Source: Bacillota bacterium
GTDB lineage: Bacteria > Bacillota > Limnochordia > DUMW01
Reading direction: 5' to 3'
Length of the DNA: 36,531 nt
Assembly (NCBI GenBank): GCA_012839765.1
Contig: DUMW01000011.1
Coordinates: 1-36,531 of the forward strand
Shown here: positions 1-36,531 of the stretch, in pieces
Layout of the letters: every line of letters starts with the position of its first letter
How positions within the stretch are numbered: position 1 is the first letter of the stretch
The notes under the pieces: model-generated
What the model saw: only the letters and a program-made list of their open reading frames with translations
The model's database searches: none
Told to the model about the DNA's origin: nothing
Translations under genes and position numbers: made by a program

Positions 1-78
1 ACGGTGAGACTACTGCCAAAGGAGCTTGGCACGCCAGATGAAATATTGGAACGATATGGGATCGAACGGTCAACTTAG
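1..78 (+). CDS. C-terminal tail of an upstream protein (partial)
   Basis: The first 25 codons are open from the window edge to a TAG at 76-78 and have no internal start. The tail ends ELGTPDEILERYGIERST. A PDEIL-x-RYG-type ending resembles the C-terminus of transketolase-like proteins, but 25 residues are too few to assign a family. The gene begins outside the window. That it is coding is inferred from composition and from the T-rich stretch just after the stop. Confidence 0.4.
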   Translation, partial: TVRLLPKELGTPDEILERYGIERST

Positions 79-97
79 CACACGTTCTTTCTTTTTT
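64..97 (+). terminator. weak intrinsic terminator candidate
   Basis: GAACG (64-68) can pair with CGTTC (82-86), followed by the T-rich run TTTCTTTTTTT (87-97). The stem is only 5 bp and overlaps the stop codon of the upstream gene, so this is a weak candidate. Confidence 0.3.
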
Positions 98-204
98 TCC
101 CTGGGCTTATGTCAAAACCCCAGGAATACCCCGGTGGCGGCAGGAAGTTGTCCCTGCGGTGGCGAAACACACAGGGATATTTTCCAGACAGGAGTGGACC
201 AGAG

Positions 205-1185
205 ATGGAAAAAACCAGGGGTGTAGTGCTGGGGACGGTGGGGGCTTTTGTGTTGCTGGCCCTGGTCCTTTATCTGGTACCCGCAGACGTGCTGGTTTTG
301 GCCGGTTACCCACGGTTTGTCACCTTACTGTTCCTTTTTCCCTTTTACCTTGTGATCTTGGGGTGCTTTATCCCTGATTTCCGCGGGTACCTGGTCCGCC
401 TCTTTTCCCAAGAACGGTATATTGTCCTTTACCTGCTTTTCATCGGTCTGTGGGGTAGTCTATGGTTGTTGCTTTGCGGGAAGTTTCGGTTCTATCACTT
501 ACCCTTCATAGTTGTTGCCTATGGGATTCCCCTGTATGTGAGCCGTAACTGGGGAAAAGGGCTGTCTTGGAAAGACATTTTGCTGGCCATCTATTTAGCG
601 GTCATCGCCCAGTCCAGTGTCCTGGGAGGCGATGGCGGGCATTTCCTTTTGGGAGGTTATCCCTATCTCATCGCCATGTCCTTTGCCCATCTGGCGGCCC
701 TTGCTACCACATTGCTCCTTTACTTGGTGATTAGACAAGTGGATCTGGGCTATCGCTTGGACCTGGACTGGCGCGAAGTGGTTTTATCCCTGGGACTAAT
801 TGTGGGCCTACTTGTCCTGCTAGTGCCGGTGGCCCTTGCCTGGGGGTTTCTTACCCCTTCGGCAACCGCGCTAAACTGGCGGCATTTCTTCGTGGCCACG
901 GTCTTCTTCCTTTTCAGCAGTTCCCTCGGAGAAGAGATCTTGGCTCGGGGGATCCTGCAAAGGTATCTTTCTTCCCTGTGGCCGACGCGGCCTTGGTACG
1001 GCATTCTGATTACTTCCCTGGTCTTCGGCCTAGGACACGTCTATAGCCCCAAATTTGCGGTCTTGGCCTTCGTGGCCAGTCTGGCCTTCGGATGGATCTA
1101 CTACCGTACTGGGAAACTGGCTAGCGCCGTTTTGGTCCATGGTGGGATGAACGTGATCTGGCAGCTTTTGTATCTTTGGGGCTGA
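205..1185 (+). CDS. CPBP-family intramembrane metalloprotease
   Basis: This 326-residue, very hydrophobic protein has about eight membrane segments. Its C-terminal third carries the CPBP (Abi, CAAX-protease-like) motifs: an EExxxR box (E243, E244, R248), a single His in FGLGH (H278), and HGGMN (H312, N316). In this family these polar residues bind a metal inside the membrane and cut substrate proteins or modify peptides; the substrate cannot be told from sequence. I chose ATG 205 because GGAG lies 10 bases upstream at 191-194. An in-frame ATG at 109 has no ribosome binding site and would add 32 residues unlike a membrane-protein N-terminus. The kinase gene that follows starts 65 bases downstream, so the two may be co-transcribed. 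The family call is firm; the role is unknown. Confidence 0.85.
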   Translation: MEKTRGVVLGTVGAFVLLALVLYLVPADVLVLAGYPRFVTLLFLFPFYLVILGCFIPDFRGYLVRLFSQERYIVLYLLFIGLWGSLWLLLCGKFRFYHLPFIVVAYGIPLYVSRNWGKGLSWKDILLAIYLAVIAQSSVLGGDGGHFLLGGYPYLIAMSFAHLAALATTLLLYLVIRQVDLGYRLDLDWREVVLSLGLIVGLLVLLVPVALAWGFLTPSATALNWRHFFVATVFFLFSSSLGEEILARGILQRYLSSLWPTRPWYGILITSLVFGLGHVYSPKFAVLAFVASLAFGWIYYRTGKLASAVLVHGGMNVIWQLLYLWG

Positions 1186-1250
1186 TACTATCAACCCAGT
1201 GGGGGGGTGCAGGTCGGTCTGCCAGATTGGGCAAGACCAGACCGTGGATA

Positions 1251-2114
1251 ATGAAGATTTTATGTATTGTGAATCGCACCGCGGGAGCGGGAAAAACCGG
1301 TCGGATCTGGCCCAGCTACCATCGGCGCCTGCAGGAAATGGGTCTTGCTGTGGAATGTGTCTACACCGAAGGACCCGGGCATGCCCTGGAACTGGCGGCT
1401 AGGGGGAGTAGGGAATATGAGCATTTGGTGGCGGTGGGAGGTGACGGGACCGTCCATGAGGTGGTGAACGGCATGTTTGGTAGCGCCGCCATGCTAAGCG
1501 TCCTTCCCACCGGCAAGGGCAACGACCTGGCCCGGACCTTGGGGATCCCACGGGATATTACGGCGGTGGATCGACTGAAGCACGGAAGAACAAGGACCGT
1601 CGACGTGGTCCAGTTAGGGGAACGCTATTTCATCAACGGGGCAAGTGTTGGTTTCGATGCGGAGGTAGTCCATCAGGTTAATTTGAGCCGTCTACCTCTG
1701 CGGGGGAAGACCCTCTATGTAGGGATCGCTCTCAAAACCCTTTTCCAGTTTAAAGGCTGCGAGGTGACCTTGGAGCTGGAGGAGGAGACGGTGACGAAGC
1801 GGGGGCTTTTGGTGGTATTTGCCAACGGACAGTATTACGGTGGTGGCCTGCGGATTGCACCGCCGGCCGACGTCTCCGACGGACTGATGGACATCTGCTT
1901 TGTGGAGGAACTGAGCAAGCCCAGTCTTGTTTTCAACCTGGCCTTGATTAACACCGGCCGACATATGCACCACCCCCAGGTCCGCTTCTTTAGGGCCAAG
2001 CGCGCCTGTGTCCGCAGTGAGCGTCCTTTGCGGGTCCAGGCCGATGGTGAGGTGCTGGGGACTACCCCCTGTACCTTGGAGGTCAAACCGGGGAGCCTCA
2101 CGGTCTTCGCATAA
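1251..2114 (+). CDS. diacylglycerol kinase-family lipid kinase (DagK/YegS-like)
   Basis: The 287-residue protein has the layout of the DagK catalytic family. It opens MKILCIVNRTAGAGKTG, has the nucleotide-binding GGDGT motif (residues 63-67) followed by HEVVNG, and the LPTGKGNDLA motif (85-94). Enzymes of this family phosphorylate diacylglycerol or related lipids at the inner face of the membrane, returning diacylglycerol to phospholipid synthesis. The length is normal and no motif is missing. ATG 1251 is preferred over an in-frame ATG at 1176 because the family N-terminus begins exactly there; the ribosome binding site is weak. The exact lipid substrate (diacylglycerol, sphingosine-like or undecaprenol) is not decidable from sequence. 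Confidence 0.88.
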   Translation: MKILCIVNRTAGAGKTGRIWPSYHRRLQEMGLAVECVYTEGPGHALELAARGSREYEHLVAVGGDGTVHEVVNGMFGSAAMLSVLPTGKGNDLARTLGIPRDITAVDRLKHGRTRTVDVVQLGERYFINGASVGFDAEVVHQVNLSRLPLRGKTLYVGIALKTLFQFKGCEVTLELEEETVTKRGLLVVFANGQYYGGGLRIAPPADVSDGLMDICFVEELSKPSLVFNLALINTGRHMHHPQVRFFRAKRACVRSERPLRVQADGEVLGTTPCTLEVKPGSLTVFA

Positions 2115-2155
2115 AGAAGGTGACCTAGTAACCGGCGGATAAATGTTCACATCCA

Positions 2156-2185
2156 TTGACGGGTTGACCGGTGTAGTGATATAGT
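2156..2185 (+). promoter_or_regulatory. sigma-A type promoter for the PEPCK gene
   Basis: TTGACG at 2156-2161 and TATAGT at 2180-2185 are separated by 18 bases. It lies 125 bases upstream of the PEP carboxykinase start, leaving a leader of about 120 nt. Confidence 0.6.
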
Positions 2186-2248
2186 GTATTTGGGAGGAAA
2201 TTTCGACTTTCCATCCCTCTTTTTCTAGGCATGCGTATGCTAAAGACT

Positions 2249-2283
2249 GCAAGGAGTGGGACTGTTTGTGTCCCGCGGGTTGC
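2249..2283 (+). promoter_or_regulatory. leader hairpin just upstream of the PEPCK ribosome binding site
   Basis: A 7-bp stem (2256-2262 with 2270-2276, one G-T pair, 7-base loop) is extended by an outer GCAA/TTGC stem (2249-2252 with 2280-2283). The ribosome binding site GGGGAGG (2296-2302) follows 13 bases later, 8 bases before the GTG start. The position would allow control of translation or mRNA stability; there is no direct evidence for either. Confidence 0.4.
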
Positions 2284-2310
2284 AAGATTGCTGTTGGGGA
2301 GGAACCAGCC

Positions 2311-4155
2311 GTGAGCAAACTAGAGGGTATTCATCTACAGAGACTCCAAGAACTGAACAACCCGCACGTTTTGGAGATCGTCAATTGGGCTATTGAGCTT
2401 TGCAAACCTGACAAGGTAACGGTGCTTACCGATAGTGAAGAGGATCAGGCCTATGTCCGGGAACTGGCGATTAAGAACGGTGAAGAGACGCCGTTGAAAC
2501 TGCAAGGCCACACCGTGCACTTTGACGGATACTTCGACCAGGCCCGGGATAAGGACCGTACCAAGTATTTGGTTTCCGATGTAGAGGCCTCCGGCCTTGG
2601 GGAAGAGGCCCTGGATCGGGAGACGGGACTTAAGGAGATGTTTTCCCTGCTGGATGGGGCGATGCGGGGTAAAGAGATGCTGGTGTTGTTCTACTGTCTG
2701 GGCCCCACGAATTCGGCCTTTAGCATTCCCGCATTGCAGATTACCGATTCCGCCTATGTGGCCCACAGTGAGAACATCCTCTACCGGACCGGCTACGAAG
2801 AGTTCAAGCGCTTAAACGGCTCTAAGGACTTCTTCTACTTCATCCATTCCGCAGGCCGGTTGGAAAATGGCGTCAGCGCCGACATCGACAAGCGTCGGAT
2901 CTACATTGACCTGGAAGAAAATCGGGTTTTCACCGTGAACAATCAGTATGCGGGGAACAGTGTTGGTTTGAAGAAGTTGGCCTTGCGGTTGGCTATCCAA
3001 AAGGCCTCCCGGGAAGGCTGGCTGGCGGAGCATATGTTTATCATGGGAGCTAAGGGTCCCAACGGCCGGGTGACTTACTTCACCGGTGCTTTCCCCAGTG
3101 CCTGTGGAAAGACCAGTACTGCCATGATCCCCGGTGGTGTGATTGTCGGCGATGACATTGCCTACCTGCGCAACGTAGATGGCCAGGTGCGCGCGGTGAA
3201 CGTGGAGCGGGGAATGTTCGGGATTATCGAGGACGTAAGCGAGAAGAACGATCCGGTGATTTACGCGGCCTTGACCCGGCCGGGCGAAGTGATCTTCGGT
3301 AACGTGTTGGTGCACGACGGTACTCCCTATTGGACTGGCATGGGGGTAGAGATACCCGATTCGGGCTTCAACTACGCCGGCGAATGGTATCCTGGGAAGA
3401 AGGGCCCCGACGGTAAAGAGGTACCGCCCTCCCATAAGAACGCCCGGTATACCCTGCGCTTAGATGAACTATCCAATGCGGATCCGGCCATGGAAGATCC
3501 CGCAGGCGTGCCCGTAAGCGGCTTTATCTACGGCGGCCGGGATTCGGATACCAGCGTGCCCGTGTCCCAGTCCCTCAGCTTCGCGCATGGGGTTATGCTA
3601 GGTGCCTGCCTGGAGTCGGAGACCACCGCGGCCACCTTGGGACAACAGGGGGTCCGGAAACACAACCCCATGGCCAACTCTGACTTTCTGACCATCTCCT
3701 TGGGTCGGTACATCCAGAACTATCTGGACTTTGCCAAGGATCTTAAGGAGAAACCGGTGGTCTTTTCCACCAACTACTTCCTCCGGAAGGATGGTTCCGG
3801 GGCTTACCTGAACGACATCCTGGACAAGAAGGTCTGGATCATGTGGATGGAAGGCCGGGTCAACGGCGATTTCGATGCTATTAAGACCCCCATCGGCTAC
3901 ATTCCCAAGTACGAGGATCTCAAGAAGCTGTTCAAGGAGCACCTGGATAAGGACTACACCGAAGAGGAGTACATCGAGCAGTTCTCCATCCGGGTGGATA
4001 AGTACCTGGCCAAGTACGAGCGGATGGAAGCCATCTTCAGCAAACACGATGACCTACCGGAGGCGTTTATCCAGGAACTACAAAACCAGAAACAGCTCCT
4101 TTTGGAAGCCAAGGAGAAATATGGTTCTGTGATTACTCCTGCGGCCCTCAGTTAA
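2311..4155 (+). CDS. pckG: phosphoenolpyruvate carboxykinase (GTP type)
   Basis: The 614-residue protein matches the GTP-dependent PEP carboxykinase family in length and motifs. The kinase-1a P-loop FPSACGKTST spans residues 261-270, with the family's reactive cysteine C265 and the nucleotide-binding K267; ATP-type enzymes lack this ACGKT form. The metal-binding region GVIVGDDIAYLR follows. It interconverts oxaloacetate plus GTP with PEP, CO2 and GDP in the cytoplasm, either starting gluconeogenesis or, in fermenters, fixing CO2 to make oxaloacetate. I chose GTG 2311 because GGGGAGG lies 8 bases upstream; the longer in-frame ATG at 2266 falls inside a leader hairpin. The gene has its own promoter and a strong 3' hairpin, so it is probably monocistronic. 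The oxaloacetate decarboxylase pump about 10 kb downstream acts on the same metabolite. Confidence 0.95.
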   Translation: MSKLEGIHLQRLQELNNPHVLEIVNWAIELCKPDKVTVLTDSEEDQAYVRELAIKNGEETPLKLQGHTVHFDGYFDQARDKDRTKYLVSDVEASGLGEEALDRETGLKEMFSLLDGAMRGKEMLVLFYCLGPTNSAFSIPALQITDSAYVAHSENILYRTGYEEFKRLNGSKDFFYFIHSAGRLENGVSADIDKRRIYIDLEENRVFTVNNQYAGNSVGLKKLALRLAIQKASREGWLAEHMFIMGAKGPNGRVTYFTGAFPSACGKTSTAMIPGGVIVGDDIAYLRNVDGQVRAVNVERGMFGIIEDVSEKNDPVIYAALTRPGEVIFGNVLVHDGTPYWTGMGVEIPDSGFNYAGEWYPGKKGPDGKEVPPSHKNARYTLRLDELSNADPAMEDPAGVPVSGFIYGGRDSDTSVPVSQSLSFAHGVMLGACLESETTAATLGQQGVRKHNPMANSDFLTISLGRYIQNYLDFAKDLKEKPVVFSTNYFLRKDGSGAYLNDILDKKVWIMWMEGRVNGDFDAIKTPIGYIPKYEDLKKLFKEHLDKDYTEEEYIEQFSIRVDKYLAKYERMEAIFSKHDDLPEAFIQELQNQKQLLLEAKEKYGSVITPAALS

Positions 4156-4163
4156 GTCTTCTC

Positions 4164-4192
4164 GCCCCGGCCTGGGCCGGGGCTTAAATTTT
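4164..4192 (+). terminator. intrinsic terminator after PEPCK
   Basis: A perfect 9-bp GC-rich stem (4164-4172 with 4175-4183, 2-base loop) begins 8 bases after the PEPCK stop. The tail that follows is only moderately T-rich (CTTAAATTTT). It also separates PEPCK from the convergent minus-strand gene. Confidence 0.7.
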
Positions 4193-4200
4193 CCCTTTGT

Positions 4201-4854
4201 TTAAGCACCGGCTTCCCCCTTCCGGAGCAGGACGAAGGGCGTTTGTTCATCGGCATTGCCGAAGGGATTACTCCGCAGAGCCGCCATGCATTGGGCCAGT
4301 TCCTGTTGGTCAAAGCCCTGGGACTGGCCCAGGATATTTACACAGCCTAGGTCGTTCACATCGGTGATCAGCACCCGCAGACCTGTGGCTTGGCGGATTT
4401 CCTCCGCTAACCGGTCCGGCTCTTCGGGACCGGCGATAATGTACCGTTCGAAGGGCGGGGCGGTACCCGAGACATCGTCAATGGACCGCACCTTCGGTCC
4501 GGTGACGTAGAAGAATAGTCCCCGCTTGCCGATGAGTTTGCCGATCCCGGCCACCAAAGCCCCCAAGAGGATCCGGAAAACACCCACCTGTCGAATGGCC
4601 ACCTCCATCGCAGGGGGCGAGGTTAGATTGCCCCCTTTTCCGGGGAACCGAGACAAGAATCGAGCCAAAGGGCCGGGCCGGATCTCCTCGGGCAGGTACA
4701 TGCGTCCCTGGGTGATGGCCACCACTGTCTCGGCAATGGCGATAATATCCCCGGGTTTGGCGATTCTTCCGGTGTACCTTACCACCACTTCCTTCAGGTC
4801 TTCCCCCGGCGTAAGCAAATGAGTGCGTAGCGGAATAGGATAAAGTGAGCTCAC
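4201..4854 (-). CDS. CofE-like (coenzyme F420-0:L-glutamate ligase family) domain protein
   Basis: The protein of about 217 residues reads like a stand-alone F420 ligase (CofE/FbiB N-terminal) fold: PLRTHLLTPGEDL, then a stretch ending KPGDIIAIAETVVAITQGR, and a later TDVNDLGCVNILG region. True CofE adds glutamate to F420-0 using GTP. Nothing else in the window belongs to F420 synthesis, and Bacillota homologues are mostly uncharacterised, so the substrate is open. The start is probably GTG 4854: GGAGG at 4863-4867 lies 8 bases upstream of it, whereas the ATG at 4858-4860 directly abuts the ribosome binding site. The gene is divergent from the amidase gene, with a 67-base gap containing both ribosome binding sites, and converges on PEPCK. 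Family confidence is moderate. Confidence 0.65.
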   Translation of the reverse strand: MSSLYPIPLRTHLLTPGEDLKEVVVRYTGRIAKPGDIIAIAETVVAITQGRMYLPEEIRPGPLARFLSRFPGKGGNLTSPPAMEVAIRQVGVFRILLGALVAGIGKLIGKRGLFFYVTGPKVRSIDDVSGTAPPFERYIIAGPEEPDRLAEEIRQATGLRVLITDVNDLGCVNILGQSQGFDQQELAQCMAALRSNPFGNADEQTPFVLLRKGEAGA

Positions 4855-4921
4855 TGCCATCCCCTCCCGATTCAGTATATGGGCAGGTGCGGCAGGAAAT
4901 TCCCAAAAAGGGAGTGGTGGC

Positions 4922-5806
4922 ATGAATCCTAAGGGGACCAAAGGTGTGGTGACCAACTTCGCTGTTCGGGTGGATTTTGCACCGGTGGAACCGGTGGATC
5001 AGATCATGTTGGAGCTACTTACCGAAGGCCAGCCCAAGGTGCGAACCCCGAACAGTGGAAAGAAGGCTTTGGTGGTGTTGCACGATGTGATCCTGAACCC
5101 GCCGGCTATAAGTCTTGGGATCTACGACGGGCTGGTGAATACCGTAGAACTTTTTGAGAAGGTGGGTCAGGTATACATCAGTATCGATCAACTGGTGCCC
5201 GCCAAACCGGTCCTGCGCTGGCAGCCCGGCTTACCCCAACGGCTCTATGTGGAGCTATCGCGGCGCAGTGTTTGCCAAAGACTGGGGGGACGGCGCATCT
5301 GCATTGATCCGGGCCATGGTGGCGCCGACAGTGGGGCCGTCAGGAGGCAGCGGGAAGCGGACCTGGTTCTGCAAAGCGGTCTGATTCTGGCCCGCTGGTT
5401 GGAAAGGCACGGAGCAAAGGTGTCGATGACCCGCCGCGAGGATCGAACCTGTACCTGGGAAGAGCGGTTGGAGCTGATCAAGGAAGCGGAGATCTACCTG
5501 GGGCTACATGGGGAAAGTGTTCCCGGTACCGCCCAGCGGGGTACCTTGATCCTTTCTGGGCCGGACCGCCAAAGCCAAAGGTTGGCCCAAGCCTTGCACC
5601 GGGCGCTTTTTTTGAAGAATGACTACTTAGTGGATCTGGGCGTCAAACCCCATAGGGACTTACCCTTGCCTAAGGGTTGTGTGGGTGTCGTTTTGGAGTT
5701 GGAAAACGTCAGAAACCTGGTAGGGGAGGCATTGTTACGGGATATTGATGTGCAGGAAAGGGTTGTGCAAGGACTCCTCCATGGACTGGTTGAATACTTA
5801 AGCTAG
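4922..5806 (+). CDS. N-acetylmuramoyl-L-alanine amidase (Amidase_3) without signal peptide
   Basis: The C-terminal half (from about residue 122) is an Amidase_3 zinc hydrolase. It begins ICIDPGHGGADSGA and retains all four expected positions: H132, E145, H196 and the catalytic E259 in LELENVRN. These enzymes cut the bond between muramic acid and the stem peptide of peptidoglycan. The first 110 residues form a beta-rich region that resembles an AMIN-type targeting domain, but I cannot confirm that. There is no signal peptide or membrane segment: the protein starts MNPKGTKGVVTNF. That is unusual for an enzyme whose substrate is outside the membrane, and suggests non-classical export, release by lysis or a special compartment. 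ATG 4922 has GGAG 7 bases upstream. The gene is divergent from the CofE-like gene. Confidence 0.85.
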   Translation: MNPKGTKGVVTNFAVRVDFAPVEPVDQIMLELLTEGQPKVRTPNSGKKALVVLHDVILNPPAISLGIYDGLVNTVELFEKVGQVYISIDQLVPAKPVLRWQPGLPQRLYVELSRRSVCQRLGGRRICIDPGHGGADSGAVRRQREADLVLQSGLILARWLERHGAKVSMTRREDRTCTWEERLELIKEAEIYLGLHGESVPGTAQRGTLILSGPDRQSQRLAQALHRALFLKNDYLVDLGVKPHRDLPLPKGCVGVVLELENVRNLVGEALLRDIDVQERVVQGLLHGLVEYLS

Positions 5807-5826
5807 GGCCAGGGGCCCTGTTTCTT
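5805..5826 (+). terminator. weak terminator candidate after the amidase gene
   Basis: AGGGCC (5805-5810) pairs with GGCCCT (5814-5819) around a 3-base loop, then GTTTCTT. The stem begins within the stop codon and the T-run is short. Confidence 0.35.
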
Positions 5827-5932
5827 CTGCAGAATAGATCTACTTTCTGTCCTTCTATACACAGGACTGTCGGTGGCGGTGTCGAATACTCTCCAGTGAT
5901 ACTCATCATGTTAGTTTTCTTCCCGAGAACAT

Positions 5933-5976
5933 AGGAGGTGAACGGGCCACGGAGTTTCCTTGGCCCACTCAGCGTG
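5933..5976 (+). promoter_or_regulatory. displaced Shine-Dalgarno sequence with bridging hairpin at the FAH-family start
   Basis: A near-perfect ribosome binding site AGGAGGTG (5933-5940) has no usable start at normal spacing. The family-consistent start is GTG 5974. Between them, 5944-5953 pairs with 5957-5966: six GC-rich pairs, one C-T mismatch, three more pairs and a 3-base loop. Folding out those 23 bases leaves about 10 bases between the ribosome binding site and GTG 5974, which is normal spacing. Bridging hairpins of this sort are known in a few phage and bacterial mRNAs; function here is inferred. Confidence 0.55.
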
Positions 5977-6798
5977 AAATTAGCCCTATGCTGTAAAGGG
6001 GAACAAGTATTCGTGGCCCAAGTGCTTCCTGAAGGGGTGCGTGTGCTGAAGGAGGATCCAGGACCACTGGGGGTGGCCAGTCTTTTTCCCACCGGTGGCC
6101 CTGTCCGGGGGACAAGCCTCTTTAAGCCCGAAGAGGTGCAATTCTGTGCGCCGGTGCCCCGGCCACCGAAGATCATCTGTGTGGGGTTGAACTACCGGGA
6201 TCACGCGGCGGAAACCAACCAGCCGCTTCCTAAGACACCGGTACTGTTCAACAAGTATGCCCGCGCGGTCATCGGCCCGCAAGAACCGATCGTCCTACCC
6301 CAGGTGAGCGAGCAAGTGGACTACGAGGCGGAGCTGGCGGTGGTGATTGGCCGGGAGGGGAAGCATATTCCTGAGGAATTGGCCATGGAGTACGTGGCGG
6401 GTTATACCATCCTTAATGATATCAGTGCCCGGGATCTGCAGATGGAAAGTGGCCAGTGGATGAAGGGGAAAACCTGTGATACCTTTGCCCCCATGGGGCC
6501 GTGGTTGGTGACCAAGGATGAGATTCCGGATCCCCATGGGCTCAAGATTGGGCTGCGCCTTAATGGGCAAGTGATGCAGGCAGGACATACCGGTGAGATG
6601 ATTTTCAAAATCCCCCGGCTGATCAGCTACCTATCTCACCTATTTACCCTAGAGGTGGGGGATATTATTGCTACGGGGACCCCGGCCGGGGTAGGATTTA
6701 CCCGTCAGCCCCCGGTCTTTCTGCGGGCCGGGGATGTGGTGGAGGTTGAAATCGAGGGTATCGGGGTTTTGACTAATCCCGTGAGGAAAGAAGCATAG
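5974..6798 (+). CDS. fumarylacetoacetate hydrolase (FAH) family protein
   Basis: The 274-residue protein has the FAH fold: a short N-terminal domain, then the catalytic domain starting ICVGLNYRDHAAE. The metal ligands appear as YEAELAVVIG (two Glu) and NDISARD (Asp), with KGKTCDTFAPMGPW as the active-site loop and IATGTPAGVG near the end. The family includes acylpyruvate hydrolases, 2-hydroxyhepta-2,4-diene-1,7-dioate isomerases, and FAHD1/FAHD2-type enzymes that decarboxylate or tautomerise oxaloacetate. No aromatic-degradation genes are nearby, while PEPCK and an oxaloacetate decarboxylase are, so an oxaloacetate-related role is worth considering. I chose GTG 5974 because the protein then starts MKLALCCKGEQV as in relatives; GTG 5938 lies inside the ribosome binding site. 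The Gfo/Idh/MocA gene follows after 34 bases, probably in the same operon. Confidence 0.85.
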   Translation: MKLALCCKGEQVFVAQVLPEGVRVLKEDPGPLGVASLFPTGGPVRGTSLFKPEEVQFCAPVPRPPKIICVGLNYRDHAAETNQPLPKTPVLFNKYARAVIGPQEPIVLPQVSEQVDYEAELAVVIGREGKHIPEELAMEYVAGYTILNDISARDLQMESGQWMKGKTCDTFAPMGPWLVTKDEIPDPHGLKIGLRLNGQVMQAGHTGEMIFKIPRLISYLSHLFTLEVGDIIATGTPAGVGFTRQPPVFLRAGDVVEVEIEGIGVLTNPVRKEA

Positions 6799-6832
6799 TG
6801 TTTCTGTGCAAAGAAGTCTAGGAGGGATCCAG

Positions 6833-7909
6833 ATGGACAAACTCAAGGTTGGGATCATTGGTGTAGGAGGTATTGCCCAGGGAGCGCACATTCCCGCTTG
6901 GCGGGCCCGGTCCGATGTTTCGGTGGTGGCCATCGCGGATATTAACGAACAGAAGCTGATGATGGTGAAGGAGAAATACCAGATACCCCATGCCTTCACC
7001 GACTACCGGGATCTTTTGGCCATGGAGGAGATTGATGCGGTGAGCGTCTGCACCCCCAATCTGACCCATGTCCCCATTTCCATCGATGCTCTGGAGGCGG
7101 GGAAACATGTGTTGTGTGAGAAGCCCGTGGCGGTAACCGGTAAGGAAGCAATGGCCGCGGTGCAGAAGGCCCAGGCGGTGGGACGGATCTTTATGGGGGC
7201 CTTTTGTCGGAGATTTGAAGCCGCGTCCCAATTGCTGCGTCAGCGCATCCAGCAAGGGGAGTTGGGCGAAGTCTACTACGCTAAGGCCGGGTACCTCCGC
7301 CGTTCTGGGATTCCGGGCCTGGGTGGCTGGTTTACGGACAAGTCCCGGTCCGGCGGTGGATGTATGTTGGATATCGGGGTGCATGTCTTAGATTTGACCT
7401 ATTGGCTCATGGGTTCGCCCCAGCCGGTATCGGTGACTGGTCGGGTGTTCCAGAAGTTTGCCGATGTGGCGGTGGACGGTGGCTGGCCACCGGCGGAGAC
7501 CAGGATCGGCGATGTCTTTACCGGTGTGAACGACGTAGATGATTGTGCCTTTGGCAGTATCAAGTTTGCCAACGGCGCGGTCTTGAACGTGGAGGCCAGC
7601 TGGGCGGCCCACGTGGAACCAGGCAGTTACCTGCAGCTTTTCGGTGAGAAGGGCGGTGTCCGCCAAGATAGCCGGGGGACCAGGCTCCTGACCACCGTGG
7701 AGGGTAAGCACGTGGATGAAGTGTTGGAAGTGAAGGATCAGAATTCCTACTTCCAGGAGGTCGCCCACTTCGTGGAGTGCATCAAAGAAGGCAAGGCTCC
7801 CTTGGTGAAGCCGGAGGAAATCGTCAATGTGAGTTATATCATCGAGGCCATCTACCGCTCGTCGGAGACCGGGCGGGAGGTATCGATTGCTGAATTGAAG
7901 CAAGGCTAA
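6833..7909 (+). CDS. Gfo/Idh/MocA-family NAD(P)-dependent oxidoreductase
   Basis: The 358-residue protein has an N-terminal Rossmann domain (GVGGIAQGAH, residues 10-19) and the family's EKP motif (residues 96-98), where the Lys is the usual catalytic and cofactor-contacting residue. The second half contains GGCMLDIGVHVLDL, the helix with the conserved His region. Family members oxidise or reduce sugars, inositols and related polyols; the substrate is not evident. ATG 6833 has AGGAGGG 6 bases upstream, which rules out an upstream in-frame ATG. It lies 34 bases after the FAH-family gene. A second member of the family sits at 19801-20841, divergent in sequence, so the two are not a recent duplication. 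Confidence 0.9.
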   Translation: MDKLKVGIIGVGGIAQGAHIPAWRARSDVSVVAIADINEQKLMMVKEKYQIPHAFTDYRDLLAMEEIDAVSVCTPNLTHVPISIDALEAGKHVLCEKPVAVTGKEAMAAVQKAQAVGRIFMGAFCRRFEAASQLLRQRIQQGELGEVYYAKAGYLRRSGIPGLGGWFTDKSRSGGGCMLDIGVHVLDLTYWLMGSPQPVSVTGRVFQKFADVAVDGGWPPAETRIGDVFTGVNDVDDCAFGSIKFANGAVLNVEASWAAHVEPGSYLQLFGEKGGVRQDSRGTRLLTTVEGKHVDEVLEVKDQNSYFQEVAHFVECIKEGKAPLVKPEEIVNVSYIIEAIYRSSETGREVSIAELKQG

Positions 7910-7910
7910 C

Positions 7911-7929
7911 CCGGGGGCCTGTCCCCCGG
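7911..7929 (+). terminator. hairpin after the first Gfo/Idh/MocA gene
   Basis: CCGGGGG (7911-7917) pairs perfectly with CCCCCGG (7923-7929) around a 5-base loop, directly after the stop. No T-run follows, so it may be a weak terminator or a 3'-end stabiliser. Confidence 0.45.
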
Positions 7930-8094
7930 TTGCGAAAATCTTCCCGGTAATGCCTAGGCTGACCTTTTCATCGATGGTTGTGTTGACTGACAGTTTTAGA
8001 CAGAACTAGTACGAACTCTTACAGGGCGTGGGAGGAATTCCGTTTCATTTGCAGAAGTATCATAGTATTTCAGGAAGAAGGGAGGGAAGAAGGA

Positions 8095-8517
8095 ATGAAG
8101 CGGTTCTTAATGGCAAGCATGCTCATTTGCGCATTGGTGCTCGGTCTTACCTTGGCGGTTTCTGCCCAGGCCCCGAAGAACCTCGCAAGCGTGTATGTTT
8201 ACGACTTTGAAGACGTGAAGATCGGCGCAGGCTATGCGCGGCTGTTCGACGGCGGCTTGGCCGTGGCGGTCAACGTGGACGGGGTAAGCAAGAAGCCTAT
8301 TCTTGTTAACCTCACTGGGATCTACTTCTTACCGGAATTCTTGGAGAACCTGAAGTTGTATGCCGGCGCGGGTGCCACCTATGATGTGGACGCCAAGGCG
8401 ACAACTGGCCATGCTTTGGTAGGAGCTAGCTTTTCCTACTTGTTTGCGGAGTACCAGTATGGTTTCGGCGCCGATGCCGATGCCACCATCCGGGGTGGAC
8501 TCCGGATACAATTCTAG
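8095..8517 (+). CDS. small secreted beta-rich protein, possible outer-membrane barrel
   Basis: The 140-residue protein begins with a clear signal peptide: MKRFL, a hydrophobic core to about residue 22, and an AQA-type cleavage site near residues 24-26. The mature part of about 114 residues alternates hydrophobic and polar residues in strand-like blocks (SVYVYDFE, KIGAGYARLF, LAVAVNVDG, LKLYAGAGATYDV, ALVGASFSYLF, AEYQYGFGAD). It ends GGLRIQF, and a terminal Phe after alternating residues is typical of outer-membrane beta-barrels. I do not recognise a named family. ATG 8095 has GGAGG 9 bases upstream. The gene stands alone, with hairpins on both sides. A soluble periplasmic or cell-surface beta protein is the alternative. 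Confidence 0.7.
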   Translation: MKRFLMASMLICALVLGLTLAVSAQAPKNLASVYVYDFEDVKIGAGYARLFDGGLAVAVNVDGVSKKPILVNLTGIYFLPEFLENLKLYAGAGATYDVDAKATTGHALVGASFSYLFAEYQYGFGADADATIRGGLRIQF

Positions 8518-8525
8518 TTGCCAGA

Positions 8526-8570
8526 CAGGTTTCCTCTTTTTTGGTAAGGAGTCCAAAGAGAGGAAACCTC
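8526..8570 (+). terminator. long hairpin after the small secreted-protein gene
   Basis: An 11-bp perfect stem (8527-8537 with 8559-8569) continues inward as a further five or six pairs with one bulge, around a loop at 8545-8552. It begins 10 bases after the stop. No T-run follows, so it could terminate inefficiently or protect the 3' end. The rest of the gap up to 8750 shows no gene. Confidence 0.5.
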
Positions 8571-8750
8571 CCCTCAAATCTTCTGTGCCACAGTTTTCGC
8601 ATCGACAAGCAAGGAAGATTTCCTTCATGCATATATTGCCGATGACTGGGAACTAAGGTTTTTTCTTGGGATGCGCCGGAGTCGGCGGATCCTTGTTTGG
8701 TTGTGGGGGTCTTTAGGGGTGCTTTTCAGTCTTTTCCCAGTCTTCCTATG

Positions 8751-8787
8751 CCTGAGCCCTTGTTTTGCTGCTCAGGTCAGGTATGAT
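8751..8787 (+). promoter_or_regulatory. promoter and overlapping inverted repeat upstream of the MATE gene
   Basis: TTGTTT (8760-8765) and TATGAT (8782-8787) with 16-base spacing form a plausible sigma-A promoter 41 bases before the MATE start. A perfect 7-bp inverted repeat, CCTGAGC (8751-8757) and GCTCAGG (8770-8776), straddles the -35 element. The layout suits a repressor or activator site, but no regulator gene is adjacent. Confidence 0.45.
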
Positions 8788-8827
8788 CTTAGAGGCAGAA
8801 TTTACTAAGGACTGTTGAGGGAAGGAA

Positions 8828-10204
8828 ATGAGTAATCCAAGTGTAGTTTCGGCCGAAGCCAGTATGCCGGCATCTAGTTTGCGCAGGAGCATTCTACGGT
8901 TAGCTTGGCCGGCCATCACCGAGCAAATGTTACACATGACCGTTGGCATGGCTGACACCATCATGGTGGGTCGATTAGGTCCCGCAGCTTTAGCGGCAGT
9001 GGGCTTGGCCAATCAGATTACGATGACGCTGGTGGGGGTTGTCTCCGCAGTTTCCACCGGAACTACTGCCCTGGTGGCCCGGCATATTGGGGCCCAGGAG
9101 CCCGATCGGGCCAATCACGTGGCCCGTCAGTCGTTAGTTATGGCTTTCCTTTTGGCCGTTGTAGTTAGTATCATCGCCTTTTCTGGTGCCGATTTTTTTA
9201 TGGATGTGCTCTTCCATCGCACCGAAGAAGTGGTACGCCACGACGCGGCGGTTTACATTCGGGTGTTGGCCGTGGCTATGATTGCCAACTTTTTGTTGAT
9301 TATCAGCAATGGAGTTTTGCGGGGAGCGGGGGATACTAAAACACCGATGTATATCACCGCGTGTGTGAATCTGCTGAATATCATCGGGAATGCCGTGCTG
9401 ATCTTCGGTCTGGGCCCTTTTCCTAAGCTGGGCATTTTGGGCGCCGCGATTTCCACCGCCTTTGCCCAGACTGTAGGTGGGGTGATTGTCATTGTCATCC
9501 TGTTTTCCGGGAAGCGGGTGATCCGGATGTCCTGGCGGGATTCTTTCCGGCCGGAGCAGGCGACCATCAACCGGGTCTTGCGGATTGGGGTGCCCGCTGC
9601 CTTTGAACATGCGGTGATGCGTATCGGGCAAATCCTGTATACGATTATCGTTTCTTCCTTGGGGACGGTGGCCTATGCGGCCCACCAGGTGGCACTCAAT
9701 GCGGAATCTTTGTCCTTCATGCCCGGGTTCGGCTTTGCCTTGGCCGCCACTACTTTGGTGGGGCAGGCCTTGGGGGCGGAGGATCAGGAGCTGGCAGAAA
9801 GAAGTAACAAAGAAGCGATGAAAATGGCCATGGCTGTGATGACGGTCCTTGGGGTGGTGCTTTTCGTTTGGGCTACGCCCCTGGTGCGGTTTTTCGTCAA
9901 TGACGAGCAGACCATCATCATAGGAGCGGAAGTGCTTAGGATTGTGGCCTTTTGTCAACCAGCATTGGCGATGGTGATGGTCCTCAACGGTGGCCTCCGG
10001 GGAGCCGGAGATACGGTGGCGATCATGGTGATTGCGGGAATCGGCTTTTGTGTCGTCCGGACCGGCTTTGCTTACTTACTGGCCATCCAGATGAATATGG
10101 GCCTAGTGGGCGCATGGATCGCGATGGGTATCGACCTGATCTTGCGAGCGGGGATGTTGTGGGGACGGTTTAAGCAGGGACGGTGGAAGTACCTGCGGGT
10201 GTAA
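8828..10204 (+). CDS. MATE-family multidrug/metabolite efflux transporter
   Basis: The 458-residue protein has the twelve-segment MATE/NorM layout. Two repeated halves are visible: the N-terminal ILRLAWPAITEQMLHMTVGM then DTIMVGRLGP, and the second half starting near LRIGVPAAFEHAVMRIGQI. NGVLRGAGDTKTPM and NGGLRGAGDTVAIM are the paired loop motifs of the two halves. MATE proteins export cationic drugs or metabolites in exchange for Na+ or H+. ATG 8828 has GAGGGAAGGA just upstream. The HEPN-CBS gene starts 14 bases after the stop, so they probably form one operon. A Na+-pumping decarboxylase encoded about 4 kb away could supply the gradient if the exchanger is Na+-driven; this is inference. 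Confidence 0.93.
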   Translation: MSNPSVVSAEASMPASSLRRSILRLAWPAITEQMLHMTVGMADTIMVGRLGPAALAAVGLANQITMTLVGVVSAVSTGTTALVARHIGAQEPDRANHVARQSLVMAFLLAVVVSIIAFSGADFFMDVLFHRTEEVVRHDAAVYIRVLAVAMIANFLLIISNGVLRGAGDTKTPMYITACVNLLNIIGNAVLIFGLGPFPKLGILGAAISTAFAQTVGGVIVIVILFSGKRVIRMSWRDSFRPEQATINRVLRIGVPAAFEHAVMRIGQILYTIIVSSLGTVAYAAHQVALNAESLSFMPGFGFALAATTLVGQALGAEDQELAERSNKEAMKMAMAVMTVLGVVLFVWATPLVRFFVNDEQTIIIGAEVLRIVAFCQPALAMVMVLNGGLRGAGDTVAIMVIAGIGFCVVRTGFAYLLAIQMNMGLVGAWIAMGIDLILRAGMLWGRFKQGRWKYLRV

Positions 10205-10218
10205 ACAGGGAGGTAACC

Positions 10219-10923
10219 ATGAGAAATGCGGACATTTTCCTCGCCACCTTTCACCAGATCGAGCGGCACTTGGCGAAACTGGTAAACGCCAAGAAGCACG
10301 AAAGTTTCGGACGGTTAGTGGGTCTGGCTTCGAGCAAGAGTGCGGTGGTGCGGGCCTACGCGGACGATCTCAGGGAGTATGCGGATCTGCGAAATGCCAT
10401 CGTCCACCAGCGGACGGAGCCGGAACGGGTAATCGCAGAACCATACCCGGAGACCGTGGAGCAGATCCAAAGGATCCGCGATGCTTTGCTGCGGCCTTTG
10501 TGTGTCTATCCACTGTTCAAGACCGAAGTGGAGGTTTTGGATGTGGAGGACCAGATGGGCAAGGCCTTTGAGCTGATTGCCCGCAAAGACTACTCGAAAT
10601 TTCCCGTCTACGAGGGGAAGGAACGGTACTGCGGGTTCATCACCGAAAAGGAGATCGCCCGTTGGCTGGCGGTGGCCCAAGGGGAGTTGCGGCAGACCGA
10701 AGAGCTGCGGCAGACGCCGGTGAAGGAAGTGTTGGCCTACGCGGACAGTGAGAATACGGTAGCCTTTATTCCGGGGGACACCAATGTTTATGAGGCCCGG
10801 GAGCTCTTCTCCGGTCGGGGGGGCAAGGCCCTACGGGCCCTTTTGATCAGTGAAAACGGCCTTTCCACAGAACCCCTACTGGGCATCATCACCCCCAAGA
10901 GCCTCTTGTCCGTTGACTTTTGA
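10219..10923 (+). CDS. HEPN-like domain fused to a CBS-pair domain
   Basis: The 234-residue protein has two parts. The N-terminal 65 residues or so are helical and end with R58-N59-A60-I61-V62-H63, the RNxxxH form of the HEPN signature seen in RNases and nucleotidyltransferase partners. The remainder looks like a CBS pair: MGKAFELIARKDYSKFPVYE, CGFITEKEIARWLAV, then a second unit ending LLGIITPKSLLSVDF. CBS pairs usually bind adenosine nucleotides. A nucleotide-gated HEPN RNase is one reading; a non-catalytic ligand sensor for the neighbouring exporter is another. ATG 10219 has GGGAGGT 5-6 bases upstream; a 12-residue longer in-frame start overlaps the MATE gene. The 3' end overlaps the convergent minus-strand gene by 48 bases. 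Confidence 0.65.
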   Translation: MRNADIFLATFHQIERHLAKLVNAKKHESFGRLVGLASSKSAVVRAYADDLREYADLRNAIVHQRTEPERVIAEPYPETVEQIQRIRDALLRPLCVYPLFKTEVEVLDVEDQMGKAFELIARKDYSKFPVYEGKERYCGFITEKEIARWLAVAQGELRQTEELRQTPVKEVLAYADSENTVAFIPGDTNVYEARELFSGRGGKALRALLISENGLSTEPLLGIITPKSLLSVDF

Positions 10924-11265
10924 TCCCACCATGGCACTTCTGCTGGGGTGCGCGTAGACGGCCAGGAAGGCATCCACCTGATTCCAAAAGATCTCAGGAC
11001 CCATATCGTCCTCCCGGGTGTCATAGGTATTAGGGTAACCGATGCCTCCACCGCCAATGGTGATCAAATTTGCTTCTTCCATGGCACTGGTCAGGATCTG
11101 GACGTGACGGGGAGTGATGTTGAGGCCCGTGGCCTCGGTGAGGAGGGACGCGATGGTCTGTTGGGTTGCGGCCAGCACCGCCTTGCCCCGGACCTTGCGG
11201 GTATGAATCAGTTCAATGAAGGCTAACACCAAAGTCTCGGTGGTGGGATCTTTGACCGGGAGCAT
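10876..11265 (-). CDS. conserved-looking small protein of unknown function
   Basis: I do not recognise this 129-residue protein. Its first 75 residues are helical (LVLAFIELIHTRKVRGKAV, then a TPRHVQILTSAMEEANLI segment that could be a winged-helix-like unit). A Gly-rich turn (TIGGGGIGYPNTYD) follows, then an acidic, aromatic helix (EIFWNQVDAFLAVY). It has no signal peptide or membrane segment. Support for it being a gene: ATG 11265 lies 11 bases after the hflX stop, and GAGGTG sits 8 bases upstream of it. The last 48 bases overlap the convergent HEPN-CBS gene. It may be a DNA- or RNA-binding accessory of the hflX operon, but this is only a guess from position. Confidence 0.6.
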   Translation of the reverse strand: MLPVKDPTTETLVLAFIELIHTRKVRGKAVLAATQQTIASLLTEATGLNITPRHVQILTSAMEEANLITIGGGGIGYPNTYDTREDDMGPEIFWNQVDAFLAVYAHPSRSAMVGSKVNGQEALGGDDAQ

Positions 11266-11276
11266 GTGTTTTCACC

Positions 11277-12596
11277 TCAGGTTTGTAGATACTTGCGAAA
11301 TCTTCCTGCTACAGCGTGGGGTACGGTTGCCCTGATCAAGACTCCATGGTCCAGATACTCCTGCCTAGTTACATCCCCCAGTTGGTGCAGGCTATCCAAG
11401 ACCTGCCCCTGATCGTAGGGAACGAGGAAGGAAAACTCACCACGGCTTTTCTCCAGGAGCTTCGCCAGTTCCTGATACAACAAGTGAACATTTTGCCCCG
11501 TCTTGGCGGAGATGCCGATCGCCCCTTGGGGTAAGGACAGCTCTTGTTCTTCTAACAGATCGATTTTATTGAAGACCACGATGGCGGGGCTCTGCTCAGC
11601 CCCCAGCATACGGATCACTTCCCAGCCCGTTTGCAGCTGTTCTTCCCGCATGGGGTGGCTGGCATCCACCAGGTGGATGATGAGATCTGCCTTGGTGATC
11701 TCCTCTAGGGTAGCCCGAAAGGCCGCCACCAGGGTATGGGGAAGCCGTTGGATGAAACCGACGGTGTCCACCATATTTAGCGGAATGTTCCCGGGGAGGG
11801 TGATCTGGCGCACTGTGGGATCTAAAGTAGCAAAGAGTTTGTCCTCCGCCAGGACCTCGCCGTTGACAAAGCGGCCGGCTAGGCGTTTCTTGGTGGGGGT
11901 ATCGGCCTTGAGAAACTCCTCGACTCCGAAGGAGTCGATACCGGTAAGGAGGTTTAAAAGAGAGCTCTTTCCCGCATTGGTGTAGCCGGCGATGGCACAG
12001 GTGGGGACTTGCCGCCGCTGTCGGTTTTCCCGCTGCAGTTCCCGCTGCCGGGCGATCCGTGCGATTTCCTTTTCCAATATGCTGATTCGGCGCCGCAGCC
12101 GACGGCGGTCGCTTTCCAGCTTGGTTTCTCCGGGACCCCTGGTACCGATGCCTCCGGCCAACCGCGATAGCTCTTGACCCCGGCCCACCAACCGGGGGAG
12201 CAGGTACTTAAGCTGGGCCAGCTCCACCTGCAGTTTACCTTCCTTGGTGCGGGCCTTCTGTGCGAAGATGTCCAGGATTACCTGGGTGCGATCTAGGATC
12301 TTACAGTCCAACCGTCTTTCCAGGTTGCGGGCCTGGGTTTCGGTGAGCTCCAGGTCGAAGACCACCGTATCGATGTTCCGTTCTTCCACGAGGCTCTCCA
12401 GCTCTGCCAACAGTCCGGTACCGATGCAATAGGCGGGATCAAGGTATTGGCGGGTCTGGGTTACCGCACCGATGACTTGGCCACCGGCGGTATATACCAG
12501 TTCCTCCAACTCGTCCAAAGACGCTTTGAATATGTAGTTGGGATGGGACGGCAGCTGCACACCCACCAGGAGGACCCGTTCCTGCATGTTAACCAC
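11277..12596 (-). CDS. hflX: ribosome-associated GTPase HflX
   Basis: The 439-residue protein has the full HflX layout. An N-terminal nucleotide-binding domain includes the family motif GxGTRGPGETKLE-type stretch (residues 149-161), a coiled coil rich in Arg and Gln follows, and then the GTPase domain has a P-loop GYTNAGKSS (204-212), a G3 DTVG motif and a G4 NKID motif. HflX binds the ribosomal E-site region and rescues or splits stalled 70S and 50S particles under stress. I kept GTG 12596 as the start because GAGGTG lies 4 bases upstream; the ATG three codons later (12587) has poorer spacing. The small unknown gene follows closely downstream on the same strand. The gene is divergent from hisG. 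Confidence 0.95.
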   Translation of the reverse strand: MVNMQERVLLVGVQLPSHPNYIFKASLDELEELVYTAGGQVIGAVTQTRQYLDPAYCIGTGLLAELESLVEERNIDTVVFDLELTETQARNLERRLDCKILDRTQVILDIFAQKARTKEGKLQVELAQLKYLLPRLVGRGQELSRLAGGIGTRGPGETKLESDRRRLRRRISILEKEIARIARQRELQRENRQRRQVPTCAIAGYTNAGKSSLLNLLTGIDSFGVEEFLKADTPTKKRLAGRFVNGEVLAEDKLFATLDPTVRQITLPGNIPLNMVDTVGFIQRLPHTLVAAFRATLEEITKADLIIHLVDASHPMREEQLQTGWEVIRMLGAEQSPAIVVFNKIDLLEEQELSLPQGAIGISAKTGQNVHLLYQELAKLLEKSRGEFSFLVPYDQGQVLDSLHQLGDVTRQEYLDHGVLIRATVPHAVAGRFRKYLQT

Positions 12597-12696
12597 AGTT
12601 CACCTCGCGTTGTGATTTATGTTAATAGTATAGCCCATCGCCCAAAGAAGGTCTATAAGACTCCTTGGGCTTGCTGAAAAAAGGGCCTATTTCGGT

Positions 12697-12756
12697 TTGA
12701 CAATTTGCCCCTTAATCGCTAGTATTTAATGCGTAGGCTCAGGAATCTGCTATAAT
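12697..12756 (+). promoter_or_regulatory. two candidate promoters upstream of hisG
   Basis: TTGACA (12697-12702), 17 bases, TAGTAT (12720-12725) is one candidate. A second is an extended -10, TGCTATAAT (12748-12756), with no good -35. The leader then contains a perfect 7-bp hairpin (12791-12797 with 12811-12817) before the ribosome binding site. Confidence 0.55.
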
Positions 12757-12852
12757 GGACCTACCCTCAGCATTTACTTCCCGAGTGTTTGTTTTCCTTA
12801 TCATTTACATGGAAAACGGATGTCAACTTAAGTAAAAAAGGAGACTAGGACT

Positions 12853-13740
12853 ATGCTGAAGCTTGTTCTGCCCACCGGCTCTTTGGAGAAGCCGACGCTG
12901 GAGATGTTTGAGGATGCGCAGCTTTCGGTCCATTGCTATAACTCCCGGTGTTACGATGGGGAGATCGATGATCCCCGCATCAAGCGCGTCCGGTTCATGC
13001 GGCCCCAGGAGATTCCCTTGTATGTGGCTGAGGGTCTGTTCGATCTGGGGATTACCGGGTTGGATTGGATTATGGAGCGGGATTGCGAAGACCAGGTGGA
13101 GATCATCACCCACTTGCCCTACAGTAGGGCCACTGCCCATCCGGTACGGATCGTGGTCGCGGTGCACGAGAATTCGGGGATCGATCGGGTGGAAGACATT
13201 CCCCCCGGTAGCCGGGTGACCACCGAGTACGTGAACCTGGCCAAACGTTATTTTAAACAGAAGGGTATTGACGTGCAGGTGGAGTTTTCCTTTGGAACCA
13301 CCGAGGCCAAGGTGCCGGAGATCGCGGATGTGGCCGTGGAGCTCACCGAACGGGGTACCACCCTCAAGGCCAATGGCCTGAAGATCATCGATGTGATTGC
13401 CCAATCAAAGACCACCTTGATCGCTAATCCCGAGAGTATGAAGGATCCCGAAAAGAAGTTGGCAATTCAAGAGATTACCACCCTGCTCCAGGGGGCCTTG
13501 ATGGCCCGGGGGCGTGTCCTTCTTAAGATGAACGTGGCCAAAAGCAACTTGAAACGGGTTCTCTCCCTGCTTCCCTCCATGAAAGCACCGACCGTTTCCC
13601 AGCTCTATTCCGAGACCGATGACTATGTGGCGGTGGAGACCGTAGTAGACCGCGAGGGGATCAATCTATTGTTGCCCAAGCTGGTGGCGGCCGGAGCTGA
13701 GGATATCCTGGAGATTCCCATTACTAAGATCGTGGGTTAA
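12853..13740 (+). CDS. hisG: ATP phosphoribosyltransferase, long form
   Basis: The 295-residue protein is the long HisG form, with two periplasmic-binding-like catalytic domains plus a C-terminal regulatory domain. It starts LVLPTGSLEKPTLEMF, contains the domain-1 motif GLFDLGITGLDWI and the PRPP-binding loop TERGTTLKANGLK, and ends in an ACT-like segment (ETVVDREGINLLLPKLVAAG). It condenses ATP with PRPP, the first and feedback-inhibited step of histidine synthesis. ATG 12853 has AAGGAG 9 bases upstream. No other his gene is in the window, and the decarboxylase operon follows 145 bases later, so it appears to be a detached hisG or a paralogue. Family call is firm; its separation from the his operon is unexplained. 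Confidence 0.88.
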   Translation: MLKLVLPTGSLEKPTLEMFEDAQLSVHCYNSRCYDGEIDDPRIKRVRFMRPQEIPLYVAEGLFDLGITGLDWIMERDCEDQVEIITHLPYSRATAHPVRIVVAVHENSGIDRVEDIPPGSRVTTEYVNLAKRYFKQKGIDVQVEFSFGTTEAKVPEIADVAVELTERGTTLKANGLKIIDVIAQSKTTLIANPESMKDPEKKLAIQEITTLLQGALMARGRVLLKMNVAKSNLKRVLSLLPSMKAPTVSQLYSETDDYVAVETVVDREGINLLLPKLVAAGAEDILEIPITKIVG

Positions 13741-13790
13741 CTCTTTTCCTCCGGAAGGAAAGACCTTAGGATTACCGAATATATTAGCTG

Positions 13791-13885
13791 GTCCTCGCAC
13801 ATCAGAGGTGTGCAAGGACTTAACACTGTTCGGGTTTAAGGAGGTGACAAAGTCCTTAAGCTGCTGAAGGGCTAAGGATACGATT
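13791..13885 (+). promoter_or_regulatory. leader with mutually exclusive hairpins upstream of the decarboxylase operon
   Basis: Three stems compete. Stem A pairs 13791-13801 with 13809-13819 (ten pairs, one mismatch). Stem B pairs AAGGACTT (13814-13821) with AAGTCCTT (13850-13857), a perfect 8 bp. Stem C pairs 13851-13857 with 13867-13873 (7 bp, one G-T). A and C can coexist, and B excludes both. A strong ribosome binding site, AAGGAGGT (13838-13845), lies in the loop of B. It is 40 bases from the ATG at 13886, reduced to about 17 if stem C folds. A weak AAGGA lies 7 bases before the ATG. This looks like a translational switch; ligand and function are unknown. Confidence 0.5.
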
Positions 13886-14149
13886 ATGAGCCAGTTTGCC
13901 GAAGCACTACTCCTCACTGCTGTTGGAATCGGGGTTGTCATGGCCTGCATGGCCATATTTGTATGTTTACTGAACCTTACGGGTTACCTCTTAGGCAGAA
14001 GTGTGCGTCAAAGGGAGCCCGCAGTGATGACCACTGCTCCAACAGAAAAGGTAACGAACCAACCAGAAGTAGCCGCAATTGTTGCGGTTCTAAGTACAGT
14101 CGTAGATCCAGAAAAAATCAAAAGCATGAGAATCACCAAAGATAAGTAG
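13886..14149 (+). CDS. oadG: oxaloacetate decarboxylase gamma-type subunit (OadG-like)
   Basis: The 87-residue protein has one membrane segment near the N-terminus (about residues 8-34, LLLTAVGIGVVMACMAIFVCL) and a charged cytoplasmic tail. This is the standard shape of the gamma/delta subunit of Na+-pumping decarboxylases, which holds the carboxyltransferase to the membrane beta subunit. Assignment rests on this shape and on position: it is first in an operon with the biotin carrier, beta subunit and carboxyltransferase. The tail lacks the long Ala/Pro linker of the enterobacterial form and contains EVAAIVAVLSTVVDPEKIKSM, a motif region common in Bacillota versions. Expression is likely affected by the leader just upstream. 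Confidence 0.8.
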   Translation: MSQFAEALLLTAVGIGVVMACMAIFVCLLNLTGYLLGRSVRQREPAVMTTAPTEKVTNQPEVAAIVAVLSTVVDPEKIKSMRITKDK

Positions 14150-14186
14150 ACCCGGACCGGGTTAGATTGGGAAAGGGGAAGGTACT

Positions 14187-14546
14187 ATGGTACGCAAGTT
14201 CAAAGTCAATGTTGATGGACAAATGTATACAGTAGAGGTCGAGGAGTTGACCGGTGGAGAAACCGCAAAAAAACAGGACACTGCTCCGGCACCCGCGGCT
14301 GCCAAACCGGCACCGGCCCCAGATAGTAGTTTGCGTTTTGTAAAGGCGCCGTTACGGGGGACCATTACCTCGGTGCGGGTAAAGGTCGGGGACAAGGTGG
14401 AGAAGGGACAGGTTGTCCTTACTTTGGAAGCCATGAAACTGGACAACGAACTGGTGGCACCGGTAGCAGGCACCGTGGCCCAGATCCTTGTAAATGTGGG
14501 GGACACCGTGGAGACCGGTCAAGAACTGGTTGGCCTGCAGGAGTAG
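14187..14546 (+). CDS. biotin carrier protein of the decarboxylase
   Basis: The 119-residue protein has a short N-terminal beta segment, an Ala/Pro linker (residues 33-46) and a biotinyl domain in which EAMKLD (81-86) places the biotinylated lysine at K84. Pro-Ala linkers let the biotin arm swing between the carboxyltransferase and the membrane beta subunit. Here the carrier is a separate polypeptide instead of the C-terminal domain of the alpha subunit, as in methylmalonyl-CoA decarboxylases and many Bacillota oxaloacetate decarboxylases. ATG 14187 has GGGGAAGG just upstream. It follows the gamma gene by 37 bases and precedes the beta gene by 18. Confidence 0.92.
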   Translation: MVRKFKVNVDGQMYTVEVEELTGGETAKKQDTAPAPAAAKPAPAPDSSLRFVKAPLRGTITSVRVKVGDKVEKGQVVLTLEAMKLDNELVAPVAGTVAQILVNVGDTVETGQELVGLQE

Positions 14547-14564
14547 ATTAGGGAGTGAATCAGA

Positions 14565-15671
14565 GTGACACAGTTCGTTGATTTTTTGAAGAGCACAGGT
14601 TTTGCCAATGTGACTTGGCAACAACTGGTAATGATCCTGGTATCTTTTGTGCTGTTCTATTTGGCCATTAAGAAAAAGTATGAACCCCTATTGCTTGTAC
14701 CCATCGGGTTTGGTGTCTTGCTGGCCAATTTACCTGCCACCGATCTTTTAGATCCCGGTGGTCTTTTGACTGTGATCAGTACAGGAGTTAAGGTGGGATT
14801 GTTTCCCCCCTTGATCTTCCTTGGTATCGGCGCGATGACGGACTTTGGGCCGCTCATTGCCAGTCCCCGCACTCTGCTATTGGGAGGCGCTGCCCAGCTG
14901 GGGATCTTTATTACCTTCCTTGGGGCATCCTTTGTGTTCACTTTGCCTCAATCGGGGGCTATTGGGATCATCGGCGGTGCTGACGGTCCTACGGCCATTT
15001 ACCTGGCCCAGAAGTTGGCACCGGAGTTGCTTGCTCCCATTGCGATTGCCGCCTACTCCTACATGGCTTTGGTGCCGATTATCCAGCCGCCTGTGGCGAA
15101 ACTGCTTACCACCAAGGAAGAACGCCGCATCCGGATGGAGCAGCTGCGGGAAGTGAGCAAACTGGAACGTATCATCTTCCCCATCATGATTGCCGTGGTG
15201 GGTACTTTCGTAGTACCATCAGCGGCGCCGCTGTTGGGTGCCCTTATGTTCGGCAACCTGTTGAGGGAATCCGGTGTAGTGGATCGGTTGTCCAAAACGG
15301 CAGAGAATGAGCTGACAAATATTGTAACTATATTCCTTGGGCTTTCTGTGGGTGCTAGTGCGAAGGCGGAGAACTTCCTGACCTGGCAGACCATAGGGAT
15401 CTTGGTCCTCGGGGTTGTGGCCTTTATGGTGGCAACGGCCGGGGGAGTGCTTTTTGCAAAACTGATGAATCTGTTTACCAAGGACAAGATTAACCCTCTC
15501 ATTGGTGTTGCCGGAGTTTCGGCGGTACCGATGGCTGCCCGGGTAGCCCAGAAACTGGGTCAGGAGGAGGACCCGGAGAACTTCCTGTTAATGCATGCCA
15601 TGGGTCCAAATGTGGCGGGTGTGATCGGTTCGGCGATTGCCGCCGGGGTGTTCTTGTCCATCTTGGGATAG
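14565..15671 (+). CDS. oadB: Na+-pumping decarboxylase beta subunit (OadB/MmdB)
   Basis: The 368-residue integral membrane protein carries the conserved GGADGP motif (residues 137-142), whose Asp (D140) corresponds to the essential Na+-site aspartate of the family. The C-terminal [16 protein letters not shown] segment is the second Na+-binding helix. It decarboxylates carboxybiotin and exports Na+. About ten to eleven hydrophobic segments are visible. The start is GTG 14565, with AGGGAG 10 bases upstream, giving MTQFVDFLK. It is third in the four-gene operon, between the carrier and the carboxyltransferase. The beta subunit alone does not tell oxaloacetate from methylmalonyl-CoA decarboxylase; the alpha subunit does. 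Confidence 0.95.
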
Positions 15672-15712
15672 GTAAGGAGAGTTTATATCTTACCTGAAAG
15701 GAGCTGCATCGA

Positions 15713-17053
15713 TTGAGCGGGAAATCAAGAGTCAAGATTACAGAAACGATCCTGCGGGACGCCCATCAGTCCTTGATGGCTACCCGGATGCGTCGGGATC
15801 ACATGTTAACTATCGCTGAAAAGCTGGATAAAGTAGGTTACCACTCCCTGGAAGCCTGGGGTGGAGCGACCTTTGATGCTTCTTTACGTTACCTGAAGGA
15901 GAATCCTTGGGAAACCCTGCGTCAGTTGCGGGAGCGCATTACCAAGACCCCACTGCAGATGCTGCTGCGGGGACAGAACCTTTTGGCCTACCGGAACTAT
16001 CCCGATGATGTGGTGGAGGCCTTCGTGCGCCATGCGGTGAAAAACGGGATTCGGATCGTCCGGATCTTTGATGCCCTGAATGACGTGCGGAACATGGAAC
16101 TGTCCATCGAGGTCACCAAGGATGCCGGGGCCCATGCCCAAGGCACCATCGTGTACACCATCAGTCCCGTACACAACGAGGACTATTATGTGCAGGTAGC
16201 GAAGAAGCTGAAGGAAATGGGGGCCGATTCCATCTGTATCAAGGATATGGCTGGTCTCATCTCCCCTGTGACGGCTTATAACCTTACGAAGCGGTTGAAG
16301 AAGGAAGTGGGTCTGCCGGTTCAGCTGCATTCCCACTACACCAGTGGTATGGCGGGAATGGCCTACTTCAAAGCCGCTGAAGCCGGAGTGGATGTGATCG
16401 ATACGGCCCTGTCTGCCTTGGCCTTTGGGTCTTCCCAACCGGCCACCGAGACCATGGTCTCGGCTTTGGCGGAGACTGACAGGGATACCGGCCTTGACCT
16501 TGAGCTTCTGAAGGACATTAACCAGTACTTCAAGGGAATCATCAAAGAGTATGGTGACGTGGTGGCCCCGATCCGGATGGATCCGGAAGTGCTCAGCTAC
16601 CAGATCCCCGGTGGGATGTTGTCCAACCTGCGGTCGCAACTGATGGAACAGGGCATGGTGGACAAGATCGAAGCGGTTTTCCAAGAGGTTCCCCGGGTGA
16701 GGGCGGAATTGGGTTATCCGCCACTGGTGACGCCGATGAGTCAAATCGTGGGTACACAGTCGGTGTTTAACATAGTCACCGGTCAACGGTATGCCATCCT
16801 GTCCAAGGAAGTGAAGGACTACGTCAAGGGTCTGTATGGACAACCCCCAGGACCCATTGATGAGGAGATCAAGAAACGCATTCTCGGCGACGATGAGCCG
16901 GTGACTTGCCGTCCTGCGGACCTATTGGAGCCAGGCTTGCCTAAAGCCTTTGATGAGTTGAAAGAAGCAGGTTTCAGCAACGTTTCCGAAGAAGAAGCCT
17001 TGGCTTACATTATGTTCCCCGAACAGACCAAGGCCTACCTGGGAAGCAGGTAG
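15713..17053 (+). CDS. oadA: oxaloacetate decarboxylase alpha (carboxyltransferase) subunit, biotin-less
   Basis: The 446-residue protein has an HMGL-like TIM-barrel starting TILRDAHQSLMATRMR (metal-binding D16), the carbamylated-lysine motif CIKDMAGL (K177) and the metal-binding LHSHYTSG (H206, H208). A C-terminal PYC/OADA-type conserved domain follows. It moves CO2 from oxaloacetate to the biotin carrier, leaving pyruvate. There is no biotin domain; the separate 119-residue carrier supplies it. The start is TTG 15713, with AAAGGAG 9 bases upstream and no ATG or GTG nearby. It is the last gene of the operon and is followed by a strong terminator. The same chain occurs as pyruvate carboxylase subunit B, but the beta and gamma genes favour the Na+ pump. 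Confidence 0.93.
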   Translation: MSGKSRVKITETILRDAHQSLMATRMRRDHMLTIAEKLDKVGYHSLEAWGGATFDASLRYLKENPWETLRQLRERITKTPLQMLLRGQNLLAYRNYPDDVVEAFVRHAVKNGIRIVRIFDALNDVRNMELSIEVTKDAGAHAQGTIVYTISPVHNEDYYVQVAKKLKEMGADSICIKDMAGLISPVTAYNLTKRLKKEVGLPVQLHSHYTSGMAGMAYFKAAEAGVDVIDTALSALAFGSSQPATETMVSALAETDRDTGLDLELLKDINQYFKGIIKEYGDVVAPIRMDPEVLSYQIPGGMLSNLRSQLMEQGMVDKIEAVFQEVPRVRAELGYPPLVTPMSQIVGTQSVFNIVTGQRYAILSKEVKDYVKGLYGQPPGPIDEEIKKRILGDDEPVTCRPADLLEPGLPKAFDELKEAGFSNVSEEEALAYIMFPEQTKAYLGSR

Positions 17054-17060
17054 GAATAAA

Positions 17061-17101
17061 TGAAAAAACGATGACTCTACCAAAGAGTCATCGTTTTTTC
17101 A
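17061..17101 (+). terminator. strong bidirectional intrinsic terminator
   Basis: An 18-bp perfect stem (17061-17078 with 17084-17101) includes an A-run on the left and a T-run on the right, around a 5-base loop. It ends the decarboxylase operon and, read from the other strand, the FmdB-like gene. Confidence 0.95.
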
Positions 17102-17139
17102 TGTCTATACATTCCTCTTCGGCTCCTGGGAAAGCTCAC

Positions 17140-17376
17140 CTAGGAGACTTTCTCCTCCGTACTGGAAGAGGAACTGGAAGTAGAGTCGGATGAAGAACCC
17201 TTGCGGTTATCGGTTACGTAGAAACCAGGCCCTTTGAAGACGATGTTCACATTGCGGCTGATCAGCCTGCTTACCTTTCCACCACAGGTTGGGCAGGTTT
17301 CCAACGCTGGTTCGGTAATCCGTTGTTCGTACTCGAAACGTCCGCATTTTGCGCACTTATACTCGTACGTCGGCAT
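17140..17376 (-). CDS. FmdB-family zinc-ribbon protein
   Basis: The 78-residue protein begins [13 protein letters not shown] and has two CxxC pairs (C8/C11 and C28/C31), the zinc ribbon of the FmdB/CxxC regulatory-protein family. The C-terminal 30 residues are a low-complexity Ser/Thr tail. Family members are small putative regulators or metal-binding proteins of unclear role. AGGAGGGG sits upstream of ATG 17376 at normal spacing. A candidate minus-strand promoter lies at 17489-17517, and the shared terminator at 17061-17101 ends the transcript. Confidence 0.88.
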
Positions 17377-17488
17377 GCAATCCCCTCCTACTTAGCTGTC
17401 TGTGATGTATTCTAGCCAATATCAGCGTGAACCCAAAAAAAGGGAGGACAAGATGGGGCTTTTCCCTCTCTTGATCCTCTAAGCATCA

Positions 17489-17517
17489 ATAATACCCCAA
17501 AAAGCGAAACGAGGCAA
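17489..17517 (-). promoter_or_regulatory. candidate promoter for the FmdB-like gene
   Basis: On the minus strand, TTGCCT (17517-17512) and TATTAT (17494-17489) are 17 bases apart. The leader to ATG 17376 would be about 105 nt and contains a T7 stretch (17441-17435) after a weak stem, possibly an attenuator. Confidence 0.45.
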
Positions 17518-17863
17518 TACCGGTAGAGCGTCAGACCTGTGGAGCAGTCCGTCTCGGTTGCTTATCGGTCATGTGGACACTGGGGGCGGGATGAGAGAGA
17601 CTCAATAGATCGGGTGGTGTAGGCCGGCAAGAGATCCGGGAAAAGGAGGAGTCCCTGGGTTCCCAGGGCTATGTTGGTCTTGTTCTGAATTAGTGTTCGT
17701 TGTTGGGTCTGACAAAGAGGCACTGGCAAAAGGGATTATTTCGTTTGAGCTATGGTTCCTAGGTGTATTACCAGGTTGTTCTGTGGGGTTTGAGATGTGG
17801 TAATGGGCAAAGGACTAGTTGTGAAGCCATCTTTTCTCGACCAGGGGGTCATTGTGGGCCAAT
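17518..17863. other. non-coding stretch with no recognisable gene
   Basis: I see no convincing coding frame here on either strand. One perfect hairpin, CCCTGGG (17653-17659) with CCCAGGG (17662-17668), lies between the strong ribosome binding site AAGGAGGA (17643-17650) and an ATG at 17671 that opens only a 5-codon frame. A weaker nested structure spans roughly 17507-17555. I could not match the region to a known riboswitch, 6S, SRP, RNase P or tmRNA pattern. Confidence 0.4.
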
Positions 17864-17893
17864 TTGACAATGATGTGACGTTTAGTATAGAAT
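17864..17893 (+). promoter_or_regulatory. promoter upstream of the CorC-type gene leader
   Basis: A consensus TTGACA (17864-17869) is followed after 18 bases by TAGAAT (17888-17893). Transcription would begin near 17900, about 240 bases before the CorC-type start. Confidence 0.65.
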
Positions 17894-17917
17894 TATTGAT
17901 GAAAGGTTGGGAGGAAC

Positions 17918-18067
17918 GTGGACGATAATTCTGATCCTGAGCCATCGAAGTGGCGGAATGATAGAGTAACTTTCCTTATACAACCGAATCGATTGATGAG
18001 GCTCTATCGACACACAGAAGGGGATAGTAGTGTGCTTTCCTCCTTGCTGTGTGTTTTTTTGTTGTGA
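17918..18067 (+). CDS. possible 49-residue leader ORF running through a terminator
   Basis: GTG 17918 is preceded by GGGAGGA at 2 to 3 bases (closer than ideal) and opens a 49-codon frame to TGA 18065. The product is polar at first (MDDNSDPEPSKWRNDRV) with a hydrophobic end (VLSSLLCVFLL). The frame contains the whole intrinsic terminator (18010-18060) and stops just after its T-run. It starts about 18 nt into the predicted transcript. The protein matches nothing I know. Either it is a leader peptide whose translation would melt the terminator, or the open frame is chance and the transcript is a non-coding leader. Confidence 0.35.
   Translation: MDDNSDPEPSKWRNDRVTFLIQPNRLMRLYRHTEGDSSVLSSLLCVFLL
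18010..18060 (+). terminator. intrinsic terminator in the leader of the CorC-type gene
   Basis: ACACACAG (18010-18017) pairs with CTGTGTGT (18047-18054); after a one-base bulge, 18018-18023 pairs with 18040-18045. T7 spans 18054-18060. A competing 5-bp stem (18011-18015 with 18030-18034) would disrupt it. Upstream, GATAGAG (17960-17966) pairs perfectly with CTCTATC (18002-18008). The terminator lies between the promoter and the gene, as in attenuators. Confidence 0.75.
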
Positions 18068-18139
18068 TCATGGAGCAACTGCGGCAGCTTGCGAGAAGTC
18101 AAATTCTAACTCGATTACTATTCCATGGAGGTTGTTGGT

Positions 18140-19480
18140 TTGACTGACGCTCCCCTGTTGTTGTTGTTCTTGCTTCAGTTCGGCTTCATCTTTCTGAATG
18201 CTGTTTTCGCTAGCGCAGAGATCGCAGTGTTGACCATGAACAAAAACCGGTTGTTCCAGCTTTCCACTTCCGGCGATAAACGGGCTTTACTGTTGACTAA
18301 GTTGACAGAACAACCGGCCACCTTTTTAGCCACCATCCAGGTGGGCATTACCCTGATCAACTTGCTGAGCAGTGCGGTGGCCACAGAAAACTTCTCGGAT
18401 CGCCTGGTGGATTTCCTTGTGGGTTTAGGGATCAAAGCCCCGACCCTGGTGGTCAATATCCTAGCGGTAACGTTGATTACTCTGATCTTGACCTACTTTA
18501 CCGTCCTGTTGGGTGAACTGATCCCCAAACGACTGGCGATGGTGAAGACGGAGCAGATTGCCCTGATCATGTCCCGGCTGATTTACTGGGTGGCCCGCAT
18601 CTTTACCCCGGTGGTATGGTTTTTCACCGTCTCTACCAATGGGCTGTTACGTATTTTCGGCATTGACCCCGACCAAGAGGAAAATGAGGATACGGAAGAG
18701 GAGATCCGGCTGATCCTGGATGCGGCCAGCGAGAAGGGGACCATCGAACCCGACGAACATAATATGATCACCAACATCTTCGAGTTCGACGACATCGACG
18801 CAGAAGAGATCATGACCCATCGGGTGGAAGTGACCATGCTCTGGATGGAGGAGTCCGATGAACAATGGGCTCAGACCATCGCCGAGAGCCGCTACTCTTA
18901 TTATCCCATCTGTGCCGAAAGTCCTGACCAGATTGTAGGCGTTCTGAGGGCGAAGGATTACTTCCGTCTCAAGGACAAAAGCCGGGAAAACGTGATGAAG
19001 CACGCGGTGCGGCCGGCCTTCTTTGTCCATGAATCGGTGCGGGCCGATGTCTTGTTCCAAAAGATGCAGCAGTCGAGGAACCATTTTGCGGTGGTGGTGG
19101 ACGATTACGGCGGGATGAGCGGGATCATCACCATGAACGATCTGTTAGAGCAGTTGGTGGGGGATCTGGGTGATGATCAGTCCCTGCCCGAGGAAGCACC
19201 GCCCATTGAGCGGGTTGACTCCGACACTTGGCGGATCCAGGGCACCGCGTCCTTGGCGGAGGTGTCCAAGGAACTGGGGGTGCCTTTACCCTATGAGGAG
19301 TACGACACCTTCGGCGGGTTCGTCTTTGGACTTTTGGGCAGTGTCCCCTGTGACGGAAGTACCCCGGAACTGGAGGAATACGGTCTGAAGATCAAGGTCA
19401 CCAAGATCCGGAAACGCCGGTTGGAAAGTGCCGTGGTATGCCTCGCGGAGCAGGAAGTGGAGACGGGAATTGAAAAGTGA
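18140..19480 (+). CDS. CorC/TlyC-type (UPF0053) membrane protein with CNNM and CBS domains
   Basis: The 446-residue protein has an N-terminal DUF21/CNNM membrane domain (about residues 1-185, with FASAEIAVLTMNKNR and TYFTVLLGELIPKR). A CBS pair follows (about 205-330), and then a CorC_HlyC C-terminal domain (FGGFVFGLLG). Relatives are Mg2+ or Co2+ transporters and ion-homeostasis proteins; the hemolysin label is historical. I chose TTG 18140, giving MTDAPLLLLF, because GGAGGT lies 7 bases upstream at 18127-18132. The ATG at 18125 is in frame but overlaps that ribosome binding site and has none of its own. A structured leader with a terminator precedes it, hinting at ion-responsive attenuation. 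Confidence 0.9.
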   Translation: MTDAPLLLLFLLQFGFIFLNAVFASAEIAVLTMNKNRLFQLSTSGDKRALLLTKLTEQPATFLATIQVGITLINLLSSAVATENFSDRLVDFLVGLGIKAPTLVVNILAVTLITLILTYFTVLLGELIPKRLAMVKTEQIALIMSRLIYWVARIFTPVVWFFTVSTNGLLRIFGIDPDQEENEDTEEEIRLILDAASEKGTIEPDEHNMITNIFEFDDIDAEEIMTHRVEVTMLWMEESDEQWAQTIAESRYSYYPICAESPDQIVGVLRAKDYFRLKDKSRENVMKHAVRPAFFVHESVRADVLFQKMQQSRNHFAVVVDDYGGMSGIITMNDLLEQLVGDLGDDQSLPEEAPPIERVDSDTWRIQGTASLAEVSKELGVPLPYEEYDTFGGFVFGLLGSVPCDGSTPELEEYGLKIKVTKIRKRRLESAVVCLAEQEVETGIEK

Positions 19481-19560
19481 GTCTTCTTGGCACAAATTTT
19501 TCTCTTGAGGAACCAAGCCCGGTTTAGGTGTCCTCCAGATCAGACCTCTGTTTCGTATAA

Positions 19561-19591
19561 GACAGCGCCAGCGTTCTCACGCGGGCGCTGT
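19561..19591 (+). terminator. hairpin downstream of the CorC-type gene
   Basis: GACAGCGCC (19561-19569) pairs with GGCGCTGTC (19583-19591), with three more inner pairs. No T-run follows, so it is a hairpin of uncertain function. The rest of the 19481-19727 gap shows no gene. Confidence 0.45.
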
Positions 19592-19727
19592 CCCGCGAAG
19601 ATTTCAAGACCAGCCATTGACAATCAACGTATTTGTCTTTCCGGTAGAGACCGCAACCGGTGAGGAGGGGCATTTCCTTGGGGTTTGACTGTCTTTTTTC
19701 TTCCCAGACGAATAAGGGCTTATCCCC

Positions 19728-19756
19728 TTGACAAGTCCAGTTGAAAGGGGTACAGT
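19728..19756 (+). promoter_or_regulatory. promoter of the Gfo/Idh/MocA-lacI operon
   Basis: TTGACA (19728-19733), 17 bases, TACAGT (19751-19756). The start of transcription is expected near 19763, inside or next to the operator. Confidence 0.65.
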
Positions 19757-19764
19757 GGACTTAC

Positions 19765-19776
19765 GGAAACGGTTCC
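19765..19776 (+). promoter_or_regulatory. LacI-family operator candidate
   Basis: GGAAACGGTTCC is a 12-base palindrome (one mismatch per half) with a central CG, the hallmark of LacI/GalR-family operators. It lies just after the predicted transcription start, where a bound repressor would block the promoter. The regulator encoded at 20855-21871 is the obvious candidate to bind it. Confidence 0.6.
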
Positions 19777-19800
19777 AAAATTCGAGATGGAGGAATGATT

Positions 19801-20841
19801 GTGAGTAAGAAAGTTAGGGTAGGACTCATTGGTTGTGGTAGAGTAGCCCGTGTGCACGCACAGGCACTGACAGAATTGGACCAGACGCAATTGGTGGCGG
19901 TTTGCGACATCAAGGAAGATCGGGCCAAGGAGTATGGGGAGAAGTTCAACGTCGACTATTACTTAGATTACAAGGAAATGTTGGCGAGGGATGATATTGA
20001 TGCAGTACAGATTTGCACCCCTCACCATTTGCATAAAGAAATGACGGTTAATGCGGCCAATGCCGGAAAGCACGTATTGACGGAAAAGCCTATGGCCCTG
20101 TCCATTGAAGACATCGACGCCATGATTGGGGCGGCGGATCGTAATGGGGTCACCCTCGGGGTCATTTTTCAGAACCGGTATAACGACAGCTCCCTCGCGG
20201 TCAAAGAGGTCATTGATAGTGGGAAGTTGGGCAAGATTCTAGGGGCCCGGGCCTTTATCACCTGGCGGCGGACCGACGAATACTACAAGGGCAGCGACTG
20301 GAAGGGAACCTGGGACAAGGAAGGCGGCGGTTTTCTGATCGATCAAGCCATTCACACCATCGACTTGATGCAGTGGATGGTGGGAGAGGTGGAGACCATC
20401 CGGGCTACCTACGGTACCCACGCCCACACCTATATCGACGTGGATGATGTGGCCGAAGCCTATATCCGCTTCACCAACGGTGCCGAAGGCTGTGTCTACG
20501 GTAACTGCTTCTACGCCTATGATGCCCCGGTCTATCTGGAGATCGTGGGCGAAAACGGCCGTGCCGAGATTCTGGGCGGTTTCCGGGGTAAAGCCATTAT
20601 CACCATCGGTAACGAAGAGCGGATCGTGACCCAGCGGGAAGGCAAGGTCTTAGGTAAGAGCTATTGGGGTCCGTCCCATATCCGTCAGATCGAAGAGTTC
20701 TACACCGACTTGTTGGCCGGGCGCAAGCCAGCCATTGACGGACGGGTCGGAAAGGTGGCCAACGCCATGGTGCTGGCCATGTACGAGTCCCACCGCCAGG
20801 GCAAACCCATTGACTTCCAAAGCTTCATAGGTAACAAGTAA
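19801..20841 (+). CDS. Gfo/Idh/MocA-family oxidoreductase, LacI-linked
   Basis: The 346-residue protein has the Rossmann motif GLIGCGRVARVHAQ, the EKP motif (residues 95-97), and the second-domain signature GGGFLIDQAIHTIDLMQWM with the conserved His. Such enzymes oxidise or reduce sugar derivatives. The LacI-type regulator encoded 13 bases downstream, with its operator at the promoter, suggests induction by a sugar or polyol. I chose GTG 19801 because GGAGGA (19789-19794) is 6 bases upstream; the ATG at 19795 touches the ribosome binding site. No transporter gene is adjacent, so the substrate is unknown. Confidence 0.9.
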   Translation: MSKKVRVGLIGCGRVARVHAQALTELDQTQLVAVCDIKEDRAKEYGEKFNVDYYLDYKEMLARDDIDAVQICTPHHLHKEMTVNAANAGKHVLTEKPMALSIEDIDAMIGAADRNGVTLGVIFQNRYNDSSLAVKEVIDSGKLGKILGARAFITWRRTDEYYKGSDWKGTWDKEGGGFLIDQAIHTIDLMQWMVGEVETIRATYGTHAHTYIDVDDVAEAYIRFTNGAEGCVYGNCFYAYDAPVYLEIVGENGRAEILGGFRGKAIITIGNEERIVTQREGKVLGKSYWGPSHIRQIEEFYTDLLAGRKPAIDGRVGKVANAMVLAMYESHRQGKPIDFQSFIGNK

Positions 20842-20854
20842 TAGGGAGGCCAAT

Positions 20855-21871
20855 GTGCGACTGACGATTCGGGATATTGCCAAGGAGGCAGGAGTAGGGC
20901 TGGGGACTGTTTCCCGGGTGCTCAATAACAGTCCCCATGTGAGCCCCGCCACCCGGGCCAAGGTCTTGGCGGTGATTGAGAAATACAATTACCGGCCCCA
21001 CGCGGTGGCCAGGAGCCTGGCTAGAAGACGTACTAACACCGTGGGTGTCGTCGTCCCCCACTTTACCAAACGCTTCTTCATCGAAGTACTCCGGGGGATC
21101 CAAGAACCCTTGGAACAGGCCGGTCGGGATCTCATCCTGTATAACGTCCAAAACCGTGTGCAGAAGGAAGACATCTTTCAGCGCCTCACCTACGAGAAGC
21201 CGGTAGATGGTGTGATTATCATCAACCTGCGCCTGACGGACAAACACTGTGAGCTGTTGCAGGAGGCAGGGCTACCTGTGGTCCTGGTGGACAGTGAACG
21301 CCGGGAGTTTACCTCCATCGTCTCCGACAATGTCCGGGGGGCACAGATCGCGGTGACCCACCTCATCAACCTGGGACATCGCCAGATTGGCTTGGTGAAC
21401 GGTCTGGTGCGCTACCATGCCAGCCGGCAACGTTTTCAGGGGTACAAGCAAGCCCTAGCCCAACATGGCATTCCCTATGACGCCAATCTGGTGGTCACTT
21501 CGGAGTTTTCCCGGGAGGGGGGATATGAGTCGGTCAAAGCCCTGTTTGCCCGCGCCAAGCCCACCGCGATCTTTGCGGCCAGTGACGAGCAAGCCATTGG
21601 CATCATGGACTATGCCCGGGAAAAGGGTATCCGTATTCCGGAGGATGTGGCCCTGGTGGGTTTCGATGACATCGATCTCGTCGATTTTATCGGACTTAGC
21701 ACCATGCGCCAGTCCATGACGGAGATGGGGGCCGTGGCCGCTCAGAAGCTTTTAGAGATGCTAGCCGATTCCCACGAAAGGGAAAAGAAGCCGCCGGAAA
21801 GGATCGTGTTTTGTCCCCGGCTGGTGGTCCGTACCTCCTGTGGTAGCCGGGCTGCACCGAGAACACCGTAA
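20855..21871 (+). CDS. LacI-family transcriptional regulator
   Basis: The 338-residue protein starts with a LacI helix-turn-helix (TIRDIAKEAGVGLGTVSRVLNN, residues 4-25) and hinge (YRPHAVARSLARRRTNTVGVV). A periplasmic-binding-like ligand domain follows (VGFDDIDLVDFIGLSTMRQS near the end). It starts at GTG 20855, with GGGAGG 5 bases upstream. It is co-transcribed with the oxidoreductase, and a LacI-type operator overlaps their shared promoter, so autoregulated repression released by a sugar-like ligand is likely. Confidence 0.95.
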   Translation: MRLTIRDIAKEAGVGLGTVSRVLNNSPHVSPATRAKVLAVIEKYNYRPHAVARSLARRRTNTVGVVVPHFTKRFFIEVLRGIQEPLEQAGRDLILYNVQNRVQKEDIFQRLTYEKPVDGVIIINLRLTDKHCELLQEAGLPVVLVDSERREFTSIVSDNVRGAQIAVTHLINLGHRQIGLVNGLVRYHASRQRFQGYKQALAQHGIPYDANLVVTSEFSREGGYESVKALFARAKPTAIFAASDEQAIGIMDYAREKGIRIPEDVALVGFDDIDLVDFIGLSTMRQSMTEMGAVAAQKLLEMLADSHEREKKPPERIVFCPRLVVRTSCGSRAAPRTP

Positions 21872-21875
21872 AGTA

Positions 21876-21908
21876 ATCCTGCTCCCTGCACGGGGGCAGG
21901 ATTTTTTT
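21876..21908 (+). terminator. intrinsic terminator after the lacI-type gene
   Basis: An 11-bp stem (21876-21886 with 21892-21902, one G-T) around a 5-base loop is followed by T7 (21902-21908). Confidence 0.92.
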
Positions 21909-21957
21909 GCTTTGTCGCTAATAAGCAATAGATGGACTAAGAAAGGAAGTGGCACCG

Positions 21958-23238
21958 ATGGCACTGTTACAAGGGCCCCTGCTCTTCGATGGGGCGATGG
22001 GGACCATGCTCCAGCAAAAGCGAAGCGACTTGGCTTTTCCGGAGTTGTTCAACCTGGAGGCGCCGGAGATAGTGGAGGAGGTTCACCGCGCTTACCTGGC
22101 GGCGGGTGCCGATGTTGTGGAGACCAACACCTTTGGGGCCAATCGCTACAAGTTGGCCCAGCATGGGCTGGCGGAGCGGACGGTGGAGATCAACGAACGG
22201 GCCGCAGAACTGGCCAAAGAGGCGGTGCGCAAAGCCGGTGGTAAGCAGCTGGTGGCTGGCTCCCTTGGTCCCACAGGACAGTTGATGGCTCCTTTGGGGA
22301 CCGCCAGTTTCGAAGATATCTACGGGGTCTATCGGGAGCAGGCCCAGGCTTTGGCCGCTGGAGGCGTGGATTTGTTAATTGTGGAGACGATGCTGGATCT
22401 GGGTGAGGCCCGGGCTGCCCTTTTGGGAGCCCTAACCACCGGTTTGCCGGTGATCGCCCAGATGACCTTCGAACAGTCGGGCATGACGATGATGGGCACC
22501 CCCGCCGCGGTGGCGGCCTGTGTCCTTTCGAGCTTGGGGGCTACGGTGGTGGGGACCAACTGTGGTCTTGGTCCCCGGCAGATGTTGGACATTGTCCGGT
22601 CCATGGCGGAGGTGGCCCCCCGCATTTCGGCCATTCCCAACGCTGGTTTGCCTAAGCTGGTGGAGGGGAAGGATGTCTATGACCTGGACCCCAAGACCAT
22701 GGCGGAATTCGTACCCCAGCTTTTGGCCCAAGGGGCTGGAATCGTCGGTGGGTGTTGTGGTACTACACCAGACCACATCCAGGCGATGCGCCAGGCCTTG
22801 GATGCAGCTTCCTATACACCACCTACACCCCGCGGTATCTATGGGGCCAGTAGCAGAAAACTAGTGGATCTTTCCGGTGGAGTCTTGGCTAAGGCCGGTA
22901 CTGTCGACGACTGGATGGAGGCGGAGGGGGCAGGGTTTTCCCTTTTGGTCCTTACCCATCCTGGGGATGTGACCATGGCCCAGATGATGTGTCCTCTGCC
23001 CATGATCTTTACCGACGTGCCTATGGAGGATTTGGAAAAGCTCTTGCGGGAGTATCATGGACGGGCCCTGGTGGTGCCGCCCATGGAACCGGAACAGCAG
23101 GGTTTTGCAGAGTATCTGGAGGTGCTGGGGCGATACGGAGCCTTGGCGGTTTTGTCGGAGTATCGGGAGCTGGGGGTGGAGGTTGCGGTGTGGCAGCCCC
23201 TCTCCGAGGATACTTGGCGGATTGAAGGGGTAAAATGA
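21958..23238 (+). CDS. homocysteine S-methyltransferase domain protein (MetH N-terminal/BHMT type)
   Basis: The first 290 residues are a homocysteine S-methyltransferase barrel: LLFDGAMGTMLQ at the start, ETNTFGANRYKL, and the three zinc cysteines C202 (TNCGLGP) and C266/C267 (GGCCGTTPDH). It makes methionine from homocysteine. The last 135 residues (from about PRGIYGASSRKL) are not the folate or cobalamin domains of full MetH, and I cannot name them. The methyl donor, or a partner protein carrying the other MetH domains, is unknown. ATG 21958 has AAAGGA 10 bases upstream; GTG 21949 is too close to it. It heads a tight operon ending in methylthioadenosine salvage genes and overlaps the next gene by 4 bases. 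Confidence 0.88.
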   Translation: MALLQGPLLFDGAMGTMLQQKRSDLAFPELFNLEAPEIVEEVHRAYLAAGADVVETNTFGANRYKLAQHGLAERTVEINERAAELAKEAVRKAGGKQLVAGSLGPTGQLMAPLGTASFEDIYGVYREQAQALAAGGVDLLIVETMLDLGEARAALLGALTTGLPVIAQMTFEQSGMTMMGTPAAVAACVLSSLGATVVGTNCGLGPRQMLDIVRSMAEVAPRISAIPNAGLPKLVEGKDVYDLDPKTMAEFVPQLLAQGAGIVGGCCGTTPDHIQAMRQALDAASYTPPTPRGIYGASSRKLVDLSGGVLAKAGTVDDWMEAEGAGFSLLVLTHPGDVTMAQMMCPLPMIFTDVPMEDLEKLLREYHGRALVVPPMEPEQQGFAEYLEVLGRYGALAVLSEYRELGVEVAVWQPLSEDTWRIEGVK

Positions 23239-23939
23239 CCGTGAATGGGCAGGTAAGGCAGGAATTGGTCCGGGAGCAAAGTAGGGTCCAAAAGATCGTC
23301 CAAAGGCTTGAGGCGGCTTACGGTCGACCGACCTTAACTAAGGACAGGGACGGGGTCGATGAACTGGTTTTAACCATCCTGTCGCAAAATACCAACGATC
23401 TCAACCGGGATCGGGCCTTTGCCCGCCTCCGGGAGCGTTTCCCCAGCTGGGAGGCGGTGAAGGAGGCACCGGTGGAGGAGATCGAAGAGGCGATTCGGCC
23501 TGGGGGACTGGCCCGGACCAAGGCCCCCAGGATCAAGAAGGCCCTGGCTGCCATTGAGCGGGAACGGGGCGAGATCTCCCTGGACTGGTTGGCCCAGACC
23601 ACCACCGAAGAGGCGGCCGCGTTTCTCACCAGCCTGGAAGGGGTGGGACCCAAAACTGCTGCTTGTGTTTTGCTTTTCGCCTTCAGGCGGCCGGTCTTTC
23701 CGGTGGATACCCACATCTGGCGGTTGGCCAAGCGGTTGGGGCTTGTGGACGAGGGGACCGACGCCCCCAGCACCCAACGGGTCTTTGAGGAACTGGTATC
23801 GCCGGAGGATTATTTTCCCTTCCATCTGAATCTCATTCGCCATGGCCGGGAAGTCTGTAAGGCCCAAAGGCCCCGCTGCCCCGCGTGCATACTGGGGGAT
23901 TTGTGTAAGTACCCGAGGAAGGAGCATCACCATGCATGA
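23235..23939 (+). CDS. endonuclease III-like DNA glycosylase
   Basis: The 234-residue protein is a helix-hairpin-helix GPD glycosylase with LEGVGPKTAAC carrying the catalytic lysine K140 and the catalytic aspartate D158 in FPVDTHIWRL. An iron-sulfur loop has four cysteines spaced C-x6-C-x2-C-x5-C (C208, C215, C218, C224). Endonuclease III removes oxidised pyrimidines and cuts the strand. It overlaps the methyltransferase stop by 4 bases (ATGA), showing translational coupling. Its place in a methionine-salvage operon looks accidental or regulatory. The length is slightly above the usual 211 residues. Confidence 0.92.
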   Translation: MTVNGQVRQELVREQSRVQKIVQRLEAAYGRPTLTKDRDGVDELVLTILSQNTNDLNRDRAFARLRERFPSWEAVKEAPVEEIEEAIRPGGLARTKAPRIKKALAAIERERGEISLDWLAQTTTEEAAAFLTSLEGVGPKTAACVLLFAFRRPVFPVDTHIWRLAKRLGLVDEGTDAPSTQRVFEELVSPEDYFPFHLNLIRHGREVCKAQRPRCPACILGDLCKYPRKEHHHA

Positions 23940-24339
23940 GCTGACCCTTCAGACTACCCAACGTACACAGTTCATTGATATCACCCGGGAGATCCAGAAC
24001 ATCGTCACAAAACAGGGGGTCTCCACGGGTCTGTGCTGTGTGTTCGTTCCGCACACCACCGCAGGAGTGACCATCAATGAGCGCTGTGATCCCGATGTGG
24101 TTGAGGACATGGTTGAAAGGTTAAATGAACTGGTCCCCCAAAGTCCCGAGTTCCGCCACAGTGAAGGCAATTCCGACGCCCATATCAAGGCGAGTCTAGT
24201 GGGAGCGTCGGCAACCATCATCATCTCCCAGGGCCAGTTGCGGTTGGGGACCTGGCAGGGGATATTCTTCTGTGAGTTTGACGGGCCCAGGAGACGCCGG
24301 GTTTGGGCGCAGATTCTAAAGGAGGAGGGGGCACAATGA
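23932..24339 (+). CDS. YjbQ/UPF0047 family protein
   Basis: The 135-residue protein carries all the family signatures: VPHTTAGVTINE, HSEGNSDAHIKASLVG and LGTWQGIFFCEFDGPRRR. Some members show weak thiamine-phosphate-synthase activity, but the true role is uncertain. Conserved His and Glu residues suggest a metal or phosphate-binding pocket. ATG 23932 has AAGGAG upstream and overlaps the endonuclease gene by 8 bases; the longer upstream frame lies entirely inside that gene. Confidence 0.92.
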   Translation: MHELTLQTTQRTQFIDITREIQNIVTKQGVSTGLCCVFVPHTTAGVTINERCDPDVVEDMVERLNELVPQSPEFRHSEGNSDAHIKASLVGASATIIISQGQLRLGTWQGIFFCEFDGPRRRRVWAQILKEEGAQ

Positions 24340-25094
24340 TTGGGATTATCGGTGGTACGGGGGTTTATCGGTTACCCTTTTTTGACAAGGCCCAGTCTAA
24401 GGTGGTGGAAACACCCTATGGTGAGGCTACGGCGGTGTTGGGACAGGCGGGGGAACGGCCGGTGGCTTTCATTCCAAGGCACGGGGCTGCCCATGGCGTA
24501 CCGCCCCACCGCGTGAACTACCGGGCAAACATCTGGGCCCTGAAGGACTTAGGGGCGCAGGCGGTGATCGGGATTGCCGCGGTGGGTTCCCTCCGTGTGG
24601 ACCTCACCCCCGGAACTTTGGTGATTGTGGATCAATTCATTGATTTTAGCAAGACCCGTCCCACCACCTTTTTCGACGACGAAGTGGTCCACACGGACAT
24701 GACCGAACCTTACTGCTCCCTCATTCGTAGGGAAGCTGTGGCCGCGGCTAAGCGGGCCCAGATGGGGTATCGCAGTACAGGCTGTTATGTCTGTACCGAA
24801 GGGCCCCGGTTTGAGACCGCAGCCGAGGTGCGGATGTTCGCCCAGCTAGGGGGCGATGTGGTGGGCATGACCAACGCTCCGGAGGCAGTGTTGGCCCGGG
24901 AAATCGGCTTGTGCTATGGGGTGTTGGCCTTGGTGACTAACCTAGGCGCGGGGCTTTCCAAGACTCCCCTGACCCACCAAGAGGTGGCGGAGATGATGGC
25001 GGAGCAGGAAAAGACCTTTTTCGGTGTCATTGAAGATTTGATTGCCCATCTGCCGCAGCCGTGGACCTGTACCTGTGGTAAAGGATGTGAGTGA
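24336..25094 (+). CDS. methylthioadenosine/methylthioinosine phosphorylase
   Basis: The 252-residue protein is a PNP/MTAP family trimeric phosphorylase: IIGGTGVY, FIPRHGAAHGVPPHRVNYRAN and TEGPRFETAAEVR. In the base-binding loop it has VTNLGAG with Asn (N202), where MTA-specific enzymes have Asp and 6-oxopurine enzymes have Asn. This favours methylthioinosine (or another 6-oxo nucleoside) over methylthioadenosine, consistent with the MTA deaminase gene downstream. The product is methylthioribose-1-phosphate plus hypoxanthine. It starts at ATG 24336, overlapping the YjbQ stop, with GGAGGAGGG upstream. The tail has CTCGKGC, a possible metal-binding remnant. Substrate is an inference from one residue and context. 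Confidence 0.85.
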   Translation: MIGIIGGTGVYRLPFFDKAQSKVVETPYGEATAVLGQAGERPVAFIPRHGAAHGVPPHRVNYRANIWALKDLGAQAVIGIAAVGSLRVDLTPGTLVIVDQFIDFSKTRPTTFFDDEVVHTDMTEPYCSLIRREAVAAAKRAQMGYRSTGCYVCTEGPRFETAAEVRMFAQLGGDVVGMTNAPEAVLAREIGLCYGVLALVTNLGAGLSKTPLTHQEVAEMMAEQEKTFFGVIEDLIAHLPQPWTCTCGKGCE

Positions 25095-25095
25095 G

Positions 25096-26115
25096 ATGGG
25101 GCGGAAAAAGGCGGTAGTCTGGGAGGACCAGAGCCTGTTGCTGTTGGACCAGCGAAAACTTCCCGGGGAGGTGGTGCAGGTACGGTGCACCACGCCGGAG
25201 GATGTGGCCCGCTGCATCAAGGAGATGGTGGTGCGGGGGGCTCCGGCCATCGGGATCGCCGCCGCCTACGGACTGGTCCTGGCGGCCCGGGAAGGGGTCC
25301 AACGGGTGAAGGACGCGGCTTTGCTCTTGCGACAGACCCGTCCCACCGCGGTGAATCTCTTTTGGGCCATCGATCGGATGCTGGCCGCCACCGCAGGGTG
25401 CCAAGGGGAGGATCTGTACCAGCATCTGTTAGCTGAGGCCCACGGGCTTGCCCAGGCGGATATCCAGACCAATCAGCGGATTGGGGCCCACGGTGCAACC
25501 CTGGTGCCCAAGGGTGCGGGGATTTTAACCCATTGTAATGCGGGGGCTTTGGCTACTGTGGATTACGGTACAGCCCTGGGGGTGGTCCGGGCGGCCCACA
25601 GTGCGGGCAAGGACATTACCGTTTATGCGTGTGAGACCCGGCCCTTCTTGCAGGGGGCCCGTCTGACCACCTGGGAGCTTGTGGAGGACGGAATACCGGT
25701 CACCCTCATCACTGACAACATGGCGGGCTACCTGATGCAAAAGGGGCAGGTCTCTTTGGTGATCGTGGGGGCGGACCGCATTGCCGCTAACGGGGATGTG
25801 GCCAACAAAATTGGTACCTATGGACTGGCGGTCCTGGCCCAGGCCCATGGGATCCCCTTCTACGTGGCAGCGCCGACATCCACCATCGATCTCACCTTGG
25901 CCGGGGGGGAGGAGATCCCCATCGAAGAGCGTCCGGCCGAGGAGGTAACCCACTTCCTCGGTCAGAAAGTGGCCCCCCGGGGTGTGGCGGTGTGGAATCC
26001 CGCGTTCGATGTTACCCCCCATCACCTAATTACTGGCATTATTACCGAAGTTGGGGTGTTAAGGGAGCCTTATCACAAGAGTATAAAGGAGTTGTTTGCC
26101 CATGACCGCGCTTAA
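25096..26115 (+). CDS. mtnA: S-methyl-5-thioribose-1-phosphate isomerase
   Basis: The 339-residue protein has the MtnA signatures VRGAPAIGIAAAYG, TRPTAVNLFWAIDRM, THCNAGALATVDYGT (catalytic C147), ETRPFLQGARLT and GADRIAANGDVANKIGT (catalytic D227). It isomerises methylthioribose-1-phosphate to methylthioribulose-1-phosphate. ATG 25096 begins 1 base after the phosphorylase stop, with AAAGGA 10 bases upstream; longer in-frame starts lie inside the phosphorylase gene. No mtnB, mtnD, mtnX or mtnK follows, so the product may be cleaved by an aldolase elsewhere (as in the DHAP shunt) or processed by genes outside the window. Confidence 0.96.
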   Translation: MGRKKAVVWEDQSLLLLDQRKLPGEVVQVRCTTPEDVARCIKEMVVRGAPAIGIAAAYGLVLAAREGVQRVKDAALLLRQTRPTAVNLFWAIDRMLAATAGCQGEDLYQHLLAEAHGLAQADIQTNQRIGAHGATLVPKGAGILTHCNAGALATVDYGTALGVVRAAHSAGKDITVYACETRPFLQGARLTTWELVEDGIPVTLITDNMAGYLMQKGQVSLVIVGADRIAANGDVANKIGTYGLAVLAQAHGIPFYVAAPTSTIDLTLAGGEEIPIEERPAEEVTHFLGQKVAPRGVAVWNPAFDVTPHHLITGIITEVGVLREPYHKSIKELFAHDRA

Positions 26116-27427
26116 CATGCCCCAAGGGGAGTTTGTGATCACCAATGCCCAGATTATCACTTGCGACGAAGAGGAGCGGGTCTTTTCCCAGGGAGACATC
26201 CACGTCAAAGACGGGAAGATCGTGGGAGTAGGTCCCCAGCTTCCTGTGCCACCGGGGGCGAAGATCTTCGATGCCACAGGATACCTCGCCATCCCGGGTC
26301 TTATCAACGCCCATACCCATGCGGCCATGACCCTGTTTCGGGGGTTTAAGGACGATGTGGATCTTTGGGAGTGGTTGCAGGAGCATATTTGGCCTGCGGA
26401 GGCAAAGCTGGAGGCGGAAGACGTATACTGGGGCACTTTGCTCGCCTGTATCGAGATGCTGAAGGCCGGGGTCACCACCTTTGTAGACATGTACTTTTTT
26501 ATGGAGCAGGTGGCGGAAGCGGTGGCGGAGGCGGGGATGCGGGCTTACCTGGCCTGGGGGATCACCGATGGCACCGATGGTGGAGCCAAGGGGCTAGCGG
26601 AAACGGAAGAGCTTTTGGCCCGCTGGGAGGATGGGGCCGAGGGCCGGATCAAGATCCTTTTGGGTCCCCATGCGCCCTATACCTGCTCCCGAAAGTTGCT
26701 CGAACGGGTGCGGGACTTTGCCCTGGCCCAGGGGGTGCCGGTGCATATTCATCTTTCGGAAACCCGGCAGGAAGTGCTGGACAGTCAACGGGAGCGGGGG
26801 GTTACCCCGGTGCAGTGGCTGAGGGAAGTGGGATTGCTGCATCCTGAGATCCAGCTCATTGCCGCCCATTGTGTGCACCTGACCCCCGAGGACATTCAGC
26901 TCTGCAAGGAGCATGCCGTGGGCGTGGTTCACTGCTTGGGTAGCAACCTAAAACTGGCCTCGGGAGTGGCCCCCGTGCCGGAGCTTCTTGAGGCCGGAGT
27001 GAAGGTCTCCCTGGGGACCGATGGGGCGGCCAGTAACAATAATCTTGATGTGCTTAGAGAAATGCGTCTGGTGGCCTTAGTTCATGACGGGATCCAGGGA
27101 AAACCGGGCCTGGTGCCTGCATCTAAGGTACTGGCCATGGCTACGGGGATGGGCGCTTTGGTCTTAGGCCGGCCTGACTTGGGGCGCCTGAAGGTGGGAG
27201 CCCGGGCGGACATTGTCCTCTTGAATAACACCGGTGCCCATTGGTATCCTAAGGGAGATCTGGTTTCCGCCCTCATCTACAGCGGCAACTCCGCGGATGT
27301 GGATACAGTGATTATCGATGGTAGGTTTGTGGTGTCCAAAGGAAAAGTGTTGACCATAGACGAAGAAGAAGTGAAACAGGAAGTCGAAAAGCGCGCTTGG
27401 CGATTGCGTGCCAAGACCAAGGATTGA
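26102..27427 (+). CDS. mtaD: MTA/SAH deaminase-type amidohydrolase
   Basis: The 441-residue protein is a metal-dependent amidohydrolase: INAHTHAAMTLFRG (H71, H73), VHIHLSETRQEV, IAAHCVHLT and LGTDGAASNNNLD give the full metal and catalytic set. This pattern is that of methylthioadenosine/S-adenosylhomocysteine deaminases, which make methylthioinosine or S-inosylhomocysteine. The N-terminal and C-terminal strands form the usual small beta domain (DIVLLNNTGAHWYPKGD). ATG 26102 has AAAGGAG 10 bases upstream and overlaps the MtnA stop by 14 bases. Deamination before phosphorolysis fits the Asn in the phosphorylase. 5'-deoxyadenosine is another possible substrate. Confidence 0.92.
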   Translation: MTALNMPQGEFVITNAQIITCDEEERVFSQGDIHVKDGKIVGVGPQLPVPPGAKIFDATGYLAIPGLINAHTHAAMTLFRGFKDDVDLWEWLQEHIWPAEAKLEAEDVYWGTLLACIEMLKAGVTTFVDMYFFMEQVAEAVAEAGMRAYLAWGITDGTDGGAKGLAETEELLARWEDGAEGRIKILLGPHAPYTCSRKLLERVRDFALAQGVPVHIHLSETRQEVLDSQRERGVTPVQWLREVGLLHPEIQLIAAHCVHLTPEDIQLCKEHAVGVVHCLGSNLKLASGVAPVPELLEAGVKVSLGTDGAASNNNLDVLREMRLVALVHDGIQGKPGLVPASKVLAMATGMGALVLGRPDLGRLKVGARADIVLLNNTGAHWYPKGDLVSALIYSGNSADVDTVIIDGRFVVSKGKVLTIDEEEVKQEVEKRAWRLRAKTKD

Positions 27428-27440
27428 AGGAGTGCGAAGG

Positions 27441-28922
27441 ATGGAACAGGTAAGAGTCAGATTTGCACCTAGCCCGACGGGCTATTTGCATGTGGGCGGT
27501 GCCCGGACGGCACTGTTTAACTGGTTGTTCGCCCGCCATCACGGTGGTGTCTTTGTGTTAAGGATAGAAGATACGGATACCGAACGATCCACAAAGGAAT
27601 CCATGGAATGCATTCTGGAGAGTATGCGCTGGTTGGGCCTGGATTGGGACGAAGGCCCCGAGGTAGGCGGGGATTATGGTCCCTATCTGCAAAGTGAGCG
27701 TGGGGAGTACTATCAGGAGGCGGTGGAGAAGCTTCTGCGCATGGGGCGGGCCTACAAGTGCTACTGCACCCCAGAGGAGCTCGATGAGATGCGCGAGAAG
27801 GCCCTGGCCGAAGGACGGGCTCCCAAGTATGACGGGCGGTGTCGGGACTTGACGCCGGAGGAGTGTGCAAAGCTGGAGGCCATGGGGCGCAAACCGGTCA
27901 TCCGATTCAAGACCAATATGGACGGAGAGACGGTGATCAACGACCTGATCCGGGGCCCGGTTACCTTTGCCAATGAAGTCCTGGATGACTTCGTCCTGGT
28001 GAAATCCGATGGCGGTCCCACCTACAACTTTGCCGTAGTGGTGGACGATGTGGCCATGGGGATCACCCATGTGATCCGCGGGGAGGACCATCTGTCTAAC
28101 ACCCCCAGGCAGATACAGCTCTATGAAGCCCTGGGCTATGCTCTACCCCAGTTTGCCCACATCCCTATGATCCTGGGGCCCGATCGGAAACGGCTGAGCA
28201 AGCGGCACGGTGCCACTTCCGTCATGGAATACGAAGGGGCAGGCTACTTACCCGAGGCCTTTGTGAACTATCTGGCCCTGTTGGGTTGGGCGTACGATGA
28301 CCATACGGAGCTTTTCACCCGGGAGGAGCTCATTGCGAAGTTCACCCTGGACAAGGTGTCTAAGAACCCAGCCGTTTTCGACAACAAAAAGCTTTTGTGG
28401 ATGAACGGTGTTTATCTGCGGGATCTGCCCCTGGAGGATTTGGTAAAGCGGGGAGTACCCTGGATGCAAAGGGCGGGTTATCTGCCGGAAGAGCTGGACG
28501 ACAAACTACGGGACAAGGTTTCCAAGGTTTTCGCCGCGGTGCAGACCCGGGTGCGCACCTTGGAGGAACTGGTGAACGCCAGCTACTACTTCTTCACCGA
28601 CGCCCCGCAATATGACCAGTCGATGGTGCAGAAGTTCCTGGTGAAGGAGTACGTCCCGGATATGCTCAAGCAATTGCTGGAACGGCTGTTGCCCCTTGAG
28701 CCCTTTACCGAGGAAACTATTGAGAAAGTATTCGTAAGCCTGCAGCAGGAGCTGGATATTGGTTTGGGTAAACTGATCCAGCCGGTGCGGGTGGCGGTGA
28801 CCGGTACCAATGTGAGTCCGGGGATGTACGAGGTTTTGGCCCTCCTAGGTAAGGCTAAGACCTGCGAACGGATTCGGCACGCTTATCAGATGAGCAAGGA
28901 ACTGCTGGGCCAAAGTTCTTAG
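27441..28922 (+). CDS. gltX: glutamyl-tRNA synthetase
   Basis: The 493-residue protein is a class I aminoacyl-tRNA synthetase with FAPSPTGYLHVGG (HIGH motif as HVGG, residues 17-20), the RIEDTDTERS glutamate site and KRLSKR (250-255) as the KMSKS equivalent. The C-terminal helical domain recognises the anticodon. It charges tRNA-Glu and, in many Bacillota, also tRNA-Gln. Genes for both tRNAs lie 1-4 kb downstream. It is the last gene of the salvage operon, 13 bases after the deaminase. The start ATG 27441 follows GAAGG. Confidence 0.97.
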   Translation: MEQVRVRFAPSPTGYLHVGGARTALFNWLFARHHGGVFVLRIEDTDTERSTKESMECILESMRWLGLDWDEGPEVGGDYGPYLQSERGEYYQEAVEKLLRMGRAYKCYCTPEELDEMREKALAEGRAPKYDGRCRDLTPEECAKLEAMGRKPVIRFKTNMDGETVINDLIRGPVTFANEVLDDFVLVKSDGGPTYNFAVVVDDVAMGITHVIRGEDHLSNTPRQIQLYEALGYALPQFAHIPMILGPDRKRLSKRHGATSVMEYEGAGYLPEAFVNYLALLGWAYDDHTELFTREELIAKFTLDKVSKNPAVFDNKKLLWMNGVYLRDLPLEDLVKRGVPWMQRAGYLPEELDDKLRDKVSKVFAAVQTRVRTLEELVNASYYFFTDAPQYDQSMVQKFLVKEYVPDMLKQLLERLLPLEPFTEETIEKVFVSLQQELDIGLGKLIQPVRVAVTGTNVSPGMYEVLALLGKAKTCERIRHAYQMSKELLGQSS

Positions 28923-29049
28923 GTCTACGTGATTGGGTTGAATAGCTGATTCAGGTGTCTTTATCTTCTCCGCAGGATGTGTTCCTGGGTGGTGCCGACA
29001 TGCCCGGCCTGCCCCAGGTTCCCTGCGGATTACCGCCCGGAGGACGACG

Positions 29050-29916
29050 ATGCAGATCAAAAAGTTTTTTACCGAACCGAATTGGTACCGGGGTAATCTC
29101 CATTGCCATTCCAACCGGTCCGACGGTGGAAAACCACCGGAGGAAGTCTTTGCCTGGTATGAAGAACAGGGCTTTGATTTTATCGCCTTGACAGATCATC
29201 AGAAATTCTTTCCGGGGGGACAGTATGGGAATCTCCTGGTGATCCCGGGCATCGAAGAACGTTTTCACGTGGTTGGTTTGGGCATGAAGGAATACCCCGA
29301 TGAGGAAGTAGATCGCAGTGAACGGCAAAAGGTGATCGATGCTATCCTGGCCCATGGAGGCATTGCCTTCCAGGCCCACCCCTATTGGTTGGGCATGACA
29401 GATCCGGAATTGGCCGCCTGTCGCGGCATTTTTGGCGTGGAGGTGTACAACTCCGTCTGTGACTACACCATTGCCCGGGGTTATTCCCACGTCCATTGGG
29501 ATAACCAGCTTTCCGCCGGCAACTTCCTCCTGGGTCTTGCGGTGGACGATGCCCACTGGCACGAGACCGAAGCCGGGGAGGGTAAGGGCTATGTGATGGT
29601 TAATACCACGGAACTGACCACCGAGCATATTCTCTCTGCTCTCTTGGCGGGGAACTACTTTTCCACCCAAGGGCCTTTGTTCAAGGCGTTAGAGATCACT
29701 GGGGACAATGAGGTCTATGCCCGGTTTTCCCGGGCCACCCGGGTGGATGTTGTGGGCAGTCACCAACGGGGGAAGGTCCTCCTGAGCGAGAAGGGTATTG
29801 AAGAGGTGAGGTATCAGATCCCGCCGAATCAGCGGTACGTACGGATCCAGATTACTGACCAGGCGGGGAAGATGGCCTGGAGCAATCCGCTGATCCCCTT
29901 TGGCGAGCAGGGGTAA
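29050..29916 (+). CDS. PHP-domain phosphoesterase-like protein
   Basis: The 288-residue protein opens with a PHP domain: GNLHCHSNRSDGG (H18, H20), ALTDHQKF, VIPGIEE, IAFQAHPYW and AVDDAHWHE supply the His/Asp/Glu metal ligands. Such domains hydrolyse phosphoesters, but the substrate is unknown. The last 60 residues or so (from VYARFSRATRVDV) form a small beta domain. ATG 29050 has CGGAGGA upstream. It stands alone between gltX and tRNA-Gln, with no clear terminator on the 5' side. Confidence 0.85.
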   Translation: MQIKKFFTEPNWYRGNLHCHSNRSDGGKPPEEVFAWYEEQGFDFIALTDHQKFFPGGQYGNLLVIPGIEERFHVVGLGMKEYPDEEVDRSERQKVIDAILAHGGIAFQAHPYWLGMTDPELAACRGIFGVEVYNSVCDYTIARGYSHVHWDNQLSAGNFLLGLAVDDAHWHETEAGEGKGYVMVNTTELTTEHILSALLAGNYFSTQGPLFKALEITGDNEVYARFSRATRVDVVGSHQRGKVLLSEKGIEEVRYQIPPNQRYVRIQITDQAGKMAWSNPLIPFGEQG

Positions 29917-30022
29917 TCTACCGGTGCACATCTTAACCCGGCGGAGGAAGAACAACTGATTCCGCCTTGACTATCGCTGCTTTCTATCCGGAACAGTGGT
30001 GAGAACATTTCGACGGGAACCG

Positions 30023-30051
30023 TTGACAGCCGCCAGGTTTTTTGGTATAGT
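30023..30051 (+). promoter_or_regulatory. promoter of tRNA-Gln
   Basis: TTGACA (30023-30028) and TATAGT (30046-30051) are exactly 17 bases apart. The predicted start is about 9 bases before the tRNA. Confidence 0.9.
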
Positions 30052-30065
30052 ATCAGTGTTGTCGT

Positions 30066-30139
30066 TGGGAGGTGGTGTAATGGCAACACGCGGGACTCTG
30101 GATTCCGTTATGAAGGTTCGAATCCTTCCCTCCCAGCCA
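30066..30139 (+). tRNA. tRNA-Gln(CUG)
   Basis: All arms fold. The acceptor TGGGAGG (30066-30072) pairs with CCTCCCA (30129-30135), and the anticodon stem is CGGGA/TTCCG around loop CTCTGGA, giving anticodon CUG. The T arm is GAAGG/CCTTC with loop TTCGAAT. The U1-A72 pair is typical of tRNA-Gln. CCA is encoded (30137-30139). It has its own promoter and terminator. Confidence 0.95.
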
Positions 30140-30156
30140 TTTACACGAAGTTTATC

Positions 30157-30184
30157 GCCTATGCAAGATGCATAGGCTTTTTTT
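30157..30184 (+). terminator. terminator of tRNA-Gln
   Basis: GCCTATGC (30157-30164) pairs perfectly with GCATAGGC (30170-30177) around a 5-base loop, then T7 (30178-30184). Confidence 0.95.
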
Positions 30185-30203
30185 GTACCCAAAAACGGCG
30201 CAA

Positions 30204-30694
30204 CCGAGTAGGAAGGGGCAGCTAGCCCCCGTCCGTTCACACCACCGCACGTAAGACGGCGGTTCACCAAGCTTGATGAATTTGATGGTAACCCTCGCTT
30301 AGGAACGTCGCCATCTTCTTCACGGGATGTTTTTCCGTGTTGTGCCAAAGATATGTTTGGCCCTCCACAGGTCCCACCACTTCCTCCCTGAGGTAGGCCC
30401 CATATGGGGTTTTCTGCTGACTTCTGCCGGTTCAGCCAGGCCTTCCGACCTGGGTTGCCGACATCGGCCGATGTTCCCGGCAGACCTTCCCGGGTAAGAA
30501 TACGGTCTTTCCTTCCATCCACCCGCTACAGATACTCTCAGCAGCCTTTGGTAGCCAAGGACTTCGCTTTGCTCGGCAAGTTCATCCAACTGCCGCTAGT
30601 TTGCCTCCCACTTCCTTCGGATTCCACCTCACGGTGGACACCCTTGTGTTAAGCTATGTCTACTGCTACCTTACAGTACTCGTGCCGGGCGCAC
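30204..30694 (-). mobile_element. decayed, ORF-less group IIC intron
   Basis: Read on the minus strand, the element starts GTGCGCCC at 30694, the consensus 5' end of bacterial group II introns. Domain I landmarks follow: CACCGTGAGGTGGAATCC (about 30637-30620), then CAGAAGTCAGCAG (30426-30414), which in class C introns comes just before the reverse-transcriptase ORF. That ORF is gone: only about 150 bases separate this from a shortened domain V-like hairpin (about 30241-30266), and a domain VI-like hairpin (30215-30229) and CCTACTCG 3' end follow. The 5' end lies directly behind an intrinsic terminator, the class C target. The exact 3' end is uncertain by a few bases. Identification is from remembered consensus, not a search. 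Confidence 0.8.
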
Positions 30695-30695
30695 T

Positions 30696-30724
30696 AAAAA
30701 AGCCTCGTCTTGCGACGAGGCTTT
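30696..30724 (-). terminator. terminator of the lipoprotein gene and intron insertion site
   Basis: On the minus strand, 30724-30714 pairs with 30709-30699 (11 bp) around a GCAA tetraloop, with T6 at 30701-30696. It lies 16 bases after the lipoprotein stop, and the intron 5' end begins two bases after the T-run. Confidence 0.92.
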
Positions 30725-30739
30725 ACAGCGTATTCTGTT

Positions 30740-31231
30740 TTATTCACCGATCTTCATCTTGGTGAGCTTGAGATTCCCACCGTCCTCGACAAAGCTCAAT
30801 TCGACTCGGGTGTTTGTACGATAAGTCACGGGCAGACCAGTGGGAGCTATTTCTTCTGGATCATGCCGGACATAATAAATAGTTCCGGTAATGTTCAGGT
30901 TTCCATCGGCCACAATGGTTTCGACGGGTCGAATGTTGTAGTTCTCATAAACCCAGATTTCAACTTCTTTCTTGAAGTCTTCCACAAAGGAATCGGCCTT
31001 TGCGTACACTGTCTCGTTACCGTCTTCGTCAATGACCACAAAGGGCTCTGTGATCATGTTGGCTAGCTTGTCTATGTTCCCCCGCCGGACCGCATCGTTC
31101 CAATTGCTAAGGAAATCCTTCCCCTTCTGTTCAAGGGCTAGAACCGGATGGGCTTCCTCGTCGCCACAACCGGCGAGTGCGAACAGTGAAAATACTAACA
31201 ATGATACGAGCAATAAGGCCCTAGTTTTCAT
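30740..31231 (-). CDS. lipoprotein with possible NTF2/SnoaL-like domain
   Basis: The 163-residue protein has a lipoprotein signal: MKTRA, a hydrophobic stretch and the lipobox LAGC with C22 as the lipidated residue. The mature part (KGKDFLSNWNDAVRRGNIDKLANMITEPF then VETIVADGNLNITG) looks like an NTF2/SnoaL-type alpha-beta cone found in many lipoproteins; this is a fold guess. ATG 31231 is preferred over a longer in-frame start at 31420, which would bury the lipobox at residue 85 and run through the promoter. AAAGGGG lies about 11 bases upstream. It has its own promoter and terminator. Role unknown. Confidence 0.8.
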   Translation of the reverse strand: MKTRALLLVSLLVFSLFALAGCGDEEAHPVLALEQKGKDFLSNWNDAVRRGNIDKLANMITEPFVVIDEDGNETVYAKADSFVEDFKKEVEIWVYENYNIRPVETIVADGNLNITGTIYYVRHDPEEIAPTGLPVTYRTNTRVELSFVEDGGNLKLTKMKIGE

Positions 31232-31312
31232 TTGACTAAAATCCCCTTTCTTACCCAGTGTGCGCCGATGTTGGCCTTGTTTAAGACGCGGAAAAACGAA
31301 GATATCAGTTCT

Positions 31313-31341
31313 AGTATACACTAGGATTGGTATTGAGGCAA
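31313..31341 (-). promoter_or_regulatory. promoter of the lipoprotein gene
   Basis: On the minus strand, TTGCCT (31341-31336), 17 bases, TATACT (31318-31313). The leader is about 75 nt. Confidence 0.6.
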
Positions 31342-31400
31342 GATTATCGGAGGATTTGGTATCCAATACCAAGAATCGCTCCGTTTCTGTCCACAAACAC

Positions 31401-31433
31401 AAAAAAATATCGTTCATCAAGCAATGAACGATA
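31401..31433 (-). terminator. terminator of tRNA-Glu
   Basis: On the minus strand, a perfect 10-bp stem (31433-31424 with 31417-31408) around a 6-base loop is followed by T7 (31407-31401). Confidence 0.93.
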
Positions 31434-31442
31434 AGAAAGAAA

Positions 31443-31518
31443 TGGTACCCCCAAGGGGATTTGAACCCCTGTCTTTGCCGTGAGAGGGCAATGTCCTAGG
31501 CCGCTAGACGATGGGGGC
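31443..31518 (-). tRNA. tRNA-Glu(CUC)
   Basis: On the minus strand the acceptor GCCCCCA (31518-31512) pairs with TGGGGGT (31453-31447). The first pair is G1-U72, a wobble and unusual. The anticodon stem is TTGCC/GGCAA with loop CTCTCAC, giving anticodon CUC. The T arm is AGGGG/CCCCT with loop TTCAAAT. CCA is encoded (31445-31443). It has its own strong promoter and terminator. Confidence 0.95.
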
Positions 31519-31533
31519 CCACTTTCGAGTGTC

Positions 31534-31562
31534 ATTATAACACGCCGGTTCTAACCTGTAAA
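31534..31562 (-). promoter_or_regulatory. promoter of tRNA-Glu
   Basis: On the minus strand, TTTACA (31562-31557), 17 bases, TATAAT (31539-31534), with the extended -10 dinucleotide TG just upstream of the -10. The predicted start is about 10 bases before the tRNA. Confidence 0.88.
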
Positions 31563-31685
31563 GGGGCAAAGTGAAGATCATTTCTTCCCTAAAGGACCAG
31601 AAGTTCGCCAATGCACGTAAAATCGTGCCTTTGCATAAATTCCGCAGGGCAGATCACACTAGAAGACAGAAGGGAGGTTGATACC

Positions 31686-32096
31686 ATGCTAAAGCGCTTA
31701 CGATCCTGGTTGTTTCTAGACGAGGCCCGGTGGCCCGATGGCCTTCCCGATGAAGAGATCGCGGAGGAACTGCAACCAACGAAACAGTACGATATCCTGG
31801 AGGCCAAGGGCGGGGTGAAGATCCGACCGGCGGAGATCACCGAGGGTACCAGTCTTACGGTCTGGTACAGTGGCGACCTGGCCCAAAGGGATCCCGAGGC
31901 CCTGTACATGCACTATGGTTTCGGTACCGACGAATGGGAAGATATCGGTGAGGTGGAGATGTATAAGGACGGGGACAATCAGTGGATGACTAACGTCTAC
32001 GTGAACCGGGGCCAGGCTATCAGTTTCTGCTTTAAGGACGGAGCCGGTAACTGGGATAACAATCACGGACGGAACTGGACCTTTCAAGTGCATTAG
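31686..32096 (+). CDS. cytoplasmic carbohydrate-binding module protein (CBM25-like)
   Basis: The 136-residue protein has a 45-residue charged N-terminal region and then one beta-sandwich carbohydrate-binding module: LTVWYSGDL, LYMHYGFGTDEWEDIGEVEMYK, and the end motif AISFCFKDGAGNWDNNHGRNW. The WDNN pattern and aromatic spacing match CBM25-type starch or glycogen-binding modules. There is no signal peptide and no catalytic domain, so it probably binds glycogen inside the cell or a spore polysaccharide. ATG 31686 has GGGAGG about 7 bases upstream. Its stop overlaps the stop of the convergent ytrI gene by 4 bases. Family call is moderate; function is inference. Confidence 0.75.
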   Translation: MLKRLRSWLFLDEARWPDGLPDEEIAEELQPTKQYDILEAKGGVKIRPAEITEGTSLTVWYSGDLAQRDPEALYMHYGFGTDEWEDIGEVEMYKDGDNQWMTNVYVNRGQAISFCFKDGAGNWDNNHGRNWTFQVH

Positions 32097-32569
32097 GGCA
32101 GGGGCCTGCCATCCTGTTTTACCACCCGGATTTGTAGGAAACTGTGGGGGGCGATCCAGACCAGTTTGCACTCCAGTTCAAAGGTCTGCTCAGAGACATT
32201 AAGGATACGACCGTCAATAATCTTGCTGACCAGATGGGGATCCACCAGCTGTAGCTCCTGTCCCACTAGGTCCTGGAGTAGTTCCCGGATCTGTGCTTCT
32301 AGCTGCAGCTTTGCGTATTGATCCTTCAGGAGCACCTCCACCTCCAGGGACTTAATCACCTCGGCTTGGTGTTTGGACTGCTCCTCCAACCGGGCCAACT
32401 GCTGCAGGGCCCCTTCATATTTCATCGCCAGGTCACTATTTTCCAAAGTCAGATCATTTACCTCCCGGGCCAGGATGAAGGTGCCCACCAGCAGTCCCAG
32501 CACCAGCCCCAGTAGGCAGGCGGCTATCATTTGCTTGATATGTTCCCTGGTGTAGACCCGGATCCTCAT
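32093..32569 (-). CDS. ytrI: YtrI-like sporulation membrane protein
   Basis: The 158-residue protein has one N-terminal membrane segment (about residues 14-34) and a coiled coil (about 36-85, LARLEEQSKHQAEVIKSLEVE). A beta-rich C-terminal domain follows (ILNVSEQTFELECKLVW). Sequence likeness to YtrI alone is weak; the assignment rests on its position directly after ytrH, overlapping it by 4 bases (ATGA), and next to dnaE. In Bacillus subtilis YtrH and YtrI are made in the mother cell under sigma-E and are needed for robust spore formation. ATG 32569 has GGAGG upstream. Confidence 0.75.
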   Translation of the reverse strand: MRIRVYTREHIKQMIAACLLGLVLGLLVGTFILAREVNDLTLENSDLAMKYEGALQQLARLEEQSKHQAEVIKSLEVEVLLKDQYAKLQLEAQIRELLQDLVGQELQLVDPHLVSKIIDGRILNVSEQTFELECKLVWIAPHSFLQIRVVKQDGRPLP

Positions 32570-32904
32570 CCTTCGCCTCCGGTGAGGGTAATGATGATCC
32601 AATAAGCGGTGGAAGCACCGAGAAAGGCACTGATCAAAAGACACAGCTGCCGGAGCAGGGCAAAGACTTGCCCGTCGAAAAGGCCCACTTCAATGGCCCG
32701 GATGGTTTGGAAGGTGCCGCCGATGGCCACGACCACCGCCCAGATCTTACAGGCCTTGGCGATCTGGTGCATGGTGGCCAGCGGGGATCCGAAGGTGAAG
32801 ACCGTGGCCAAAGAACCTACCAAGGCCCCACCCAGCAGTACCCCCAACGCGGTGAAATAGGCTAGGAGCAGCTCTCTGAGGATCTTGAGCACGAGATCTG
32901 ACAC
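32566..32904 (-). CDS. ytrH: YtrH-family sporulation protein
   Basis: The 112-residue protein matches the YtrH family closely: ALGVLLGGALVGSLATVFTF, CKIWAVVVAIGGTFQTIRAIE, GLFDGQVFALLRQ and a final TGGEG. It has three or four membrane segments. It is a mother-cell membrane protein expressed early in sporulation. I chose GTG 32904 because AGGAGGG lies about 6 bases upstream; the in-frame ATG at 32925 precedes that ribosome binding site and has none. It overlaps ytrI by 4 bases and is divergent from dnaE, with a sigma-E-like promoter between. Its presence indicates an endospore former. Confidence 0.92.
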   Translation of the reverse strand: MSDLVLKILRELLLAYFTALGVLLGGALVGSLATVFTFGSPLATMHQIAKACKIWAVVVAIGGTFQTIRAIEVGLFDGQVFALLRQLCLLISAFLGASTAYWIIITLTGGEG

Positions 32905-32941
32905 AGCCTTCCCTCCTGATGGCATGGGCGGTGTTTGCTAC

Positions 32942-32970
32942 AGCCTATGAGGAAGGATGGGGGAATATGC
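32942..32970 (-). promoter_or_regulatory. sigma-E-like promoter of ytrHI
   Basis: On the minus strand, GCATATT (32970-32964) matches the sigma-E -35 consensus, and CATAGGCT (32949-32942) matches six of eight positions of the -10 consensus CATACANT, with the expected 14-base spacing. The leader to GTG 32904 would be about 30 nt. The consensus is from Bacillus subtilis. Confidence 0.6.
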
Positions 32971-33031
32971 AAAGGGAAATCGGGATCGATGTCGAAAGTA
33001 GAGGCGAAAGTCTTTACGGGAGGCCAATCCC

Positions 33032-36000
33032 ATGTCTATTCCCTTCGTACATCTACATAACCATACGGAGTATAGTTTGCTGGACGGATGTTGCCGGATC
33101 GAAGAGCTGGTCCGGGCCACCAAGGAACTGGGGATGTCCGCGGTGGCCATCACCGATCATGGGGTCATGTATGGAACCGTGAAGTTTTATGAAGCGGCCC
33201 AGGCCGCCGGGATTAAGCCCCTTTTGGGGGTGGAGTTGTACGTAACCCCAGGTGCTCTGGAGGACCGGCTGAAGGAAGAGGAACTGTATCACTTGGTATT
33301 GCTGGCGGAGAATGACATCGGGTACCGGAATCTGATCCGTTTGGTCTCCATCGCCCATCTCGATGGTTTTTACTACAAGCCCCGGGTGGATAAGAAAACC
33401 CTGGCCCAACACGGGGAGGGGCTTATCGCACTCAGTGCCTGTCTGGGCGGCGAACTACCAAGCCTGATCCTGGGAGGCAACCTATCCCAGGCTGCCACTA
33501 GCCTGAAGGAATACCTGGATATTTTCGGTAGGGAGAACTTCTTCCTTGAATTGCAGGATCATGGCCTGCCGGAGCAGCAGGCGGTGAATCGGGAGCTACT
33601 GGGCCTTGCCCAAAGGATGGGAGTGGGCTTGGTGGCCACCAATGATGTCCACTATCTGAACCGGGCCGATGCCCGCACCCACGATATTCTCCTTTGTGTG
33701 CAAACCAACCGGACTGTGGATGATCCCGATCGGATGATCTTCCCCAACGACCGATTCTATTTGCGCTCCCCCGCGGAGATGCATGAACTTTTTCATTGGT
33801 GTCCTGAGGCTTTGGAAAACACTCAGAGAATTGCAGACCGGTGTAACGTTACCTTAGAATTGGGGAAGATCCGTTTGCCCCACTTTGAGCCTCCCGAAGG
33901 ACAAAGCTCTGAGGAGTATCTGCGGAAATTGGCCTGGTCCGGTGCCGCACAGCGTTACCCCGTGGTCGATGGCAAGGTGAAGGAACGGCTGGTGCATGAG
34001 CTAGAGATTATTGAGAGGATGGGATATGCGGCTTATTTCCTCATTGTTGCGGACTTTGTGAACTTTGCTAAATCCCAGGGGATCCTGGTGGGTCCCGGCC
34101 GGGGTTCCGCAGCCAGTAGCCTTGTGGCCTACTGCCTGGGGATTACCAATATAGATCCCTTGGCCTATAACCTAGTCTTTGAACGCTTCCTCAACCCGGA
34201 ACGGATCACCATGCCCGATATTGACATCGACTTTGCCGATGACCGGCGGGATGAAGTGATCGCTTATGTGACGAGGAAATATGGCGCCGATCGGGTGGCC
34301 CAGATCATTACCTTTGGAACCATGGCGGCCCGGGCCGCCGTCAGGGATGTGGGACGGGCCATGGGAGTGCCCTACGGTAAGGTGGACCGAGTGGCCAAGG
34401 CCATTGAGCCTGGTCTGTCCATTGCTCAGGCGAAAACGACCTCAGAGTACTTGATCAAGCTGTGTGCCGAAGATACCTCGGTGCGGGAAGTGCTGGAGGT
34501 AGCGGAAAAACTAGAAGGCCTGCCCCGCCATGCCTCCACCCACGCCGCAGGGGTGATTATCAGTGATGTGCCCCTCACCGGGGTGGTTCCCTTGCAGCGG
34601 ATGCAAGACGGTTCGGTGGTCACCCAGTATCCCATGGAAGACTTGGAAAGACTGGGGCTTCTAAAGATGGATTTTCTGGGGTTGCGGAACCTGACGGTGA
34701 TCGATCGCACTGTGAAGCTGGTTAAACAGCATCACAACCGGGACATCGATCTTGATGCTATTCCTCTGGACTGTCCCGAAGTCTATACCCGGTTGAGCCA
34801 AGGGGATACTGCGGGAGTCTTCCAGATGGAAAGTAATCTCTACAGGGATCTCCTGCGACAAATCCAGCCCACCAATATCCATGACCTGGTGGCCATTCTG
34901 GCCCTGGGACGTCCCGGACCCATGGACCGGATTAAAGACTACGCCCAGCGGAAAAAGCAGCAGCAACAGGTGACTTATCTGCACCCGGCCCTGGAACCCA
35001 TCCTGCGGGATACCTACGGGATCATGATTTACCAGGAACAAGTGATGCGGATTGCCATGGATCTGGCAGGCTATACCCCGGGACAGGCGGACTCACTCCG
35101 CCGGGGGATGGGCAAGAAGATGCCCGAGCTAATCGCCGCGGAGAAGGAGCGGTTCATCAAGGGCGCCGTGGCCAAGGGTATCGATGAAAAGATCGCGGAG
35201 GCCATCTTCCAAGATATGGAGAAGTTTGCCGGTTATGGGTTCAACCTGTCCCATTCCGCAGCCTATGCCCTGATCTCTTATCAGACGGCCTACCTGAAGG
35301 AGCATTACCCCATCGAGTTTATGGCTGCCTGTCTGAGTAGTGTGATGGGTTCCACCGACCGGGTGGTGAGTTACGTCCAAAGCTGCGAGCGAATGGGGAT
35401 CCCCGTCCTACCGCCGGATATCAATCAAAGCCATGTGGATTTCACCCCCGTGGATGGGGCCATCCGGTTCGGTTTAGGGGCGGTGAAGAATGTGGGCACC
35501 AAGGCCGCCTGGGGGATCGTCCAACGGCGGGATAAGCCCTTCACGTCCCTGTTGGACTTTTGTAAGCGGGTGCCCAGTGAGCTTTGTAACCGCAGTGCCT
35601 TGGAGAGCCTAATCAAGGCGGGGGCCTTTGATGGGTTGGGGCCTAGCCGGGCCGCTATGTTGCAGGTGTTGCCCGACGTGCTGGCCATGGCGGAACAGGA
35701 TAAACGCCGTGAGGCAAGCATGCAGATGTCTCTGTTTTCTATGGAGGAGATCGATACGGTCACCTTTCCCGATGTGGCAGAGTTTAGTTATCGGCAGAGG
35801 CTGGCCATGGAAAGGGAAGTCTTGGGGTTGTATGTCAGTGGGCACCCTTTGGGACCCCATCTGCCGATGCTGCGGGAGTATCTGCCTCCCATTAGCGGGT
35901 TGGCAGAAATGCCCGATGGCAGCACCATCACTGTCGTAGGGTTGGTGAATGGCATCAAGCGGATCACTACCCGCACCAACCAGCCGATGATGTTTGTGAG

Positions 36001-36406
36001 TGTCGAGGATGGCTCCGGCCAGATGGAAGCGGTGGTTTTGCCCCAGTTGATGCCCCAGGCCACGCCGGTGATCACCGAACATGCCCAGGTGATCCTCACC
36101 GGTACCTTAGAACACAGGGAAGACCAGGCGCCGACCCTCCTGGTGAAACAACTGGCGCCCCTGGGAGAACATCTGCTATTTGTTGAGCTTAATCTGGGCA
36201 AGCTGCCCGATGGGGCGGTGGTTGGCTGTTATGAGTTGTTGAGACAGTATCCGGGTAAGATCCCAGTATTCTTGAAATTGATCAAGGATGGCAAGAGGGC
36301 CGTTAGCTTACTTACGGAGGAACTGTGGGTTGTGCCAGACCAACGGTTGGTACAAGCTTTAAAGCGGCTTGGCTGCCAGGTTGTGATGACCCACGGCGCG
36401 TCCTAG
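33032..36406 (+). CDS. dnaE: DNA polymerase III alpha subunit, DnaE1 type
   Basis: The 1124-residue protein has an N-terminal PHP domain (HLHNHTEYSLLDG), then the polymerase core: GPGRGSAASSLVAYCLGITNIDP and the catalytic PDIDIDFADDRR with D396, D398 and D400. A helix-hairpin-helix region follows, then a C-terminal OB fold (TITVVGLVNGIKR with FVSVEDGSGQMEAVVLP). It has no inserted exonuclease domain, so it is DnaE and not PolC. It replicates DNA at the fork, or extends lagging-strand primers if the cell also has PolC. ATG 33032 has GGGAGG 8 bases upstream. The dnaE-ytrHI neighbourhood is also seen in Bacillus. The 125 bases after the stop contain no recognisable gene start or terminator. Confidence 0.97.
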   Translation: MSIPFVHLHNHTEYSLLDGCCRIEELVRATKELGMSAVAITDHGVMYGTVKFYEAAQAAGIKPLLGVELYVTPGALEDRLKEEELYHLVLLAENDIGYRNLIRLVSIAHLDGFYYKPRVDKKTLAQHGEGLIALSACLGGELPSLILGGNLSQAATSLKEYLDIFGRENFFLELQDHGLPEQQAVNRELLGLAQRMGVGLVATNDVHYLNRADARTHDILLCVQTNRTVDDPDRMIFPNDRFYLRSPAEMHELFHWCPEALENTQRIADRCNVTLELGKIRLPHFEPPEGQSSEEYLRKLAWSGAAQRYPVVDGKVKERLVHELEIIERMGYAAYFLIVADFVNFAKSQGILVGPGRGSAASSLVAYCLGITNIDPLAYNLVFERFLNPERITMPDIDIDFADDRRDEVIAYVTRKYGADRVAQIITFGTMAARAAVRDVGRAMGVPYGKVDRVAKAIEPGLSIAQAKTTSEYLIKLCAEDTSVREVLEVAEKLEGLPRHASTHAAGVIISDVPLTGVVPLQRMQDGSVVTQYPMEDLERLGLLKMDFLGLRNLTVIDRTVKLVKQHHNRDIDLDAIPLDCPEVYTRLSQGDTAGVFQMESNLYRDLLRQIQPTNIHDLVAILALGRPGPMDRIKDYAQRKKQQQQVTYLHPALEPILRDTYGIMIYQEQVMRIAMDLAGYTPGQADSLRRGMGKKMPELIAAEKERFIKGAVAKGIDEKIAEAIFQDMEKFAGYGFNLSHSAAYALISYQTAYLKEHYPIEFMAACLSSVMGSTDRVVSYVQSCERMGIPVLPPDINQSHVDFTPVDGAIRFGLGAVKNVGTKAAWGIVQRRDKPFTSLLDFCKRVPSELCNRSALESLIKAGAFDGLGPSRAAMLQVLPDVLAMAEQDKRREASMQMSLFSMEEIDTVTFPDVAEFSYRQRLAMEREVLGLYVSGHPLGPHLPMLREYLPPISGLAEMPDGSTITVVGLVNGIKRITTRTNQPMMFVSVEDGSGQMEAVVLPQLMPQATPVITEHAQVILTGTLEHREDQAPTLLVKQLAPLGEHLLFVELNLGKLPDGAVVGCYELLRQYPGKIPVFLKLIKDGKRAVSLLTEELWVVPDQRLVQALKRLGCQVVMTHGAS

Positions 36407-36531
36407 TATGAGTCAAAAGTTTGTGGGGATTGGCAAGGCCTGGAAAAAATAGAAGACCGCGGGTCCATTGAAAGATGAGGGCATAGAGAAGGAATCGAGA
36501 GACTCCGTCTCCAATATATGGAGATAGCCAA

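Follow-up and report, generated by a model that had tools for sequence, protein, structure and literature searches.

The locus lies between two converging transcription units and their terminators, in a stretch of 36,531 nucleotides from a draft genome of a Bacillota bacterium (contig DUMW01000011.1; hereafter the window). A minus-strand gene for a predicted lipoprotein runs towards a plus-strand tRNA-Gln gene, and the DNA between their terminators is occupied by a decayed class C (group IIC) group II intron. The features, from the lipoprotein gene to the tRNA gene, are as follows.

30743..31231, minus strand: upstream host gene, a predicted lipoprotein of 163 aa (ORF)
30696..30724, minus strand: intrinsic terminator of the lipoprotein gene, AAAGCCTCGTC-GCAA-GACGAGGCTTTTTT, the 5' exon of the intron (fold)
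30203..30694, minus strand: decayed group IIC intron, 492 nt, GTGCGCCCGG...CCTACTCGGT (Rfam RF02001, 42.3 bits; alignment to the sibling copy C112 and to the intact intron of genome G087)
30157..30184, plus strand: terminator of the tRNA-Gln gene, beyond the 3' end of the intron (terminator prediction)
30066-30139, plus strand: tRNA-Gln gene, converging on the intron

The predicted lipoprotein has no Pfam match, and we found no homologue of it in a collection of genome contigs or in 73 genomes of the class, so that no orthologous empty site was seen in a relative. Its terminator folds into a hairpin of -18.8 kcal/mol (z -6.4 relative to shuffled sequences). A simple terminator scan of the window does not list this hairpin, because part of the T-run is counted into the stem; it is plain to see once the sequence is folded. 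The T-run ends at 30696, an A follows at 30695, and the first G of the intron is at 30694. An initial annotation, made from the sequence alone, had placed the intron right behind this terminator, and a single base indeed separates the two. The exons that abut the intron read CTTTTTTA on the 5' side and TGCGCCG on the 3' side.

Identity and boundaries of the intron

The window was searched with the Rfam covariance models of group II introns. The model RF02001 (group-II-D1D4-3) matches positions 30638-30499 with 42.3 bits (E 1.9e-5 for the whole window), above its gathering cut-off of 32 bits, and RF01998 (group-II-D1D4-1) matches positions 30457-30379 with 34.3 bits, just under its cut-off of 35 bits. 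Both matches are on the same strand and in the expected order. The domain V model (Intron_gpII, RF00029) has no match in the window even at E<=1.

The 5' end of the intron is GTGCGCC, which keeps the GTGCG of the GUGYG consensus. We placed the 3' end at 30203 because the consensus 3' end of the sibling copies in the same genome, CTACTCGAT, aligns there to CTACTCGGT; the intron ends in GT in place of AT, and its penultimate A has become a G. Both termini are still nearly intact, and the element belongs to group IIC by descent. The proposal of a minus-strand class C intron of about 490 bases within 30204-30724 is therefore upheld by the covariance search, with the ends refined to 30694..30203 on the minus strand and the remainder of that stretch including the terminator (30724-30696).

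Losses within the intron

We mapped what the intron has lost by alignment to C112, the best-preserved of its siblings, and to the intact intron of G087, a related genome, which is 1902 nt long and encodes a complete reverse transcriptase (RT) of 431 aa. The alignment reveals five losses. Each block absent from the window intron is present in C112, and most are also present in the G087 intron. The damaged features, in the 5' to 3' order of the intron, are listed here.

30665..30681, minus strand: deletion junction 1, where early domain I has lost about 29 nt, a hairpin with the conserved GUGAAAGUC (alignment)
30593..30605, minus strand: deletion junction 2, a 34-nt domain I hairpin, CCTCC...GGAGG, cut out at its base (alignment with C112, C58, C68 and C88)
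30565..30580, minus strand: EBS1 loop, EBS1 = CGAG (inferred position)
30406..30424, minus strand: deletion junction 3, about 102 nt gone between two CAGCAGA direct repeats (alignment)
30264..30315, minus strand: deletion junction 4, scar of the RT frame (comparison with C112, C26, C42 and C31)
30241..30263, minus strand: domain V remnant, an 8-bp lower helix with the CGC triad kept (fold and alignment)
30211..30234, minus strand: domain VI stem, partly broken (fold, -15.7 vs -20.6 kcal/mol in C112)

The early domain I hairpin is kept in all five introns aligned (C112 and those of G087, G044, G015 and G078), and C112 has both CAGCAGA repeats plus the sequence between them. At the RT scar, the start-proximal GATGGCGACGT runs, with a change of frame, into the final codons of the gene (...YHQIHQAW stop); these two pieces are all that is left of the RT, in agreement with the initial annotation, which had reported none. 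We considered a small in-frame peptide made from the joined ends and rejected it, the two ends being in different frames.

Domain V is 23-24 nt long, as compared with 33 nt in intact siblings. The 9 nt that are missing make up the 2-nt bulge, the upper helix and the tetraloop that closes it, so that the hairpin without an upper helix described initially is confirmed, both by its length and by the lack of an RF00029 match. Catalysis and docking both require these parts. A functional intron has some 34 nt of domain V, complete with its triad, bulge and upper helix, and the window intron falls short of this. Both the bulge and the upper stem are important for activity (PMC4496777), and this deletion alone should abolish catalysis. 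The position of EBS1 was inferred from the E. rectale structure and its geometry (PMC10190682) together with five introns of relatives, in which 3-4 of the 4 EBS1 positions match the intron's own 5' exon. In the window intron the match has become poor, unlike in a functional intron: CGAG faces the exon sequence TTTA with one Watson-Crick pair, two G-U pairs, and one mismatch.

The nearly intact ends and the position between two terminators might suggest that these 492 nt were kept for a host function, either insulating the converging terminators or giving rise to a small RNA. This is extremely improbable: the group II helices are widely broken (42.3 bits for RF02001 vs 131.6 for C112), the minus strand of the region has no promoter-like site, with such sites no commoner than in shuffles, and no other copy with the same set of deletions was found in the genome (BLAST) or in any relative searched.

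Related copies in this genome and its relatives

The source assembly is a draft of 2.56 Mb in 121 contigs, 96% complete, and its copies were compared as separate stretches. At least seven related copies or fragments occur in it (C112, C88, C58, C68, C26, C42, and C31). C112 (L018, G000:C112, minus strand, about 2490-1510) is 78-80% identical to the window intron (BLAST within the genome, E 5.9e-66 at 78%) and retains its RNA ends and domain V. Its RT is an open frame of about 120 codons in which the N- and C-terminal parts are fused without the catalytic middle. Searching the genome for full-length class C introns, as had been proposed, thus recovered related copies that share the same ends; a full-length group II RT did not turn up in the draft assembly, and the best RT matches are partial and found on C112 (model positions 3-67) and C42 (259-352) alone. 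The copies C88, C58, and C68b start right behind hairpins (z -7.4 for C88 and -8.5 for C68b), and the sequence ahead of C112 is a G+C-rich repeat that lacks a T-run and folds no more strongly than shuffles. All matches of the family lie inside contigs, away from the very ends, which fits old, diverged copies. The family is apparently extinct in this draft genome. An intact master copy could be collapsed or missing, because the genome is a draft of 121 contigs, and a different group II intron, on C102, is likewise seen in it in part.

Several other arrangements came to light in these contigs. An unrelated group II intron is seen as a 3' end alone, 43 bases into contig C102 (L025:1-125); its 43-125 position recurs with the same Rfam score in several contigs of G005, so an unassembled multi-copy intron is likely. 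On C68 (L024, minus strand, 2600-1000), there is a tandem pair of near-identical gene ends, with a different class C remnant behind each. A class C 5' half followed by a close inverted 3' half occurs both on C58 (L019:560-611) and in another genome (L090, G049:C16:5200-6300). On C42 (L022:2430-2540), a repeated unit (GTTTTGGATCTTCCTATCAGGGTTGGAAA-like, two copies seen) adjoins the RT fragment and is possibly the end of a CRISPR array.

One sibling shares the short domain V. C88 (L020, about 1003-2056) is a degraded class C copy with a domain V of 24 nt, and it sits, like the window intron, exactly behind a terminator, though a different one. Together the two could represent a sub-lineage that was still mobile with a domain V of 8-9 bp lacking bulge and upper helix. 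We searched 73 genomes of the class with a short-domain-V pattern, which gave three other matches, and a reversed control pattern matched twice. The two matches that were read, in G036 and G070, have no intron context (the third lies in G034); a wider clade was rejected, and no further confirmed 24-nt domain V was found among these 73 genomes. The rarity of the short form might speak for a single origin. Against this, apart from length the two copies have one derived substitution in common, the bases that flank the gap differ, each copy has been disabled by many further deletions of its own, and hairpins are easily deleted. Common ancestry of the two is not shown by one shared derived site. 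Independent deletions are the simpler reading, given that single site, the differing gap-side bases, and the lack of a further confirmed example. We therefore consider a mobile short-domain-V sub-lineage very unlikely, and likewise the descent of both copies from one such intron still able to insert behind terminators. If it were true, some class C introns could do without the bulge and upper helix of domain V, for instance when the RNP of another intron assists them.

In this class and phylum, class C introns are frequent: 39 of the 101 genomes searched have an RF02001 match. In G087, the domain I stretch of the intact intron has three equal-scoring places in the genome. Terminator hairpins precede the introns of G044, G015 (two), G087, and G061 (z -4.6 to -6.4). 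Some of these introns lack an ORF and keep an intact domain V. Two are behind terminators, one of 565 nt in G044 (C80, L026:1437-2001) and one of 599 nt in G015 (C53, L043, minus strand). They are 76% identical in hosts of different families, and ahead of domain V both have a conserved block that is not RT sequence (CTGAAAGTAGGTTGGAAACCGAGGA...). At contig ends in G065 there are pieces 92-98% identical to them, which indicates that the intron bodies are unassembled there. These two introns are possibly a trans-mobilised lineage. A third, of 440 nt (G078:C6, L058, minus strand), stands behind a T-run without an obvious hairpin, and its EBS1 matches the 5' exon at 4/4 positions.

Decay of the window intron

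The initial annotation had left two histories open, decay after loss of the ORF or mobilisation in trans. Under the second, the intron would have been moved by the RT of another intron, inserted already without its ORF, and then decayed. Relatives (G044, G015, and G078) do contain class C introns that lack an ORF but keep domain V intact, and bacterial ORF-less introns usually share their genome with a related RT (PMC4424553). No full-length RT was found in the draft assembly, however, and no other copy in the genome shows this ORF deletion. The window intron also keeps the last codons of its own family's RT frame, so it came from an RT-bearing ancestor. Together with the domain V deletion and a deletion set shared with no other copy, these observations do not support mobilisation in trans, which we judge very improbable, and decay is favoured.

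Most probably by far, then, a group IIC intron inserted behind the terminator, decayed by at least five deletions, and is now inert spacer DNA. The model matches, the deletions, and the siblings with the same ends support the decaying class C intron proposed at the outset. A group IIC retro-intron would have reverse-spliced into the DNA hairpin of the lipoprotein terminator, one base past the T-run. Between converging units it would seldom have been transcribed and would have been under no selection to splice, and so may have decayed, presumably neutrally. The RT reading frame, sections of domain I, the stretch bounded by the CAGCAGA repeats, and the bulge and upper helix of domain V would have gone in five or more deletions, several of which lie at hairpins or between short direct repeats; EBS1 and the 3' end would have been spoiled by substitutions. 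Once the family had lost its RT, nothing would have maintained the copies. The near-intact ends count against this scenario to a degree, as purely random decay would not demand them. Loss of the RT is only one of five deletions, so decay specifically after ORF loss cannot be placed in time. Judging from the sequence, splicing or movement cannot be expected of the window intron; having several independent disabling changes, it is probably a dead element.

Class C introns are known to insert after intrinsic terminators, and most bacterial copies are truncated or inactivated (PMC4424553, PMC8919778). Behind terminators, class C introns are rarely transcribed and do little harm (PMC8919778, PMC4424553, PMC3522654). 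Both this mode of insertion and the decay of group II introns by fragmentation are thus already known. Identification of the intron explains an otherwise odd intergenic stretch and has little value beyond annotation, apart from documenting a class C family whose other defective copies or fragments number at least seven, several of them still located behind terminators. The ORF-less introns of G044, G015, and G078 are better material for the question of whether class C introns move in trans.

The window intron resembles the terminator-inserted class C introns of bacteria in its 5' GTGCGCC, its domain I landmarks, its CTACTCRAT-like 3' end, and its place directly behind a terminator hairpin. It differs from them in lacking the RT frame, parts of domain I, and the domain V bulge and upper helix. 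Multiple deletions and the company of defective relatives in one genome are shared with fragmented group II copies (PMC3522654, PMC4496777); those are usually reported as 3'-truncated, whereas the losses here are internal and both termini persist. Like ORF-less bacterial group II introns, it has no RT and measures about 0.5 kb, but those introns keep a complete ribozyme core, as the G044 and G015 introns appear to do, and the window intron does not. Among the relics of this well-known kind of mobile intron, it is an ordinary one.
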